DNA of 64,000 bases from Streptomyces katrae (GTDB taxonomy: Bacteria; Actinomycetota; Actinomycetes; Streptomycetales; Streptomycetaceae), in the NCBI RefSeq assembly GCF_002028425.1, contig NZ_CP020042.1, positions 4,687,560 to 4,751,559 of the forward strand. Direction: 5' to 3'. Of the stretch, positions 1 to 64,000 are shown in pieces; the stretch's first letter is position 1, and each line of letters begins with the position of its first letter. A model generated the notes under the pieces. That model did not search any database. It saw only the letters and a program-made list of their open reading frames with translations, and was not told where the DNA came from. The translations under genes were made by a program, and so were the position numbers.

Positions 1-311
1 GGGCCGATCGTGCTGGAGGCGGGGATCAGGCGGTGCCGCGCGCGGCCCATCAGCTCCTCGCGTTCGTCCTCGGTGAGGCCGCCCCACACCCCGTAGGGCT
101 CGCGGACGGCGAGTGCGTGCGCGGCGCATTCCGCGCGCACCGGGCAGCGCATGCAGACCTCTTTAGCCGAGGCCTCGCGCGCACTCCTGGCCGCACCCCG
201 CTCACCCTCCGGGTGGAAGAAGAGGGAGCTGTCGACCCCTCGGCAGGCTGCCAGCAGCTGCCAGTCCCAGAGGTCGGCGTTCGGTCCGGGGAGGCGGGAG
301 AAATCTGCCAT
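1..311 (-). CDS. whiD: WhiB-family iron-sulfur regulator WhiD (3' end cut by window edge)
   Basis: WhiD is a small [4Fe-4S] WhiB-like protein needed for late sporulation septation and spore maturation in Streptomyces. The four cluster cysteines are visible at residues 23, 53, 56 and 62 (C-x29-C-x2-C-x5-C), followed by the family turn motif GVWGG at 74-78 and a basic C-terminal stretch. The ATG (MADFSRLPGP...) lies about 380 bp from divergent bldM, the arrangement I recall for whiD/bldM in S. coelicolor. The known protein is about 112 residues, so only some ten residues are missing past position 1. Family assignment is very secure; the specific WhiD name rests on sequence recall and gene position. 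Confidence 0.93.
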   Translation of the reverse strand, partial: MADFSRLPGPNADLWDWQLLAACRGVDSSLFFHPEGERGAARSAREASAKEVCMRCPVRAECAAHALAVREPYGVWGGLTEDEREELMGRARHRLIPASSTIG

Positions 312-691
312 GGGTAGTCCTCTTGGTGCCGGTACTGAGGCGGATACGGTCCATGTCTCCACACCTACTGTCGTAGTAGATGTAAATATGACTCATTGGG
401 AATCTAGCCTCAGGCACATGCAAAACGGAAGGAAAGCCGCCAAATAGGGCATAGCTCCAGATGGAGGGCGCGGGACGGGGTGGCTCCAGCGCTGTGATCG
501 CTTCCTCACGTAGAGTGCCGAAGGTGTCCGTCCGACCCGTAACTCTTTCGAGTGACCATCGTTGAGAGAGCGAGTGCGGTTGAAACGAGAAGTTCCCGGA
601 CAGATGTCCGAGGACGTCGACCGCACAGGTGACGATACGTACCAGCCTGGAGGCTCAAGGTGACGCGCATCAGCAGCTGCGGAGGGCGGTC
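312..691. promoter_or_regulatory. whiD-bldM divergent intergenic region
   Basis: A 380-bp non-coding spacer between two divergent developmental genes. The part next to whiD (about 355-430) is unusually A+T-rich for this genome, with runs such as TGTAAATATGACTCATT, as expected for the whiD promoter region. The bldM-proximal part holds the sigma-BldN-like promoter listed separately. No convincing ORF with a ribosome binding site lies here. Confidence 0.6.
538..565 (+). promoter_or_regulatory. sigma-BldN-type promoter of bldM
   Basis: CGTAAC (538-543), a 16-nt spacer, then CGTTGA (560-565). This matches the -35/-10 pair I recall for the BldN-dependent bldM P1 promoter of S. coelicolor. It lies about 125 bp upstream of the bldM start. 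The hexamers and spacer are read directly; dependence on BldN is from knowledge of the orthologue. Confidence 0.7.
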
Positions 692-1303
692 ATGACTTCC
701 GTCCTCGTCTGCGACGACTCCCCGCTTGCCCGAGAGGCGCTCCGTCGCGCGGTTGCCACCGTGCCCGGCGTCGAGCGTGTGACGACGGCTGCCAACGGCG
801 AGGAAGTCCTCCGCCGCTGGGGTGCCGACCGGTCCGACCTGATTCTGATGGACGTACGGATGCCCGGCCTCGGCGGTGTCGAGACCGTGCGCCGGCTCCT
901 GTCCGCCGACCCGGGCGCCCGCATCATCATGCTGACGGTCGCCGAGGACCTGGACGGCGTGGCCCTCGCGGTCGCCGCCGGCGCCCGCGGCTACCTGCAC
1001 AAGGACGCCTCGCGCGCCGAACTGCGGGCCACGGTCACCCAGGCGCTCGCCGACCCGACCTGGCGGCTGGCCCCGCGCCGGCTGCGCTCGGCGGAGATGG
1101 GCGCCGCGCCCACCCTCACCGCGCGCGAGATCCAGGTGCTGGAGGGCATGAGCCACGGCCGGTCCAACGCGGAGATCGGGCGCGAGCTCTTCCTCTCCGA
1201 GGACACGGTCAAGACGCACGCCCGCAGGCTCTTCAAGAAGCTCGGCGCCTCGGACCGGGCGCACGCCGTGGCGCTCGGCTTCCGCTGGGGTCTCGTCCGC
1301 TGA
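692..1303 (+). CDS. bldM: BldM, NarL/FixJ-type orphan response regulator of development
   Basis: BldM is an atypical response regulator without a cognate kinase that controls aerial hyphae formation and sporulation genes, alone or as a heterodimer with WhiI. The 203-residue product has an N-terminal receiver domain (acidic pair D8-D9, phosphoacceptor-like D54 in [10 protein letters not shown], Lys of YLHKDAS) and a C-terminal LuxR/GerE helix-turn-helix ([12 protein letters not shown] ... [16 protein letters not shown]). The ATG at 692 is chosen over an in-frame start at 629 because GGAGG lies 6 nt upstream and the length matches BldM exactly. It is divergent from whiD and has a sigma-BldN-like promoter. 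Confidence 0.95.
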
Positions 1304-1556
1304 CCGCGGGAGGGGCGTCCGGCTGACCGGAGCGGTCCCGTCCGCCGGTGGGCGGGCGGGGCGGCAGGCTCGCCGGGGGAGACGGGGCGGGAAAGTCCCG
1401 TCCCGACCGGTGTCCCGCCGGGGATTGACGGGGCACAATCCAGGGGACGTGTCGCTTCGGGCGCGATGCCGCATCCTTGATGGTGTGCCGCATTCTTGGA
1501 GAGGTCGAGTCCTCGGGGACGACGATTCGGGCCGAGCGGAGGGGAGGGCGCAGAAG

Positions 1557-2276
1557 ATGGGTTCCGGCGCACCCGCTCATAACGCTTCGACGCACAACAC
1601 GGACCGCGATGCCACGAACGCTCCGGCGCCAAGGCACCATGGATTGATGCGCGACGACGAGGCCCTGGGGTCATCCCCGGCCACAGGCCCCACCGGCGCC
1701 GCCAAAGGCGGCAACGCCGGGCCCGTCAGTGCGCTCGTGCGCCGCGCGGTCGACGGTGACGAACAGGCCACGCACGATCTGCTGGCCTTCGTGCACCCCC
1801 TCGCCATCCGCTACTGCCGCACCCGGCTGTCGCGGCTCCCGGGTGATGCCCGCCACTTCGTCGAGGACCTGGCGCAGGAGGTGTGCGTCGCCGTCCTGAT
1901 GGCGCTGCCCCGCTACCGGGACACCGGCCGTCCCTTCGAGGCGTTCGTCTTCGCCATCGCCGCGCACAAGGTCGCCGACCTCCAGCGGGCCGCCATGCGG
2001 CACCCGGGGAGCACGGCCGTCCCGTCCGACGAGATGCCGGAGCGGCCGGACGACTCGCTCGGCCCGGAGGAGCGGGCGCTGCTCAGCAGTGACGCCGCCT
2101 GGGCCAAGAAGCTGCTGGCCAACCTGCCGGAGAACCAGCGCGAGCTGCTCGTGCTGCGTGTGGCCGTCGGGCTGACCGCCGAGGAGACCGGCCAGATGCT
2201 CGGCATGTCCCCGGGCGCGGTGCGGGTCGCGCAGCACCGGGCGCTGAGCCGGCTGCGGGCGCTCGCGGAGCAGTGA
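1557..2276 (+). CDS. shbA: ECF-like RNA polymerase sigma factor (ShbA-like)
   Basis: A 239-residue sigma-70-family protein. A flexible N-terminal extension of about 50 residues precedes region 2 ([18 protein letters not shown] ... [19 protein letters not shown]) and region 4 ([30 protein letters not shown] followed by a recognition helix), with no region 1.1 or 3. By sequence and position between bldM and guaB it resembles ShbA, reported in S. griseus to drive transcription of the principal sigma gene hrdB. The ATG at 1557 has a strong GGAGGGGAGGG site just upstream; longer GTG-started frames (from 1410) lack one. Sigma-family call is secure; the ShbA identity is moderately so. It is followed by a short TCGTAG/CTACGA hairpin. 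Confidence 0.85.
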
Positions 2277-2297
2277 GCCCGGTGTTTTCCGTCGTAG

Positions 2298-3908
<1,611 letters not shown>

Positions 3909-3922
3909 ACACGATGACCGCC

Positions 3923-3956
3923 CGGAGGGGCGGGCCCGCCCGGGCCCGCCCCTCCG
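3923..3956. terminator. Perfect 16-bp hairpin after guaB
   Basis: CGGAGGGGCGGGCCCG (3923-3938) is exactly complementary to CGGGCCCGCCCCTCCG (3941-3956) with a 2-nt spacer, 15 bp after the guaB stop. There is no T-run, which is common for Streptomyces terminators. It probably separates guaB and guaB3 transcripts. Confidence 0.7.
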
Positions 3957-4074
3957 GCGCGTCCGCGCACGCCCCGCACGCCGCGCGCGTGCGTCCGTAC
4001 AGCGGTCACCGGAACGCGGGTCCCCGGGGTTCGGGGATACTGGACGGGCAGACCCAGAGGAAAGGCCACCACAC

Positions 4075-5199
4075 GTGACTGAGATCGAGATCGGGCGCGG
4101 CAAGCGCGGCCGCCGGGCGTACGCCTTCGACGACATCGCCATCGTCCCCAGCCGGCGTACGCGGGACCCGAAGGAGGTCTCGATCGCCTGGCAGATCGAC
4201 GCGTACCGCTTCGAGCTCCCCTTCCTGGCCGCCCCCATGGACTCCGTGGTCTCCCCGCAGACCGCCATCCGCATCGGCGAGCTCGGCGGCCTCGGCGTGC
4301 TGAACCTCGAGGGCCTGTGGACCCGCTACGAGGACCCGCAGCCGCTGCTCGACGAGATCGCGGAGCTGGACGAGGACGCCGCCACCCGGCGCCTCCAGGA
4401 GATCTACGCCGCGCCGATCCAGGCCGACCTGATCCGGCAGCGGATCAAGGAGGTGCGCGACTCAGGTGTCGTCACCGCCGCCGCGCTCTCCCCGCAGCGC
4501 ACCGCCGAGTTCTCCAAGGCCGTCGTGGACGCGGGCGTCGACATCTTCGTCATCCGCGGCACCACCGTGTCGGCGGAGCACGTCTCGGGCGCGGCCGAGC
4601 CGCTGAACCTCAAGCAGTTCATCTACGAGCTCGACGTCCCGGTCATCGTCGGCGGCTGCGCCACCTACACGGCGGCCCTGCACCTGATGCGCACCGGCGC
4701 GGCGGGCGTCCTCGTCGGCTTCGGCGGCGGCGCCGCGCACACCACGCGCAACGTCCTCGGCATCCAGGTCCCGATGGCCACGGCCGTCGCGGACGTGGCC
4801 GCGGCCCGCCGCGACTACATGGACGAGTCCGGCGGCCGGTACGTGCACGTCATCGCCGACGGCGGGGTGGGCTGGTCGGGTGACATCCCCAAGGCCGTGG
4901 CCTGCGGCGCCGACGCCGTGATGATGGGCTCCCCGCTGGCCCGTGCCACGGACGCGCCCGGCCGGGGCAACCACTGGGGCATGGAGGCCGTCCACGAGGA
5001 CGTGCCGCGCGGCAAGAAGGTCAACCTGGGCACGGTCGGCACCACCGAGGAGATCCTCACCGGCCCGTCGCACACCCCGGACGGCTCGATGAACCTCTTC
5101 GGCGCCCTGCGCCGCTCGATGGCCACGACCGGCTACAGCGAGCTCAAGGAGTTCCAGCGCGTCGAGGTCACGGTCGCGGACTCCCAGCACCGCCGCTGA
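4075..5199 (+). CDS. guaB3: GuaB3-family IMP dehydrogenase/GMP reductase-related protein
   Basis: A 374-residue member of the IMPDH/GMP reductase superfamily without CBS domains, matching the mycobacterial GuaB3 type also encoded beside the true IMPDH. The barrel start (AYAFDDIAIVPSRRT), PMDSVVSP, the TTR of the active-site loop and a phosphate loop (VIADGGVGWSGDIPKAVACGADAVMMGSPL) are all present. The residue aligned with the catalytic Cys of IMPDH (GPGSICTTR in GuaB) is His here: GGGAAHTTR, H222. Its reaction therefore cannot be assumed; a cyanobacterial GuaB3 was reported as a GMP reductase. The GTG start follows AGAGGAAAGG. A 24-bp hairpin ends the gene. Confidence 0.85.
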   Translation: MTEIEIGRGKRGRRAYAFDDIAIVPSRRTRDPKEVSIAWQIDAYRFELPFLAAPMDSVVSPQTAIRIGELGGLGVLNLEGLWTRYEDPQPLLDEIAELDEDAATRRLQEIYAAPIQADLIRQRIKEVRDSGVVTAAALSPQRTAEFSKAVVDAGVDIFVIRGTTVSAEHVSGAAEPLNLKQFIYELDVPVIVGGCATYTAALHLMRTGAAGVLVGFGGGAAHTTRNVLGIQVPMATAVADVAAARRDYMDESGGRYVHVIADGGVGWSGDIPKAVACGADAVMMGSPLARATDAPGRGNHWGMEAVHEDVPRGKKVNLGTVGTTEEILTGPSHTPDGSMNLFGALRRSMATTGYSELKEFQRVEVTVADSQHRR

Positions 5200-5214
5200 C
5201 CCGTCTGCCCGTAC

Positions 5215-5264
5215 ACACGCCGGAGGGCCGGCACCCCGAGCGGGGTGCCGGCCCTCCGGCGTGT
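5215..5264. terminator. Bidirectional terminator between guaB3 and the M16 peptidase gene
   Basis: Perfect 24-bp inverted repeat: ACACGCCGGAGGGCCGGCAC... (5215-5238) and its exact complement (5241-5264), with only a 2-nt centre. It sits in the 66-bp gap between convergent genes, abutting the stop of the minus-strand gene, and has short T-runs (TGTTT) on the plus side. Confidence 0.88.
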
Positions 5265-5265
5265 T

Positions 5266-7002
5266 TCAGCCGAGCCCGCGTTGACGGCGGCGCAGCAGGA
5301 CGGCCCACGGGATCAGGAACACCGCCGCGAGGATCCAGATGATGACCAGGCCCTCCCACTCGTCGGAGCCCTGGGCATCCGGCTCGGAGACCATGGCGAG
5401 GGCGGCGATGGCCGCGAAGGCGCCGGACAGCAGCGCGGGGATGCCGAGCAGCCACAGCACCGCGGTGAGCCAGGCCTCGCGGGGCTGCGGCCCCTTCGGT
5501 GCGGCCGCCGCTGCCGGGCGGGGCTGCGGGATGCGGGACGGGTCGCGGGGCGGCATGCGCACCACCACGGCGGGCGGGACGCCGGCGTCCACGGGAGCCA
5601 GTTCGGCCGCCGTGATCCCGAACAGGGTCGGCTCGACCGTGATGCTGAAACCGTCGTGGCCCACGAGGTGGCGGCCGCCGTCCGGGTAGACCTGCATCAG
5701 GGAGCACTCGGCGTACCGGACGGTCAGCCGGCAGTTCGGGCGGACCACGCTGAGCCCGTCGTGTGCCACGAGCAGGGTGGTGTCGCGGTCCTCCACCGCG
5801 GAGTAGCGCCGTCCGGTGACGAAGTCCTCCGACCCGGTGGGGGCCTCGGTGAGCCCGGCCCAGTCCACGCCCCGGCCCGGGACCTGCATGAGGGCGCTCG
5901 CCCACACCTCGCGCGCGATCCGCTGGAGGTCGGCGACGGTGACCGCCTCGATCTCGGCGCGGGACTCGGCGTAGCTGAGGGAGGGGTGGCGCAGCAGCAG
6001 GTTCATCGCCTCGGAGGGGAGCTTGGCCATGGCCGGCTCCGGATGGTCGAACTGGCTGAGCACGGAGGTGCGCACGGCCGCCAGGTCGGCCTGCTCGATG
6101 CGGCCGGCGCGGAGTTTGGCGAGGACGTCGACGAAGGCGCCGATCATCGCGTCCTGCTTCTCGGGCAGGGCGTCGGCGTACGCGGTGAGGGTCGCCCAGT
6201 CGGTGTCCCGCGGGCTGTAGTCGGCGGCCGCGGTGTAGGAGTAGCCGCCCTTCTGGCGCAGTTCGCGGAAGAGCTCCCTGCCGAGCAGTTCGGCGAACAG
6301 GCTGCCCGCCGTCGAGCGGGGGATGACGGAGGTCAGTACGGCGACGCCGTCGGGGCCCCGGAAGTAGGCGGGCGTGGTGGGCAGGGCGGAGGTGGGCTGC
6401 GGGGCGGGCCGCCACTGGCCGGTGGGGAGGGTGAGGTCGAGCCCCTCGGGGAGGGTGTCGCTGGTGATCCACAGGACGGCGTTCTCGGCGGTGAACCAGG
6501 TGGCGGCCCAGTCGTGGACGTCGGCGGGCGTGAGCCGGTGCAGTCCGGACTCGCCGTAGCTGGTCAGGCCGTAGCCCCGGGAGCCGTAGCGCCACAGGGG
6601 CATGTCGTGGGCGGGGCCCTGGGAGCGGTGGGCGGCCTCGGTGCGCAGGATCTCCTTCTCGGTCGCCAGCCGGTGCAGGGGCAGGTTGCGCAGGGCGGCG
6701 CAGACGCCGTTGAGGTACTCGGCCACGTCGGCGGGGGTGCCGGTGACGTGGAAGTGGGTGTAGGTGGAGGCGGTCGCGCCGTTGTAGTGCAGGTCGCTCA
6801 GGCCGTGGTGGTGCAGGGCGAGGTGCTCGACCAGGTGGGTGACACCGCTGGTGGCGAGGGTCTCGTCGGCGCGGCCGACGCGGAAGAGCAGGCCCGCGGT
6901 CACGGGGCCGGAGCCGGGCGCGAGGACGGTCCGGATGCCGTTGACGGTGGTGTGGGTGATGCCGTCTTCGGTGGTGTGGCCGGACGGGGTTTCCGTGGTC
7001 AT
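5266..7002 (-). CDS. Membrane-anchored M16-family zinc metallopeptidase
   Basis: A 578-residue protein with an N-terminal M16 (insulinase/processing-peptidase type) domain. The inverted zinc motif HLVEH is at residues 56-60, and the third Glu ligand falls in the ATEKEILRTEA segment (about 115-122). A second M16-like half (FRELRQKGGYSYTAAADY, typical of the R/Y region) follows, so one polypeptide may carry both halves. A Pro-rich linker leads to two C-terminal hydrophobic segments (about 500-530 and 550-570), suggesting a cytoplasmic peptidase tethered to the membrane. The ATG at 7002 follows GAGGAAG, 11 nt after the stop of the upstream helical-repeat gene, so the two are one operon. The substrate is unknown. 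Confidence 0.85.
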   Translation of the reverse strand: MTTETPSGHTTEDGITHTTVNGIRTVLAPGSGPVTAGLLFRVGRADETLATSGVTHLVEHLALHHHGLSDLHYNGATASTYTHFHVTGTPADVAEYLNGVCAALRNLPLHRLATEKEILRTEAAHRSQGPAHDMPLWRYGSRGYGLTSYGESGLHRLTPADVHDWAATWFTAENAVLWITSDTLPEGLDLTLPTGQWRPAPQPTSALPTTPAYFRGPDGVAVLTSVIPRSTAGSLFAELLGRELFRELRQKGGYSYTAAADYSPRDTDWATLTAYADALPEKQDAMIGAFVDVLAKLRAGRIEQADLAAVRTSVLSQFDHPEPAMAKLPSEAMNLLLRHPSLSYAESRAEIEAVTVADLQRIAREVWASALMQVPGRGVDWAGLTEAPTGSEDFVTGRRYSAVEDRDTTLLVAHDGLSVVRPNCRLTVRYAECSLMQVYPDGGRHLVGHDGFSITVEPTLFGITAAELAPVDAGVPPAVVVRMPPRDPSRIPQPRPAAAAAPKGPQPREAWLTAVLWLLGIPALLSGAFAAIAALAMVSEPDAQGSDEWEGLVIIWILAAVFLIPWAVLLRRRQRGLG

Positions 7003-7013
7003 GGTGGTCTTCC

Positions 7014-7994
7014 TCAGCCCTGGGCCAGGGCGGTCTTGCGGTGACGGGCGAACACGGCCGAGTGGTCCGCGCCGAGGTAGCCCCAGGGGAACTCGGTGGT
7101 GCGGTCGCCGAGGGCGCGGAAGTGCGGGGCGGCGTCGGCGTGGCGGCCCGCGGCGCTGTGGGCGGTGGCGAAGGCGCTGTGGGCGCCGACGTAGGTGAAG
7201 GAGTCGGTACGGGCGGCCGGGTGCAGGACGGAGCGGGCGGCGGCATGCAGCAGCGCGGTGTGCTGGATGGGCTCGCGCAGATACGTTTCGGCGGCGCGGG
7301 TGTTCTGGTCCCGCTGGATCTCCAGGTACCGCTCCATCTGGGCGACGGCGACCAGTGCTCCCTGCGGGCCGCCCTCGGGCGCGGCTTCGGCGCAGGCACG
7401 GGCGAAGCCCTCGGCCGCCTCCCAGCTGCCGCCCCACTTCGGGCAGAGCTGCTGGAGCAGCTGGGACTGGCCCGAGTAGTGGTGGGGGTGGTATTCGGCG
7501 AGCCGCTCGTAGCGGCGCCGGGCCTCGCCCTGGCCCAGTTCGAGCCCGCGCGCGGTGGTGATGCGCAGGTACCAGGCGAGGGCGTACGCCGGGTACTCGG
7601 CGCAGACGTCGATGAGCAGGACCTCGGCGTGCCGCAGGTGCGCGTGGAAGGAGTCGAACTGCTGGCGGCTCACGTGCTCGGCGCGCGCGCCGCTGCGGAT
7701 CTCCCAGCCGGCCTGGATCAGGTGGTTGGCGTAGAGCGTGCGGAAGAGCGGGTGGCCAGGGTGGCCGGCCGCGGTCTCGCGGAGGAAGTCCCCGCAGCCG
7801 GGGGTCTCCGCCACGGTCCAGGAGGCGCTGGCGCGGGCGTCCTCGTCGGGCAGGGCTTCGAAAGCGGCGGCGACGGACTTCGCGTCGCGGAACTGGACTG
7901 CCGAGCGCAGGACGGCCAGGTCCCGGATGTACTCGGTGGGTTCGGTGAGCGGCCGGCCGAGCGGCGGCGTGAGAGCAGACACGCCGCGGATCAT
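7014..7994 (-). CDS. Helical-repeat (TPR-like, possibly DUF4034) protein
   Basis: A 326-residue soluble protein, rich in Ala, Glu, His and aromatic residues, with repeated helix pairs such as PLFRTLYANHLIQAGWEIR and ALAWYLRITTARGLELGQGEARRRYERL, typical of TPR/SEL1-like scaffolds. Its spacing pattern resembles DUF4034 proteins, but I cannot confirm that without a profile search. No signal peptide or membrane segment is visible. It lies 11 bp upstream of the M16 peptidase gene on the same strand, so the two are probably co-translated and may form a peptidase-adaptor pair. The ATG start lacks a clear Shine-Dalgarno site; a GTG four codons in is an alternative. Confidence 0.75.
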   Translation of the reverse strand: MIRGVSALTPPLGRPLTEPTEYIRDLAVLRSAVQFRDAKSVAAAFEALPDEDARASASWTVAETPGCGDFLRETAAGHPGHPLFRTLYANHLIQAGWEIRSGARAEHVSRQQFDSFHAHLRHAEVLLIDVCAEYPAYALAWYLRITTARGLELGQGEARRRYERLAEYHPHHYSGQSQLLQQLCPKWGGSWEAAEGFARACAEAAPEGGPQGALVAVAQMERYLEIQRDQNTRAAETYLREPIQHTALLHAAARSVLHPAARTDSFTYVGAHSAFATAHSAAGRHADAAPHFRALGDRTTEFPWGYLGADHSAVFARHRKTALAQG

Positions 7995-8073
7995 ATGACC
8001 GGCGCCGCGGATTCCGACAGTGGGTCCGGGGCGCCGGTTCGGGGGAAAGTTCCTGCTCAGCGCGTTGCGGTCG

Positions 8074-8544
8074 TCACGCGGCGGTCTTGCGGCCGACCTG
8101 GAAGGCGGCGTAGCCGCCGATGGCGAGGAACAGGAACGTCAGCGGGTTCACGCCTTCCTTCCAGCTGTCGATCACGTCGGAGGTCCGGTTCGTCAGGACG
8201 TCCACGACGCTCTCGGAGAGCTGGTCGGCGCCGTCGAGGGCGATGCCGAACAGCTGGCCGGCGAGCACGGCGGCCACGGAGACCAGGGTGGCGACGACCG
8301 GCAGGACGGCGTTGCGGCCGCCGAGCTTGCCGGCGGCGAAGCCGACCAGGGCGCCGACGCCGACCGCCGCGTAGCTGATCTCGTGGTGGGTGGCCTTGAC
8401 GATCGCGCCGTAGACACCGGCGGCCGCGAGGCCGGCCACGACGGCGGCGAGGACACCCAGGGCCACGTTGCCGCCGCGGGCCGGCGCCTGGGCGGGGGCC
8501 GGGGTGTAGGACGAGGGCGCGGGCGGCTGGAAGTTCTGGCTCAT
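8074..8544 (-). CDS. Small integral membrane protein, function unknown
   Basis: A 156-residue protein with a Pro/Ala-rich N-terminal tail (QPPAPSSYTPAPAQAPA) followed by hydrophobic segments (NVALGVLAAVVAGLAAAGVYGAIV, AAVGVGALVGFAAGKLGG, AVLPVVATLVSVAAVLAGQLFGIAL and a C-terminal FLFLAIGGYAAFQVG), so three to four membrane spans. GGGG-type purines upstream of the ATG give a ribosome binding site. It stands alone on the minus strand between the repeat-protein/M16 pair and the sugar dehydrogenase homologue. I do not recognise a functional family. Confidence 0.75.
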   Translation of the reverse strand: MSQNFQPPAPSSYTPAPAQAPARGGNVALGVLAAVVAGLAAAGVYGAIVKATHHEISYAAVGVGALVGFAAGKLGGRNAVLPVVATLVSVAAVLAGQLFGIALDGADQLSESVVDVLTNRTSDVIDSWKEGVNPLTFLFLAIGGYAAFQVGRKTAA

Positions 8545-8725
8545 GCGGGAAATCCCCCCCAGGGATTCGGGCGCACGTGTGCCCGGTGGGCATAAGTGCG
8601 AGATAAGTGACGCCGCAGGCTAGCAGGGGACTACGGCATTCGACGGAGGGATTTCGGTCGGATGATCGGGTGCGCGGCGGGATGTGATCGGACCGGGACC
8701 GGGCCGTGACCTGCGGTGGGGGTGG

Positions 8726-9955
8726 TCAGAGGCGGTGGGCCGCGCCCGCCGGGCTGGCGCCGCGGGTGTCGAGGAGGAGCTGGGCCTTCACCGCCAGGCC
8801 CTGCAGGTCGTACGTGCGGTGGTGCTGGAGCAGGATCGTCAGGTCGGCGTTCGCGGCGGCCTCGTACAGGGAGTCGGCACGCGGGACGGGCTGGTCGCGG
8901 ACCCGCCAGCCCGCGATGTACGGGTCGTGGTAGCTGATCAGGGCGCCCAGGTCGAGCAGGCGGCTGGCGATCTCGCCGGCGGGTGAGCCCTCCTGGTCGG
9001 CGAGGTCGGGCTTGTAGGTGACGCCCAGCAGGAGGACGCGGGCGCCGCGGGCGGATTTGCCGTGCTCGTTCAGCAGGGTGGCGCAGCGCTGGATGACGTA
9101 TTGCGGCATCCGGTCGTTGATCTCCTGCGCGAGGCCGACCATGCGCAGGGGGTGGCCGGGGGTGCGGGCGGTGTGGGGGAGGTAGTTCGGGTCGAGCGGG
9201 ACGCCGTGGCCGCCGACGCCGGGGCCGGGCCGGAAGGCCTGGAACCCGTACGGCTTGGTCTCGGCGCAGCGGATCACGTCCCACAGGTCGACGCCGAGGT
9301 CGTGGCAGAGGACCGCCATCTCGTTCATGAGGGCGATGTTGACGTGCCGGTAGTTGGTCTCCAGGAGCTGCACGGTCTCGGCCTCGCGCAGGCCGCGGGC
9401 CCGGACGACCTTCTCGGTGAGGCGGGCGTAGAAGGCGTGCGCGGACTCGGTGCAGGCGGGGGTGAGGCCGCCGATGACCTTGGGGGTGTTGGCGATGGTG
9501 TGGGTGCGGTTGCCGGGGTCGAGGCGGCTGGGGGAGTAGGCCAGGTGGAAGTCGCGTCCGGCGCGCAGGCCGGAGCCCTCTTCGAGGATGGGCCGCAGGT
9601 AGTCCTCGGTGACCCCGGGGTGGGCGGCGGACTCCAGGATCACGGTGGTGTGCGGGCGCAGCCGGGCGGCGAGGGTGCGGCCGGCCGCGCCGACGGCGCC
9701 GAGGTCGAGCGCGCGGTCGGCGCCGAGCTGGGTGGGGGCGCAGATGACGGCCGTGCGGACCCGGCCGAGTTCGGCGGGGTTGGTGGTGACGCGGAAGCCG
9801 GCCGCCGACATACGGCGGATCTCGGCGGCGGTGAGGGGGCTGTCCGTGGCGGGGCCGCTGTCGTAGCCGACGGTCTCGATCCCGGCGGCGACGGCCGCCT
9901 GGGCGAGGGGGAGGCCGAGGTGGCCGAGTCCGATGACGGCGAGATCTGCGGGCAT
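8726..9955 (-). CDS. UDP-glucose/GDP-mannose dehydrogenase-family protein lacking the catalytic cysteine
   Basis: A 409-residue protein with all three domains of the NAD-dependent nucleotide-sugar 6-dehydrogenases: Rossmann start AVIGLGHLGLPLAQAA, central SPSRLDPGN and LLETNYRHVNIALMNEMA helix, and a C-terminal Rossmann-like domain (ARVLLLGVTYKPDLADQEGSPA). The signature GPGVGGHCxPxDP reads GPGVGGHGVPLDP: the nucleophilic Cys is Gly251 (codon GGC, 9203-9205). Known family members (UDP-Glc, UDP-ManNAc, GDP-Man dehydrogenases) need this Cys for the second oxidation, so it may be inactive, stop at the aldehyde, or do another reaction. The ATG at 9955 follows AGGGAAGGG; an upstream in-frame start at 9988 is less likely. 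Confidence 0.88.
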   Translation of the reverse strand: MPADLAVIGLGHLGLPLAQAAVAAGIETVGYDSGPATDSPLTAAEIRRMSAAGFRVTTNPAELGRVRTAVICAPTQLGADRALDLGAVGAAGRTLAARLRPHTTVILESAAHPGVTEDYLRPILEEGSGLRAGRDFHLAYSPSRLDPGNRTHTIANTPKVIGGLTPACTESAHAFYARLTEKVVRARGLREAETVQLLETNYRHVNIALMNEMAVLCHDLGVDLWDVIRCAETKPYGFQAFRPGPGVGGHGVPLDPNYLPHTARTPGHPLRMVGLAQEINDRMPQYVIQRCATLLNEHGKSARGARVLLLGVTYKPDLADQEGSPAGEIASRLLDLGALISYHDPYIAGWRVRDQPVPRADSLYEAAANADLTILLQHHRTYDLQGLAVKAQLLLDTRGASPAGAAHRL

Positions 9956-10035
9956 GGGGGGCCGTCCCTTCCCTTCCCTGGCATGCATGAGGGGGCGGTG
10001 CGCGCAAGTCCTGTGGACGAATGGAGCTGGCGCAA

Positions 10036-10068
10036 TGTCAGACTAGGCGTATATATGACAGATATGTC
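10036..10068. promoter_or_regulatory. A+T-rich candidate operator/promoter upstream of glpD
   Basis: In the 253-bp divergent spacer an A+T-rich island (GCGTATATATGACAGATATG) contains GACA-GATA-TGTC (10057-10068) and an upstream TGTCAGAC (10036-10043). Repeated TGTC/GACA half-sites beside the gene for glycerol-3-phosphate dehydrogenase suggest an operator, perhaps for a GlpR/GylR-type regulator. This is inference only. Confidence 0.3.
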
Positions 10069-10208
10069 GCATTCTGGGGGTGTGGCCATCCCTGTGTTGT
10101 CCACAGCCGGTGGCTGATGTCGGTGCGGCCGGTCAGAATCGGAAAACGGGAGATGTGAGCGGGATCACCCGCATCGAGCGGGTTCGCCCGCACCAACGGG
10201 AGGCAGCC

Positions 10209-11915
10209 GTGAGGACAGCGACACTGGGGCCCGCGCAGCGCGCGGAAGCCCTCGCCGGGATGGCCGAGCGGGAACTGGACGTGCTGGTCGTCGGCGCGGG
10301 GGTGGTCGGCGCCGGCACCGCGCTCGACGCGGTGACCAGGGGCCTGTCGACCGGGCTGGTGGAGGCGCGCGACTGGGCGTCGGGGACGTCGAGCCGGTCC
10401 AGCAAGCTCATCCACGGGGGCCTGCGCTATCTGGAGATGCTCGACTTCGCCCTGGTCCGCGAGGCCCTCAAGGAGCGCGGGCTGCTGCTGGAGCGGCTCG
10501 CCCCGCACCTGGTGAAGCCGGTGCCGTTCCTGTACCCGCTCCAGCACAAGGTGTGGGAGCGGTTCTACGCGGGCTCGGGCGTCGCCCTGTACGACGCGAT
10601 GTCGGTCTCCAGCGGGCACGGGCGCGGCCTGCCCACGCACCGGCACCTGTCGCGCAAGCGGGCGCTGCGGATCGCCCCGGCGCTGCGCAAGGACGCCCTG
10701 GTGGGGGCCCTGCAGTACTACGACGCCCAGATGGACGACGCCCGCTACGTGACCACGCTGGTCCGGACGGCCGCTGCGTACGGGGCGCACTGCGCCAACG
10801 GGGCGAAGGTCGTCGGCTTCCTGCGCGAGGGCGAACGGGTGGTCGGGGCCCGCGTGCGCGACGTGGAGAGCGGCGGCGAATACGAGATCCGCGCCAAGCA
10901 GGTGGTGAACGCGACCGGGGTGTGGACGGACGACACCCAGGCGCTGATCGGAGAGCGCGGACAGTTCCATGTGCGGGCGTCCAAGGGCATCCACCTCGTG
11001 GTCCCGAAGGACCGGATCCACTCCAACACCGGACTGATCCTGCGGACCGAGAAGTCGGTGCTGTTCGTGATCCCCTGGGGGCGGCACTGGATCGTGGGCA
11101 CCACGGACACGGACTGGGACCTGGACAAGGCGCACCCGGCGGCGTCGAGCGCCGACATCGACTACCTGCTGGAGCACGTGAACTCGGTGCTGGCGGTGCC
11201 GCTGACCCGGGACGACGTCCAGGGCGTCTACGCCGGCCTGCGGCCGCTGCTGGCGGGGGAGTCCGACGCGACGAGCAAGCTCTCGCGCGAGCACACCGTG
11301 GCCCACCCGGTGCCGGGACTGGTGGTGGTGGCCGGCGGCAAGTACACGACGTACCGGGTGATGGCCAAGGACGCCGTGGACGAGGCGGTGCACGGGCTGG
11401 ACCAGCGGGTCGCCCAGTGCGTCACGGAGGACGTCCCCCTGGTGGGGGCCGAGGGCTACCGCGCCCTGTGGAACGGCCGGGCCCGCATCGCCGCGCGGAC
11501 GGGCCTGCATGCGGTGCGGGTGGAGCACCTGCTGAACCGGTACGGGTCGCTGACGGAGGAACTGCTCGAGCTGATCGCGGCCGACCCGGCGCTGGGGGAG
11601 CCGGTGACCGGGGCGGAGGACTACCTGCGGGCGGAGATCGTCTACGCCGCTTCGCACGAGGGGGCCCGGCACCTGGACGACGTGCTGACCCGGCGGACCC
11701 GCATCTCGATCGAGACCTTCGACCGGGGGACCCGCTCGGCGCGCGAATGCGCGGAACTGGTGGCTCCGGTGCTGGGCTGGGACAAGCGGCAGATCGAGAA
11801 CGAAGTGGAGCACTACGAGAAGAGAGTTCAGGCGGAGCGCGAATCGCAGCGCCAGCCGGACGACCAGACGGCCGACGCGGCCCGGCTGGGGGCGCCCGAC
11901 ATCGTGCCGTTGTAA
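10209..11915 (+). CDS. glpD: Aerobic glycerol-3-phosphate dehydrogenase GlpD
   Basis: An FAD-dependent, membrane-associated enzyme that oxidises sn-glycerol 3-phosphate to dihydroxyacetone phosphate and passes electrons to quinone. The 568-residue product shows the FAD-binding fold (DVLVVGAGVVGAGTALDAVTRG), the family block TSSRSSKLIHGGLRYLE, the substrate-domain block FVIPWGRHWIVGTTDTDWD, and GLVVVAGGKYTTYRVMAKDAVDEA, followed by the C-terminal helical domain. The GTG at 10209 (GGGAGG 5 nt upstream) gives the usual length; the frame stays open to 10080 but that part is not conserved. Streptomycetes usually have a second glpD in the glycerol operon, so this may be a paralogue. Confidence 0.95.
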   Translation: MRTATLGPAQRAEALAGMAERELDVLVVGAGVVGAGTALDAVTRGLSTGLVEARDWASGTSSRSSKLIHGGLRYLEMLDFALVREALKERGLLLERLAPHLVKPVPFLYPLQHKVWERFYAGSGVALYDAMSVSSGHGRGLPTHRHLSRKRALRIAPALRKDALVGALQYYDAQMDDARYVTTLVRTAAAYGAHCANGAKVVGFLREGERVVGARVRDVESGGEYEIRAKQVVNATGVWTDDTQALIGERGQFHVRASKGIHLVVPKDRIHSNTGLILRTEKSVLFVIPWGRHWIVGTTDTDWDLDKAHPAASSADIDYLLEHVNSVLAVPLTRDDVQGVYAGLRPLLAGESDATSKLSREHTVAHPVPGLVVVAGGKYTTYRVMAKDAVDEAVHGLDQRVAQCVTEDVPLVGAEGYRALWNGRARIAARTGLHAVRVEHLLNRYGSLTEELLELIAADPALGEPVTGAEDYLRAEIVYAASHEGARHLDDVLTRRTRISIETFDRGTRSARECAELVAPVLGWDKRQIENEVEHYEKRVQAERESQRQPDDQTADAARLGAPDIVPL

Positions 11916-12065
11916 CTCCGCGATCCGGACGGGGGAACCGCTGGCCCCGGGGCTCCCGTCCGATGCGGAGTGAGCAACAATGAGGTTTCTGCCGGGGTGG
12001 GTTACCTTGCCCCCGGTGGCTGCCGGGGGCAGCCGGGGCAGGCTGCACGATCGCAGAGGGGACGC

Positions 12066-14741
12066 ATGTCGAAGCCGGAGCACACCGAGTCGCCTGCCGA
12101 GGCGCCTGGGGCGAAGCGTGAGGGTGACGGTGCCTCCGGGGGCGGTGGTGCGGTGAAGCTGGCCGCCCAGACCGGATCTGACGTTGCGCAGGCCGACGCC
12201 GCACGGGCGGAGGCCGACGGTCCCTCGGCGGAGCCCGCCGCCGCGTCCGTGCCCCGTCCGAGGTCCGAGACGGGCCGGCCGAAGCAGCCAGAGGCCGCCG
12301 AGCCCGCTGCGGAGAAGGCTTCTGACACCCCGCCGGACGAGCAGCCCGCCGCCACGAAGCCCCCGTCCGACGCCGCGAAGTCCCCGTCCGGCGCCGCGGA
12401 GCAGGACGCGAAGCCGGCGCCCGCGGACAAGGCGCCCGCGGACAAGGCGCCCGCGGACAAGGCGCCCGCGGACAAGGCGCCCGCGGACAAGGCGCTCGCG
12501 GACACGGCGGCTTCGGGGGCCGGGTCCGAGGGTGCGGAGCCCGCCTCCGGGAGCGTTTCCGGCGCTGCGGCAGCCCGGGGTGCCGAGGAGCCCGCCGGGA
12601 AGCCGGCGCCCGGCGGCGGGCAGCGCGGCGCCAAGCCCGCGTCCGGAAACCGGGCCACGGCCCCCGCGACGGGGGACGGCACGGCACCGACGCCCGAGGA
12701 GGCCCGGCCCGCCGTGGCGGAGGCCGCGCCGCAGGACGCCGGGGCGAAGCCGGCGTCCGCGGGCGGGAAGGGCGGCACGGCCGGGGTGGGCGCCCCCGAG
12801 GACGTGGAGCCCGCGGACGAGGAGGGCCCGCAGGACGCCGACGCGGCGGGCGGGGAGCGCAAGGGCAGGCTGCTCGCGGGGCGGTACCGGCTCGGGGCCG
12901 TGCTCGGCAGGGGCGGCATGGGAACGGTGTGGCGGGCCGAGGACGAGGTGCTCGGCCGGACCGTCGCCGTCAAGGAACTCCGCTTCGGCGGCGGCGTCGA
13001 CGAGGACGAGAAGCGCCGCCTCATCACCCGTACCCTCCGCGAGGCCAAGGCCATCGCGCGCATCCGCAACGAGGGCGCCGTCACCGTCTACGACGTCGTC
13101 GACGAAGACGCCCGGCCCTGGATCGTCATGGAGCTCATCGAGGGTCCCTCCCTCGCCGAGTTCGTCCGGGAGAACGGCCCGCTGTCCCCGCGCCGCGCCG
13201 CCGAGGTCGGCCTCGCCGTGCTCGACGTCCTGCGCGCCGCGCACCGCCAGGGCATCCTGCACCGCGACGTGAAACCGTCCAACGTGCTCATCGCCGCCAG
13301 CGGCCGCGTCGTCCTCACCGACTTCGGCATCGCCCAGGTCGAGGGAGACCCCTCCATCACCTCCACCGGCATGCTCGTCGGCGCCCCCTCTTACATCTCC
13401 CCCGAGCGCGCCCGCGGCTACAAGCCCGGCCCGCCCGCCGACATGTGGTCCCTCGGCGGGTTGCTCTACGCCGCCGTGGAGGGCGTGCCCCCGTACGACA
13501 AGGGCTCGGCGCTCGCCACCCTCACCGCGGTGATGACCGAGGCGGTGGACCCGCCCAAGAACGCCGGTCCGGCCCTGACCGAGGTCATCTACGGCCTGCT
13601 GGTCAAGGACCCGGCGATGCGGCTGGACGAGGACCGCGCCCGGTCGATGCTCACCGCCGTGATCAACGCGCCCGAGCCGCTCCCGGCCCCCGAGCCCGTC
13701 CCGGTGGAGGAGACCCGCCCGATCTCCCTCACCAAGGCCGAGGCGGAGGCCGAGAAGGCCGCCGAGAAGGCGGCGAAGAAGGAGCGGGAGCGGCGCGAGC
13801 GCGAGCAGCGCGACCGTGCCCGCGCCGCGCTGAAGGCCACCCGTAAGGCGGCGGCGGCCCAGGCCGCGGCCGCCTCCGCCGCCGAGGCCCCGAAGCGCCC
13901 CTCGACGGTGGTCCCGGCCTCCCTCACCGACGTGATGCCGCGCCGCACCATCGCCCTCGCGATAGCCGGCGTGCTCGTGGTCCTGGCGGTCATCGGCTCG
14001 CTCATCGCGTACGCGGTCAGCGGTCAGGACGACAAGGACGGCCGCAAGGACGAGGGCCAGGGCGGCAGCCCGAGCCCGGTCGCGTCCGCCGGCCAGTCCC
14101 CGGGCAACTCCCCGGCCGCGTCCCAGGCTTCCTCGCCGAGCCCGACCCCGGTCCAGAGCCAGGGCGGCAGCCCGAGCCCGGCCGCGTCCGGCGCGAACCC
14201 CGGCACCGACCCCGCCCAGAGCCAGGGGCAGGGCAGCCAGGGCCAGGGCGCCAGCCCGGGCGGCCCCGGGGGCGGGGCGGGCCTGCCCGCCGGGTTCACC
14301 ACGGTGACGGACCCGCGCTTCCGGTTCGCCATGGCGATGCCCGAGGGCTTCCACCAGACCGGCACGGCCGGCAAGAGCTCGGGCGCGATATACAGCCGCT
14401 CCGGCGGCTTCCCCCGTATTCAGGTCGACCACACCGACAGCCCGGGCAGTGACGCCCGGGCCGCCTGGGCCGAGATGGTCCCGGGCGTGGCCGGCAGCAG
14501 CAGGAACTACCGGCAGATCCGCCTCGAAACCGTCTCGTACCGCAACTACCCGACCGTCGCGGACCTGGAGTTCGAGCGCGAGGACCAGGGCATGAGGACC
14601 CGCGTGCTCGACCGTGGCTTCAGGGCGGACGCCAACAACGGCTACGCCATCATGATCAGCTGTCCGGCCGACCAGTGGGACGGCCCCGAGTGCACGCAGA
14701 TCCGCAACACCGCCTTCGACACCTTCCAGCAGTTGGGCTGA
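12066..14741 (+). CDS. Transmembrane Ser/Thr protein kinase with long disordered N-terminus
   Basis: An 891-residue PknB-type kinase. About 265 residues of Ala/Pro/Lys/Glu-rich low-complexity sequence, including tandem PADKA repeats, precede the kinase domain, which is unusual because these kinases normally begin at residue 5-15. The catalytic motifs are intact: GRGGMGTVWRA, VAVKEL, HRDVKPSN, DFGIAQ, SPERARG. A charged Glu/Lys/Arg helix (KAAEKAAKKERERREREQRD) leads to one membrane span near 625-650 and a Ser/Pro/Gln-rich extracellular linker. A C-terminal sensor-like domain of about 140 residues (FTTVTDPRFRFAMAMPEGF...) is shared in outline with the next two gene products. It is first of three same-strand kinase genes. 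Confidence 0.92.
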   Translation: MSKPEHTESPAEAPGAKREGDGASGGGGAVKLAAQTGSDVAQADAARAEADGPSAEPAAASVPRPRSETGRPKQPEAAEPAAEKASDTPPDEQPAATKPPSDAAKSPSGAAEQDAKPAPADKAPADKAPADKAPADKAPADKALADTAASGAGSEGAEPASGSVSGAAAARGAEEPAGKPAPGGGQRGAKPASGNRATAPATGDGTAPTPEEARPAVAEAAPQDAGAKPASAGGKGGTAGVGAPEDVEPADEEGPQDADAAGGERKGRLLAGRYRLGAVLGRGGMGTVWRAEDEVLGRTVAVKELRFGGGVDEDEKRRLITRTLREAKAIARIRNEGAVTVYDVVDEDARPWIVMELIEGPSLAEFVRENGPLSPRRAAEVGLAVLDVLRAAHRQGILHRDVKPSNVLIAASGRVVLTDFGIAQVEGDPSITSTGMLVGAPSYISPERARGYKPGPPADMWSLGGLLYAAVEGVPPYDKGSALATLTAVMTEAVDPPKNAGPALTEVIYGLLVKDPAMRLDEDRARSMLTAVINAPEPLPAPEPVPVEETRPISLTKAEAEAEKAAEKAAKKERERREREQRDRARAALKATRKAAAAQAAAASAAEAPKRPSTVVPASLTDVMPRRTIALAIAGVLVVLAVIGSLIAYAVSGQDDKDGRKDEGQGGSPSPVASAGQSPGNSPAASQASSPSPTPVQSQGGSPSPAASGANPGTDPAQSQGQGSQGQGASPGGPGGGAGLPAGFTTVTDPRFRFAMAMPEGFHQTGTAGKSSGAIYSRSGGFPRIQVDHTDSPGSDARAAWAEMVPGVAGSSRNYRQIRLETVSYRNYPTVADLEFEREDQGMRTRVLDRGFRADANNGYAIMISCPADQWDGPECTQIRNTAFDTFQQLG
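12420..12509 (+). repeat. In-frame 15-bp tandem repeat (PADKA)n in the kinase gene
   Basis: Five perfect copies of CCCGCGGACAAGGCG and one degenerate copy, each encoding Pro-Ala-Asp-Lys-Ala, within the disordered N-terminal tail of the kinase. Perfect nucleotide identity suggests recent slippage expansion. Confidence 0.9.
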
Positions 14742-14832
14742 CGGCCCTCGCAAGCCCGGGACGCGGGCGGCCCGGGCCACGTATCGTGTCAGCGGGGGCC
14801 AAGGGGAACCCACCGCACTCGGGGGAGGCGAA

Positions 14833-17528
14833 GTGGAGGACTACGCCGGCCGGATCCTGGCCGACCGCTACCGTCTGCCGTTGCCTCCGTCCGACGAGTA
14901 CGAACTGCTGGAGACCCGCGCCTTCGACACCCGCAGCGGGCAGGAAGTCCTCGTCCGGCACGTGCCGTTGCCGGAGGTCGTGGACGCCGAACTGCTCGAC
15001 GGCACCCGTGCGGCGCCGTCCGCCGCCGGGGAACTCCCCGCCGTTCGGCGGGCGATAGCCGCGGCCCAGGCCGCCGCCTCCGTACCGGACCATCCCCGCC
15101 TGGACCAGGTCTTCGACGTGTTCGCCGAGGACGGCTCGCTGTGGATAGTGAGCGAACTCGTCCCCGCCAGGCCGCTGGCCGCGCTGATCGCCGACGAGCC
15201 GATGAACCCGTACCGGGCGGCGGAGGTGGCCTCGGACGTGCTGACCGCGCTGCGCGTGCTGCACGCGCACGGGTGGACGCACCGCAACATCACGGTCCGG
15301 ACCGTGCTGATATGCGAGGACGGCCGCGTCGTCCTCACCGGGCTCGCCGCCGGCGCCGCCGAGGACGCCCTGTGCGGCTACGACCCGGTGCCCCCGGGGG
15401 AGCTCGGCGACGAGGGCACGGACGCCCCCGCCGCGCCCCGGCAGCCCGTGTACGCCCCGCTGGTTGCGCCTGGGTACGACACGGGGCCGCGCTACTCCGA
15501 CCACATCCTCCCGGACCGCGAGCCCGAGCGCGAGCCCGAGCCCCCGGCCCCGCCCGCACCCCCCGCCCGGCCCGCGGGGAGCCGTGACGAGGCCGTGGCC
15601 GCGGCCCGCGCCGGGACGGTCGCCGCCTACCGGGCCGGCTCGCGCGCGGCCGCCGAGAAGGTGGCGCAGGAGCGCGGGGTACGGGGCCCGGTGGTCGTCC
15701 CGCAGCTGCCGCCGACCGGGGCCAACCTGCCGCAGGAGTACGCGTACCCGTACGGCGGCCCGGACGCCCCCTGGCACGGAGCCGCCCCCCGCCGCCCGGC
15801 GGACCCCGAACGCCAACAGCCCCCCGACCACGACCAGCCCCCGCAGCCGGAGCCGCACCCGCGCCCGGAGCAGGGTTCTTACCCGCAGCTGGAGGCGCAT
15901 CCGCAGCCGGAGCACAGTTCCTACCGGCAGCCGGAGGCTCATCCCCAGCCGGAGCAGGCCCCCTACCGGCAGGCGGAGCCGCATCCGCAGGGGGAGCTGG
16001 GTCCTCACCCGCAGCCGGACCAGCCCCCGGGCCCCGGGCCGCAGTGGCCGGAGCCGCCCCCCGCGCCGCCCCGCCCCACGCTCCCGGCGGCTCTCGCGCT
16101 CCCGCAGGGCTACCGCCAGGCCGACCCCCCGGCGCCCGCCGCCCGCCCGGGCGAGGGCCGGCCGCAGCCCGCGGGCGGGGCCCGGGAGGGAAACCCGTCC
16201 GACACCACCGAGGCTCTGCCCGTCGTCCCGGGCAGCCGTGCTGCCGAAGCCGCCGCCCCCGTCCCCCCGGCCCCCGGGGCCGGGGGGCGGGGTGGGGGCT
16301 GGGGGGGCGGGCAGGGGGTGGCGGTCCTCGGAGTGGGCTGGACGCCGAGCGGGCGCGGCAGACGCGGATGGCCGTCGTCGGGGCCGTCACCGAGCGCTGG
16401 GCCCCCGAACAGGCCGGCGCCGTCCACGGCGGCCCCTGGCAGCTGGCCGCCCCCGTCGGCCCCGCCACCGACCTCTGGGCCCTCGGTGCCCTGCTGTACC
16501 GGGCCGTCCAGGGACACGCCCCGTACCCCGAAGAGAGCGTCGCGGAGCTCGTGGACATGGTCTGCGCCGAGCCCCCCGCCTTCGCCGAGGAGTGCGGCCC
16601 GCTGCGTCCCGTCGTGGAGTCCCTGCTGCGCCAGGACCCCACCGAGCGCCCCGACTTCGAGGAACTGCGCGGCTGGCTGCGCTCGCTGGTCCGCTCCGCC
16701 CCGGAGCCCGACGGCGACTTCGTGTTCCCGCTGCCCGAGCCCGACCCCGCCCGCCTGCCCGAGGTGCGCCGCCGCGGGGACCTGCACGGCCGCCACCGCA
16801 ACCCCGACGCCCCCCGCAAGCCCCGCTCCCTCGGCCGGACCCTGCTGGTCGCCGTCCTGGCGCTGCTCGTGGGCGGGGTGGCGTACGCGATGCTGTTCCT
16901 GCCGGGCGCCGGCGACCAGGACGCCGGCCGGGCCCAGCAGCCCACGGCCGTCCAGAGCCCGGCGCCCCCCTCCCCGGCGCCGCCCGGGACGCAGAAGCCC
17001 CCGCAGCAGTCGCCGTCCCCGGCCGCCCCGTCCTCCGGCGCGCAGCCGCCCGCGCAGCCGCCCGCGCAGCAGGCCCCCGAGGGCTACACCCTCCAGCAGG
17101 ACCCGGCGCACTTCACGATCGCCGTTCCCAACGGCTGGGAGCGCCAGTCCATCAACGAGGCGGGCCAGGTGCGCTACACCCAGGGCCAGTTCACCCTCAT
17201 CGTGGTCCCGGGCCGCGACCGGGTGGAGGGCGGCTCCCCGGACCCGCTCGGCTACCAGAAGGACAAGGAGGCGGAGCTGGCCCCGTACCGCAACTCCACC
17301 TGGGCCTCCGGCGGGGACGTGAAGTCCACCAAGGTGGGCCAGCAGTTGCGCGTGACCGGCCGCTACACCTGGATCGACGCGGCGGGCCGCTCCCTGTTCG
17401 CCCGCAACTTCGTGGTCGCGCTCGGCGGCAGCTACCACGTGGTCCTGGTCACGGGTCCGGAGGACAACCAGGACAGGGTCACGGACGTCTTCGACAAGGC
17501 CACGGCCAGTTACCAGGCCGGAGGCTGA
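14833..17528 (+). pseudogene. Frameshifted Ser/Thr kinase-like (pseudokinase) membrane protein
   Basis: Two overlapping frames together encode one kinase-like protein of about 898 residues. The first (from GTG 14833) holds the N-lobe and catalytic-loop region; the second, one frame away, carries the C-lobe (APEQAGAVHG ... TDLWALGALLYRAVQG), a membrane span (TLLVAVLALLVGGVAYAMLFL) and an extracellular domain like those of the flanking kinases. The switch falls near 16281-16320 in a G-rich tract with a G7 run at 16301-16307; one missing base would explain it (true mutation, sequencing error, or -1 slippage). The kinase core is degenerate: no Gly loop, Lys to R42, HRD to HRN (150-152), DFG to TGL (169-171). 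About 330 Pro-rich residues with PHPQPE repeats separate catalytic loop and APE motif. Confidence 0.8.
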
Positions 17529-17642
17529 CGGCCGATCAGTACGGCGATTGCGTCACAGTGCTGTCTCACGGGCCCCGCCCGGTTCCGGCACCGCCCGCAG
17601 GCTCCGTAATCTGGCCCGGAGTGCACAGAGCGGCGGGAATTC

Positions 17643-19280
17643 GTGGAACAGCAGACAGGCGCGGGCGCGGTGCTCGCGGGCCGTTACCGGCTCGTGGAAC
17701 CCATCGGCAGCGGGGGCATGGGCAAGGTGTGGCGCGCCCATGACCAGCTGCTGCACAGGACGGTCGCCGTCAAGGAGCTGACGGCGGCCCTGTACGTGGC
17801 CCAGGCCGACCGGGAGGTCCTGTACGCCCGGACGCAGAAGGAGGCCCGCGCGGCGGCGCGGATCCAGCATCCCGCGGTCGTCACGGTGCACGACGTCCTG
17901 GAGCACGACGACCGGCCGTGGATCGTCATGGAGTACATCGACGGCCCTTCCCTCGCGGAGGCCGCCAAGGCGGCCGGGCGGATCGAGCCCCGTGAGGCGG
18001 CGCGGATCGGCCTGCACGTCCTGGGCGCGCTGCGCGCCGCGCACGCCGTCGGCGTGATGCACCGGGACGTGAAGCCGGGCAACGTGCTGCTGGCCAAGGA
18101 CGGCCGGGTGCTGCTCACCGACTTCGGGATCGCGGCGATCGAGGGGGACTCCTCCATCACCCGGACGGGTGAACTCGTGGGTTCCATCGACTACCTGGCC
18201 CCGGAGCGGGTGACGGGCGGCGCCCCCGACCCGTCCTCGGACCTGTGGTCCCTGGGCGCGACCTTGTACACGGCCGTCGAGGCCCGCTCGCCCTTCCGCC
18301 GGACCTCGCCGATCTCCAGCCTCCAGGCCGTGGTCAACGACGAGCCGCCGGTCCCGCGCCAGTCCGGTCCCCTCGGCCCGGTCATCACCGCGCTGCTGCG
18401 CAAGGACCCGGCCGAGCGCCCCTCGGCGGGCGAGGCCGAGCGGATGCTGATCGAGGCCATGGAAGGCCGGGAGCCCAGGGCCGCGCAGGCGTACGTGCCC
18501 ACCCGCGTGGTGAGCGCCGAGGAGCGGGCCCCCGCCCGCGCGGACGCCGCCCCGCAGCCGCACCAGCACCAGCAGCCGCACCAGCCCCAGTACCCCCACC
18601 CCGGCCCCGCGCCCGCCCCGACCGCCACTCTGCCCGAGCCGGCGACGGCGGTCGCCGGGCGGCCGCCCGGCCGGGTCAAGAAGGTCGCGGCGGTCGCCGT
18701 GGTCGCGGCGCTCCTCGGCGGCGGCGGGGTCTTCGGCCTGCTGAAGCTGACCGGCGGGGACGACGGCCCCGGCTCGGACAAGAACGCCTCGGCCCCCGAC
18801 GGGCAGGACGAGGCCGACGCCCCGCCGGCCGGCTACACCGAGGTCACCGACCCGGAGGGCTTCACGCTGTTCGTGCCGAAGGGCTGGAAGCGGCGGCTGA
18901 ACGGCAACCAGATCGACTACACCCCGGACGAGGGCAAGCACTTCATCCGGATCGCGATGGACCCGACGCCCGACTACCCGAACCCGTACATGCACCTGCT
19001 CGACATGGAGAAGCAGCTCAAGGAGCGGGCGGACTACAAGCGGCAGGCGCTGAACCAGAACACCTTCCACGACAGCACCCGCGCCGCCCTGTGGGACTTC
19101 AGCTGGACGGAGAAGGGGGCCCTCGCCGGGCCCCGGCGGGCGATCGACCAGATGTACATCGCCCCGGACGGCACCGAGTACGGGGTGTACATGTCGGGTC
19201 CGGCGGCCGACTGGGAGACCACCCGGACCCAGTTCGACGTGGTCCTGAGCGGCTGGGAGCCGGCGCCGAAGAAGAAGTGA
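17643..19280 (+). CDS. Transmembrane Ser/Thr protein kinase
   Basis: A 545-residue PknB-type kinase with the domain at the very N-terminus: GSGGMGKVWRA glycine loop, VAVKEL, HRDVKPGN, DFGIAA and APERVTGG, all intact. A His/Gln/Pro-rich juxtamembrane linker (QPHQHQQPHQPQYPHPG) precedes one membrane span (KKVAAVAVVAALLGGGGVFGLL) and a C-terminal extracellular domain (GYTEVTDPEGFTLFVPKGW ... TRTQFDVVLSGW) that resembles the equivalents in the two upstream genes. The GTG at 17643 is preceded only by GGCGGGAA. It is the third kinase-type gene in the row; whether it partners with the degenerate neighbour is inference. Confidence 0.93.
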   Translation: MEQQTGAGAVLAGRYRLVEPIGSGGMGKVWRAHDQLLHRTVAVKELTAALYVAQADREVLYARTQKEARAAARIQHPAVVTVHDVLEHDDRPWIVMEYIDGPSLAEAAKAAGRIEPREAARIGLHVLGALRAAHAVGVMHRDVKPGNVLLAKDGRVLLTDFGIAAIEGDSSITRTGELVGSIDYLAPERVTGGAPDPSSDLWSLGATLYTAVEARSPFRRTSPISSLQAVVNDEPPVPRQSGPLGPVITALLRKDPAERPSAGEAERMLIEAMEGREPRAAQAYVPTRVVSAEERAPARADAAPQPHQHQQPHQPQYPHPGPAPAPTATLPEPATAVAGRPPGRVKKVAAVAVVAALLGGGGVFGLLKLTGGDDGPGSDKNASAPDGQDEADAPPAGYTEVTDPEGFTLFVPKGWKRRLNGNQIDYTPDEGKHFIRIAMDPTPDYPNPYMHLLDMEKQLKERADYKRQALNQNTFHDSTRAALWDFSWTEKGALAGPRRAIDQMYIAPDGTEYGVYMSGPAADWETTRTQFDVVLSGWEPAPKKK

Positions 19281-19316
19281 GCGGGGGCGGACCGTTCCGC
19301 CCGGCCCCGGCCATCG

Positions 19317-19334
19317 TGCCAGCGATTACTGGCA
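19317..19334. promoter_or_regulatory. TGCCAG-N6-CTGGCA palindrome upstream of the aldehyde dehydrogenase
   Basis: TGCCAG (19317-19322) and its exact complement CTGGCA (19329-19334) form an 18-bp dyad, with a further TTGGCA half-site just after it and a second imperfect dyad (GGTTACCC acg GGTACCC) downstream. They lie 65-80 bp before a gene that lacks a Shine-Dalgarno site. A regulator site is plausible but unproven. Confidence 0.3.
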
Positions 19335-19398
19335 GACTTGGCAAAATCCGGTTACCCACGGGTACCCAAAGCCCCCGGGGCGGCATACGCTCACCGCC

Positions 19399-21030
19399 AT
19401 GACGGACTCGAAGGCTGCTGCCGCCCCCCTCCGCTCCGCACCCCGGCCCACCAACCCGGTCGCCCCGGCCCCGGCGGGCGCCCGTACCGCCGCCGACGTG
19501 GTGACCCCCGCCCTGATCACCCGGCTCACCCGCGGGGTCACCGGCTCCGGCAGCACCGCCAACCACACCCCCTTCACCGGGGCCAAGCTGGCGGACCTCC
19601 CCGAGGCCACCCCCGAAGACGTGGCCGAGGCCTTCGCCAAGGCCCGCGCCGCCCAGCCCGCCTGGGCCGCCGTCCCCGTACGGCAGCGCGCCGCCGTCCT
19701 GCTCCGCTTCCACGACCTGGTCCTCGCCCGCCAGTCCGAGGTCCTCGACCTCATCCAGCTGGAGACCGGCAAGGCCCGCCTGCACGCCCACGAAGAGGTC
19801 CAGGCCGTCGCGGTCGCCGCCCGCCACTACGGCCGCAAGGCCCCCGCCTACCTGCGCCCCAAGGGCCACACCGGCGCGATGCCCACCCTCACCAAGGTCA
19901 CCGAGCTGCGCCAGCCGCGCGGGGTCGTCGGCCAGATCGCCCCCTGGAACTACCCGCTCGAACTCTCCGTCGGCGACGCCCTGCCCGCCTTCGTCTCCGG
20001 CAACGCCGTCGTCATGAAGCCCGACACCGAGACCGCCCTGACCGCCCTGTGGGCCCGCGACCTGCTCATCGAGGCCGGGCTGCCCGCGGGGGTCTTCCAG
20101 GTCGTCCTCGGCGAGGGCCCCGTCGTCGGCCCCGAGGTGGTCCGGCACGCCGACTACGTCTCCTTCACCGGCTCCACCCGCACCGGCCGCGAGGTCGCCC
20201 AGGGCGCCGCCGCCCGCCTCGTCGGGGTCTCCCTCGAACTCGGCGGCAAGAACCCCATGCTCGTCCTGCACGACGCCGACGTGGAGAAGGCCGCCGCCGG
20301 AGCCGTCCGCGCCTGCTTCTCCTCCGCCGGACAGCTGTGCATCTCCATCGAGCGGCTCTACGTGCACGCCTCCATAGCCGACGCCTTCCTGGAGCGCTTC
20401 GCCGCCCGCACCAAGGCCATGCGGCTCGGCAACTCCCTCGCCTACGGCGCCGACATGGGCTCCCTCGTCGGCGAACGCCAGCTGGAGAACGTACGGCGGC
20501 ACGTGGACGAGGCCGTCGCCAAGGGCGCCACCCTCGTCGCCGGCGGCGTGGCCCGCCCCGACATCGGCCCCCTCTTCTACGAGCCCACCATCCTCGACGG
20601 GGTCGAGGCCCCCATGGCGGTCTGCGCCGAGGAGACCTTCGGCCCGGTCGTCTCCGTCTACCGGTTCACCGACGAGGACGAGGTCATCGCCCAGGCCAAC
20701 GCCACCGCCTACGGCCTCAACTCCAGCGTCTGGACCAAGGACGCCCGCCGCGGCCACGCGGTCGCCGCCCGCCTGCGCACCGGCACCGTCAACATCAACG
20801 ACGGATACGCCCCCGCCTACGGCAGCGCCCAGGCCCCCATGGGCGGCATGAAGGACTCCGGGCTCGGCCGCCGGCACGGCTCCGAGGGCATCCTCAAGTA
20901 CACCGAGGCCCAGACCGTGGCCCACCAGCGGCTGCTGCCGATGGCGCCCTCGCTGGGCATGGACGACGCGAAGTACGCCGAGTTCATGACCCGCAGCCTC
21001 AAGGTCCTCAAGGCACTCCGCTTCCGCTAG
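19399..21030 (+). CDS. Succinate-semialdehyde dehydrogenase (NADP+)-type aldehyde dehydrogenase
   Basis: A 543-residue aldehyde dehydrogenase, closest by eye to the actinobacterial succinic semialdehyde dehydrogenase group (GabD2 type), oxidising succinate semialdehyde to succinate at the end of the GABA route. Visible: oxyanion/cofactor motif PWNYPLELS, SFTGSTRTGREVA, catalytic Glu in LELGGKNPML, catalytic Cys in SAGQLC, and the C-terminal ETFGPVVSVYRF. The N-terminus carries a 45-residue Ala/Pro-rich extension. No Shine-Dalgarno site precedes the ATG, so translation may be leaderless. The GMC oxidoreductase starts 69 bp downstream. Substrate assignment is inferred. Confidence 0.88.
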   Translation: MTDSKAAAAPLRSAPRPTNPVAPAPAGARTAADVVTPALITRLTRGVTGSGSTANHTPFTGAKLADLPEATPEDVAEAFAKARAAQPAWAAVPVRQRAAVLLRFHDLVLARQSEVLDLIQLETGKARLHAHEEVQAVAVAARHYGRKAPAYLRPKGHTGAMPTLTKVTELRQPRGVVGQIAPWNYPLELSVGDALPAFVSGNAVVMKPDTETALTALWARDLLIEAGLPAGVFQVVLGEGPVVGPEVVRHADYVSFTGSTRTGREVAQGAAARLVGVSLELGGKNPMLVLHDADVEKAAAGAVRACFSSAGQLCISIERLYVHASIADAFLERFAARTKAMRLGNSLAYGADMGSLVGERQLENVRRHVDEAVAKGATLVAGGVARPDIGPLFYEPTILDGVEAPMAVCAEETFGPVVSVYRFTDEDEVIAQANATAYGLNSSVWTKDARRGHAVAARLRTGTVNINDGYAPAYGSAQAPMGGMKDSGLGRRHGSEGILKYTEAQTVAHQRLLPMAPSLGMDDAKYAEFMTRSLKVLKALRFR

Positions 21031-21099
21031 ACCCCACCACCCCCCCGCAGCAGCACCCCAGGGCACCAGGCACGACCGACCGCCGGGAGGCACCGCGCA

Positions 21100-22899
21100 G
21101 TGTCGTACGACCAGACAGACGACTACGACTACGACGTCATCGTCATCGGATCGGGCTTCGGAGGGTCGGTCTCGGCACTGCGGCTCACCGAGAAGGGCTA
21201 CCGGGTCGGCGTCCTGGAGGCAGGACGCCGCTTCACCCGCGAGAGCCTGCCCCGCAACAGCTGGGACCTGCGCAACTACCTGTGGGCACCCGCCCTCGGG
21301 CTGTACGGGATCCAGCGCATCCACCTGCTCGGCAACGTGATGGTGCTCGCGGGCGCCGGAGTGGGCGGCGGCTCCCTCAACTACGCCAACACCCTCTACG
21401 TGCCGCCCGCCGCCTTCTTCGAGGACCGCCAGTGGGCCTCCATCACCGACTGGCACGCCGAACTCGCCCCGTACTACGAGCAGGCCAAGCGGATGCTCGG
21501 CGTACGGCTCAACCCGACGATGACCCCCTCCGACGTCCACCTCAAGGCGGCCGCCGAGAAGATGGGCGCCGGCGACACCTTCCACATGGCCCCCGTCGGC
21601 GTCTTCTTCGGCGACGGCGGGGACGCCGGGGGACAGCGGAAGGTCCGCCCGGGCCAGGAGGTCCCCGACCCCTACTTCGGCGGCGCCGGGCCCGCCCGCA
21701 AGGCCTGCACCGAATGCGGCGAGTGCATGACCGGTTGCCGGCACGGCGCGAAGAACACCCTGAACGAGAACTACCTGCACCTGGCCGAACGGGCCGGCGC
21801 CGTCATCCACCCCATGACCACCGTCACCGCCCTCGCCGAGCACCCCGACGGCGGCTACCGCGTCCGCACGGTCCCCACCGACCACCGCCGCTCGGGCCGC
21901 GCCAAGGTGCTGCGCGCCCGCTACGTGGTCGTCGCCGCGGGCACGTACGGCACCCAGACGCTGCTGCACACCATGAAGGACCGCGGCGAACTGCCCCGCA
22001 TCTCCGGCCGGCTCGGCGACCTCACCCGCACCAACTCCGAGGGTCTGGTCGGCGCCCAGACCGACGACCGCCGCTACCGCAGGCGCCACCCCGCCGCGGG
22101 CCGGGCGGACTTCACCCGGGGCGTGGCCATCACCTCGTCCGTGCACCCCAACGCCGACACCCACATCGAGCCCGTCCGCTACGGCAAGGGCTCCAACGCC
22201 ATGGGGTTCCTGACGGTCCTCCAGGTACCCCTCAGCGCGCACCGGGTGCGGGCCTGGTTCGCCCGCACCGCCCGCCACCCCGTGCAGCTGGCGCGGTCCC
22301 TGTCGAACCGGCGCTGGTCGGAGCGGACCATCATCGGCCTGGTCATGCAGTCGCTGGACAACTCCCTGACGACCTACCGCAAACCGGGAGGCCTCGGCAA
22401 GGGCCTGCTGACGGCCCGCCAGGGCCACGGCGCCCCCAACCCGGTGCAGATCGCCGAGGCCACCGAGGCCGCGACCCTGCTGGCCGAGGAGATCAACGGC
22501 TTCCCCGGCAGCAACGTCGGCGAGCTGATGGGCACCCCGCTGACCGCGCACTTCCTCGGCGGCTGCCCGATCGGCGCCACCCCCGAGGAGGGCGTGGTCG
22601 ACCCGTACCACCGGCTGTACGGGCACCCGGGCATCTCGGTGGTCGACGGAGCGGCGGTCTCCGCCAACCTCGGGGTCAATCCGTCGCTGACCATCACGGC
22701 CCAGGCCGAGCGGGCGATGTCGTACTGGCCGAACAACGGGGAGGCGGACCCGCGCCCCGCGCAGGGGGAGGCGTACCGACGTCTCGCGGCGGTGGAACCG
22801 GTCCGTCCGGCCGTCCCCGAGGGGGCCTTCGGCGCGCTGCGGCTGCCCTTCCTCGCCGTCCCGGAGATTCCCCCGAGACAACCGGAAGCGAAGGCCTGA
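21100..22899 (+). CDS. GMC-family FAD oxidoreductase (ChoD/cholesterol-oxidase-like)
   Basis: A 599-residue flavoprotein. The ADP-binding motif DVIVIGSGFGGSVSALRLTEKG opens the chain, GAGVGGGSLNYANTLY is the GMC block, and GLLVGHPGI-like and NLGVNPSLTITAQAERA segments close the FAD site at the C-terminus. A four-Cys cluster (CTECGECMTGC, about residues 203-213) also occurs in mycobacterial ChoD-type proteins and hints at an iron-sulfur centre. In M. tuberculosis choD lies next to guaB3 in the guaB2-guaB3...guaA region, so the neighbourhood is conserved, but cholesterol oxidase activity is doubtful. The GTG start has GGGAGG about 10 nt upstream; a 17-bp hairpin follows. Confidence 0.88.
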   Translation: MSYDQTDDYDYDVIVIGSGFGGSVSALRLTEKGYRVGVLEAGRRFTRESLPRNSWDLRNYLWAPALGLYGIQRIHLLGNVMVLAGAGVGGGSLNYANTLYVPPAAFFEDRQWASITDWHAELAPYYEQAKRMLGVRLNPTMTPSDVHLKAAAEKMGAGDTFHMAPVGVFFGDGGDAGGQRKVRPGQEVPDPYFGGAGPARKACTECGECMTGCRHGAKNTLNENYLHLAERAGAVIHPMTTVTALAEHPDGGYRVRTVPTDHRRSGRAKVLRARYVVVAAGTYGTQTLLHTMKDRGELPRISGRLGDLTRTNSEGLVGAQTDDRRYRRRHPAAGRADFTRGVAITSSVHPNADTHIEPVRYGKGSNAMGFLTVLQVPLSAHRVRAWFARTARHPVQLARSLSNRRWSERTIIGLVMQSLDNSLTTYRKPGGLGKGLLTARQGHGAPNPVQIAEATEAATLLAEEINGFPGSNVGELMGTPLTAHFLGGCPIGATPEEGVVDPYHRLYGHPGISVVDGAAVSANLGVNPSLTITAQAERAMSYWPNNGEADPRPAQGEAYRRLAAVEPVRPAVPEGAFGALRLPFLAVPEIPPRQPEAKA

Positions 22900-22914
22900 G
22901 TTCCGCGAACGACC

Positions 22915-22957
22915 GCGGCGGGTACCGCGCTCCCCCTCCGAGCGCGGTACCCGCCGC
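22915..22957. terminator. 17-bp hairpin terminator after the GMC oxidoreductase gene
   Basis: GCGGCGGGTACCGCGCT (22915-22931), 9-nt loop, exact complement (22941-22957), 15 bp after the stop codon. No T-tract follows. Confidence 0.8.
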
Positions 22958-23079
22958 AGTACAGGAGTGGACAGGCGGTCGCCGGAAAAGGTTGTACCGG
23001 AATGCTTTGGGTGAAGCTGTGGTGTCGGTCACATGGTCGGCGGTGCAACCGAGGCGTACGTCCGGGGGTCACACCGGGC

Positions 23080-24744
23080 ATGAGACAGCGCATCTCCCTG
23101 CTGGCCGCGTGCGGCCTGGTGGCCGCGGGACTCGTCACCCTCCCCGCCACCGCCGCGAACGCCGCGGAACCCGTCTTCCGCCTGACCGGGCCGCCCGGCC
23201 TCGTCCTCCCGCCCGCCCCCGCGACCGGCTCCCCGACGCCGACGGCCCTGAACTACCGGCTGGAGGCCCCGGCCGGGACCGCCGCCTTCGACGGGGAGTT
23301 CACCCTGACCGTCGACCTCTCCAAGCTGGGCGGGGTGGCGACCGTCCAGGAGAGCCCGCGCGCGGCCGTCAAGAAGTGCGTCACCGCCGGCGCCACGCTC
23401 GTCTGCAAGCAGCAGGGCCTGCACCCCGGCGTCCCGGCCGGCGTGGACCTGGAGGTCGTCCCCGGGAAGAGCACCGGTGTCGGCGTGGTCAGCGTGAGCG
23501 GCACGGCTGCCGGTGCCACCGTCACCCCCGCCCTGCCCACCGGCATCAAGGTCGGCGCACCCGACCTGGTCATGGGGGAGATGAGGCTCAAGAAGGAGCT
23601 GAAGCCGGGCGAGAGCCAGGACCTGCCGCTGACCTTCAGCAACAACGGCAACGAGCCGGCCAAGGGCGTCGTGCTGGAGCTGGAGGCCAGCCACGGCCTG
23701 GAGCTCCCGGAGCGGTACGACAACTGCACCTACCGCACCACCCGCACCGCGACCGACGTCGTCTGCACCATCGAGGGCGACTTCGAGGCCAAGGCCTCCT
23801 ACGAACTGGCCGGGGACAGCCCGCTGCACCTCAAGGCCGGCGCGAACGCCCTGGGCGAGCGGTTCGGCTACGGCATCTACCCGGCGCCCGTCCCGCAGAA
23901 GCCCCAGGCGGACTCCGCCGCGCAGCAGAACGGCACCACCCAGCAGAACGGCGCCGACAAGCCCAAGGCCGGCGACGCGGCGGGCAAGGCCTCGCGCAAG
24001 CTGGTCGCCCGCAAGGCGGCGCAGGCCGCGCTCGCCGAGCACGGCCCGGACCTCAACCCGGCCGACAACAAGCGCGAGGCGGTCCTCACCGTCCAGAACA
24101 CCGCGGACTTCGAGGCCGAGCCCCTGATCGTCAAGGGCGCCGCCGGCACCACCGCCAAGGCCGTCGTGGCCGTCCGCAACAACGGCCCGGCCTGGGTCGC
24201 CGGCCAGGGCGGCGCCCCCGCGGCCGTCGTCGACGTCGAGCTCCCGGAGGGCCTGAAGGCCGTCACGGTCCCCGCCGCCTGCCGCGCGGTCGGCGAGGCC
24301 GTCTACCGGTGCGCCACCGCGCCCTCCGTGCTGGAGAGCGAGAACGTCGAGTTCCCGTTCGAGCTGAAGATCGAGAAGGCGGTCAAGGACGCCAAGGGCG
24401 CCCTCCGCGTCGGCGCGCCCGGCCCGAAGGGCGAGCCGCAGCGGCACTCCTTCGACCCCGTCCTGGCCAACAACCTCGCCGCCTTCACGGCGAACCCGAC
24501 GTCCACCGGGCCCAGCCCGAGCCCGTCGGGCAGCCCCTCGCCCAGCACCTCCGCGAGCACCTCGGCCTCCCCGAGCCCCTCGGCGAGCGCCGGCGCCACC
24601 GCGAACGGCGGCACGGGCGGCGGCGGTCCGCTGGCCTCCACCGGCAGCCAGGCCGGCCTGCTCGGCCTCGGCGCGGCCGCGCTGCTGGCCGTCGGCGGCG
24701 CGCTGTTCCTCTCGGCCCGCCGCCGCAAGGGCGGGCACGCGTAG
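23080..24744 (+). CDS. Secreted cell-wall protein with LAXTG sortase signal
   Basis: A 554-residue surface protein. A Sec signal peptide (MRQRISLLAACGLVAAGLVT ... ANA) leads to extracellular beta-rich repeats resembling DUF11/CARDB-like domains (LPLTFSNNGNEPAKGVVLELEAS and KAVVAVRNNGPAWVAGQG). A Ser/Pro/Thr wall-spanning stretch follows, then LASTG, a hydrophobic segment and an RRRKGGHA tail. LAXTG is the class E sortase signal used by Streptomyces chaplins, so covalent wall attachment is expected. The ATG at 23080 is preferred over an upstream frame because it begins the signal peptide, though the GGGGGT purine run upstream is a weak binding site. Function beyond surface display is unknown. 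Confidence 0.88.
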   Translation: MRQRISLLAACGLVAAGLVTLPATAANAAEPVFRLTGPPGLVLPPAPATGSPTPTALNYRLEAPAGTAAFDGEFTLTVDLSKLGGVATVQESPRAAVKKCVTAGATLVCKQQGLHPGVPAGVDLEVVPGKSTGVGVVSVSGTAAGATVTPALPTGIKVGAPDLVMGEMRLKKELKPGESQDLPLTFSNNGNEPAKGVVLELEASHGLELPERYDNCTYRTTRTATDVVCTIEGDFEAKASYELAGDSPLHLKAGANALGERFGYGIYPAPVPQKPQADSAAQQNGTTQQNGADKPKAGDAAGKASRKLVARKAAQAALAEHGPDLNPADNKREAVLTVQNTADFEAEPLIVKGAAGTTAKAVVAVRNNGPAWVAGQGGAPAAVVDVELPEGLKAVTVPAACRAVGEAVYRCATAPSVLESENVEFPFELKIEKAVKDAKGALRVGAPGPKGEPQRHSFDPVLANNLAAFTANPTSTGPSPSPSGSPSPSTSASTSASPSPSASAGATANGGTGGGGPLASTGSQAGLLGLGAAALLAVGGALFLSARRRKGGHA

Positions 24745-24761
24745 GACCGTCCGAGACGAAC

Positions 24762-24799
24762 GAACGGCCGGCCCGGGGCGTCCCCCGGACCGGCCGTTC
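24762..24799. terminator. Rho-independent terminator after the LAXTG gene
   Basis: GAACGGCCGG(C)CCGGGG and its near-complement CCCCGGACCGGCCGTTC form a long stem followed by TTCTT, 17 bp after the stop codon. Confidence 0.88.
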
Positions 24800-24969
24800 T
24801 TCTTGCGGTGACCGGGCTGCTGTCCCCTGCCGTCCGGCCACGCGGGGAGAGGGGTCCCACGACGTGCCACCTCAGGCGTCACGTCTCACCGCTCCCGCGG
24901 ACATCCCCTCAACGAAGCCGCCCGGGGCGGGACACGGTCCGGACGGGTGACGAACACCCGGCCGCGCGG

Positions 24970-25239
24970 TCAGACGCGGCCCCGGCACAGCTCCAGCAGG
25001 GTCATCGCGAGCGCGGTCCCGGGCTTGCCGAGGGCGTCGCTGAAGTGCGACAGGACCTCCATCTCCCGCGAGAGGTGCACCCGGCGCCCGCCCGCGCCGA
25101 TCCGGGCCTCCTGGATGACGGCCGAGACGGCCATCCGCTCCTGGATCAGCCCGATGATCCGGTCGTCGAGGGCGTCGATGCGCTCCCGGCAGTCGGCGAT
25201 CAGCTGCTCGGGGGTGGCGGCGGTGGTGAGGGTGCTCAT
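24970..25239 (-). CDS. Chorismate mutase, AroQ (type II) class
   Basis: An 89-residue monofunctional chorismate mutase converting chorismate to prephenate for Phe/Tyr synthesis. The three-helix AroQ pattern is clear: IADCRERIDALDDRIIGLIQERMAVSAVI (helix 1 with catalytic Arg), AGGRRVHLSREMEVL, and a C-terminal helix. The length fits stand-alone actinobacterial enzymes. An AGGAG-type site (ACAGGAGAAACCC) precedes the ATG. The 5' leader (25240-25407) contains a small Phe/Tyr-containing ORF and a hairpin, suggesting attenuation. It is convergent with the LAXTG gene and divergent from guaA. Confidence 0.9.
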   Translation of the reverse strand: MSTLTTAATPEQLIADCRERIDALDDRIIGLIQERMAVSAVIQEARIGAGGRRVHLSREMEVLSHFSDALGKPGTALAMTLLELCRGRV

Positions 25240-25280
25240 GGGTTTCTCCTGTGGTCGTGGCCCGCAGGAGGGGGAACGCG

Positions 25281-25312
25281 GAGCGCCCCGGTCCTGTCGG
25301 ACCGGGGCGCTC
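25281..25312. terminator. 14-bp hairpin in the chorismate mutase leader (attenuator candidate)
   Basis: GAGCGCCCCGGTCC (25281-25294), 4-nt loop, exact complement (25299-25312). It lies between the leader ORF stop (25339) and the chorismate mutase start (25239) on the minus strand. There is no strong U-run, so it could be an attenuator or only a boundary element between divergent genes. Confidence 0.55.
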
Positions 25313-25338
25313 TGGGAAGTCAGCGGCTCAAGCGAGCA

Positions 25339-25407
25339 TCACGAGGACCCATGGCGACCGGACCGGCCGGTGCCATAGGTAAAGAGGAAGCTCAGCTGCT
25401 TGCGCAT
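25339..25407 (-). CDS. Possible leader peptide (22 aa) for chorismate mutase attenuation
   Basis: ATG ... TGA encodes MRKQLSFLFTYGTGRSGRHG plus SS, a short basic peptide with Phe, Phe and Tyr close together near its start and a TTT codon, rare in this genome. It is 100 nt upstream of the chorismate mutase gene and immediately before the leader hairpin. Upstream, AATAAT sits 7 nt before the ATG with a TTGGCG about 19 nt further back, so the transcript may begin at the ATG (leaderless). The layout copies ribosome-mediated attenuators of aromatic amino acid genes; no experiment or homologue search supports it here. Confidence 0.4.
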   Translation of the reverse strand: MRKQLSFLFTYGTGRSGRHGSS

Positions 25408-25567
25408 GGTGTGGATTATTGCCACACCCCGCGCCCCGGCGCCAAGCGGGCCCGGATGCTGAGACGCCCCGGCCGTGACGTGGGCCTCGGATGGTGCGAC
25501 AAACCGGCGGCCGGCGCCACCGGTAGAATCGACAAAACAGCCCCCTCTTCCGCCGGAAGGCCGTCCC

Positions 25568-27160
25568 GTGCCAGAAGCACCCTCCGCCGCCCACGACAGC
25601 GCCCCGGACACGGTCCTCGTCGTCGACTTCGGCGCGCAGTACGCCCAGCTCATCGCCCGCCGCGTCCGCGAGGCCCGCGTCTACAGCGAGATCGTGCCCA
25701 GCACGATGCCCGTGGCCGAGATGCTCGCCAAAGACCCGAAGGCGATCATCCTCTCCGGCGGTCCGTCCTCCGTCTACGAGGAGGGCGCCCCGCGCCTGGA
25801 CGACGCCCTTGCCCTGTTCGAGTCCGGCGTGCCCGTCTTCGGCATGTGCTACGGCTTCCAGCTGATGGCGACGACCCTCGGCGGCACCGTCGACAACACC
25901 GGCGCCCGCGAGTACGGCCGCACCCCGCTGTCGGTCTCCAAGGCCGGCTCCACCCTCTTCGAGGGCACCCCCGAGCACCAGTCGGTGTGGATGTCCCACG
26001 GCGACGCCTGCTCCGCCGCCCCCGAGGGCTTCACCGTCACCGCCTCGACGAACGTCGTCCCGGTCGCGGCCTTCGAGAACGACGAGAAGAAGCTGTACGG
26101 CGTGCAGTACCACCCCGAGGTGATGCACTCCACGCACGGCCAGCAGGTCCTGGAGCACTTCCTCTACCGGGGTGCGGGCCTCAAGCCCACCTGGACCACC
26201 GGCAACATCGTCGAGGAGCAGATCGCCGCGATCAAGGCGCAGGTCGGCGACAAGCGCGCCATCTGCGGCCTGTCCGGCGGCGTGGACTCCGCGGTCGCCG
26301 CGGCCCTCGTCCAGAAGGCCATCGGTTCCCAGCTCACCTGCGTGTACGTCGACCACGGCCTGATGCGCAAGGGCGAGACCGAGCAGGTCGAGAAGGACTT
26401 CGTCGCGGCCACCGGCGTCCAGCTGAAGGTCGTCGACGCCCAGGAGCGCTTCCTGAACGCGCTGGCCGGCGTCTCCGACCCGGAGACCAAGCGCAAGATC
26501 ATCGGCCGCGAGTTCATCCGCGTCTTCGAGCAGGCCCAGCTGGAGATCCTCCAGGAGGACGGCCCGGCGGTGGCCTTCCTCGTCCAGGGCACCCTGTACC
26601 CGGACGTCGTGGAGTCCGGCGGCGGCACCGGCACGGCCAACATCAAGTCCCACCACAACGTGGGCGGCCTCCCCGACGACATCGAGTTCGAGCTCGTCGA
26701 GCCGCTGCGCCAGCTGTTCAAGGACGAGGTCCGGATGGTCGGCCAGGAGCTCGGCCTGCCCGAGGAGATCGTCCAGCGCCAGCCCTTCCCCGGCCCCGGC
26801 CTCGGCATCCGCATCGTCGGCGAGGTCACCAAGGAGCGCCTGGACCTGCTGCGCGAGGCCGACGCCATCGCCCGCCACGAGCTGACCGCCGCCGGCCTGG
26901 ACCGGGAGATCTGGCAGTGCCCGGTCGTCCTGCTCGCCGACGTCCGCAGCGTGGGCGTCCAGGGTGACGGCCGCACCTACGGCCACCCGATCGTGCTGCG
27001 CCCGGTCTCGTCCGAGGACGCCATGACGGCGGACTGGACCCGCATGCCGTACGAGGTGCTGGCCCGGATCTCGACCCGCATCACCAACGAGGTCAAGGAC
27101 GTCAACCGCGTGGTCCTGGACTGCACGAGCAAGCCCCCGGGCACCATCGAGTGGGAGTAG
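25568..27160 (+). CDS. guaA: GMP synthase (glutamine-hydrolysing)
   Basis: Amidates XMP to GMP using glutamine and ATP, following GuaB in the guanine pathway. The 530-residue product has a class I glutamine amidotransferase domain ([17 protein letters not shown]; catalytic Cys in [11 protein letters not shown]; His-Glu pair in YHPEVMHS) and then the ATP pyrophosphatase domain (P-loop [14 protein letters not shown]) and the dimerisation domain ending KPPGTIEWE. The GTG at 25568 follows GGAAGG at 7 nt; the frame is open upstream to 25475 but not conserved. A TAGAAT -10-like hexamer (25524-25529) lies about 40 nt before the start. Confidence 0.97.
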
Positions 27161-27196
27161 GCCCCCACGACCGCCACCGCGGTCGCCGTGCCTGAC

Positions 27197-27232
27197 GCGA
27201 AGCCGCCGTTCCCCCGGGAGCGGCGGCTTCGC
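27197..27232. terminator. Hairpin terminator after guaA
   Basis: GCGAAGCCGCCG (27197-27208), 12-nt loop, exact complement CGGCGGCTTCGC (27221-27232), then CGTTGCTCTGG, 36 bp past the guaA stop. Confidence 0.8.
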
Positions 27233-27293
27233 CGTTGCTCTGGTCAGTTGCGGGCCCGGCCGGTACCTTGCGCCGCGAGCGGAAGGAGGGGCC

Positions 27294-28082
27294 ATGCCGG
27301 AGCAGCCCGTACCCGTGCCCGTGCCGGTGGACCGGCTGGCGTTCGAGATGCCGCCCGTGCACGCGGACCCGGCCGAGGAGCGCACCCACCGCAAGGAGCG
27401 GCTCGCGGGGGCGCTGCGGCTGCTGGGGCGGCTCGGGTACGAGGACGGGGTCGCGGGACACGTCAGCGCCCGGGACCCGGAGTTCGAGGACTGCCACTGG
27501 GTCAACCCCTTCGGCCGGGCCTTCGCCGGGCTCGGCCCCGAGGACCTGCTGCTGGTCGACGGAGACGGGCGGGTGGTGCGGGGCGGGCGGCGGGTGAACC
27601 AGCTGGCCTTCGCCGTGCACGCGGCCGTGCACCGGGCGCGCCCGGAGGTGGTCGCCGTGGTCCGCACCCAGGGCCCCTACGGCAGGGCGCTGGCCTGCCT
27701 GGGCGAGCTGCTGGCTCCCGTCAGCCAGGAGGCCTGCGCCTTCTACGAGGACCACGCGCTCCTCGACGAGTACCTGGGCGCGGAGGACCCGGCGCGGGTC
27801 GCGCGGGCGCTGGGCCCGTACAAGGCGCTGATCCTGCGCAACCGGGGGCTGCTGACGGTCGGCGGGTCGGTGGACGCGGCCGTGTGGTGGTTCGTCGCGG
27901 CGGAGCGGGCGGCGCAGGTGCAGCTGATCGCGCGGGCCGCCGGGAAGCCGGTGCTCATCGACCACCACGGGGCGGTCGCCACGCGGGAGCGGTTCGGGGG
28001 AGACCTGGCCGCCTGGGCGAGCTACCAGCCGCTCTGGCAGACGGTCGCGGACGGCGCCGGACCCGTGGCGTCAACATCATGA
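27294..28082 (+). CDS. Class II aldolase/adducin-fold protein lacking the metal ligands
   Basis: A 262-residue class II aldolase/adducin homologue (LGYEDGVAGHVSARDP ... FGRAFAGLGPEDLLLVD). In catalytic members (L-fuculose-phosphate aldolase, L-ribulose-phosphate epimerase) zinc is held by two His of an HTH motif and a third His in a RNHG segment. Here these read VVRTQGPYG (R124, Q126) and LRNRGLLTVG (R184), so all three ligands are lost. It may be a non-enzymatic, adducin-like protein. An AAGGAGGGG site precedes the ATG. It lies between guaA and a membrane protein gene, with no obvious partner. Confidence 0.85.
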   Translation: MPEQPVPVPVPVDRLAFEMPPVHADPAEERTHRKERLAGALRLLGRLGYEDGVAGHVSARDPEFEDCHWVNPFGRAFAGLGPEDLLLVDGDGRVVRGGRRVNQLAFAVHAAVHRARPEVVAVVRTQGPYGRALACLGELLAPVSQEACAFYEDHALLDEYLGAEDPARVARALGPYKALILRNRGLLTVGGSVDAAVWWFVAAERAAQVQLIARAAGKPVLIDHHGAVATRERFGGDLAAWASYQPLWQTVADGAGPVASTS

Positions 28083-28184
28083 ACCGTTAATCACCTGCTC
28101 TGACATCGTGCGCAATCCGGAGCACTGCCCCAGTGGTGCACAATTCGCTGGCATTGCACCGTAGTTCAGAGAGGCGGCACGCAC

Positions 28185-29441
28185 GTGGCTGTCCAAGAGA
28201 TGTCCCGGGGTACCCATACCGCCGTCTGCGCCTGCGACGACTGCGCGCGGGAGGGGCACCGGCGCGCGGTCGCCGCGTTCCTGGAGAAGCGCGACGAGTT
28301 CGCCGCCGGGCAGGGGGTGCCGCCCGCCGTGGCCCACTCCCTCGGCGCCTCCCGCCAGTGGGTCTCCGACGAACTGGCCCTGTCCGCCCGCACGGTCGCC
28401 GAACGGGGGAGAGAGGCCGGGAACTCCTGGCTGTACCTGTTCTCCCGGCGGGCCGTCCTCGCCCTGTGGATCGCCGCCGGGGTGCTGCTGCTGGTGCAGG
28501 TCGGCACCGCGCTCGGCACCGGCTGGTCCACCGCCCGCACCGCCGGGCTGCTGGCCGCGCTGGTCCTGGCCGGCCTGCTGACCGTCGCCGCCCGCGCCCA
28601 GTCGCTGCGGGGCGGGCTGCTGGCCCCGCTGGTCGGCGAGGACAACCGGCTGTCCACCTCGAAGGCGGTACCGAGCGCCTGGGTGGTGCTGACCGCGTTC
28701 GCGGCGCTGCTGCCCGCGCTGCGGCTGGCCGCCTCCTCGCCCGGCCCGGAGCGGGACGCCCTGTACCAGGGGTTCGCGCTGGGGCGGGCGCTGCCCCTGC
28801 TGGCGGTGGTCGCGCTGACGTCGGGGGTGGCGGTGCTGGTGCGCCGGGTGGTCTCCGTACGGATCATGGGGCAGCGGCTGCAGAAGCTGCCGGCGGACCG
28901 GCCGCGCGGGGTGGACCTGCTGACGGACGACGACGGCCGCGGCAGCTTCCCCGACGCGCAGTACGTCCTCGTCTCCACGGTGGTGCTGGCCTACGCGGCG
29001 GTGTCGCTGGCCCGCTTCCCCGACCGGCTGCCGCAGCTGCCGTGGGCGCTGGCCCTGCTGGTGGCCCTGTCGGCGGCGGTGTACCTGGCGGCGAAGTACG
29101 CGGAGGGAAGCCGGCCGCTGGTGCTGTCGGTGGTCCGCAGGCGCGAGCCGGGGGACATCGACGCCGCGGTCCGGCCCGGCGACGACATCGAGATCCGGGG
29201 CGTGGGGTTCGTGCCGCCGGGGGCGCACACGCCGGAGATGCTGGCCCGGCTGGTGGTGCGGGTCGGCGCGGTCCACGTGCACGTTCCGCTGGTGCCGGTG
29301 GCGGGCGGGTTCGTGAACCCCTCGGACACGGTGCTCACGGTGCCGGTGCCCGCGGAGGTGGAGCCGGGCCGGGTCGACGTGCAGGTGGTGACCGCCGCCG
29401 GGGTGGAATCCAACCGCTGCATCATCGACGTGGCCGAATGA
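28185..29441 (+). CDS. Polytopic membrane protein with C-terminal beta domain
   Basis: A 418-residue protein not matching a family I can name. The N-terminus has a CACDDC motif and a coiled region, then hydrophobic segments (RAVLALWIAAGVLLLVQVGTAL, AGLLAALVLAGLLTVAA, AWVVLTAFAALLPALRLAA, LPLLAVVALTSGVAVLV, YVLVSTVVLAYAAVSLA, LPWALALLVALSAAVYLAA), about six spans. The last 110 residues (DDIEIRGVGFVPPGAH ... VDVQVVTAAGVESNRCIIDVAE) look like an IPT/TIG-type immunoglobulin-like fold. The GTG start has GAGAGGCGG upstream. The DoxX gene starts 20 bp downstream, probably the same transcript. Confidence 0.75.
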   Translation: MAVQEMSRGTHTAVCACDDCAREGHRRAVAAFLEKRDEFAAGQGVPPAVAHSLGASRQWVSDELALSARTVAERGREAGNSWLYLFSRRAVLALWIAAGVLLLVQVGTALGTGWSTARTAGLLAALVLAGLLTVAARAQSLRGGLLAPLVGEDNRLSTSKAVPSAWVVLTAFAALLPALRLAASSPGPERDALYQGFALGRALPLLAVVALTSGVAVLVRRVVSVRIMGQRLQKLPADRPRGVDLLTDDDGRGSFPDAQYVLVSTVVLAYAAVSLARFPDRLPQLPWALALLVALSAAVYLAAKYAEGSRPLVLSVVRRREPGDIDAAVRPGDDIEIRGVGFVPPGAHTPEMLARLVVRVGAVHVHVPLVPVAGGFVNPSDTVLTVPVPAEVEPGRVDVQVVTAAGVESNRCIIDVAE

Positions 29442-29460
29442 AGCGGGTAGACATGGCTGC

Positions 29461-29967
29461 GTGAACCGAACTGACGTCCCTTCCGGTGTGCGGTCCACAC
29501 CGTGGAGAGAACTCGCCTCCCGCCATGCCCTCCTCCCGCTGCGGATCTTCCTCGGCCTGACCTTCGTCTACGCGGGCCTCGACAAACTGACCACCCCGGG
29601 CTTCTTCGCCGCCTCCGGCTCCGGCTCGATCGGCGAGCAGATGCACGGCGTGCGCGACACCGCCGCGATCCCGGCCCTGGTGGACCTCACGCTGAAGGCC
29701 CCCGCCGGTTTCGGCTACGCCATCGCCCTCGGGGAGCTCCTGGTAGGCCTGGGCGTGCTCGCCGGGCTGCTGACCCGGATCGCGGCCGCGGGCGGTGCGC
29801 TGATCTCACTGAGCCTGTGGCTGACGGTGTCCTGGGCCGTGACCCCTTACTACTACGGCAACGACCTGGTGTATCTGATGGCGTGGATCCCGCTGGTGCT
29901 GGCCGGGGCGCCCTACTGGTCCCTCGACCGGCTGATCCGGTCGCGCCGGTCCCGCCGTACCGCGTAG
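29461..29967 (+). CDS. DoxX family membrane protein
   Basis: A 168-residue four-helix membrane protein of the DoxX type: LLPLRIFLGLTFVYAGLDKLTTPGFFA at the start, GYAIALGELLVGLGVLAGLLTRIAAAGGALISLSLWL in the middle and YYYGNDLVYLMAWIPLVLAGA near the end. Family members have been linked to redox/thiol stress or small-molecule oxidation at the membrane, but no specific role can be assigned here. The GTG start lies 20 bp after the preceding gene. Its 3' end overlaps a convergent small membrane protein gene by 55 bp. Confidence 0.88.
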   Translation: MNRTDVPSGVRSTPWRELASRHALLPLRIFLGLTFVYAGLDKLTTPGFFAASGSGSIGEQMHGVRDTAAIPALVDLTLKAPAGFGYAIALGELLVGLGVLAGLLTRIAAAGGALISLSLWLTVSWAVTPYYYGNDLVYLMAWIPLVLAGAPYWSLDRLIRSRRSRRTA

Positions 29968-30137
29968 GCCACCAGCCCCACCAGGGCGGCCAGGGCCAGT
30001 CCGCCGAAGGCCATCGGCACGACCAGGAACCACGGCAGGTCGGTCTCGCCGGCCGCGTCGAGCAGGTACAGCACGCCCGCCGCGGTCAGCACCAGGCCGG
30101 CCAGCAGCCTTCCGGGCTGGAACTCATGACGCCGCAC
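29913..30137 (-). CDS. Small two-helix membrane protein
   Basis: A 74-residue protein with two hydrophobic helices (GRLLAGLVLTAAGVLYLLDAAG and PWFLVVPMAFGGLALAALVGLVAYAV) and a strongly basic tail (RRDRRDRISRSRDQ). The GTG at 30137 is preferred because GGTGGAGGTGG sits just upstream; a GTG at 30161 is also open. It overlaps the end of the PspC-domain gene by 14 bp, implying translational coupling, and runs head-on into DoxX. Probably an accessory of the adjacent PspC membrane-stress module. Confidence 0.65.
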   Translation of the reverse strand: MRRHEFQPGRLLAGLVLTAAGVLYLLDAAGETDLPWFLVVPMAFGGLALAALVGLVAYAVRRDRRDRISRSRDQ

Positions 30138-31449
30138 GGGCCACCTCCACCTGTCCCACACCCGCGTCCAGGTGCAGCTCGATCGTCCCGCCGGCCTCGG
30201 TGCCCGCGGTGGGGGCCAGGGTCGCCCGCCGGTTCTCGCCGCCGCTCTTGATCCGCACGGAGCGGTCCCCGGGCAGCTGGATGTCGCCCAGGTCGATGGA
30301 GACGTCGGCCTTCGCGGTGACCTCCCGGGGGACGATCACCTTCAGCCGGCCCGCCTCGATGGAGGCGCGGACCGGCACGGTCGTGCCCTTCGGCACGTCC
30401 AGGCGGCTCAGGTCGAGCGTGGCCAGCCCCGTCCCGGAGGAGTACAGGGGCCGGACGTCGGCCACCGCCGCCGGACGCCAGTCGACGTTGTGCCAGTCGG
30501 TGCTCACCTCGCGCGGCAGGGCGGTGGCCGCCGCGAGGAGCCCGGCCGTGACCAGGCCCAGCAGGATCGTGCCGAAGCCGGTGCGGCCCTTGACGGAGCT
30601 CACCGCCAGGCCCAGCCCGAAGACGGCCAGCGCACAGGCCAGGCCGACCTGGAGGGCGTGCCCCAGCGGGCTGCCGTGCCAGACGGAGGCGGTGGCGATC
30701 CCGCCGGCCAGCAGGGCCAGGACGAAGATCCGGCCGCCGATCCCGCCGCGCCCCTGCCCGTACGCGGGCGTCGGCTCCGGCTTCGCCGGGGCCGCCCCGG
30801 GCAGCGTGCCCGGGCGGTCGTCGGCGCCGTCGTCGGGGCCCCACAGGTAGCCGGAGGAGCCGACCGGCCCGGTGGTGCCGTCCTTCACCAGCGGATCGCG
30901 CCACCACGACGGGCTGCTCGGCACGGGCGGCGCCTGGGTCTCCGGCGGAGCCGGGCGGTGCGTCCCGGGGGCCTCCGCCTCGGGGGCGGCGGCCCGGCGG
31001 TGCCGCCGGGACCAGTACGCGGCCCCGCCGAGCGCCAGGATGACCAGGACGGAGAAGGCGCCCATCACCCCGTTGTCGAGCATCGACAGGAACAGGGCGC
31101 AGCCCACCAGGGCGCTGAACACCGCGGCCAGGGTGGACCCTTCGACGCGTCCGGTCAGCAGCTTGCGGCCCTCGCTGTCCTCCTCGCCCTCCAGAGGCAG
31201 CAGCAGCCAGGCGAACCCGTAGAAGACCAGGCCGACGCCGCCCGTGACGGCGAGCACGCCGAGCACGATCCGGAACATCACCGGGTCCAGGTCGAAATAC
31301 CGGCCCAGGCCGCCGCAGACGCCTGCGAGGACCTTGTCGCGCTTGCTGCGGCGCAGCGGCGGCCGGTCGGCTGGGGCCGGTGCCCCGGGTTCTTCCCCCG
31401 GGCTCCGTCCGGAGGCGCCCCCGGGCGGGGCGTCGTGTACGTCGGTCAT
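30124..31449 (-). CDS. PspC-domain membrane protein (EsrI-like stress module component)
   Basis: A 441-residue protein. An N-terminal PspC domain (LRRSKRDKVLAGVCGGLGRYFDLDPVMFRIVLGVLAVTGGVGLVFYGFAWLLLP) is followed by several membrane helices, a Pro-rich loop, two more helices (about 255-320), and a C-terminal beta-rich region (STDWHNVDWRPAAVADV ... IDLGDIQLPGDRSVRI) like the LiaF/DUF4097-type adhesin-like domain. It is divergent from a PspC-containing sensor kinase and its LuxR regulator, the same arrangement as the EsrI-EsrSR envelope-stress system of Corynebacterium glutamicum, where the PspC protein restrains the kinase. That role here is inference. Confidence 0.85.
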   Translation of the reverse strand: MTDVHDAPPGGASGRSPGEEPGAPAPADRPPLRRSKRDKVLAGVCGGLGRYFDLDPVMFRIVLGVLAVTGGVGLVFYGFAWLLLPLEGEEDSEGRKLLTGRVEGSTLAAVFSALVGCALFLSMLDNGVMGAFSVLVILALGGAAYWSRRHRRAAAPEAEAPGTHRPAPPETQAPPVPSSPSWWRDPLVKDGTTGPVGSSGYLWGPDDGADDRPGTLPGAAPAKPEPTPAYGQGRGGIGGRIFVLALLAGGIATASVWHGSPLGHALQVGLACALAVFGLGLAVSSVKGRTGFGTILLGLVTAGLLAAATALPREVSTDWHNVDWRPAAVADVRPLYSSGTGLATLDLSRLDVPKGTTVPVRASIEAGRLKVIVPREVTAKADVSIDLGDIQLPGDRSVRIKSGGENRRATLAPTAGTEAGGTIELHLDAGVGQVEVARAAS

Positions 31450-31512
31450 GGCTCCATGGTGACCGCCCGTCCGGCCGCCCGGCACCGGGCCCTACCCTGG
31501 CGCAACCCTGAT

Positions 31513-31537
31513 ATCCCCCCGACGGAACTGGGGGGAT
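31513..31537. promoter_or_regulatory. Inverted repeat ATCCCCCC-N9-GGGGGGAT in the divergent pspC/kinase promoter region
   Basis: Perfect 8-bp arms (31513-31520 and 31530-31537), midway between the two divergent starts in a 131-bp spacer. A site for the adjacent LuxR-type regulator, allowing coordinated autoregulation of both arms, is the simplest reading. Confidence 0.45.
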
Positions 31538-31580
31538 GCCCTGATGCCGCCGCCCGCCCGGCCATGTGACCCTTGGTGAC

Positions 31581-32876
31581 ATGCCCGCAGCAGCAGCCGC
31601 CCGTACCCCGCACGCCCCCGACCCCGACGACGTCCCGCAGCGCAGGCTCTACCGCAGCGCCGACGGACGGATGCTCGGCGGAGTCGCGCGCGGCCTCGCC
31701 GGGCACCTCGGGCTGCCCGTCCTGTGGGTCCGGCTCGCCTTCCTCGCCATGTTCATGTGGGGGGACGGGCTGGGGGTGCTGCTGTACGCCGCCTTCTGGG
31801 TCTTCGTCCCGCTCGGCGTCGGCGGCAGCACCGGGCACCACTCCTTCTTCGAGACCCTCGCCGACGGCAGCCGGCGCCTGCGCAAGCCCGACAAGGGGGC
31901 GGTGTCCGGGCTGATCGCCCTGGCCGTCGGCGCGGGCATCTTCATCTCCCAGCTCCGCGTCGGCGGCGCCAACGGCCGCTACGTCTGGCCCACCCTGCTC
32001 GTCGGGGCCGGCGTCGTCCTCGTCTGGCGGCAGGCCGACAACGCCCGCCGGGCCGGCTGGAACTCCGCCGCGGACCGCCAGAAGCGGCTCCTCCAGGCCG
32101 CCCGGGCGCTCGCCGGGGTGGTGCTCGTCGGCGTGGGCCTGACCGTCTTCATCGTCGTACGGGGCTCCGCCGCCCAGCTCGGCAACCTCCTCACCGCCGT
32201 CCTCGCCGTCCTCGTCGGCATCGCCCTGCTCGCCGGACCCTGGCTGATCCGGATGACCCAGGACCTCTCCGAGGAGCGTCTGATGCGCATCCGCGCCCAG
32301 GAGCGCGCCGAGGTCGCCGCCCACGTCCACGACTCCGTCCTGCACACGCTCACCCTGATCCAGCGCAACGCCGAGGACGTCGGCGAGGTCCGCCGCCTCG
32401 CCCGCGCCCAGGAGCGGGAGCTGCGCAACTGGCTGTACAAGCCGGAGGGCACCGGCAAGGACGAGGCCGAGGAGCCGGCCACCCTCGCCGAGGCCGTGAA
32501 GAAGGCCGCCGCCGAGGTCGAGGACCACCACGGCGTCCCGATCGAGGTGGTCGTCGTCGGAGACTGCCCACTGGACGAGAAGCTGGGCGCGCAGATGCAG
32601 GCCGCGCGCGAGGCGATGGTCAACGCCGCCAAGTACGGTGGCGAGGGCGGGCCCGTCCAGGTGTACGCGGAGGTCGAGGGGCGCACGGTGTTCGTGTCCG
32701 TACGGGACCGGGGGCCGGGCTTCGACATCGACGCGGTACCCGGCGACCGCATGGGCGTACGAGAATCGATCATCGGCCGGATGCAGCGCAACGGCGGGAC
32801 CGCCCGGCTGCGGTCCGCGCCCGACGGCGGCACGGAAGTCGAACTGGAGATGGAGAGGGTGGCGAACGCGGCATGA
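31581..32876 (+). CDS. PspC-domain sensor histidine kinase (EsrS-like)
   Basis: A 431-residue membrane kinase of the NarL-partner class. An N-terminal PspC domain (RRLYRSADGRMLGGVARGLAGHLGLPVLWVRLAFLAMFM...) and further helices to about residue 225 precede a HisKA_3 dimerisation segment (VAAHVHDSVLHTLTLIQRNAED, phosphoacceptor His in the HDS context) and a HATPase domain (REAMVNAAKYGG, VRDRGPGFDI). There is no extracytoplasmic sensor loop of size, so it likely reads the membrane itself or the divergent PspC protein. The ATG at 31581 is chosen; GTG at 31566 is equally open and neither has a clear binding site. Stop and next start overlap as ATGA. Confidence 0.9.
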   Translation: MPAAAAARTPHAPDPDDVPQRRLYRSADGRMLGGVARGLAGHLGLPVLWVRLAFLAMFMWGDGLGVLLYAAFWVFVPLGVGGSTGHHSFFETLADGSRRLRKPDKGAVSGLIALAVGAGIFISQLRVGGANGRYVWPTLLVGAGVVLVWRQADNARRAGWNSAADRQKRLLQAARALAGVVLVGVGLTVFIVVRGSAAQLGNLLTAVLAVLVGIALLAGPWLIRMTQDLSEERLMRIRAQERAEVAAHVHDSVLHTLTLIQRNAEDVGEVRRLARAQERELRNWLYKPEGTGKDEAEEPATLAEAVKKAAAEVEDHHGVPIEVVVVGDCPLDEKLGAQMQAAREAMVNAAKYGGEGGPVQVYAEVEGRTVFVSVRDRGPGFDIDAVPGDRMGVRESIIGRMQRNGGTARLRSAPDGGTEVELEMERVANAA

Positions 32877-33574
32877 CCGGCATGACCGAGGGCAGCGCTG
32901 TGAACGACGGGTCCAGGAGGGTCCGGGTGGTGCTCGTCGACGACCACCGCATGTTCCGCACCGGCGTACAGGCCGAGATCGGGGAGACGTCCCGCACCGG
33001 CGTCGAGGTCGTCGGGGAGGCCGCCGACGTGGACCAGGCCGTCACCGTCATCACCGCCACCCGCCCCGAGGTGGTCCTCCTCGACGTGCACCTGCCCGGC
33101 GGCGGCGGCGTCGAGGTGCTGCGGCGCTGCGCCCCGCTGATGGCGGCCGCCGAGAACCCGGTGCGCTTCCTGGCCCTGTCGGTGTCGGACGCCGCCGAGG
33201 ACGTCATCGGGGTCATCCGGGGCGGCGCGCGCGGCTACGTCACCAAGACCATCACCGGCACCGACCTGGTGGACTCCGTCTTCCGGGTCCAGGACGGGGA
33301 CGCGGTGTTCTCGCCGCGGCTGGCCGGCTTCGTCCTCGACGCCTTCGCCTCCACGGACGCGCCGCCGGTCGACGAGGACCTGGACCGGCTCACCCAGCGG
33401 GAGCGCGAGGTGCTGCGGCTGATCGCGCGCGGGTACGCGTACAAGGAGATCGCCAAGCAGCTGTTCATCTCGGTGAAGACGGTCGAGTCGCACGTCTCGG
33501 CCGTGCTGAGGAAGCTCCAGCTCTCCAACCGGCACGAGCTGACCCGCTGGGCCACCGCGCGCCGCCTGGTCTGA
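32873..33574 (+). CDS. LuxR/NarL-type response regulator (EsrR-like)
   Basis: A 233-residue response regulator: receiver domain (VRVVLVDDHRMFRTGVQAEIG, phosphoacceptor Asp in VVLLDVHLPGG, Lys in GYVTKTITG) and C-terminal LuxR helix-turn-helix (LTQREREVLRLIARGYAYKEIAKQLFISVKTVESHVSAVLRKL). It is translationally coupled to the kinase through an ATGA overlap; an internal ATG three codons later is an alternative start. It probably controls the divergent PspC gene through the nearby inverted repeat. Confidence 0.94.
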   Translation: MTGMTEGSAVNDGSRRVRVVLVDDHRMFRTGVQAEIGETSRTGVEVVGEAADVDQAVTVITATRPEVVLLDVHLPGGGGVEVLRRCAPLMAAAENPVRFLALSVSDAAEDVIGVIRGGARGYVTKTITGTDLVDSVFRVQDGDAVFSPRLAGFVLDAFASTDAPPVDEDLDRLTQREREVLRLIARGYAYKEIAKQLFISVKTVESHVSAVLRKLQLSNRHELTRWATARRLV

Positions 33575-33694
33575 CCTGCGGGTGAACCGCGGGTGACACC
33601 CCGGGGCGCGGCCCCGGGGATGATCCGGATGTGATCCACGACGCAGTCGGGGAGGGCAACCGGACGGCATCGCGGCGGCCTCTTGGGTGGCGTG

Positions 33695-34807
33695 ATGAGC
33701 CTGACGGGGACCCCTCTCTTCGCGACGGTGATCGGCCTGACGCTGATCGCCGTCGTCCTGCCGCTGACCGTGTGGAGCAAGGTGCGCGGCCCCGCCGCCG
33801 CACGCCTGGCGGTCCGCGGGCTGATGGTGGTGTTCGCGCAGGTCACCGCCGTCGCCCTGGTGTTCGTCGCGGTCAACCGGGACATGAACTTCTACGCCTC
33901 CTGGGGCGACCTGATGGGCACCGGCAGCTACGTCCAGTCCGCCCCCGACCTCGGCGCCGACGGCATGGGCGGCAAGAAGGCCGAGCAGGTCCGGCAGGAG
34001 CCGAAGGTCCGCCAGGACTTCCAGCCCGTCGACGGGCTCGGCGGACGCGTGAGGAAGACCGAGCTCGACGGGAAGATCTCCGGGGTCAAGGGCGACGTCA
34101 TGGTGTGGCTGCCGCCGCAGTACGACGACCCCGCCTACAAGGACAGGAAGTTCCCGGTCGTCGAGCTGATCCCCGGCATACCGGGCACCGGCAAGTCCTG
34201 GTTCCAGGGGCTCAAGGCGCACGAGGTGCTGGAGCCGCTGATGAAGGAGGGCAAGGTCCAGCCGTTCATCCTGGTCTCCCCGCGCGCCATGCTGCTGGGC
34301 AACGCCGACACCGGCTGTGCCAACCTCCCCGGCAAGGTCAACGCCGACAGCTGGTTCAGCGTCGACGTCCGCAAGATGGTCACCGACAACTTCCGCGTCT
34401 CCGACGACCCCCGCACCTGGGGCGTGGCCGGCTACTCGGCGGGCGCCTACTGCGCGGCCAAGCTGGCCATCCTGCACCCCGACCGGTACGGCGCGGCCGT
34501 CTCGCTGTCCGGCTACAACGACCCGGGCCAGGAGCCCACCTCGCTGGTCGCCAAGGACCCCGAGCTGCGCCGCACCCACAACCTCAAGGAACTGCTGAAG
34601 GCCCAGCCCGCGCCGCCGGCGGTGGCGCTGTGGATGTCGGGGGCGGAGCAGGACGGCTACCTGTCGGGGATGGACCTCAAGGGGCTCGCCAAGAACCCGA
34701 CCACCGTGCACGCGGAGAAGGTCACCGGCGGCCACAACCTGGAGTCCTGGTCCAAGCAGCTGCCGCAGACCTTCGGCTGGCTCAGCCAGACCGTCAAGGC
34801 GCCGTAA
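33695..34807 (+). CDS. Membrane-anchored esterase-family alpha/beta hydrolase
   Basis: A 370-residue protein with two N-terminal membrane helices (TPLFATVIGLTLIAVVLPLTVW and AVRGLMVVFAQVTAVALVFVAV) and an extracytoplasmic esterase D/antigen 85-like domain: VMVWLPPQYDDPAYKDRKFPVV, nucleophile elbow GYSAGAYCA, Asp in WMSGAEQDGYL and His in VTGGHNLESW. Antigen 85 relatives are mycolyltransferases, but streptomycetes lack mycolic acids, so another surface ester is the likely substrate. The start is ambiguous among TTG 33683, GTG 33692 and ATG 33695; the ATG has the best-spaced GGGTGG. It is convergent with the NlpC/P60 gene, 6 bp apart. Confidence 0.85.
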   Translation: MSLTGTPLFATVIGLTLIAVVLPLTVWSKVRGPAAARLAVRGLMVVFAQVTAVALVFVAVNRDMNFYASWGDLMGTGSYVQSAPDLGADGMGGKKAEQVRQEPKVRQDFQPVDGLGGRVRKTELDGKISGVKGDVMVWLPPQYDDPAYKDRKFPVVELIPGIPGTGKSWFQGLKAHEVLEPLMKEGKVQPFILVSPRAMLLGNADTGCANLPGKVNADSWFSVDVRKMVTDNFRVSDDPRTWGVAGYSAGAYCAAKLAILHPDRYGAAVSLSGYNDPGQEPTSLVAKDPELRRTHNLKELLKAQPAPPAVALWMSGAEQDGYLSGMDLKGLAKNPTTVHAEKVTGGHNLESWSKQLPQTFGWLSQTVKAP

Positions 34808-34813
34808 CGGGCC

Positions 34814-35887
34814 CTACGCGGGGCGGGAGGCACCGGCCCAGGGCATCGAGTCGACCGGTGCCAGCCGGACCGTGGAGCCGGGGCGCGGGGCGTGGATGAT
34901 CTGGCCGCCCCCGACGTACAGGCCGACGTGCGTGACGCCGGAGTAGTAGAACACCAGGTCGCCGGGGGCCAGCTGGTCGCGGGAGACCCGCCGGCCGGCG
35001 TTGATCTGGGTGTAGGTGGTGCGGGGCAGGGAGACCCCGGCCGCCCGCCAGGCCGCCTGGGTCAGCCCCGAGCAGTCGAACGAGCCCGGGCCGGTCGCGC
35101 CCCAGACGTACGGCCTGCCGATCGCCCCGTACGCGAACGCCACCGCGCGGGCGGCGCGCGAACCGTCGGCGGGGGCCGGGGAGCCGTGCGCTCCGGCGGG
35201 GGCCGCCGCCGCTGCTGCGGGTCCGGCGGCGGGGGCGGCCGGGCCGATGCCGTGCCGGGCCTCGTACGCGGCCCGCTCCTGCGCGCCGAGCCGGGCCAGC
35301 AGCCGCTGGGCGGTGGCCAGCCGGCCCTCGACGAGGGCCTTCTGCCGGGCGAGCTCGGCCCGCCGGGCGCGGACCTCCTTCAGGCTCCCGTCGGCCTGCG
35401 CGCGCAGCCGGCCGACCTCGTCGAGCCCGCGCCGCACGGAGGCCACCTCGGTGGCGGTCCGGTCGCCGGCCCGGGTGAGGAGGGAGGCCCGTTCGAGGTA
35501 GTCCTGCGGGTCGGAGGCGAGCGCCAGCTGGAGGGCGGGGCCCAGGCCGCCGCTGCGGTACTGGCCGGCCGCGACCGTGGCGAGCGCGCTGCGGGCGGCG
35601 CCGAGCCGGTCCTCCTTGCGGGCGGCCTCGTCCTGCAGGCCGGCCAGCGCACGCTCGGCCTCGTCGGCCTTGGCCTTCGCCCCGTTGTAGTTCTCCGTCG
35701 CCGCCTCGGCCTCCTCGTAGAGCCGGTCGACCTCCGCCTTGACCTGGGTGGGGGTCTGCTGCGGCTCGGCGTGCGAGGTGCCTTCGAAGGCGGTGGCGGT
35801 GGCAGCGCCCGCGAGGGCGAGGGTGGCGGCCGTCCGGACGGTGCCGCCGGAGAACGGGCGCTGCCTGGGCTTTCGATGACTGGCCAC
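34814..35887 (-). CDS. Secreted NlpC/P60 peptidoglycan endopeptidase with coiled coil
   Basis: A 357-residue cell-wall hydrolase. A signal sequence (TVRTAATLALAGAATATAFEG) leads to a long alpha-helical coiled coil (about 45-205, rich in Ala/Glu/Arg), an Ala/Pro linker, and an NlpC/P60 domain with catalytic Cys in GSFDCSGLTQAAW, His in GVTHVGLYVG and a third polar residue in IIHAPRPG. This is the RipA-like layout of actinobacterial D,L-endopeptidases that cleave stem peptides during division or growth. The GTG start follows GAGG. Confidence 0.92.
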   Translation of the reverse strand: MASHRKPRQRPFSGGTVRTAATLALAGAATATAFEGTSHAEPQQTPTQVKAEVDRLYEEAEAATENYNGAKAKADEAERALAGLQDEAARKEDRLGAARSALATVAAGQYRSGGLGPALQLALASDPQDYLERASLLTRAGDRTATEVASVRRGLDEVGRLRAQADGSLKEVRARRAELARQKALVEGRLATAQRLLARLGAQERAAYEARHGIGPAAPAAGPAAAAAAPAGAHGSPAPADGSRAARAVAFAYGAIGRPYVWGATGPGSFDCSGLTQAAWRAAGVSLPRTTYTQINAGRRVSRDQLAPGDLVFYYSGVTHVGLYVGGGQIIHAPRPGSTVRLAPVDSMPWAGASRPA

Positions 35888-36014
35888 GGGGGCCTCACGT
35901 CCTTCCGTCGGTCCCGCAGGTCTCGGGGGAGGACGCTAAACCTGGAGGTCACGGCCGGATGACGAGTTGATCAGTACTGGCCGCGGCTGATCGCCGATGG
36001 CCGGACGGGACCGC

Positions 36015-36371
36015 TCAGTGCCAGAGGACGGCGATAAAGATATTGGCGACGGTCAGTCCGCCGACCGCGCCGAAGAGGCCCTTCTCGACGTGCTCCTCGT
36101 CGCGCTTGACGTAGACGAGCGCCAGGATCACGAAGAGGACCGCCAGCTTCACGCCGATCTTGATGTTGTTCAGCGGCGCCCCGTCGCCCATCTCGTGGAA
36201 GCCGACGAGCAGCACGCCGGTGACGAGCATGGTCAGTGCGCCGTGGAGCATCGCGGGCACGAAGCGGGCGGTGCCGGCGCCCATCGCCTTCATCTGGGTG
36301 AGGAAGCCGCCCAGGAGGGAGGCTATGCCGATGATGTGCAGGCCGACGAAGACGTGGGTGAGGACAGTCAT
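36015..36371 (-). CDS. Four-helix integral membrane protein, function unknown
   Basis: A 118-residue hydrophobic protein with four predicted spans (VLTHVFVGLHIIGIASLLGGFL, FVPAMLHGALTMLVTGVLLVG, NIKIGVKLAVLFVILALVYV, LFGAVGGLTVANIFIAVLW). His residues within helices (H6, H12, H43 and others) could bind haem or metal, but I do not recognise a named family. It is divergent from pcrA. Confidence 0.8.
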   Translation of the reverse strand: MTVLTHVFVGLHIIGIASLLGGFLTQMKAMGAGTARFVPAMLHGALTMLVTGVLLVGFHEMGDGAPLNNIKIGVKLAVLFVILALVYVKRDEEHVEKGLFGAVGGLTVANIFIAVLWH

Positions 36372-36460
36372 GGCGACGAGCCTACGGGGTGCCTCCCGCC
36401 GTCCCGACGGCGGATTTCCCCGGGGCGGGGCCGCCTGTCGGTCCCGCCCCCTAGACTCGG

Positions 36461-38950
36461 ATGGCGATGAGCAGCCTCTTTGACGACAGCTTCCTGGCCG
36501 ACCTCACCCCCTCCGACGAGGTCCCGCCGCCGCCCGAGGAGCACCACGCCCCCGAGGAGGGCGCGGACGACCTGTTCGGCGGCCGCTTCGACCTGCCCGT
36601 GGACCGGGACTCCCACTACCGCGACGGCGCCCCCCGGCCGGTCATCGACCCGGCGGCCCTGCTGGACGGGCTGAACGAGCAGCAGGCCGCCGCCGTGGTG
36701 CACGCGGGCTCCCCGCTGCTCATCGTGGCCGGCGCCGGCTCCGGCAAGACCCGCGTGCTGACCCACCGCATCGGACACCTGCTGTCCGCGCGGCACGTCC
36801 ACCCGGGCCAGATCCTGGCGATCACCTTCACCAACAAGGCCGCGGCCGAGATGAAGGAGCGCGTCGAGAACCTGGTCGGCCCGCGCGCCAACGCCATGTG
36901 GGTCTCCACCTTCCACAGCGCGTGCGTGCGCATCCTGCGCCGCGAGTCCAAGCGCCTGGGCTTCACCTCCTCGTTCTCGATCTACGACGCCGCCGACTCC
37001 AAGCGCCTCATGGCGCTGGTCTGCCGCGACCTGGACCTCGACCCGAAGAAGTTCCCGCCCAAGTCCTTCAACGCCAAGATCTCGAACCTCAAGAACGAGC
37101 TCATCGACGAGGACGCCTTCGCCGCCCAGGCCGCCGACGGTTTCGAGAAGACCCTCGCCCAGGCGTACGCGATGTACCAGGGTCGGCTGCGCGAGGCCAA
37201 CGCGCTCGACTTCGACGACATCATCATGACCACGGTCCACCTCCTCCAGGCCTTCCCGGACGTGGCCGAGCACTACCGGCGCCGCTTCCGGCACGTCCTG
37301 GTCGACGAGTACCAGGACACCAACCACGCCCAGTACACCCTGGTGCGCGAGCTGGTCGGCCCCGGCTACCCGGACCTGCCGCCCGCCGAACTGTGCGTGG
37401 TGGGCGACGCCGACCAGTCGATCTACGCCTTCCGCGGCGCGACCATCCGCAACATCCTCCAGTTCGAGGAGGACTACAAGGACGCCACGACGATCCTGCT
37501 GGAGCAGAACTACCGCTCCACGCAGACGATCCTCTCCGCCGCCAACGCCGTCATCGAGCGCAACGAGAACCGCCGCGCCAAGAACCTGTGGACCCAGGCC
37601 GGCAGCGGTGCCGTCATCACCGGCTACGTCGCCGACACCGAGCACGACGAGGCCCAGTTCGTCGCCGACGAGATCGACCGGCTGACGGACGCGGGCGAGG
37701 CCAAGGCCGGCGACGTCGCGATCTTCTACCGGACCAACGCCCAGTCCCGCGTGTTCGAGGAGATCTTCATCCGGGTCGGACTGCCCTACAAGGTCGTCGG
37801 CGGCGTCCGCTTCTACGAGCGCAAGGAGGTCCGGGACGTCCTGGCCTACCTGCGCGTCCTGGCCAACCCCGAGGACAACGTCCCGCTGCGCCGCATCCTC
37901 AACGTGCCCAAGCGCGGCATCGGCGAGCGCGCCGAGGCGATGATCGACGCCCTCGCCCTCCGCGAGAAGATCACCTTCCCGCAGGCCCTGCGCCGGGTGG
38001 ACGAGGCCTTCGGCATGGCCGCCCGCTCCACCAACGCCGTCAAGCGGTTCAACACCCTGATGGAGGAGCTGCGCACCATCGTCGACTCCGGCGCCGGCCC
38101 GGCCGTGGTGCTGGAGGCGGTCCTGGAGCGTACGGGGTACCTCGCCGAGCTCCAGGCCTCGACCGACCCGCAGGACGAGACCCGGATCGAGAACCTCCAG
38201 GAACTGGCTGCCGTCGCCCTCGAATTCGAGCAGGCGAGGGACGAGGACACCCCGGGCACCCTGGCCGAGTTCCTGGAACAGGTCGCGCTCGTCGCCGACT
38301 CCGACCAGATCCCGGACGAGGACCCGGACGGCTCGGGCGTCATCACGCTGATGACCCTGCACACCGCCAAGGGCCTGGAGTTCCCGGTGGTCTTCCTGAC
38401 CGGCATGGAGGACGGGGTCTTCCCGCACATGCGCGCGCTGGGCCAGACCAAGGAGCTGGAGGAGGAGCGCCGCCTCGCCTACGTCGGCATCACCCGCGCC
38501 CGCGAGCGGCTGTACCTCACCCGCTCCAGCATGCGCAGCGCCTGGGGCACCCCCTCGTACAACCCGCCCTCGCGGTTCCTCGAGGAGATCCCGGCCGAGT
38601 ACCTCCAGTGGAAGCGGACCGGCGCCGCGCAGAAGCCGGCCGGGCCGGTGCGCGGATCCGGCTACGGCTCCGGCACGGGGAAGTCCTCGTTCGGGACCTC
38701 GCCCGAGGCCTTCCTGTCCTCCTCGCGCTCCCGGTCGGGCGGTGGCCCGTCCGGGTTCGCGACGCGCCGCGCGACGGACAAGCCGGTCATCGCGCTGGCC
38801 GTCGGGGACCGGGTGACGCACGACCAGTTCGGGCTGGGCACGGTCATGGACGTCCGGGGCGCCGGCGCGGACGCGCAGGCCACCATCGACTTCGGGGACG
38901 ACAAGCCCAAGCGCCTGCTGCTGCGCTACGCGCCGGTGCAGAAGCTCTGA
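36461..38950 (+). CDS. pcrA: ATP-dependent DNA helicase PcrA/UvrD
   Basis: A superfamily 1A 3'-5' helicase acting in repair and replication restart. Of 829 residues, the first 75 are an acidic Pro-rich extension; the motor follows with LNEQQAAAVVHAGSPLLIVAGAGSGKT (Q motif and Walker A), FTNKAAAEMKERV (Ia), DEYQDTN (II), GDADQSIYAFRGA (III), EQNYRST (IV), VTLMTLHTAKGLEFPVVFLTGMEDG (V) and ERRLAYVGITRARERL (VI). The C-terminal end (GDRVTHDQFGLGTVMDVRG) is the Tudor-like RNA polymerase-binding element of PcrA. The ATG at 36461 or a second at 36467 could start it; neither has a clear binding site, so the mRNA may be leaderless. Confidence 0.95.
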   Translation: MAMSSLFDDSFLADLTPSDEVPPPPEEHHAPEEGADDLFGGRFDLPVDRDSHYRDGAPRPVIDPAALLDGLNEQQAAAVVHAGSPLLIVAGAGSGKTRVLTHRIGHLLSARHVHPGQILAITFTNKAAAEMKERVENLVGPRANAMWVSTFHSACVRILRRESKRLGFTSSFSIYDAADSKRLMALVCRDLDLDPKKFPPKSFNAKISNLKNELIDEDAFAAQAADGFEKTLAQAYAMYQGRLREANALDFDDIIMTTVHLLQAFPDVAEHYRRRFRHVLVDEYQDTNHAQYTLVRELVGPGYPDLPPAELCVVGDADQSIYAFRGATIRNILQFEEDYKDATTILLEQNYRSTQTILSAANAVIERNENRRAKNLWTQAGSGAVITGYVADTEHDEAQFVADEIDRLTDAGEAKAGDVAIFYRTNAQSRVFEEIFIRVGLPYKVVGGVRFYERKEVRDVLAYLRVLANPEDNVPLRRILNVPKRGIGERAEAMIDALALREKITFPQALRRVDEAFGMAARSTNAVKRFNTLMEELRTIVDSGAGPAVVLEAVLERTGYLAELQASTDPQDETRIENLQELAAVALEFEQARDEDTPGTLAEFLEQVALVADSDQIPDEDPDGSGVITLMTLHTAKGLEFPVVFLTGMEDGVFPHMRALGQTKELEEERRLAYVGITRARERLYLTRSSMRSAWGTPSYNPPSRFLEEIPAEYLQWKRTGAAQKPAGPVRGSGYGSGTGKSSFGTSPEAFLSSSRSRSGGGPSGFATRRATDKPVIALAVGDRVTHDQFGLGTVMDVRGAGADAQATIDFGDDKPKRLLLRYAPVQKL

Positions 38951-38996
38951 GGCGCAGGGCCCGCCGGGGCCGCCGGCGCCTGAGGGCCGCCGGCTG

Positions 38997-40541
38997 CTAG
39001 GTCGGGTCCAGGCCGTGGTTGCGCAGCCACGCCAGGGGGTCGATGGCGGAGCCGCCACCGGGCCGTACCTCGAAGTGGAGGTGCGGGCCGGTGGAGTTGC
39101 CGGAGTTGCCGGAGTAGGCGATGACGTCGCCGGCCTTGACCTGCCCGGACCGGATCTTGGTGCTGCTGAGGTGGCAGTACCAGGTCTCGGTGCCGTCGGG
39201 AGAGGTCAGGATGGCCATGTTCCCGTAGGCGCTGTTCCACTGGGTGCGCATGGTGCCGTCGGTGGCGGCCATGACCGGGGTGCCGTAGGAGACCGGGAAG
39301 TCGATGCCGGTGTGCACGGACATCCACATGCCGCCGGCCTGGCCGAACATGGCGCTCAGCCCGTGCTGGGTGACGGGGATGGCGAACTTGGGGCGGGCCG
39401 CCTCCTTGGCCGCCGCCTCCTCGGCCCGCTTCTTCTTCTCGTCTTCCTGCCGCTGCTTGAGGTCGATCCGCTCCTGGGTGCGGCTCGCGCGGTCGGCGAA
39501 GTCACCGGCGTCGGCGCTCAGGGCGGCCAGCTGGGTGTCGAGCTTGTTGTTCGCCGCGACCGGCTTCACGGAGGCCGGGTCGGGGGCGGCCATCGTCGTG
39601 GTGTCCTCGGACGGCTTGTCACCGCCGGTGAGACCGCTGACGGAGGCGGCGGCGATTCCCGCGACGCCCATCACGCAGACCGAGGGCACGGCCACGGTCA
39701 GCAGGGCGGAGCGCTTGGCCGGCGTACGGCGCCGGGCGCTGCCGCCCGCCTTGTCCTTGCCGCCGCCCTTGGCGCCGCCGCGGCCGCCGGCCCGGCGCGC
39801 CGAACGCGGCTCCGGGGTGGCGGAGGCCAGGGGGACCATCTGCGTGGGCAGGTCGTGGACGGCGTCGTCGGTGAACTGCGGGTCCTCGAACTGCGGGTCG
39901 TCGAACTGAGCGTCGTCGCCCTCGGCGGGGAAGGCGGGGCCGAGGGGCTCGAAGACGGAGGTCTCGTCATCGGCGTACGCGTCGGCCGCCGGTTCGGCCT
40001 CCTCGACACCGCCGCCGCTGTTCCACGCGGTGGCGTCGTAGGCGCCGGTGTCCTGGCCGTGCCCGTGTCCGTAGCCGGAGAAGTCCCACTGGCCGGTCGG
40101 CTCGGAGCCGGGGGTGTCGTACCCGAACGGGGCCGACGGGTAATCGGCGACGGTGGCGGCGGAGTTCGCGGAGTTCCAGGTGCTCGCGTCCCAGGAGCCG
40201 GTCGCGTCCTCGGGGACGGTCTGGGCCGGGACGCTGGAGAGGTAGTCCTGCTGCGCGGTCCACGCGGTGCTGTCGTAGGCGCCGGTGTCGGCGGTCGACG
40301 GGTACGCGCCGGAGGCGTCGTAGGCGTCGTAGTTCCCGTAACTGCCGGACGGGGCGTAATCCGTGACGTACTGATAGCCCTGGCCCTGCGTTTCGTAGGA
40401 AACGTATGCCTGGTCACCAGCGAAAGTGGTGGTGGAAAGGCCGTCGTACCCCAAATCGGGGTACTGGCCCGACGTCGGGCGGTCGTTCACCAACTTCTCT
40501 TTCGCCTCGGCAGTGGGGGCCTGGGTGGCCGGGGAACTCAA
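38997..40541 (-). CDS. Membrane-anchored M23 (LytM) metallopeptidase with aromatic-rich cytoplasmic tail
   Basis: A 514-residue type II membrane protein. Residues 1-250 are disordered and rich in Tyr, Asp, Gly, Ser and Trp, with motifs repeated loosely (TGAYDSTAW, TGAYDATAWNSG, TGSWDASTWNS, and DPQFEDPQF). A basic stretch and one span (about 278-304) put this tail in the cytoplasm. A short coiled coil (LKQRQEDEKKKRAEEAAAKE) precedes the M23 domain (388-514) with HTGIDFP and HLHFEVR zinc motifs, indicating an active peptidoglycan endopeptidase. The start appears to be TTG with GGTGA upstream; GTG at 40490 is an alternative. Confidence 0.9.
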   Translation of the reverse strand: MSSPATQAPTAEAKEKLVNDRPTSGQYPDLGYDGLSTTTFAGDQAYVSYETQGQGYQYVTDYAPSGSYGNYDAYDASGAYPSTADTGAYDSTAWTAQQDYLSSVPAQTVPEDATGSWDASTWNSANSAATVADYPSAPFGYDTPGSEPTGQWDFSGYGHGHGQDTGAYDATAWNSGGGVEEAEPAADAYADDETSVFEPLGPAFPAEGDDAQFDDPQFEDPQFTDDAVHDLPTQMVPLASATPEPRSARRAGGRGGAKGGGKDKAGGSARRRTPAKRSALLTVAVPSVCVMGVAGIAAASVSGLTGGDKPSEDTTTMAAPDPASVKPVAANNKLDTQLAALSADAGDFADRASRTQERIDLKQRQEDEKKKRAEEAAAKEAARPKFAIPVTQHGLSAMFGQAGGMWMSVHTGIDFPVSYGTPVMAATDGTMRTQWNSAYGNMAILTSPDGTETWYCHLSSTKIRSGQVKAGDVIAYSGNSGNSTGPHLHFEVRPGGGSAIDPLAWLRNHGLDPT

Positions 40542-40701
40542 GGTTCACCGGAGGAGAGCAGTGGCGTGACTGTACCCGGCGGTTACTCGCCTCGACAATC
40601 TTCGGCGGGTTTCGAGCTCGGGGGAACCGGGCATTCGGCCGCCTTTCGGTCGCAGGGAGACCGACCCTTGGCCTTGAGTTCGAAATTCGTTCGACTCCGG
40701 G

Positions 40702-41073
40702 TCATCCGGTGTTGTAGGCGAACGCGAGCAGCAGCGCGAACGGCACCGGCACCAGCGCGGCCGACCGCAGCCAGGTCCCGCGGCGTGCCCTGGACGGCAG
40801 GACGGCGTCGACGACGAACACCGCGCCGACCAGCAGCACACCCGTGACGACGAGCAGGAACAGCATGGCCGCGGAGTGGTCGAGGGTGTGGAAGTCGCAG
40901 TTGCGCAGGTCCGGCCCGGCGAGGTCGGCGGTGCTGTGGCAGTCCATGGGCAGGTACTCCGTCAGCGCCCACCAGGCCAGGTAGAGGGGCACGGTGGCGG
41001 GTACGCCGAGGGCCAGGTTCGCCAGAACGGGCGCCAGCACCCCGCGCCGCGCCGCCGTACCCTCCCCGCCCAT
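40702..41073 (-). CDS. Small membrane protein, function unknown
   Basis: A 123-residue protein with three hydrophobic segments (VLAPVLANLALGVPATVPLYLAWWAL, AAMLFLLVVTGVLLVGAVFVV, LRSAALVPVPFALLLAFAY) and an extracellular-looking Cys/His-containing loop (MDCHSTADLAGPDLRNCDFHTLDH). The loop's two Cys could form a disulfide. The ATG at 41073 is preferred over an open frame to 41406 that reads Arg-rich shadow sequence. No family recognised. Confidence 0.65.
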   Translation of the reverse strand: MGGEGTAARRGVLAPVLANLALGVPATVPLYLAWWALTEYLPMDCHSTADLAGPDLRNCDFHTLDHSAAMLFLLVVTGVLLVGAVFVVDAVLPSRARRGTWLRSAALVPVPFALLLAFAYNTG

Positions 41074-41144
41074 GCCCCCGCCCGTCCCCCTGCTGCGTCT
41101 GCCGCGTCCGCTGCGTCCGCCCCGTCCCGGAATCCTCCGGGGGC

Positions 41145-41981
41145 TCAGACGACCATGCCCTCCCCTTCGGTTCCGGCCGGCCGGGGTTTCCTCACGGGCC
41201 CCTCCGCTCGGCCGGCGCCCCCGGCGTCGCGCACCGGACCGTCGAGGGCCCGCCGGACGGCGGTGATGACGGCGGGATGCACCGGAAGGGCGAGGTGCCC
41301 GATCCCGGTGACCTCGATGTTCGTCGCGTCCAGGTCCGGGTGCTCGATCCGGGCCGTGCCGGCCGGGGCCATCAGGGCGTCGAACTCGCTCCAGAAGGCC
41401 ACGCACCGGGTCCGGCAGCCGGGCGCGGGCGCGCGCAGCTCGGCCATCACCGGGGAGTCCGGGCGCATCTGGCGGACCAGCGGGTGGGCGTCCATGAAGG
41501 GGGCGACGCGGGTCCCGCCGTGCGGGGTGCCGAGGGTGACCAGCGTCCGCACCCGGGCGTCACCGCCGAGCCGCTGGACGTAGTACCGCCCGACCAGCCC
41601 GCCCAGGCTGTGTCCCACGAGGTCCACCCGGTCCTGACCGCTGCGCTCGCACAGCTCCTCGACGCGCCGGGCGAGGTGGCGGGCGGTGACGCGCAGGTCG
41701 AGGGTGAGGGGGGAGTAGTTGTACGTCTCCACGCGCCGCCGGCCGCCCGCCCCGAGGGCGCGGCGCAGCAGGACGAACACCGACCGGTTGTCGGTGAACC
41801 CGTGCAGCAGCAGGACGGGCGGCAACTGCCCGGACCCGTCGCGGTGTCGCTTCGCGCGCTCCTCCCGGACTCCACTCGGGTAGAGGAGCATGTGCCCGGC
41901 GAGCACCAATGCCTCCAGGACCGCGGCCCGCAGGGCGGCCCCCGAGCGCGGGACGGGCAGCGGTGCGATCGTCAGCCCCAT
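41145..41981 (-). CDS. Lipase/alpha-beta hydrolase
   Basis: A 278-residue hydrolase of the class 2 lipase (EstA/LipA-like) type: oxyanion motif VLLLHGFTDNRS, nucleophile elbow VGHSLGGLVGRYYVQ, TLGTPHGGT, acid in FWSEFDALMAP and catalytic His in TGIGHLALPVHPAV. The N-terminus (GAALRAAVLEALVLAGHMLLYP) is hydrophobic and may be a membrane anchor. It lies immediately upstream, divergently, of icmB. The physiological ester substrate is unknown. Confidence 0.88.
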   Translation of the reverse strand: MGLTIAPLPVPRSGAALRAAVLEALVLAGHMLLYPSGVREERAKRHRDGSGQLPPVLLLHGFTDNRSVFVLLRRALGAGGRRRVETYNYSPLTLDLRVTARHLARRVEELCERSGQDRVDLVGHSLGGLVGRYYVQRLGGDARVRTLVTLGTPHGGTRVAPFMDAHPLVRQMRPDSPVMAELRAPAPGCRTRCVAFWSEFDALMAPAGTARIEHPDLDATNIEVTGIGHLALPVHPAVITAVRRALDGPVRDAGGAGRAEGPVRKPRPAGTEGEGMVV

Positions 41982-42192
41982 CGACGGCCTCCCCTGACCT
42001 CTTGGGTGCGGGGCCGTGCCGGCTGCCGACGTGGCCCCGCCACCGTGCCGTGCGGCTGTCGGCGCGGTGGCGGGGCGACTGGGCGAGGTGAATCAACGGC
42101 GTCCCACGTGTGATTTCCCCCTCCCCGTTGACCGTGAAACGGTGCCGTGCGCAATGCTGTACTTAACGTTCGTTCACTCGGGAGGCAGTGCG

Positions 42193-42597
42193 ATGGGTGT
42201 GACCGGTCCGATCCGTGTGGTGGTGGCCAAGCCGGGTCTCGACGGCCACGACCGCGGGGCCAAGGTGATCGCGCGGGCGCTGCGGGACGCGGGCATGGAG
42301 GTCATCTACACGGGCCTGCACCAGACCCCCGAGCAGATCGTCGACACCGCGATCCAGGAGGACGCCGACGCCATCGGCCTGTCGATCCTCTCGGGCGCGC
42401 ACAACACGCTGTTCGTGCGGGTGCTGGACCTGCTGAAGGAGCGGGACGCGGAGGACATCAAGGTCTTCGGCGGCGGGATCATCCCGGAGGACGACATCGC
42501 CCCGCTGAAGGAGAAGGGCGTGGCGGCGATCTTCACCCCCGGCGCGACGACGACGGAGATCGTCGACTGGGTCAACACCCACGTCCGCCCGGCCTGA
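42193..42597 (+). CDS. icmB: Cobalamin-binding small subunit of isobutyryl-CoA mutase (IcmB)
   Basis: A 134-residue B12-binding domain protein. The DxHxxG motif with the lower-ligand His is in [18 protein letters not shown], with SxL ([10 protein letters not shown]) and GG ([10 protein letters not shown]) completing the cobalamin pocket. Stand-alone subunits of this size pair with a large IcmA-type subunit to interconvert isobutyryl-CoA and n-butyryl-CoA, supplying polyketide precursors; no large subunit is encoded in the window. GGGAGG lies about 9 nt before the ATG; the long upstream open frame (from 42016) is non-conserved spacer. Confidence 0.88.
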
Positions 42598-43016
42598 CCC
42601 ACCCGGCTCCCGCTGGGAGCCGCCCCCCCCGGGTGTTTCAGCCCTCGCTGGCGTTCCTCCCCTGGGGGAGGCCCCCTGGCCCCTCCTCCCCCGGGCGGGC
42701 AGTGCCCGGGTGTTTCAGCCCTCGCTGGCGTTCCTCCCTTGGCGGAGACCCCTGGCCTCTGCCCCCCCGGGGCGCGCAGCGCCCGGGGGTTTTCAGCCTC
42801 GCCGGCGTTTGAGGCGCGGGGTCAGGGGCGGAGCCCCTGGGAACGGTGGAAGGGCGGGTAGGGGACCTCGCACCGCGCAGCGGCACCGGCCCGCAGGCGG
42901 GGGACGGTCCTCAGCCGGGGTCCGTCACGGCGGCCGGGCCCGTCACGGCCGACGGGGTCCGTCCCGGCGGCGGGGCCCGTTAAGGCCGACGGGGCACGTC
43001 ACGGCGACGGGGCACG
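42598..43016. other. Repeat-filled intergenic spacer between icmB and the DUF5691-like gene
   Basis: A 419-bp region with no supportable gene. It consists of three 77-bp tandem units, one copy of a dispersed Streptomyces-type intergenic element and an array of about 18-bp repeats that runs into the 3' end of the convergent gene. Confidence 0.7.
42628..42850. repeat. Three ~77-bp tandem units merging into a dispersed intergenic element
   Basis: Units start at 42628, 42705 and 42782, each opening CCCGGGTGTTTCAGCCCTCGC or a variant, then TGGCGTTCCTCCC. The third unit passes into the element core (GGGGTCAGGGGCGGAGCCCC) that recurs at 49869 and 57296. Confidence 0.75.
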
Positions 43017-43030
43017 TCACGACGGCGGGG
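42915..43030. repeat. ~18-bp tandem repeat array
   Basis: Six or so diverged units of the form CGGGGYCCGTCACGGCCGA (e.g. CGGGGCACGTCACGGCGA twice). The last unit overlaps the final codons of the minus-strand gene ending at 43017. Confidence 0.7.
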
Positions 43031-44585
43031 TCAACTCCGCGAGCATGTCGGCCCGTACCCGCAGCGTCGCCACCAGCCTCTGGAACGCCTCGGCCCAGTA
43101 CGCGGAGGCCCCGGAGCCCCCCTCCGGGACATCCGCCGCCCCGGCCGTGAGGCCCTCCAGCCGGCCCGCCTCCGCCGGATCGAGGCAGCGCTCCGCCAGC
43201 CCCATCACCCCGCTGAAGCTCCACGGATAACCCCCCGCGGCCCGCGCCGCGTCCAGCGCGTCCACCACCGCCCGCCCCAGCGCCCCCGCCCACGGCACGC
43301 GGCAGACCCCGAGCAGCTGGAACGCCTCCGACAGCCCGTGGGCCCGCACGAACTCCGCGACCCACTGCGCCCGTTCCCCCTCCGGCAGGGTCTCCAGCAG
43401 CTTGGCCCGCTCCGCGAGCGACGCCGTGCCCGGCCCCGCCGCGGGCGGCGCGGACGCCGCGCCCAGCAGCGCCTTCGACCACTGCGCGTCCCCCTGCCGC
43501 ACCGCCGCCCGGCACCAGGCGGCGTGTATCTCCTCCGCCCAGCCGTCGGCCACCGGCAGCGCCACTATCTCCGCCGGCTCCAGCCCCCCGAACCGCTCCC
43601 GCCAGCAGGACAGCGGAGCCGCGTCCACCACCTGGCCGAGCCACCACGCCCGCTCCCCGCGCCCGGCGGGCGGCCGCTTGACCACCCCGTCGCGCAGCAT
43701 CCCCGCGTCGCACTCCGCCGGCGGCCGCACCGCGTCCGGGCCCACGCAGGCCAGCGCCCGCTCCGCCATCCGCCCGGCCAGCGCCGACTGCGGAAGCGCG
43801 GACAGCAGTTCCGCCGCCGTCGCCCGTACGTTGCGGCTGCGGTCGCCCAGCGCCGCCTCCAGGAAGGGCTCGTCGGCCATCGACAGCCCGGCCCGCAGCG
43901 AGTCGAGGAACATCAGCCGGTCCTCGGCCCGCTCGGTGGCCCACGTGGAGGCCAGCAGCCGGGTCGCCGCCGCCGCGTCACGGGCCCGTACGGCGCCCAG
44001 CAGCGCGACCCGCTCCGCGAACAGGCCCTCCTCCCACAGCCGGGTCACCGCCTCCGCGTCGGCGGGGTCGGGCAGTTCGCCGGCGCCGCCCGCCGCGCCG
44101 CGCAGCGCGAACCGCCATTCCGGATTCAGCCGGGCCAGCCAGAGCCCCCGCGCGCCGGCCAGCGCCAGCGCCTGCGCGCGCAGGTCGGTGCGGGCCCGGG
44201 CCGCGTCCAGCAGCGCCGGGACCAGCGCCGACGGAGCCCGGTAGCCGTGCCGCCCGGCGGCTGCCAGCCACTGCGGGAGCAGCTCCGTCAGATCCGGGGC
44301 GGCCCCACGCCGCCCGGCGCCGCCGCCGCTCGTACGGCCGGCGAGCAGGTGGGCGAGCCGCCGCCGGGCGGCTTCCGGCGGCGCCGGGCGCGGATCCCGG
44401 GGCGCGGGGTCCGGCAGCCGGGCCGCCGGCGCGGGCCGCAGCCCGGCGCGGCGGCGCAGCGTCTGCACGGCCGCCGCGTCGAGCAGCGCCCGCGGGGTGC
44501 CGCCCCGCCGCTCGGTCCCCAGCAGCGCGGCGGTGACCAGTGCCTCCCAGTCCCCGTCCGCGTATCCCTCTCCGGTCTCGCCCAT
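43017..44585 (-). CDS. DUF5691-like helical-repeat protein of the MoxR/VWA cassette
   Basis: A 522-residue soluble, Ala/Arg/Leu-rich protein. Mid-chain segments (EPFLEAALGDRSRNVRATAAELLSALPQ) have the helix-turn-helix rhythm and conserved Asp/Arg of HEAT repeats. The N-terminus (DWEALVTAALLGTERRGGTP) matches what I recall as DUF5691, typically encoded beside SWIM, MoxR, DUF5682 and VWA genes. It has no signal peptide or catalytic motif and is probably a scaffold or adaptor. GAGGGAGGGG precedes the ATG. It is downstream of the SWIM gene on the same strand, separated by 284 bp that contain a large stem-loop and a seven-codon ORF. Confidence 0.8.
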   Translation of the reverse strand: MGETGEGYADGDWEALVTAALLGTERRGGTPRALLDAAAVQTLRRRAGLRPAPAARLPDPAPRDPRPAPPEAARRRLAHLLAGRTSGGGAGRRGAAPDLTELLPQWLAAAGRHGYRAPSALVPALLDAARARTDLRAQALALAGARGLWLARLNPEWRFALRGAAGGAGELPDPADAEAVTRLWEEGLFAERVALLGAVRARDAAAATRLLASTWATERAEDRLMFLDSLRAGLSMADEPFLEAALGDRSRNVRATAAELLSALPQSALAGRMAERALACVGPDAVRPPAECDAGMLRDGVVKRPPAGRGERAWWLGQVVDAAPLSCWRERFGGLEPAEIVALPVADGWAEEIHAAWCRAAVRQGDAQWSKALLGAASAPPAAGPGTASLAERAKLLETLPEGERAQWVAEFVRAHGLSEAFQLLGVCRVPWAGALGRAVVDALDAARAAGGYPWSFSGVMGLAERCLDPAEAGRLEGLTAGAADVPEGGSGASAYWAEAFQRLVATLRVRADMLAELTPPS

Positions 44586-44642
44586 CCGGCCCCTCCCTCG
44601 TCAGTCCCCGTCAGTGGTCCGTCGTCCAGCCGGTCCGTCGTC

Positions 44643-44707
44643 TTCGTGCGGCCCGGCTCCGGTCCCGCCCCCTCCGCGGGACCGGAGCCTCGGATGTGCC
44701 GCACGAA
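44643..44707. other. Long two-part stem-loop between the SWIM and DUF5691-like genes
   Basis: Outer arms TTCGTGCGGC (44643-44652) and GCCGCACGAA (44698-44707) enclose inner arms GGCTCCGGTCCCGC (44655-44668) and GCGGGACCGGAGCC (44676-44689), giving 24 paired bases with a 7-nt loop. On the minus strand it lies just after a tiny ORF (44736-44713) and 58 nt before the DUF5691-like start, so it may be a terminator for the SWIM transcript or a leader control element. Confidence 0.6.
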
Positions 44708-44869
44708 CCCGTTCAGCTGGCGTGGTTGTCGTTCATGAAAGCCCCCCGGCTCCTCGTCCGCGCGTCGGCGCCCCCGCGCCTCCGCGTCCTCCATGTCGGT
44801 CTGTCAGACGGCATGGATCCCCCCAGGCCCCCTGCGTTCCAGGTGTGTTCGCGTCCTTCCTCGGATGCT

Positions 44870-46210
44870 TCAGACCAGCGGCACCGGCTCGGGCGAGCCG
44901 GGCTGCCAGGCGGTCAGCGGGGTGAAGCCGCGGTGGCCGCACTCGCCGAACACCGTGACGGGGCCGCCGCCCGAGAGGGCGGCCAGCTGCCACAGCGCGG
45001 GCCGCGGACGGCCCCCGCCGCAGGCCACCGGCAGTGCGGACGCCCCCTCCGCGTCCGCGAGCTGCCAGCCCCCCTCGGCCGCCTCGCCCGGTATCGGGAT
45101 CACCGGGCCGAGGACCACCGGCCAGGACTCCAGCCACGGGTCCTCCCGCAGCGCGGCCCCGTAGGCCTCCAGGGCCTCACCGGTGCCCACCCCTGCCGGA
45201 GCCCCGGAGCGGTCCGCCACCGCGGCCGCGGTACGGTCCCCCAGATCCGCCCGGAGCCCCGCCGTCCCGGGCCGGAAGCGGACTTCCGCCTCCAGCACCA
45301 GTCCGACGGGCAGGGCCAGCCCCGGCGCCCGCCCGGGCGGTCCGAAGTCCAGCACCAGCGCCGGCCGTCCGCCCTCCAGCCCGCGCAGCCATGTCCGGCG
45401 GGTGGTGAGACGGCCGTCCGGGGACACCGAGTCGTACTGGGCGAGCACGAGCCAGCGGTCCCGGACGGTCTCCCCCTCGGCCGAGGACGGCACTCCCACC
45501 CGGTTCCGGACGGTCGCGGCCAGCGGCTCCGGCAGTCCGGAGACCCCCAGCCAGGCCCGGTCCAGCAGGTGCAGCAGCGCGAACTCCTCAAGCATCCGGC
45601 CGGGCCAGCCGGAGCCGCAACCGGGTATTGTCCCCAACTCCCTTACCCGTGCGGCCAGTCCGGGTGCCTGGGCGTCGACCATCCGGGCGGCGGTCTCCTC
45701 CCACGGCGCGTACCCCGCCTGCCCCTGCCCGGCGATCCCGCCGCGCAGCAGGTCCGCCAGCCGCTGCTCCAGCTCCGCGACGCCCGCCCCGACCCGCTCC
45801 GCGCGCCGCTCGGCCCGCTTGCGCGCCGCCTCGGCGTCCACCGGGCCGGCCGTCGGGCGGGCGGCCTTCGCCGCACGCTCCGCCAGCCAGGACGCCGCCC
45901 AGTCCGGCGCCTCGGCCGGGTCGCCCAGGCCCTGCGCCGACCAGAGCAGCAGCAGTCCCAGCGCGTGCTTGCACGGGAACTTCCGGCTCGGGCAGGAGCA
46001 CTTGTACGCGGGGCCCGCCAGATCGACGGCCGTCCGGTACGGCGTACTGCCGCTGCCCTTGCACACCCCCCACACCGCACCGGAAGCGGAACCTCCGGTC
46101 TGTGACCACGGACCCGCCCCGCCCAGCCTGCCCCCCGCCTTGCGCGACGCGTCGTCAGGAGCCAGAGCCAGTACCTGTTCCGCCGTCCAGCGGACCCCCT
46201 GCTCAGTCAT
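44870..46210 (-). CDS. SWIM zinc finger protein of the MoxR/VWA cassette
   Basis: A 446-residue protein. The SWIM motif CSCPSRKFPCKH (C71, C73, C80, H82) follows a beta-rich lead-in (AVWGVCKGSGSTPYRTAVDLAGPAYK), the canonical CxCx(n)CxH zinc site of SWIM domains, which bind DNA or protein. A coiled region (EAARKRAERRAERVGAGVAELEQRLADLL) and a long C-terminal domain with repeated Trp/Gly-rich beta segments follow. The ATG at 46210 (MTEQGVRWTAEQVLALAPD) is preferred over the Arg-rich extension open to 46381. It is divergent from the MoxR gene, sharing a 134-bp promoter region with a 10-bp inverted repeat. Confidence 0.88.
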   Translation of the reverse strand: MTEQGVRWTAEQVLALAPDDASRKAGGRLGGAGPWSQTGGSASGAVWGVCKGSGSTPYRTAVDLAGPAYKCSCPSRKFPCKHALGLLLLWSAQGLGDPAEAPDWAASWLAERAAKAARPTAGPVDAEAARKRAERRAERVGAGVAELEQRLADLLRGGIAGQGQAGYAPWEETAARMVDAQAPGLAARVRELGTIPGCGSGWPGRMLEEFALLHLLDRAWLGVSGLPEPLAATVRNRVGVPSSAEGETVRDRWLVLAQYDSVSPDGRLTTRRTWLRGLEGGRPALVLDFGPPGRAPGLALPVGLVLEAEVRFRPGTAGLRADLGDRTAAAVADRSGAPAGVGTGEALEAYGAALREDPWLESWPVVLGPVIPIPGEAAEGGWQLADAEGASALPVACGGGRPRPALWQLAALSGGGPVTVFGECGHRGFTPLTAWQPGSPEPVPLV

Positions 46211-46230
46211 GTGAACCACCGTAGAGACCC

Positions 46231-46287
46231 CCACTGACAATCCCTCTGACCTGCAACGACGCCCCGACCAGGGGGCGTTGTCAGTGG
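46231..46287. promoter_or_regulatory. Widely spaced 10-bp inverted repeat in the SWIM-moxR divergent promoter
   Basis: CCACTGACAA (46231-46240) and its exact complement TTGTCAGTGG (46278-46287), with an inner imperfect dyad (AACGACGCCCC / GGGGCGTT). Each arm contains TTGTCA oriented toward one gene, so they could be paired -35 elements or a shared operator. Confidence 0.5.
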
Positions 46288-46344
46288 CGTGGTGCACCGT
46301 GGGTACAGCAGTCGGGAGCGGCTGCCGAGCACTGGAGGGGGACC

Positions 46345-47451
46345 ATGAGCACGCACGGGAACGACACCGGTACCGAGGCACTGCGACCGCACGCGGAAGA
46401 CGCCTTCGCGCACGAACTGAAAGCTCTGGAAGCCGCCGACGACCGGCCCCGCCCGGCCCGCTGGAAGCTCTCCCCCTGGGCCGTGGCCACCTACCTCCAG
46501 GGCGGCACGCTCGCGGACGGCACGGTCATCACCCCCAAGTACGTCGGCCCGCGCCGGATCGTCGAGGTCGCCGTCACCACCCTCGCCACCGACCGCGCCC
46601 TCCTCCTGCTGGGCGTCCCCGGCACCGCCAAGACCTGGGTCTCGGAACACCTGGCCGCCGCCGTCAGCGGGGACTCCACCCTGCTGGTCCAGGGCACGGC
46701 CGGCACCCCCGAGGAAGCCATCCGCTACGGCTGGAACTACGCCCGACTCCTGGCCGACGGACCCAGCCGCGACGCCCTCGTCCCCAGCCCCGTCATGCGG
46801 GCCATGGCCCAGGGCATGACCGCCCGCGTCGAGGAGCTCACCCGCATCCCCGCCGACGTCCAGGACACCCTCATCACCGTCCTGTCCGAGAAGACCCTCC
46901 CGATACCGGAGCTCGGCCAGGAGGTGCAGGCCGTGCGCGGCTTCAACCTCATCGCCACCGCCAACGACCGCGACCGCGGGGTCAACGAGCTCTCCAGCGC
47001 CCTGCGCCGCCGCTTCAACACCGTCGTCCTGCCGCTGCCCGCCACCGCCGACGCCGAGGTCGACATCGTCGCCCGCCGCGTCGGCCAGATGGGCCGCGCC
47101 CTGGACCTGCCCGCCGTGCCCGAGGGCCTGGAGGAGATCCGCCGGGTCGTCACCGTCTTCCGCGAGCTGCGCGACGGGATCACCGGCGACGGCCGCACGA
47201 AGGTGAAGTCGCCCAGCGGCACCCTCTCCACCGCCGAGGCCATCTCCGTGGTCACCGGCGGCCTCGCCCTCGCGGCGCACTTCGGGGACGGCGTCCTGCG
47301 CCCCTCCGACGTGGCCGCGGGCATCCTCGGCGCCGTCGTCCGCGACCCGGCCGCCGACCGGGTCGTCTGGCAGGAGTACCTCGAGGCGGTCGTCCGCGAG
47401 CGCGAGGGCTGGAAGGACTTCTACCGTGCCTGCCGGGAGGTGACGGCATGA
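46345..47451 (+). CDS. MoxR-type AAA+ ATPase
   Basis: A 368-residue AAA+ ATPase. Walker A is GVPGTAKT (90-97), the Walker B region reads ARVEELTRIP (E163-E164), sensor 1 is in LIATANDRD (N207) and the arginine finger in ALRRRFNTV (221-223); the MoxR-typical VLSEKTLPIPELG follows Walker B. MoxR ATPases act as chaperone-like remodellers with VWA-domain partners (RavA-ViaA, NorQ-NorD, CoxD-CoxE). Here the partner VWA gene is two genes downstream, and the next gene overlaps by ATGA, so the products are co-translated. GGAGGGGGACC precedes the ATG. Confidence 0.93.
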   Translation: MSTHGNDTGTEALRPHAEDAFAHELKALEAADDRPRPARWKLSPWAVATYLQGGTLADGTVITPKYVGPRRIVEVAVTTLATDRALLLLGVPGTAKTWVSEHLAAAVSGDSTLLVQGTAGTPEEAIRYGWNYARLLADGPSRDALVPSPVMRAMAQGMTARVEELTRIPADVQDTLITVLSEKTLPIPELGQEVQAVRGFNLIATANDRDRGVNELSSALRRRFNTVVLPLPATADAEVDIVARRVGQMGRALDLPAVPEGLEEIRRVVTVFRELRDGITGDGRTKVKSPSGTLSTAEAISVVTGGLALAAHFGDGVLRPSDVAAGILGAVVRDPAADRVVWQEYLEAVVREREGWKDFYRACREVTA

Positions 47452-49751
47452 GGCCGGGCGGCACCGGACCGCTGCTGCTCGGGGTCCGCCACCACGGACC
47501 GGGCTCCGCCCGGGCGGTGCGGGCCGCGCTGGACCGGGCGCGGCCGCGGGCCGTGCTGATCGAGGGGCCGCCCGAGGGGGACGCGCTGCTCGCGCTGGCC
47601 GCCGAGCCGGGGATGCGCCCGCCGGTCGCCCTGCTCGCGCACGCGGCGGACGATCCGGGCCGGGCCGCCTTCTGGCCGCTGGCCGCCTTCTCCCCGGAGT
47701 GGGCCGCCATCCGCTGGGCCCAGGCCGGGGAGGTCCCGGTGCGTTTCATCGACCTCCCCGCCGCCCACACGCTGGCCGTGCCGGAGGAGGAGGGCGCCGA
47801 CGGGCAGGACGCCGGCGGGCGGGGCGGCGCCGGCGCCCTGCCGCTGGACCCGCTCGCCGTGCTCGCGGAGACCGCCGGGTACGAGGACCCGGAGCAGTGG
47901 TGGGAGGACGTGGTCGAACACCGGGGCAGCGGGGCGGTACGGGACCCGCTGGCCGCCTTCGGGGCCCTGGAGGAGGCCATGGGCGCCCTGCGCGAGACCT
48001 ACGGGCACGGCGGCCGTCCCCGCGACCTGGTGCGCGAGGCCCACATGCGGCAGCGGATGCGGGCCGCCCGCCGGGAGTTCGGCGAGGACTACGCCGTGGT
48101 GTGCGGCGCCTGGCACGTTCCGGCGCTCCGCGCCAGGACGACGGTCGCGGCCGACCGGGCCCTGCTCGCCGGGCTGCCCCGGACCAAGGTGGAGACCACC
48201 TGGGTGCCCTGGACCCACCGCAGGCTCGCCCGGGCCGGCGGATACGGCGCGGGCGTCACCTCGCCCGGCTGGTACGCGCACCTCTTCGCCTCCCGGGACC
48301 GGCCCGTCGAGCGGTGGCTGACCAAGGTGGCCGGGCTGCTGCGGGAGGAGGACCGGCAGGTCTCCCCGTCCCATGTCATCGAGGCGGTCCGGCTGGCCGA
48401 GACCCTGGCGGCCTTCCGGGGCCGGCCGGTGCCCGGGCTCGGCGAGACGCTGGAGGCGGTGCGGGCGGTGATGTGCGACGGCTCGGACGTACCGCTCGCG
48501 CTGGTCGAGGACCGCCTCGTCGTCGGGGACGTGCTCGGGGAGGTCCCGGACACGGCGCCCGCGGTACCGCTCCAGCGGGACCTCACCCGCCGGCAGCGCT
48601 CGCTGCGGCTGAAGGCGGAGGCCCGCGAGCGGGAGCTGGAGCTGGACCTGCGCAAAGACGGCGACGCGGCCAAGTCCCTGCTGCTGCACCGGCTGCGGAT
48701 GCTCGGGGTGGACTGGGGCGTGCCCGCCCCCTCCCGGGCCGGGACGGGCACCTTCCGGGAGACCTGGCGGCTGCGCTGGGAGCCCGAGCTGTCGGTGCGG
48801 GTCGCCGAGGCGGGCGTCTGGGGCACCACCGTCCTCGGCGCGGCCACCGCCAAGGCCGCGGCCGAGGCGGCGGCCGCGGCGGAGCTGGGGGAGGTCACGG
48901 CCCTGGCGGAACGGTGCCTGCTGGCCGGGCTGTCGCAGGCGCTGCCCGCCGTGCTGCGGGCACTGGCCGACCTGGCGGCGCTGGACACCGATGTGGCGCG
49001 GCTCGCCAAGGCGCTGCCCGCGCTGGCCCGTTCCCTGCGGTACGGGGACGTACGGGGCACGGACTCGGCGGCGCTCGGGACGGTCGCGGCCGGGCTGGCA
49101 GAGCGGATCTGCGTGGCCCTCCCCCCGGCCTGCGCGGCCGGGCTCGACGCCGACGGGGCGGCGGAGCTGCGGGGCCACCTGGACGGGGTGCACGGGGCGG
49201 TCGCCCTGCTGTCCGACGCGGACGGGGGGCTGCGGGAGCGCTGGTCGGCGGTGCTGCGGCAGCTGGCCGGGCGGGACAGCGTGCCCGGGCTGATACGCGG
49301 CCGGGCCGTGCGGCTGCTGCTGGACGAAGGGCGGCTCCCGGCCGCGGAGACGGCCCGGCTGATGGGGCTGGCACTGTCCCCGGCGGCCTCCCCGGCCGAC
49401 GCGGCGGGCTGGATCGAGGGGTTCGCGGGCGGCTCCGGCGGCGGGACGCTGCTGGTCCACGACGAGCGGCTGCTGGGCCTGGTCGACGCGTGGCTGGTGT
49501 CGGTCCCGGAGGGCGCCTTCATCGACGTACTGCCGCTGCTGCGGCGGACGTTCGGGGCGTACGAGCCGGGCGTGAAGCGCACCCTGGGCGAATTGGCCCG
49601 CCGCGGTCCGGGCCCGCGGGGCATACCCACCGGCGCCGCCCCGGCCCCCGAGGGCTTCGCCCCCGACCTGGACCCGGCCCGCGCGTCTGCGGCGGCGGAG
49701 GTGGCCCGGCTCCTCTTGGGGGCGCCCGACCTTGCCCTGGCCGGGCGGTAG
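47448..49751 (+). CDS. DUF5682-like protein with EreA/TIKI-type GxxH motifs
   Basis: A 767-residue protein. The first 250 residues open with LLLGVRHHGPGSARAVRAAL (GVRH at 12-15), then VLIEGPPEGDALL (Glu at 39), REAHMRQRM and VVCGAWHVPAL (GAWH at 220-223). Two GxxH motifs flanking Glu/Arg positions are the signature of the erythromycin-esterase/TIKI/TraB superfamily, so a hydrolase or metallopeptidase is possible. The remaining 500 residues are Leu/Ala/Arg-rich helices without a known motif. The start overlaps the MoxR stop (ATGA). The DUF5682 label is from recall of the cassette composition. Confidence 0.8.
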   Translation: MRPGGTGPLLLGVRHHGPGSARAVRAALDRARPRAVLIEGPPEGDALLALAAEPGMRPPVALLAHAADDPGRAAFWPLAAFSPEWAAIRWAQAGEVPVRFIDLPAAHTLAVPEEEGADGQDAGGRGGAGALPLDPLAVLAETAGYEDPEQWWEDVVEHRGSGAVRDPLAAFGALEEAMGALRETYGHGGRPRDLVREAHMRQRMRAARREFGEDYAVVCGAWHVPALRARTTVAADRALLAGLPRTKVETTWVPWTHRRLARAGGYGAGVTSPGWYAHLFASRDRPVERWLTKVAGLLREEDRQVSPSHVIEAVRLAETLAAFRGRPVPGLGETLEAVRAVMCDGSDVPLALVEDRLVVGDVLGEVPDTAPAVPLQRDLTRRQRSLRLKAEARERELELDLRKDGDAAKSLLLHRLRMLGVDWGVPAPSRAGTGTFRETWRLRWEPELSVRVAEAGVWGTTVLGAATAKAAAEAAAAAELGEVTALAERCLLAGLSQALPAVLRALADLAALDTDVARLAKALPALARSLRYGDVRGTDSAALGTVAAGLAERICVALPPACAAGLDADGAAELRGHLDGVHGAVALLSDADGGLRERWSAVLRQLAGRDSVPGLIRGRAVRLLLDEGRLPAAETARLMGLALSPAASPADAAGWIEGFAGGSGGGTLLVHDERLLGLVDAWLVSVPEGAFIDVLPLLRRTFGAYEPGVKRTLGELARRGPGPRGIPTGAAPAPEGFAPDLDPARASAAAEVARLLLGAPDLALAGR

Positions 49752-49799
49752 GGGACGGGCCCTGCCCCGGCCGGGCGGCCCGGGGCCGGTTCCCCTACC

Positions 49800-49935
49800 C
49801 CCCCAGACCCTCCCCCCGCGCCTCAGACGCCGGCGGGGCTGGATTCCGGCGCGGCGAATGAGCGCAACGGGGTCCGGGGCGGAGCCCCGGAGAACGGGTG
49901 AAGGGCGGGGCGGGGAGACGGCCCCGCCCAGCGGT
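49800..49935. repeat. Dispersed intergenic element, copy 2
   Basis: In the 216-bp gap before the VWA gene: GCGCCTCAGACGCCGGCGGG, then the core GGGGTCCGGGGCGGAGCCCC (from 49869) and AGAACGGGTGAAGGGCGGGG. The same modules occur at 42818 and, inverted, at 57296-57324. Confidence 0.75.
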
Positions 49936-49967
49936 GCACACGGCAACGAGTGAAAGGGGATCGGCAG

Positions 49968-51125
49968 ATGACGGAGACAGGCACGGAAACCGCCGGAGGC
50001 GAGCGGCTGCGGCGGTGGCGGATGGTGCTCGGCGGCGGCGAGGCCGACGGCACCGGGCGGGCGCTGAGCGGGCGGGACGCGGCGATGGACGGGGCGCTGG
50101 CGGCGCTCTACGGCGGGGGCGGCGACGGCAAGGGGCCGGGGGAGCGGTCGGCCGGGCTCGGCGCCTCCGCCCCGAGGGTGGCGCGGTGGCTCGGGGACAT
50201 CCGTACCTACTTCCCCGTCCCGGTGGTGCAGGTCATGCAGCGGGACGCGATCGAGCGGCTGGGCCTGTCCGCCCTGCTGCTGGAGCCGGAGATGCTGGAG
50301 GCCGTCGAGCCCGACGTGCACCTGGTCGGGACCCTGCTGTCGCTGAACAAGGCCATGCCCGACACCACGAAGGAGACGGCGCGGGCCGTGGTCCGCAGGG
50401 TGGTCGAGCAGCTGGAGAAGCGCCTTGCCGCCCGGACCCGCGCCACCCTCTCGGGGGCGCTCGACCGCTCGGCCCGGACCAGCCGCCCCCGGCACCGGGA
50501 CATCGACTGGGACCGGACGATCCGCGCGAACCTGAAGAACTACCTCCCCGAGTACCGCACGGTCGTGCCCGAGCGGCTGGTCGGCTACGGGCGGGCCGCG
50601 CAGGCCGTGAAGAAGGAGGTGGTGCTCTGCATCGACCAGTCGGGCTCGATGGCGGCTTCGGTCGTCTACGCCTCCGTCTTCGGGGCCGTCCTGGCCTCCA
50701 TGCGGTCGATCGCCACCCGCCTGGTCGTGTTCGACACGGCGGTGGCCGACCTGACCGACCAGCTCGACGATCCGGTGGACGTCCTCTTCGGCACCCAGCT
50801 CGGCGGCGGCACGGACATCAACCGTGCGCTGGCCTACTGCCAGTCCAAGATCACCCGTCCTGCCGACACGGTCGTGGTCCTGATCAGTGATCTCTACGAG
50901 GGCGGCATACGCGACGAGATGCTGAAGCGGGTCGCCGCGATGAAGGCGGCCGGCGTGGAGTTCGTGGCCCTGCTCGCGCTGTCCGACGAGGGCGCCCCCG
51001 CCTACGACCGGGAGCACGCCGCGGCCCTCGCCGCGCTCGGCGCCCCCGCCTTCGCCTGCACGCCCGACCTGTTCCCGGAGGTGATGGCGGCCGCGCTGGA
51101 GAAGCGTCCCCTGCCGGTGCCCTGA
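49968..51125 (+). CDS. VWA (von Willebrand A) domain protein, MoxR partner
   Basis: A 385-residue cytoplasmic protein. The N-terminal 210 residues are helical (GDIRTYFPVPVVQVMQRDAIERLG ... VVRRVVEQLEKRLAAR). The VWA domain starts at about 216 with an intact metal-ion-dependent adhesion site: DQSGS (D223, S225, S227), Thr282 in GGGTDINRAL and Asp308 in LISDLYEGG. Such proteins are obligate partners of MoxR ATPases. No signal peptide or membrane span. AAAGGGGA precedes the ATG at 49968. It closes the plus-strand arm of the cassette, after a 216-bp spacer that carries a dispersed repeat. Confidence 0.9.
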   Translation: MTETGTETAGGERLRRWRMVLGGGEADGTGRALSGRDAAMDGALAALYGGGGDGKGPGERSAGLGASAPRVARWLGDIRTYFPVPVVQVMQRDAIERLGLSALLLEPEMLEAVEPDVHLVGTLLSLNKAMPDTTKETARAVVRRVVEQLEKRLAARTRATLSGALDRSARTSRPRHRDIDWDRTIRANLKNYLPEYRTVVPERLVGYGRAAQAVKKEVVLCIDQSGSMAASVVYASVFGAVLASMRSIATRLVVFDTAVADLTDQLDDPVDVLFGTQLGGGTDINRALAYCQSKITRPADTVVVLISDLYEGGIRDEMLKRVAAMKAAGVEFVALLALSDEGAPAYDREHAAALAALGAPAFACTPDLFPEVMAAALEKRPLPVP

Positions 51126-51181
51126 GGGGCTGCCGTGAATCGGCGGATCACACGAACATGCAGTTCCGCGGTGAGGCGATC

Positions 51182-51196
51182 TGTGACAGGTATCAC
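51182..51196. promoter_or_regulatory. CRP-like palindrome upstream of sucC
   Basis: TGTGA-CAGGTA-TCAC matches the TGTGA-N6-TCACA pattern of Crp-family sites (one outer base off), about 195 bp before sucC, with further TGTGATCTGTGATT and GTGAATCGGCGGATCAC words nearby. Streptomyces have a Crp protein; binding here is inferred. Confidence 0.35.
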
Positions 51197-51390
51197 CGCT
51201 CAGGTGTGATCTGTGATTTAGGGTCCTACGGCCCTCGGGGATAACCTGCGAGACGGACATGCCGCGTCCACGGTCACCGTGTGCGCCTCCCCAGTGACAG
51301 CGCCGTCACGTTGCCCTCCGCGGCACGCCCACGCAGATAGCAGACAAACCGCGAATCACTGCGAATCTTTAAGACAAGGGACGGACGCGC

Positions 51391-52569
51391 GTGGACCTGT
51401 TCGAGTACCAGGCGAGGGACCTCTTCGCCAAGCACGGTGTACCGGTGCTGGCCGGTGAAGTGATCGACACGCCTGAGGCGGCTCGCGAGGCCACCGAGAA
51501 GCTGGGCGGCAAGTCGGTCGTCAAGGCCCAGGTGAAGGTCGGCGGCCGCGGCAAGGCCGGCGGCGTCAAGCTCGCCTCCACCCCGGACGAGGCCGTCGCC
51601 CGCGCGACGGACATCCTGGGCATGGACATCAAGGGCCACACGGTCCACAAGGTGATGATCGCGGAGACCGCTCCCGAGATCGTCGAGGAGTACTACGTCT
51701 CCTACCTGCTCGACCGCACCAACCGCACCTTCCTGGCCATGGCCTCGGTCGCCGGCGGCATGGACATCGAGCAGGTCGCCGCGGAGACCCCGGAGAAGCT
51801 CGCGAAGGTCCCGGTCAACGCCAACGAGGGCGTCACGATCGAGAAGGCCCGCGAGATCGTCGCCCTGGCGAAGTTCCCGGCCGAGGTCGCCGAGAAGGTC
51901 GCCGAGGTCCTCGTGACCCTGTGGCAGACCTTCATCGCCGAGGACGCGCTCCTCGTCGAGGTCAACCCGCTCGCCAAGGTCGCCTCCGGCGAGGTCATCG
52001 CCCTCGACGGCAAGGTCTCCCTGGACGAGAACGCCGAGTTCCGCCAGCCGGGCCACGAGGAGTTCGTGGACCACGCGGCCGCGAACCCGCTCGAGGCCGC
52101 CGCCAAGGCGAAGAACCTCAACTACGTCAAGCTCGACGGCGAGGTCGGCATCATCGGCAACGGCGCGGGTCTCGTCATGAGCACCCTCGACGTCGTCGCG
52201 TACGCCGGTGAGAACCACGGTGGCGTCAAGCCCGCCAACTTCCTCGACATCGGCGGTGGCGCCTCCGCCGCCGTCATGGCCAACGGCCTCGAGATCATCC
52301 TCGGCGACCCGGACGTCAAGTCCGTGTTCGTCAACGTCTTCGGTGGCATCACCGCGTGTGACGAGGTCGCCAACGGCATCGTCCAGGCGCTGCAGCTGCT
52401 CGAGGACCGGGGCGAGGCGGTCACCAAGCCGCTGGTCGTCCGCCTCGACGGCAACAACGCCGAGCTGGGTCGCAAGATCCTCTCGGACGCCAACCACCCG
52501 CTGGTGCAGCGCGTGGACACCATGGACGGCGCGGCCGACAAGGCCGCCGAGCTCGCGGCTGCGAAGTAA
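51391..52569 (+). CDS. sucC: Succinyl-CoA synthetase (ADP-forming) beta subunit
   Basis: The TCA-cycle enzyme succinyl-CoA ligase makes ATP or GTP while cleaving succinyl-CoA. The 392-residue beta subunit shows the start [23 protein letters not shown]-grasp elements ([40 protein letters not shown]) and the C-terminal CoA-ligase block (NFLDIGGGA ... [19 protein letters not shown]). The GTG start follows AAGGGACGG; sucD starts 21 bp downstream, forming the usual sucCD operon. The 265-bp upstream region contains a CRP-like palindrome. Confidence 0.97.
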
Positions 52570-52590
52570 GGGCAGAGGTCACAGACTCAC

Positions 52591-53481
52591 ATGGCTATCT
52601 TCCTCAACAAGGACAGCAAGGTCATCGTCCAGGGCATGACCGGTGCCACGGGCATGAAGCACACCAAGCTGATGCTGGCTGACGGCACCAACATCGTCGG
52701 CGGTACCAACCCGCGCAAGGCCGGCACCACCGTCGACTTCGACGGCACCGAGGTCCCGGTCTTCGGCACGGTCGCCGAGGCGATGGAGAAGGCGGGCGCC
52801 AACGTCTCCGTCGTCTTCGTCCCGCCGGCCGGTGCCAAGGGCGCCGTCATCGAGGCCATCGACGCCGAGATCCCGCTGGTCGTCGTCATCACCGAGGGCA
52901 TCGCGGTGCACGACTCCGCCGCCTTCTGGGCGTACGCGACCGCCAAGGGCAACAAGACCCGCATCATCGGCCCGAACTGCCCGGGTCTGATCACCCCCGG
53001 CCAGTCCAACGCCGGCATCATCCCGGGCGACATCACCAAGCCCGGCAAGATCGGTCTCGTGTCCAAGTCCGGCACGCTGACCTACCAGATGATGTACGAG
53101 CTGCGCGACATCGGCTTCACCTCCGCCGTCGGCATCGGTGGCGACCCGGTCATCGGCACCACGCACATCGACGCCCTGGAGGCCTTCGAGGCCGACCCGG
53201 AGACCGAGCTCATCGTCATGATCGGCGAGATCGGCGGCGACGCCGAGGAGCGTGCGGCGGACTTCATCGCGAAGAACGTCACCAAGCCGGTCGTCGGCTA
53301 CGTCGCGGGCTTCACCGCCCCCGAGGGCAAGACCATGGGCCACGCCGGCGCCATCGTCTCCGGCTCTTCTGGCACCGCACAGGCCAAGAAGGAGGCCCTT
53401 GAGGCCGCCGGCGTCAAGGTCGGCAAGACGCCGACCGAGACGGCCAAGCTCGCGCGCGAGATCCTCGAAGGCGCGAAGTAA
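52591..53481 (+). CDS. sucD: Succinyl-CoA synthetase alpha subunit
   Basis: The 296-residue alpha subunit carries the CoA-binding Rossmann domain ([34 protein letters not shown]), [10 protein letters not shown], and the phosphohistidine loop in [18 protein letters not shown] (active His in GHAGAI). It forms the alpha-beta pair with SucC; the genes are 21 bp apart. A strong terminator with a T5 tract follows. Confidence 0.97.
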
Positions 53482-53503
53482 GCGGTAGCGGTACGGACGT
53501 ACG

Positions 53504-53540
53504 GGCGTGGCCCGCACCCCTCGGGGGTGCGGGCCACGCC
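53504..53540. terminator. Rho-independent terminator after sucD
   Basis: GGCGTGGCCCGCACCCC (53504-53520), TCG loop, exact complement (53524-53540), then CTTTTT. A textbook terminator serving sucCD and possibly the convergent gene ending at 53566. Confidence 0.95.
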
Positions 53541-53565
53541 CTTTTTCACGGCCCGGGCCGCCCGG

Positions 53566-55365
53566 TCACTCCAGCGTCGGGTGGATCCGGCGGGGGCCGG
53601 CGGCGGGATGGTCGCGGAGTTTGTCCTGCAGGACCCGGCTGGTCTCGGTCAGCCTCGGCGGACCGCTGAGCGGCGGCACCCCGGAGACGCTGACGCCCGC
53701 CGGGACCGGTGCCACGTAGTGGTCCGGCGCGGTGACGGTGGTGTACCCGGTGGTGGCGGCGATCACCGCCGTCAGCACGAGCGCGGCCCGCGCCCAGCGG
53801 CGGGCGCGGTATTCGCTGAGGGTGCGGACGGTGGCCGCCGGCGGCGGCTCCAGCGGTACGGCGGGCCGCACCGCGCCGAGCCATTCGCGCAGCACGGCCG
53901 ACTGCTCCTGCGGGGGCACGCCGGCCAGCCCGGGGAGCCGGGCGGCGAGGTCGGCGTGGGCGTGGAGCAGCCGGTTGCCGGTGGTGGGGGTGCTGGCCTC
54001 GGTCTCGGCGGCCGTGTCGGGCAGGTCGAGGCCGACGCCGTCGTAGAGCAGCACGGTCCGGCGGTGCGCGGGCGGCAGGGCGAGGAGGGCGCCCAGCAGG
54101 ATGCGGTCGTTGGGGTCGGCCGGGGCCTTGTCGGGGCGGCCGAGGGCCCGGTGGGCGCGGCGCAGCCGCCGCCAGGGGGAGAGCGCGTACTCGTACGCAG
54201 CGGCGCGGACCCAGCCGACGGGATCGGGGTCGGTGGCCACCTCGGGCCACTGCGCCCAGGCCTGACGGAACGCCCGCTCCACGGACTCCTGCGCGAGGCT
54301 GCGACGGCCCGTCAGCAGGTAGACCTGGCGGACGAGTGCGGGGGCGGAGTAGGCGTAGAGCGAGTCGAACGCCTCGGCGGGCCCCCGCGGCCGCACCACC
54401 CGCCCCGCCCTGCCGGGCGCCGGCCGGCCGGGGTCCGCCCCGGGCCCCGCGTCCGCGGGGACTCGGGCGGGCGGCTCGGGGTGCGGGCCGGTGCCGCCGT
54501 GCCCGGCGGACGCCGCACCGCCCGTCGCGGGGTCGGGCGGGGCGTCGGCGGCCGGCTGCGGGACGTCCGCAGCGGCGCGTGCCGGCGCGGGTTGCGGCGG
54601 GCCGGGGGCGGGCGCGGGCGGCGCCGGTGGGGCGGTGGGCACCGGGGTGACCGCGACGGGCGGCTGGCGCGGTGCGGCGGGCGGCTCGGGGTGCGGGCCG
54701 GTGCCGCCGTGCCCGGCTGACGCCGCACCGCCCGTCGCGGGGTCGGGCGGGGCGTCGGCGGCCGGCTGCGGGACGTCCGCAGCGGCGCGTGCCGGCGCGG
54801 GTTGCGGCGGGCCGGGGGCGGGCGCGGGCGGCGCCGGTGGGGCGGTGGGCACCGGGGTGACCGCGGCGGGCAGCGGGGGCCCGGGGTGCGGTGCGGGGGT
54901 CTCGGCCGCGGCCGGCTCCGGCGCCGTCGGCTCCGCCGAGGCGTCCCGCACCGAGGCGTCCCGCACCGGGGCGGCGGGTTCCGGGGCGTCCCGTACCGGG
55001 GCGGTGGCTTCCGGGGCGGTGGGTTCCGGGGTGGTGGGCAAGTGGGGGCGGGTCGTGGGGCGGGGCGGGGTGGAAGGGGGCTTCGGGGCGCGTTTCGCGG
55101 CGCGTCCGGGCCGGGTGTTCGGGCCTGCGGAGCGGTTCGCGCCCGCGCGCGCGAGACGGTCCAGCAGGTCCGCGTACGCGGCACGCGTGCGCGCACCCGG
55201 CTCCGTGCGGCCCGTTTCCCAAGAGCGGACGGTGCCGGGGCTGACCCCCAGCTCCGTCGCGACCTGTTCGTGCGTCAGTTCGCCCGACTCGCGCAGCCGG
55301 CGCCGCTCTTTGGGGGGCGGCAGGCCCCGCTCCGAGCAGGAGCCCGTCTCGACGTCTGGCGTCAT
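53566..55365 (-). CDS. XRE helix-turn-helix / sigma-factor-like / membrane-helix fusion protein
   Basis: A 599-residue protein. Residues about 15-75 are an XRE-type helix-turn-helix ([34 protein letters not shown]). Then about 265 residues of Pro/Ala-rich linker contain a near-exact 70-residue tandem duplication. Next comes a sigma-70 ECF-like region 2 ([20 protein letters not shown] ... [31 protein letters not shown]) and a degenerate region 4 ([27 protein letters not shown]). One membrane helix ([20 protein letters not shown]) and a short extracytoplasmic tail end it. GGGGAG precedes the ATG at 55365. The layout suggests a membrane-tethered transcription regulator with internal DNA-binding modules. 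Confidence 0.8.
54466..54865. repeat. In-frame 210-bp-period tandem duplication in the XRE/sigma-like gene
   Basis: 190-bp copies at 54466-54655 and 54676-54865 differ at only one or two bases. Each encodes the Pro/Ala-rich 70-residue unit ending [10 protein letters not shown] (minus strand). Near-identity at synonymous sites points to a recent duplication. Confidence 0.88.
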
Positions 55366-55489
55366 GTCACACTCCCCGCGACCTGGCAGCACAGCACTGG
55401 GCGATAAAGTACATAAACGTATATTGGGCGACACAACGGACAATCGCCTGTTACCCACCCATAGCGCGTGTCGTTGGCACCATGACGGT

Positions 55490-57244
55490 GTGACCCAAGT
55501 GATCGAACGCGGGGCCCCTTTGCCGGCGGCCCCGCAGGCCCGGGCGCCGCGCCGTTCACCCGCGGCGGCGGCCTGTGTGCTCGGCGGCGCCGTGGCCGCC
55601 GGACTGGGGCTCGGCTTCCTGGCCGTGCTCGTGATCGTGCTGTGGATCAGCTCCCCCTATCCCGACAGCGGCCCCGGCGGGGCGCTGCACCTCGCCGCCG
55701 GACTGTGGCTGATGGCCCACGGGACCGAACTCGTCCGCTACGACACCCTGTCCGGGGTGCCCGCGCCCGTCGGGGTGACACCGCTGCTGCTGGTGGCGCT
55801 GCCCGTGCTGCTGATGCGGCGGGCGGCGCGGCTGGGCAGTGCCTCCGGGGTCGGCGTGGGCGTCGGCGTCGGGGTGGAGGCGGAGTCCGAGGAGGTGCTG
55901 CCGGCGAGCGCGGTGTTCTCCGCCGTGCTCTGCGGCTACCTCGGGGTGGGCGCGCTGGCCACGCTGTACGCGGCGGGCGGCCCGATGCCCGCGGACCCGA
56001 TCAGCGCCGCCTGGCACCTGCCGCTGGTGGCGGTGTTCGCGGCGGGCGCCGGGGTGTGGACGGCGAAGGGGCGGCCGGCCGGGCCGCTGCCGGGCTGGGT
56101 CCCGGGAGCCGTGCGCAGGGCGGCGGCCCGGCCGCGGTACGCGCTGGCGCTGCGGTCGGGGGCGGCGGGGGTGCTCGTCCTGCTGGGCGGTGGCACGGTG
56201 CTGGTCGGGGCGTCGCTGGTGTGGCACGCGGGGGAGGTGCAGTCCTCGTTCCTGACGCTGACCGGGGTGTGGTCGGGGCGGTTCGCGGTGCTGCTGCTGG
56301 CGGTGACCCTGGTGCCGAACGCGGCGGTGTGGGGCGCGGCGTACGGGCTGGGGCCCGGGTTCGCGGTGGGGACGGGGGCGACGGCCACGCCGCTGGGCTT
56401 CGAGGGGGCGGCGGCGCTGCCGAGGTTCCCGCTGCTGGCGGCGCTGCCGCCGGAGGGGCCGGGGACGCCGCTGACGTGGGCGGCGGCCGGGGTGCCGGTG
56501 GCGGCGGGGCTGGTGGTGGGGTGGCTCGCGGTGCGGCGGGCCCGGGAGGTCTCGTACGGGGAGACCGCGCTGACGGCGGCGCTGGGGGCGGTGGTGTGCG
56601 GGCTGGCGATGGCCGGGCTGGCGGCGGCGTCGGCGGGTGCGCTGGGGACGCGGGCGCTGGCGGCGTTCGGGCCGGTGTGGTGGCAGACGGGGGCCGCGGC
56701 GGCGGGGTGGGTGCTGGTGCTGGCGGTGCCGGTGGCGGTGGGGGTGCACGGGGTACGGAACCGGCCGGCGGGCGGGGGTGCGGGGGATGCGTGGCACGAC
56801 TCCGGGGTGCGGGAGCTGAGGTGGGCGGCGCTGAAGGAGGCGGCCCTCCCCCTGGTCCCCCCTGCCCCCGGGACCCCTCCGCCTCCGACCGCCCCTCCGC
56901 CTCCGGCTGCCCCTCCGCCTCCGGCTGCCCCTCCGCCTCCGGCTGCCCCGGGGGCTCCGGCTGCCCCGGGGGCAGCGGGGGCTCCGGCCGCTCCGGGGCC
57001 GGCGGCGGTTCCGGCGGCCACCGGGGTTTCGTCCGGGCCGGGTGCTCCGTCCGCCGCGACGGCTCCAGCCGCCCCGGGCGCTCCGGGTGTTCCGCAGGCT
57101 CCCGGGGTTTCGGCGGGGCCGGGCGGAGAGTCGGTCGGCGGTGCCGCGGAGGTTCCGGGCGGTCAGGGCGTGGCGGAGGGCGGGGTGTTGGCGCCGGGGG
57201 TGGTGGGGGCGCGGGTGCTCGTGCGGCGGCGTCCGGAGGGCTGA
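55490..57244 (+). CDS. Polytopic membrane protein, DUF6350/PerM-like
   Basis: A 584-residue protein with about nine to ten membrane segments in the first 430 residues ([75 protein letters not shown] and others) and a Pro/Ala-rich cytoplasmic tail with PPPPAA repeats. It resembles the actinobacterial family annotated as DUF6350 or cell-division protein PerM; that identification is from memory. The start is uncertain: GTG at 55490 or 55499, neither with a clear binding site. It is divergent from the XRE/sigma-like gene, 124 bp apart. Confidence 0.75.
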
Positions 57245-57253
57245 GCGGGGCCG

Positions 57254-57415
57254 GGGGGCCGCTGCGCGGAGCCGTCTCCCCGCCCCGCCCTTCGCCCGTT
57301 CCCCGGGGCTCCGCCCCGGACCCCGCGCCTCAAACGCCGGCGGGGCTGAATGTGGGCCGGGGCGGAGCCCTGGGGAACGGGCGGGGAGGGTGTCCCGCGC
57401 AGCGGGGACGCGGAC
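57254..57415. repeat. Dispersed intergenic element, copy 3 (inverted)
   Basis: Inverse orientation to copy 2: CCCGTTCCCCGGGGCTCCGC ... at 57296-57324, followed by GCGCCTCAAACGCCGGCGGG and a second partial core (GGGGCGGAGCCCTGGGGAAC). It fills the 173-bp gap between two convergent membrane-protein genes. Confidence 0.75.
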
Positions 57416-57417
57416 GG

Positions 57418-58035
57418 TCAGCGCTGGACCTTCAGGACGTTGCCCACCACGTTGTCCGGGAGGAGGGTGTTGCACTGGAGCTCGGCCGTCTGCGTCAGCG
57501 CGTCCTCGCGGCAGACGTAGAAGTCCTTGTACGCCAGCTGCAGCCCGTACGAGGTGCCGGCCAGCAGCAGGGCCAGCGTCGCCGAGACGAGCCCGCTGAT
57601 CGCCGCCGCCCGCTGCGGCCGGGCCGCCGGGCCGAGGGCGGAGAGGCCGCCCGGCCGGGCCGGGGTGCCCTTCGCGGGGTCGGCCGGGGTCGCGGGGCGG
57701 CCCCGCAGCGCGCTGATCCCCCAGTACATCGCCAGGGCCCCCAGCAGCAGACCCACCGACGGGATCCCGAAGATCCCGAAGAAGAACCCCCACATGCCCG
57801 CGAGCATCGCGTACCGCGCCCGCCGCTGGACCGGGTCCATCGGGTCCCACCGGGCCGGCCCCCCGGGCTCCTGGCCGGGGTTCGGGCCGGACGGGCCCGA
57901 CGGCCCCGACGGGCCGCCGCCGTCGCGCGGGCGCTGCGGCTGCCGGGGCTGCCACGGCTGGTCGGGCCGGCCCTCCGGGGGCGCCGCGAAGGGGTTGTCG
58001 TCGGTGGAGGGGTCGGGCTGACGGCGGTCCGGCAT
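57418..58035 (-). CDS. Membrane protein with Pro-rich N-terminal tail
   Basis: A 205-residue protein. The first 65 residues are Pro/Gly/Gln-rich (QPWQPRQPQRPRDGGGPSG, with GPS triplet repeats), followed by YAMLAGMWGFFFGIFGIPSVGLLLGALAMYW and, after a loop, AAAISGLVSATLALLLAGTSYGLQLAY. The C-terminal segment (FYVCREDALTQTAELQCNTLLPDNV) has two Cys and is probably extracellular. No named family; similar proteins are common in streptomycetes next to purNH. Confidence 0.75.
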   Translation of the reverse strand: MPDRRQPDPSTDDNPFAAPPEGRPDQPWQPRQPQRPRDGGGPSGPSGPSGPNPGQEPGGPARWDPMDPVQRRARYAMLAGMWGFFFGIFGIPSVGLLLGALAMYWGISALRGRPATPADPAKGTPARPGGLSALGPAARPQRAAAISGLVSATLALLLAGTSYGLQLAYKDFYVCREDALTQTAELQCNTLLPDNVVGNVLKVQR

Positions 58036-58283
58036 CTAGTGGCTTACTTCCCCTGTGGCGTGGACGGAGTAGTGGACGTCGTGACCCGGCGTGCGCCGGG
58101 TCGTGCGGCTTGTACGCCAGACGCTACCGCCCGCCCGTCCCCCCGTCCCTCGGGGGCGGTCCCGTGTGCCGGTATCGTTGCAGGCGGTCGGTGGCTTCGT
58201 ATGGTTCCCCGTATATCGGTACCCCGAAGTTTCGTATGACCACACAAGACCAACGTCGAAAATCCTGTGAGAAAGGGCCTCCC

Positions 58284-58907
58284 ATGGCCGCCTCCCGCCT
58301 GGTCGTGCTGGTTTCCGGCTCCGGCACCAACCTCCAGGCCCTGCTCGACGCCATCGACGCCCACCCCGGCGGAGCCGAGGGTTTCGGTGCCGAGGTCGTC
58401 GCCGTCGGGGCCGACCGCGAGAACATCGCCGGTCTGGAACGGGCCGAGAAGGCGGGGATCCCGACCTTCGTGTGCCCGGTCAAGGCATATGGGAGCCGTG
58501 AGGAGTGGGACGCCGCCCTCACCGAGCAGACCGACGCGTACGCGCCGGACCTCGTGGTCTCCGCGGGGTTCATGAAGATCGTCGGCAAGAACTTCATCGA
58601 CCGCTTCGGCGGCCGGTTCATCAACACCCACCCCGCCCTCCTCCCGGCCTTCCCCGGCGCGCACGGGGTACGGGACGCCCTCGCGTACGGGGCGAAGGTC
58701 ACCGGCTGCACGGTCCACTTCGTGGACAGCGGCGTGGATACCGGCCCGATCATCGCCCAGGGTGTCGTGGAGGTCCTGGACGGGGAGGACGAAGCCGCGC
58801 TCCATGAGCGCATCAAGGAAGTCGAGCGTCAGCTGCTCGTCGACGTCGTGGGGCGCCTGGCCCGGCACGGCTACCGCATTGAGGGACGAAAGGTAACAAT
58901 CCAGTGA
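58284..58907 (+). CDS. purN: Phosphoribosylglycinamide formyltransferase
   Basis: Transfers the formyl group from 10-formyl-THF to GAR, the third step of de novo purine synthesis. The 207-residue product has [19 protein letters not shown] (phosphate loop), the catalytic triad region ([20 protein letters not shown] with Asn/His and the Asp in [13 protein letters not shown]) and usual length. The ATG at 58284 has GAAAGG 7 nt upstream. Its stop overlaps purH by GTGA, so purNH are translationally coupled; the one-carbon enzyme gene folD lies nearby. Confidence 0.96.
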
Positions 58908-60481
58908 CCGCCAACGAAACGACGACGGCTGCGACCCAGCGGCCGATCCGCCGTGCGCTCGTCAGTGTCTACGACAAGACGGGACTGGAAGACCTGGCCC
59001 GCGGCCTGCACGAGGCGGGCGTCGCGCTCGTCTCGACCGGCTCCACCGCCTCGAAGATCGCCGCGGCCGGTGTGCCCGTCACCAAGGTCGAGGAGCTGAC
59101 CGGCTTCCCCGAGTGCCTCGACGGCCGGGTCAAGACCCTCCACCCGCGCGTGCACGCCGGCATCCTCGCCGACCTGCGCCTGGAGGACCACCAGCGCCAG
59201 CTCGCCGAGCTGGGCGTGGAGCCCTTCGACCTGGTGATCGTCAACCTGTACCCCTTCCGGGAGACCGTCGCCTCCGGCGCCACCCCGGACGAGTGCGTCG
59301 AGCAGATCGACATCGGCGGCCCGTCGATGGTCCGCGCCGCCGCCAAGAACCACCCGTCGGTCGCCGTCGTCACCAGCCCGGCCCGTTACGCCGACGTCCT
59401 CGCGGCGGCCCAGGGCGGCGGTTTCGACCTCGCGGCCCGCAAGCGGCTCGCGGCCGAGGCCTTCCAGCACACCGCCGCGTACGACGTGGCCGTGGCCTCC
59501 TGGTTCGCCGACGACTACGCCGCCGCCGACGACTCCGGCTTCCCCGACTTCCTGGGTGCCACGTACGGGCGGAAGAACGTGCTGCGCTACGGCGAGAACC
59601 CGCACCAGGGCGCCGCGCTCTACGTCGACGGCACCGGCGGCCTGGCCGAGGCGGAGCAGCTGCACGGCAAGGAGATGTCGTACAACAACTACACGGACAC
59701 CGACGCCGCGCGCCGGGCCGCGTACGACCACGCCGACCCCTGCGTCGCGATCATCAAGCACGCCAACCCGTGCGGCATCGCGACCGGTGCCGACGTCGCC
59801 GAGGCGCACCGCAAGGCGCACGCCTGCGACCCGCTCTCCGCGTTCGGCGGCGTCATCGCCGTCAACCGCCCGGTGACGGTGGAGCTGGCCGAGCAGGTCG
59901 CCGAGATCTTCACCGAGGTCATCGTGGCCCCGGCGTACGAGGACGGCGCCGTCGAGGTGCTCGCCCGCAAGAAGAACATCCGCGTGCTGCGGGCCGAGGG
60001 CGCCCCCTCCAACCCCGTCGAGGTCAAGCCGATCGACGGCGGTGCGCTGCTCCAGGTCACCGACCGGCTCCAGGCCGAGGGCGACGACCCGGCGAACTGG
60101 ACCCTGGCCACCGGCGACGCCCTCTCCGCCGAGGAGCTGGCCGAGCTCGCCTTCGCCTGGAAGGCCTGCCGCGCCGTCAAGTCCAACGCGATCCTGCTGG
60201 CCAAGGACGGCGCCTCGGTCGGCGTCGGCATGGGCCAGGTCAACCGGGTCGACTCCGCGAAGCTGGCGGTCGAGCGGGCCGGCGCGGAACGGGCGCAGGG
60301 CTCGTACGCGGCCTCGGACGCGTTCTTCCCCTTCCCCGACGGGCTGGAGATCCTGACCGCCGCCGGTGTCAAGGCCGTCGTCCAGCCGGGCGGGTCGGTC
60401 CGTGACGAGCTGGTCGTCGAGGCCGCGAAGAAGGCGGGCGTGACCATGTACTTCACCGGTACGCGCCACTTCTTCCACTGA
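58904..60481 (+). CDS. purH: Bifunctional AICAR formyltransferase/IMP cyclohydrolase
   Basis: Carries out the last two steps to IMP: formylation of AICAR by 10-formyl-THF and ring closure. The 525-residue product has an N-terminal MGS-like cyclohydrolase domain ([42 protein letters not shown]) and a C-terminal transformylase domain ([46 protein letters not shown]). The GTG start overlaps the purN stop by four bases. A 21-bp hairpin terminates the operon. Confidence 0.97.
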
Positions 60482-60496
60482 GGCGCGGACACGGAT

Positions 60497-60542
60497 ACGG
60501 CGAAGGCCGCCACCCGCACCAGCGGGTGGCGGCCTTCGCCGT
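60497..60542. terminator. Terminator between purH and the RDD gene
   Basis: ACGGCGAAGGCCGCCACCCG(C) (60497-60517), ACCA loop, exact complement (60522-60542): a perfect 21-bp stem in the 84-bp gap between convergent genes, so probably bidirectional. Confidence 0.9.
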
Positions 60543-60565
60543 GAACGGTGTCTGCTGCCTGTCGC

Positions 60566-61315
60566 TTACTTCTTGACGACGATCGTGCCCGCGGCACGGT
60601 CGTGCCAGCCCTGGAGCTTGCCCGAGTTGTCGAAGAAGGGGGAGAGGTAGACCAGGAGCTGGCCGATGCCGCAGAGGAAAGAGCCGACCATCGGGATGAT
60701 CCAGCGGATGAAGCCGCCGCCGATGCCCGGGACCTGACCCGTGTTCTCCTTGACGACCTTCAGGCCGAGGGCCATCTTGCCGACGGTGGCGCCCACGAAC
60801 GCGATCATCAGCCATTCGTAGAGCAGGGTGGCGAGACCGAGGATGAGCAGACCGCCGAAGAAGGCCGCGAAGATGCCGCCGGCGGCCTCGCCGGCCTGGG
60901 TCGACGCCTCGTGGAGGCAGGTGCTGTACTCCGGGGACGTCGGGTCGATGCCCGTGCAGTCCTTGATGTCGCTGGCCGCGCCGAAGGCGCCCGCGAACAC
61001 CACGGAGCTCAGGATGAAGTACAGGACACCGATGATCAGGCCGTCGATCACGCGGGCGCCGAAGCGGCGGCCCATCGTGGCGACCTGCACGGTGCCGAGG
61101 CCCGCGACGTTGATGTAGCCGTTGTTGGCCTGGAGCGTGCCGGGCGCCTGGGGAGGAACGCCGTACGGCTGCTGCGGCGGCTGCTGCGGGTAGCCGTAGC
61201 CGGGCTGGCCCTGCGGCGGGACGCCCTGCGGGGCCTGCTGCGGGTAGCCGTAGCCGGGCTGGCCCTGCGGCGGCTGCTGCTGCCCGTAGGGGTTGTTCGG
61301 GTCGCCGAAGCTCAT
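60566..61315 (-). CDS. RDD family membrane protein
   Basis: A 249-residue protein. An N-terminal disordered tail of Gln/Pro/Gly/Tyr repeats ([14 protein letters not shown] occurring twice) leads to an RDD domain: [20 protein letters not shown] with the eponymous Arg and Asp, two further spans ([49 protein letters not shown]) and [13 protein letters not shown] proteins are often transport-related or of unknown role. GGAGGAAAG precedes the ATG at 61315; longer open frame to 61405 is not needed. Divergent from folD. Confidence 0.9.
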
Positions 61316-61567
61316 CTGGGTCTTTCCTCCGTGAAGTGCGGGGACGCACGGCACGCTGGAGGACACTTGCTTCTGCGGTACGCCCCCCGGCACTGCCCGC
61401 GGCACTCATTGCGATCGTCTTGCTGTCCGTCATCGTGGTGGGACCGCAGTGGCCTTGTCCAGTTGGTTGCAAAGCCGGGCCAGACTTGTTGTGCAAGTGC
61501 AATGAAGAGCACGTTCCGGCCTCCGCCCGAGTGGAAGCCGGGCCGCCCCATCCGGAAGGATGCCCTC

Positions 61568-62428
61568 ATGAGCGCCCAGATTCTCGACGGCAAGGCCACC
61601 GCGGCCGCGATCAAATCCGAACTGACCGCCCGGGTGGCGGCGCTGAAGGAGCGGGGCGTCACCCCCGGCCTCGGCACCCTGCTCGTCGGCGACGACCCGG
61701 GCAGCCGTTGGTACGTCAACGGCAAGCACAAGGACTGCGCGGAGGTCGGCATCACCTCCATCCGCCGCGAACTGCCCGGCACGGCCTCCCAGGAGGAGAT
61801 CGAGGCGGTCGTGCGCGAGCTGAACGACGACCCGGCGTGCACCGGCTACATCGTCCAACTGCCGCTCCCCAAGGGCATCGACACCAACCGCGTGCTGGAG
61901 CTGATGGATCCGGCCAAGGACGCCGACGGGCTGCACCCGACCTCGCTCGGCCGCCTGGTGCTCGGCGTGCAGGGCCCGCTGCCCTGCACCCCGTACGGGA
62001 TCGTCGAACTCCTGCGCCACCACGGCGTCGAGATCAACGGCGCGCACGTGGTCGTCCTGGGCCGCGGCATCACCGTGGGGCGCTCCATCGGGCTGCTGCT
62101 CACCCGCAAGTCCGAGAACGCCACGGTGACCCTGTGCCATACCGGTACCCGCGACCTCGCCGGGCTGCTGCGCCAGGCGGACATCGTCGTGGCGGCGGCG
62201 GGCGTCCCGCACCTGGTGAAGCCGGAGGACGTCAAGCCGGGCGCGGCCGTCCTCGACGTCGGCGTCAGCCGCGACGAGAACGGCAAGATCGTCGGGGACG
62301 TCCACCCGGGCGTGGCCGAGGTGGCGGGCTGGATCTCCCCGAACCCGGGCGGTGTCGGGCCGATGACCCGGGCGCAGCTGCTGGTGAACGTGGTCGAGGC
62401 GGCGGAGCGGGCCGGCAGTGCGGGCTGA
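61568..62428 (+). CDS. folD: Methylenetetrahydrofolate dehydrogenase/methenyl-THF cyclohydrolase
   Basis: Bifunctional enzyme producing 10-formyl-THF, the donor used by PurN and PurH encoded just upstream. The 286-residue product shows the substrate block with the catalytic Lys ([14 protein letters not shown]), [26 protein letters not shown], the NADP-binding [14 protein letters not shown] and the C-terminal [27 protein letters not shown] precedes the ATG at 61568. The next gene overlaps its end by 11 bp. Confidence 0.96.
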
Positions 62429-62969
62429 GCACGACGCGAACGGGACCGGGGAGGCCGGAGGGACCGGCACGGCCGGCCCGGCCGACGGGACCGGCGGGAC
62501 GGGCCGGCCCGGTGCCCGCGCCGCGGGGGGCACGGACCGGGCCGCCGTCGGCGCGGCGGCCGGTGCCCCCGCCCGGGCGGTGGCGAAGTCCCGGCGGTTC
62601 CCCGCCGTCACCCAGGACACCGCCCGCCCCGAGGGCGCCGGCCGCGCCATCCCCGGTGCCGTGTCCACGCCCGCCCGCCAGTGGCCGATGCTCAGCGTCC
62701 TCGCCGCCACCGCCGTCGGGCTGCTGACCACGGCGATGGGGCACCCGCGCGTCGGCTGCCTCGTCATCGGCGTCGCCCTGATCGGGGCCGCGGTGCTGCG
62801 GCGCGCCCTGCCCTCGGTGGGGATGCTCGCGGTGCGCTCCCGGTTCACCGACATGGTCACGTACGGGGTGCTGGGCGTGGCGATCACGCTGCTGGCGCTG
62901 GTGATGGAGCCGAAGCCGGTGCTGCACCTGCCGTTCCTGGAGACCGCGGTCCGCTTCACCGTCCGCTGA
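62418..62969 (+). CDS. DUF3017-like small membrane protein
   Basis: A 183-residue protein. About 85 residues of Gly/Ala/Thr-rich tail precede three hydrophobic segments ([54 protein letters not shown]). The pattern [35 protein letters not shown] matches DUF3017 as I remember it; these genes typically follow folD in actinobacteria. The GTG start lies inside folD (11-bp overlap), so it is translationally coupled. Function unknown. Confidence 0.8.

Positions 62970-64000
<1,031 letters not shown>

Follow-up and report, generated by a model that had tools for sequence, protein, structure and literature searches.

NorQ–NorD, CoxD–CoxE and RavA–ViaA each combine an AAA+ protein with a MIDAS-bearing VWA partner, and a twisting model has been proposed for NorQD (available text of PMC13036017). 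YehL is a named subfamily of the MoxR proteins. In E. coli K-12, the yehI-yehL-yehM-yehP-yehQ cluster brings MoxR, DUF5682, VWA and SWIM genes together. Regulatory links are on record for sister systems: molR is listed among the LexA-regulated genes of E. coli, and a Deinococcus DUF4132 gene is up on DdrO depletion. The DNA analyzed here is a 64,000-nt window of Streptomyces katrae (GCF_002028425.1, contig NZ_CP020042.1, 4,687,560–4,751,559), in which a five-gene cassette occupies window positions 43017–51125. Window coordinates are used throughout.

Gene content and predicted domains

The cassette has two divergent arms, with DUF5691 and SWIM genes on the minus strand and MoxR, DUF5682 and VWA genes on the plus strand. 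Pfam placed all five families where a preliminary description of this DNA had put them. The second gene of the minus arm (43017–44585) encodes a 522-residue DUF5691 protein (PF18944, E = 1.3e-161, residues 16–518); this assignment held, whereas the "HEAT-like" label attached to it rests on a sub-threshold Pfam match (E = 0.068). The first gene (44870–46210, minus) encodes a 446-residue SWIM zinc-finger protein (PF04434, E = 4.8e-6), whose zinc motif, CxC-x6-CxH (CSCPSRKFPCKH), supports its reading as a zinc domain. Its reading frame was first called as 44870–46381(−), starting at GTG 46381. The most likely start is ATG 46210, because the profile match begins at 46195 and the −10 element of the minus-strand promoter ends 7 nt ahead of this codon. 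The divergent gap therefore spans 46211–46344, and the SWIM transcript is possibly leaderless. Scans of 46000–46500 yielded no sigma-70 promoters or terminators.

In the plus arm, the MoxR AAA+ ATPase (46345–47451; AAA_5 by Pfam, E = 1e-36) carries the Walker A sequence GVPGTAKT and a Walker B EE versus the usual DE. Its gene overlaps that of the DUF5682 protein (47448–49751, plus; PF18934, E = 2e-282) in the ATGA noted previously, as the coordinates confirm (47448 and 47451). The CoxE-type VWA protein (VWA_CoxE; 49950–51125, plus; PF05762, E = 6.5e-61) has a possible alternative start at ATG 49968. Its MIDAS elements DxSGS, T and D are all present, and the site is intact, as had been proposed.

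MoxR was nearer to YehL (39% identity, E = 4e-73) than to RavA (E = 0.066), the sole other subfamily compared. The neighborhood also places it in the YehL subfamily: DUF5682, CoxE-type VWA and SWIM genes accompany it as at yehLMPQ, with DUF5691 replacing DUF4132. The VWA protein matched YehP (36% identity, E = 3e-74). Midasin and NorQ are the nearest solved relatives of MoxR, NorQ being the nearest bacterial one; for the VWA protein, a sequence search at E = 0.01 turned up no relative of known structure. A motif census of 133 loci in five sets found Walker A in every locus and the first MIDAS element, DxSGSM, in 131. The second and third MIDAS elements, sought by narrow patterns, were found in 106 and 101 loci, and the arginine-finger region in 110; each of the three was matched in 0 of 21 type B loci (operon types are given below). 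The Walker B pattern [DE]E occurred in 132 of 133 loci, reading EE in all 127 among the matches listed. By family, and by the Walker A and MIDAS elements of the window's proteins, the pair belongs with the MoxR-VWA remodelers, as had been proposed.

AlphaFold models of DUF5682 had mean pLDDT values of 84.5 and 83.5. Residues ~1–262 are predicted to form an EreA/ChaN-like α/β domain, and residues ~270–757 helical repeats. The fold call rests on VIA-align, which related the N-terminal domain of the model to the EreA/ChaN-like fold. Foldseek returned nothing under E = 0.001 for either model, and the matches of the full-length model over 412–756 were generic helical repeats. The DUF5682 profile searched against solved structures gave two weak matches (E = 0.8), both to a human protein that is unrelated. 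Residues R14, H15 and H16 (RHH), E39 and H223 (GxxH) are conserved, which is only suggestive of hydrolytic activity. The predicted fold is in line with the hydrolase-like role assigned to this subunit earlier.

Conservation of the gene set

The layout was identical in 65 of 65 Streptomyces loci having sufficient flank, and a sample of 100 actinobacterial genomes had 6 in which DUF5691 exceeded its cut-off, the same 6 as for DUF5682; on these two counts, the layout is more than chance. The search for relatives across phyla returned only Streptomyces (80 loci), so other phyla are represented by plasmid-collection records. Seven of the 16 regions opened there carry SWIM-DUF5691-MoxR-DUF5682-VWA in this order on one strand (Deinococcus, Hymenobacter, Methylobacterium, Methylosinus, Rhizobium, Nonomuraea and Nocardia). 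In a paralogue, DUF5682 and VWA are fused as one protein. The proposal of a single functional unit gains from this fusion and from the operon conservation across phyla; the co-occurrence beyond close relatives on which the preliminary description had made it depend was seen in several phyla. In a Fusobacterium record, DUF5691 was not detected and a 638-codon open frame stands in its place. The phage collection gave no DUF5691 and one DUF5682-like match. In the type B operon, the large and the SWIM-like proteins matched no Pfam family at E = 0.01.

Damage-type promoter motifs in the divergent gap

RecA-NDp is a published DNA-damage promoter with the consensus tTGTCRgtg-8nt-TannnT (available text of PMC5656591). 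An S. coelicolor macrodomain gene downstream of RecA-NDp has been described as UV-inducible, and M. smegmatis MoxR1 and MoxR2 are listed as lowered without pafBC. The literature excerpts covered here do not name MoxR-VWA-DUF5682 operons among RecA-NDp/PafBC regulon members.

The gap contains two copies of this motif facing outward, one per arm; the preliminary description did not mention them. The copy facing SWIM-DUF5691 (46218–46240, minus), TTGTCAGTG-N8-TACGGT, matches the published consensus exactly. The copy toward MoxR (46278–46300, plus), TTGTCAGTG-N8-CACCGT, is a candidate promoter with a core match and a conservation footprint. Both lie near the first gene of their arm in the right orientation, as in RecA-NDp regulon promoters, with a deviating −10 on the MoxR side. 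The SWIM-side motif has a strict match in 71 of 76 Streptomyces loci, a count that includes the window. The MoxR-side core recurred with a CA or TA −10 in 72 of 76 and with TA in none; since the −10 is CA in all relatives carrying the copy, the strength of this promoter is uncertain.

The genome of the window has 17 strict sites, against 0 for the reversed pattern. By Pfam domain, their genes include those for RecA, RuvC, DNA polymerase I, RadA, DnaX, uracil-DNA glycosylase, an SNF2 helicase, a macrodomain protein and others. Besides the window's layout (type A, 71 of 76 operon heads strict), the motif heads three other Streptomyces MoxR-VWA-DUF5682 operon types: B (13 of 21 strict, the remaining 8 with 1–2 mismatches), C (3 of 3) and D (11 of 13, one of them with CA). 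In the 400 nt preceding each of 24 gene or operon starts, there were no LexA, RDRM, alphaproteobacterial GTTC or actinobacterial LexA boxes; RecA-NDp was the sole matching motif there, at three loci of type C. Among the 20-mers of the E. coli yeh region, 13 are LexA-like with at most 3 mismatches (7.5 expected), and none has fewer than 2. Regulation of the cassette by the damage motif is well supported by these patterns, which suggests that in Streptomyces it helps cope with damaged DNA.

Proposed working and rival explanations

The gene set and its conservation, the promoter motifs with their regulon company and the predicted fold are read from sequence; complex formation, hydrolytic activity, DNA targeting, a substrate and induction are what we infer. 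We put it at slightly better than even that the cassette is one YehL-branch AAA+ machine in a LexA-independent (RecA-NDp/PafBC-type) damage response, processing obstructive protein–DNA complexes. DNA damage or topological stress would fire the divergent promoters. The MoxR ring may take up a VWA partner in its pore and twist it, following the model put forward for NorQD, and the twisting would remodel a target that the VWA protein holds by its MIDAS site. DUF5682 would work with the VWA protein, because the two are fused in the paralogue, contributing the hydrolase-like site of EreA/ChaN type and the helical-repeat arm predicted by the models. SWIM and DUF5691 would bring the machine to its place of action, either DNA itself or a DNA-bound protein. 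Its likely job would be to dismantle or process protein–DNA complexes that block repair, replication or topoisomerase balance.

S. coelicolor SCO4804 is probably the same DUF5682 gene, and its published topA phenotype revises the earlier statement that the set has no described function. According to the available text of PMC8120823, topA promoter activity and TopA level both fall when a transposon sits in sco4804, and depletion of TopA raises sco4804 and adjacent genes eightfold. These two effects would suit a complex controlling topoisomerase gene expression from a promoter that answers supercoiling instead of damage. We consider such a regulator improbable, since in the same text SCO4804 binds DNA non-specifically and does not interact with TopA, its induction leaves reporter-plasmid supercoiling unchanged, the authors term the topA effect indirect, and the transposon is polar on sco4805; moreover, the motif is common to recA, ruvC, polA and others. 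We count the eightfold rise and the non-specific DNA binding toward damage processing, together with the sister-system links of E. coli molR (LexA) and the Deinococcus DUF4132 gene (DdrO). A different role would be that of a cofactor- or metal-insertion chaperone: one dedicated enzyme, needed after damage, would owe its maturation to a CoxDE/NorQD-like pair. ChaN binds haem, and DUF5682 could therefore be a binding and not a hydrolytic subunit. This seems rather unlikely, as the annotated regions opened show no candidate metalloenzyme accompanying the cassette, and a single client accounts less well than damage processing for one damage motif heading four paralogous systems.

The preliminary description drew a parallel with conflict systems, under which the cassette would be an anti-phage system of the VMAP-like MoxR-VWA ternary kind, with DUF5682 as toxic effector. 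MoxR-VWA pairs with variable third parts have been proposed as such systems (PMC7159879, in the text available), the distribution of types B, C and D over 61 genomes of the genus looks patchy, and copies are present on plasmid records. The parallel found no support and we regard it as very improbable: PADLOC matches were weak (E = 0.014 and worse) and all to MoxR, bpMoxR scored 23.5 bits, below its 27-bit cut-off, and Pfam found no VMAP, iSTAND or propeller domains in the five proteins. In addition, 56 of the 61 genomes have a DUF5682 match of at least 799 bits (the type A range, type being read from score), VWA is followed by sucC at no more than 4 kb in 67 of 72 Streptomyces loci, which indicates a fixed chromosomal place, and the regulon company of the motif is DNA repair.

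Beyond the damage-response machine proposed above, we offer a broader extension tentatively and with some doubt. MoxR-VWA-DUF5682 might be an unrecognized AAA+ damage-response branch with varied regulators and four versions per genome, in which SWIM/WGR-DUF4132/DUF5691 locate the lesion and the motor passes proteins that are crosslinked or in the way to DUF5682, acting as an EreA/ChaN-type peptidase. Its regulators could conceivably be of PafBC type in Streptomyces, LexA for E. coli molR and DdrO for the Deinococcus DUF4132 gene; that one Streptomyces genome runs four versions in parallel is an equally speculative part. If the damage-response reading is right, the DNA-damage response gains a widespread AAA+ motor that has a hydrolase-like partner, in laboratory E. 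coli and antibiotic-producing bacteria alike. The promoter evidence opens a first, cheap way of probing YehL-type MoxR systems.

Comparison with known systems

Membership of RavA–ViaA was rejected: RavA matched at E = 0.066 and ViaA at E = 6e-5 over 172 residues, and the ViaA model gave 21.5 bits, below its 500-bit cut-off. Compared with NorQ–NorD, CoxD–CoxE and RavA–ViaA, the cassette adds DUF5682, SWIM and DUF5691, and its operon is without a visible client enzyme; the Walker B is DE in RavA and EE in the cassette MoxR. VMAP/ternary conflict systems (PMC7159879) share the MoxR-VWA core plus further components, which in the cassette are DUF5682, SWIM and DUF5691; SWIM, TraB, EreA and YehL each have 0 occurrences in the main text of that paper. 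Eleven DUF5682 members scanned had no Pfam match to families of the EreA/ChaN-like superfamily, and DUF5682, unlike that superfamily, has the domain fused to a long helical-repeat region.

DUF5682 and DUF5691 are named nowhere in the literature searched, which also gave no "SWIM domain" beside MoxR or VWA among the matches listed. DUF5691 and DUF4132 were rejected as homologous swap partners (hhalign E = 0.48) and are alike only in adjoining the same four genes. A DUF5691–SWIM profile match at 98% was judged an artefact, because the annotated DUF5691 frame of the Hymenobacter seed begins inside the SWIM gene. YehQ gave no pairwise match to the SWIM protein, and the profile match covers the zinc motif only (E = 0.002, probability 14%).

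The cassette is of a kind already known but uncharacterized, which also qualifies the earlier statement on function. Its sister system in E. coli, yehL-M-P-Q, has DUF4132 (YehI) in place of DUF5691 and shares with it the Walker B EE and identities of 39% for MoxR, 36% for VWA and 26% for DUF5682.

Conservation of the five-gene cassette

The preliminary description had assigned five proteins to the cassette, and Pfam searches recovered all of them in the positions it gave. DUF5691 (43017–44585) and SWIM (open reading frame 44870–46381) lie on the minus strand, and MoxR (46345–47451), DUF5682 (47448–49751) and a CoxE-type VWA protein (49950–51125) on the plus strand. The long SWIM frame overlaps the MoxR gene on the opposite strand. 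Its true start is most likely ATG 46210, leaving a divergent gap of 46211–46344, because the SWIM profile match begins at 46195 and a promoter −10 element stops 7 nt ahead of this ATG. In the 8.06-Mb genome, the cassette is neighbored by a UvrD/PcrA helicase, an M23 peptidase, an alpha/beta hydrolase and a B12-binding protein, with two succinyl-CoA ligase subunits downstream.

The DUF5682 alignment was used to fetch 80 loci, all from Streptomyces. The layout DUF5691(−) SWIM(−) MoxR(+) DUF5682(+) VWA(+) was found in all 65 loci with enough flank on both sides, and all five genes were also present in one of the 15 with shorter flank. Of the 72 loci in which both VWA and sucC (presumably SCO4808 in S. 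coelicolor) were found, 67 had sucC downstream of VWA at a distance of no more than 4 kb. In a set of 100 actinobacterial genomes, each at least 90% complete, DUF5691 and DUF5682 scored above the cut-off in the identical six, adjacent in each; a seventh had a DUF5691 match below the cut-off. The chance of this overlap is 8e-10 for independent draws, which these are not, two of the six genomes being from the window's genus and two from one family.

A MoxR tblastn search of 72,556 plasmid records returned 41 records, and 16 regions were opened. Seven carried SWIM, DUF5691, MoxR, DUF5682 and VWA in that order on one strand (type A, the window's kind). The five-gene operons of the Deinococcus taeanensis and Rhizobium etli plasmids were identified from annotation, and those of Methylobacterium, Nonomuraea and Nocardia by our own profiles. 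For Hymenobacter and Methylosinus, annotation served up to DUF5682 and our profile for VWA; in these copies DUF5682 or VWA is fragmented. An eighth region, from Fusobacterium, contained SWIM, MoxR, DUF5682 and VWA, and the profile search detected no DUF5691 there. The remaining eight were MoxR systems of other types (B, C, D or the E. coli kind). DUF5691 matched five plasmid records, all also among those with window-type MoxR. In Deinococcus, Hymenobacter and Methylobacterium, MoxR shares 70% identity with that of the window. Judged by gene content and order, the cassette is a unit and not a coincidence. Its usual form would be a single five-gene operon, as the one-strand order on plasmids from other bacteria indicates, with two genes inverted in Streptomyces.

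On the Hymenobacter radiodurans plasmid (L097), DUF5682 is split into three frames and the SWIM and DUF5691 frames overlap; gene decay or sequencing error may account for this. The sole phage-collection record with a DUF5682-like frame (MT835988.1, 10872–12761, 27% identity), labelled Bacteriophage sp., may be a bacterial fragment.

A DNA-damage promoter motif in the gap and in the genome

Footprinting of the gap in 76 Streptomyces loci, window included, revealed two outward-facing, almost invariant copies of TTGTCAGTG. The RecA-NDp/P1 damage promoter of actinobacteria is published as tTGTCRgtg-8nt-TannnT (PMC5656591). The SWIM-side copy matched this consensus exactly in 71 of 76 loci. On the MoxR side, the first half was kept in 72 of 76, and CA or similar replaced TA at −10 in all. 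The strict motif occurred 71 times in the 80 loci (1.58 Mb), 70 times in the divergent gap and once in a locus truncated before SWIM; the reversed pattern gave no match in the same sequence.

The window's genome contains 17 strict sites and no reversed control match. A coding-like frame begins 6–85 nt downstream of every site; starts were searched only downstream, so frames beginning upstream would be missed. The genes, which we named from Pfam domains, include RecA, RuvC, DNA polymerase I, RadA, DnaX, uracil-DNA glycosylase and an SNF2 helicase, next to HD dGTPase-like, macrodomain and WGR-propeller proteins and five little-known or unknown ones. Two belong to MoxR systems: the DUF4132 gene heading the type B operon and the window's SWIM gene. 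Four more Streptomyces genomes had 19–25 sites each (controls, 0–1).

Five small or little-known genes directly behind exact sites in this genome (L122, L129, L130, L132, L134) are candidates for new damage-response genes. Around the WGR-domain and beta-propeller gene behind another site (L126 and L168, C1:2053113), MoxR, VWA and DUF5682 profiles had no match in the surrounding 20 kb. Outward-pointing pairs of exact motifs, ~2.0–2.1 kb apart, were seen in three Streptomyces genomes (G013, C1:2325635/2327742; G019, C1:2084818/2086881; G053, C7:1252208/1254215).

Four MoxR–VWA–DUF5682 operon types in Streptomyces

Besides type A, three operon types occur in Streptomyces. Type B, also present in the window's own genome, reads DUF4132–large protein–MoxR–DUF5682/VWA–SWIM-like, with DUF5682 and VWA fused there into a 1666-aa protein. 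Type C reproduces E. coli yehI-L-M-P-Q closely, and type D reads unknown–VWA–MoxR–DUF5682 with no recognised SWIM gene. One genome (G019) has all four, its type A being judged from score. In a MoxR tree of 41 rows, branches with support 100 set off each of the Streptomyces types A, B and D; four changes in total, the minimum possible, were needed for all five groups. The second type B protein of the window's genome (L006, 4004–9142; 1712 aa) matched no Pfam family at E 0.01; an S. atratus plasmid encodes a relative that carries the annotation 'DNA-binding protein'.

The putative damage motif is common to all four Streptomyces types. With TA or CA accepted at −10 and the right orientation required, it was found in 13 of 21 type B loci (60–115 nt ahead of the first gene's profile match), 3 of 3 type C loci (50–85 nt ahead of the first start codon) and 11 of 13 type D loci (one with CA; 583–692 nt ahead of the first recognised gene, before an extra small frame). 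The 15 other sites known from the window's genome also served to train a matrix. In the other eight type B loci, the best match within 1 kb always fell 65–120 nt before the first gene on the right strand, with scores of 13.4 to 30.2; the low ones are weak alone, because the 64-kb window itself yields 21.1, 17.1, 14.4, 12.5 and 9.8 as its five top scores. By matrix, the type D locus L013 has a similar site and L110 (Embleya) has none. Type A operons outside Streptomyces gave no [TC]A motif match. In four of six such loci the best matrix match was on the right strand, 44–107 nt ahead of the operon, with low scores (1.1, 4.2, 12.9 and −0.3), and the other two had none nearby; this is no more than suggestive of the motif. 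Ahead of the Gram-negative or Deinococcus operons tested, neither a LexA-type nor an RDRM box was found.

Comparison with known systems

The S. coelicolor macrodomain gene SCO6735 has a RecA-NDp promoter and is UV-inducible (PMC5087735). PafBC homologues are described in Streptomyces, where an initial search pointed to a lack of conservation of the M. smegmatis motif in S. venezuelae (PMC9380542); the predicted sites found here conflict with that statement. In Deinococcus radiodurans, a DUF4132 gene is up on DdrO depletion (PMC8533742). When S. coelicolor SCO4804 (815 aa) was disrupted, both the activity of the topA promoter and the level of TopA fell; on TopA depletion, this gene and its neighbors rose eightfold (PMC8120823). 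By its published description, SCO4804 is very probably a DUF5682 gene between MoxR and VWA: its length, the flanking gaps of 103 and 171 bp, the order of genes in the direction of SCO4808 and the homologue list all agree. Such gaps are also present in cassette relatives.

In E. coli K-12, yehL-yehM-yehP-yehQ encode MoxR, DUF5682, VWA and SWIM, with DUF4132 (yehI) upstream; we take molR to be the adjoining yehF–yehH genes. Two papers count E. coli molR among the LexA-regulated or SOS genes (PMC11039860, PMC3978071). A yehI-to-btsS stretch lies on a conjugative-typed E. coli plasmid (L111, NZ_CP103756.1), near IS26 and a CTX-M-15 gene; for ST131, a resistance transposon is reported within the DUF4132/yeh region of the chromosome. 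DUF5682 and DUF5691 are named nowhere in the literature searched, which does not imply absence in print because most subscription journals and preprints lie outside it, and two papers in it mention at least two of YehL, YehM, YehP and YehQ, in passing as we judged from the search results. YehL is one of seven named MoxR subfamilies (PMC3893208), and the window's MoxR is far nearer to it than to RavA. Alignments to the yeh proteins gave E values of 9e-73 (MoxR), 8e-36 (DUF5682) and 6e-74 (VWA); SWIM and YehQ gave no pairwise alignment. This kind of MoxR system is already known and uncharacterised. Here it takes the form of a cross-phylum five-gene variant, and the new element is a testable link of the MoxR cassette to DNA damage.
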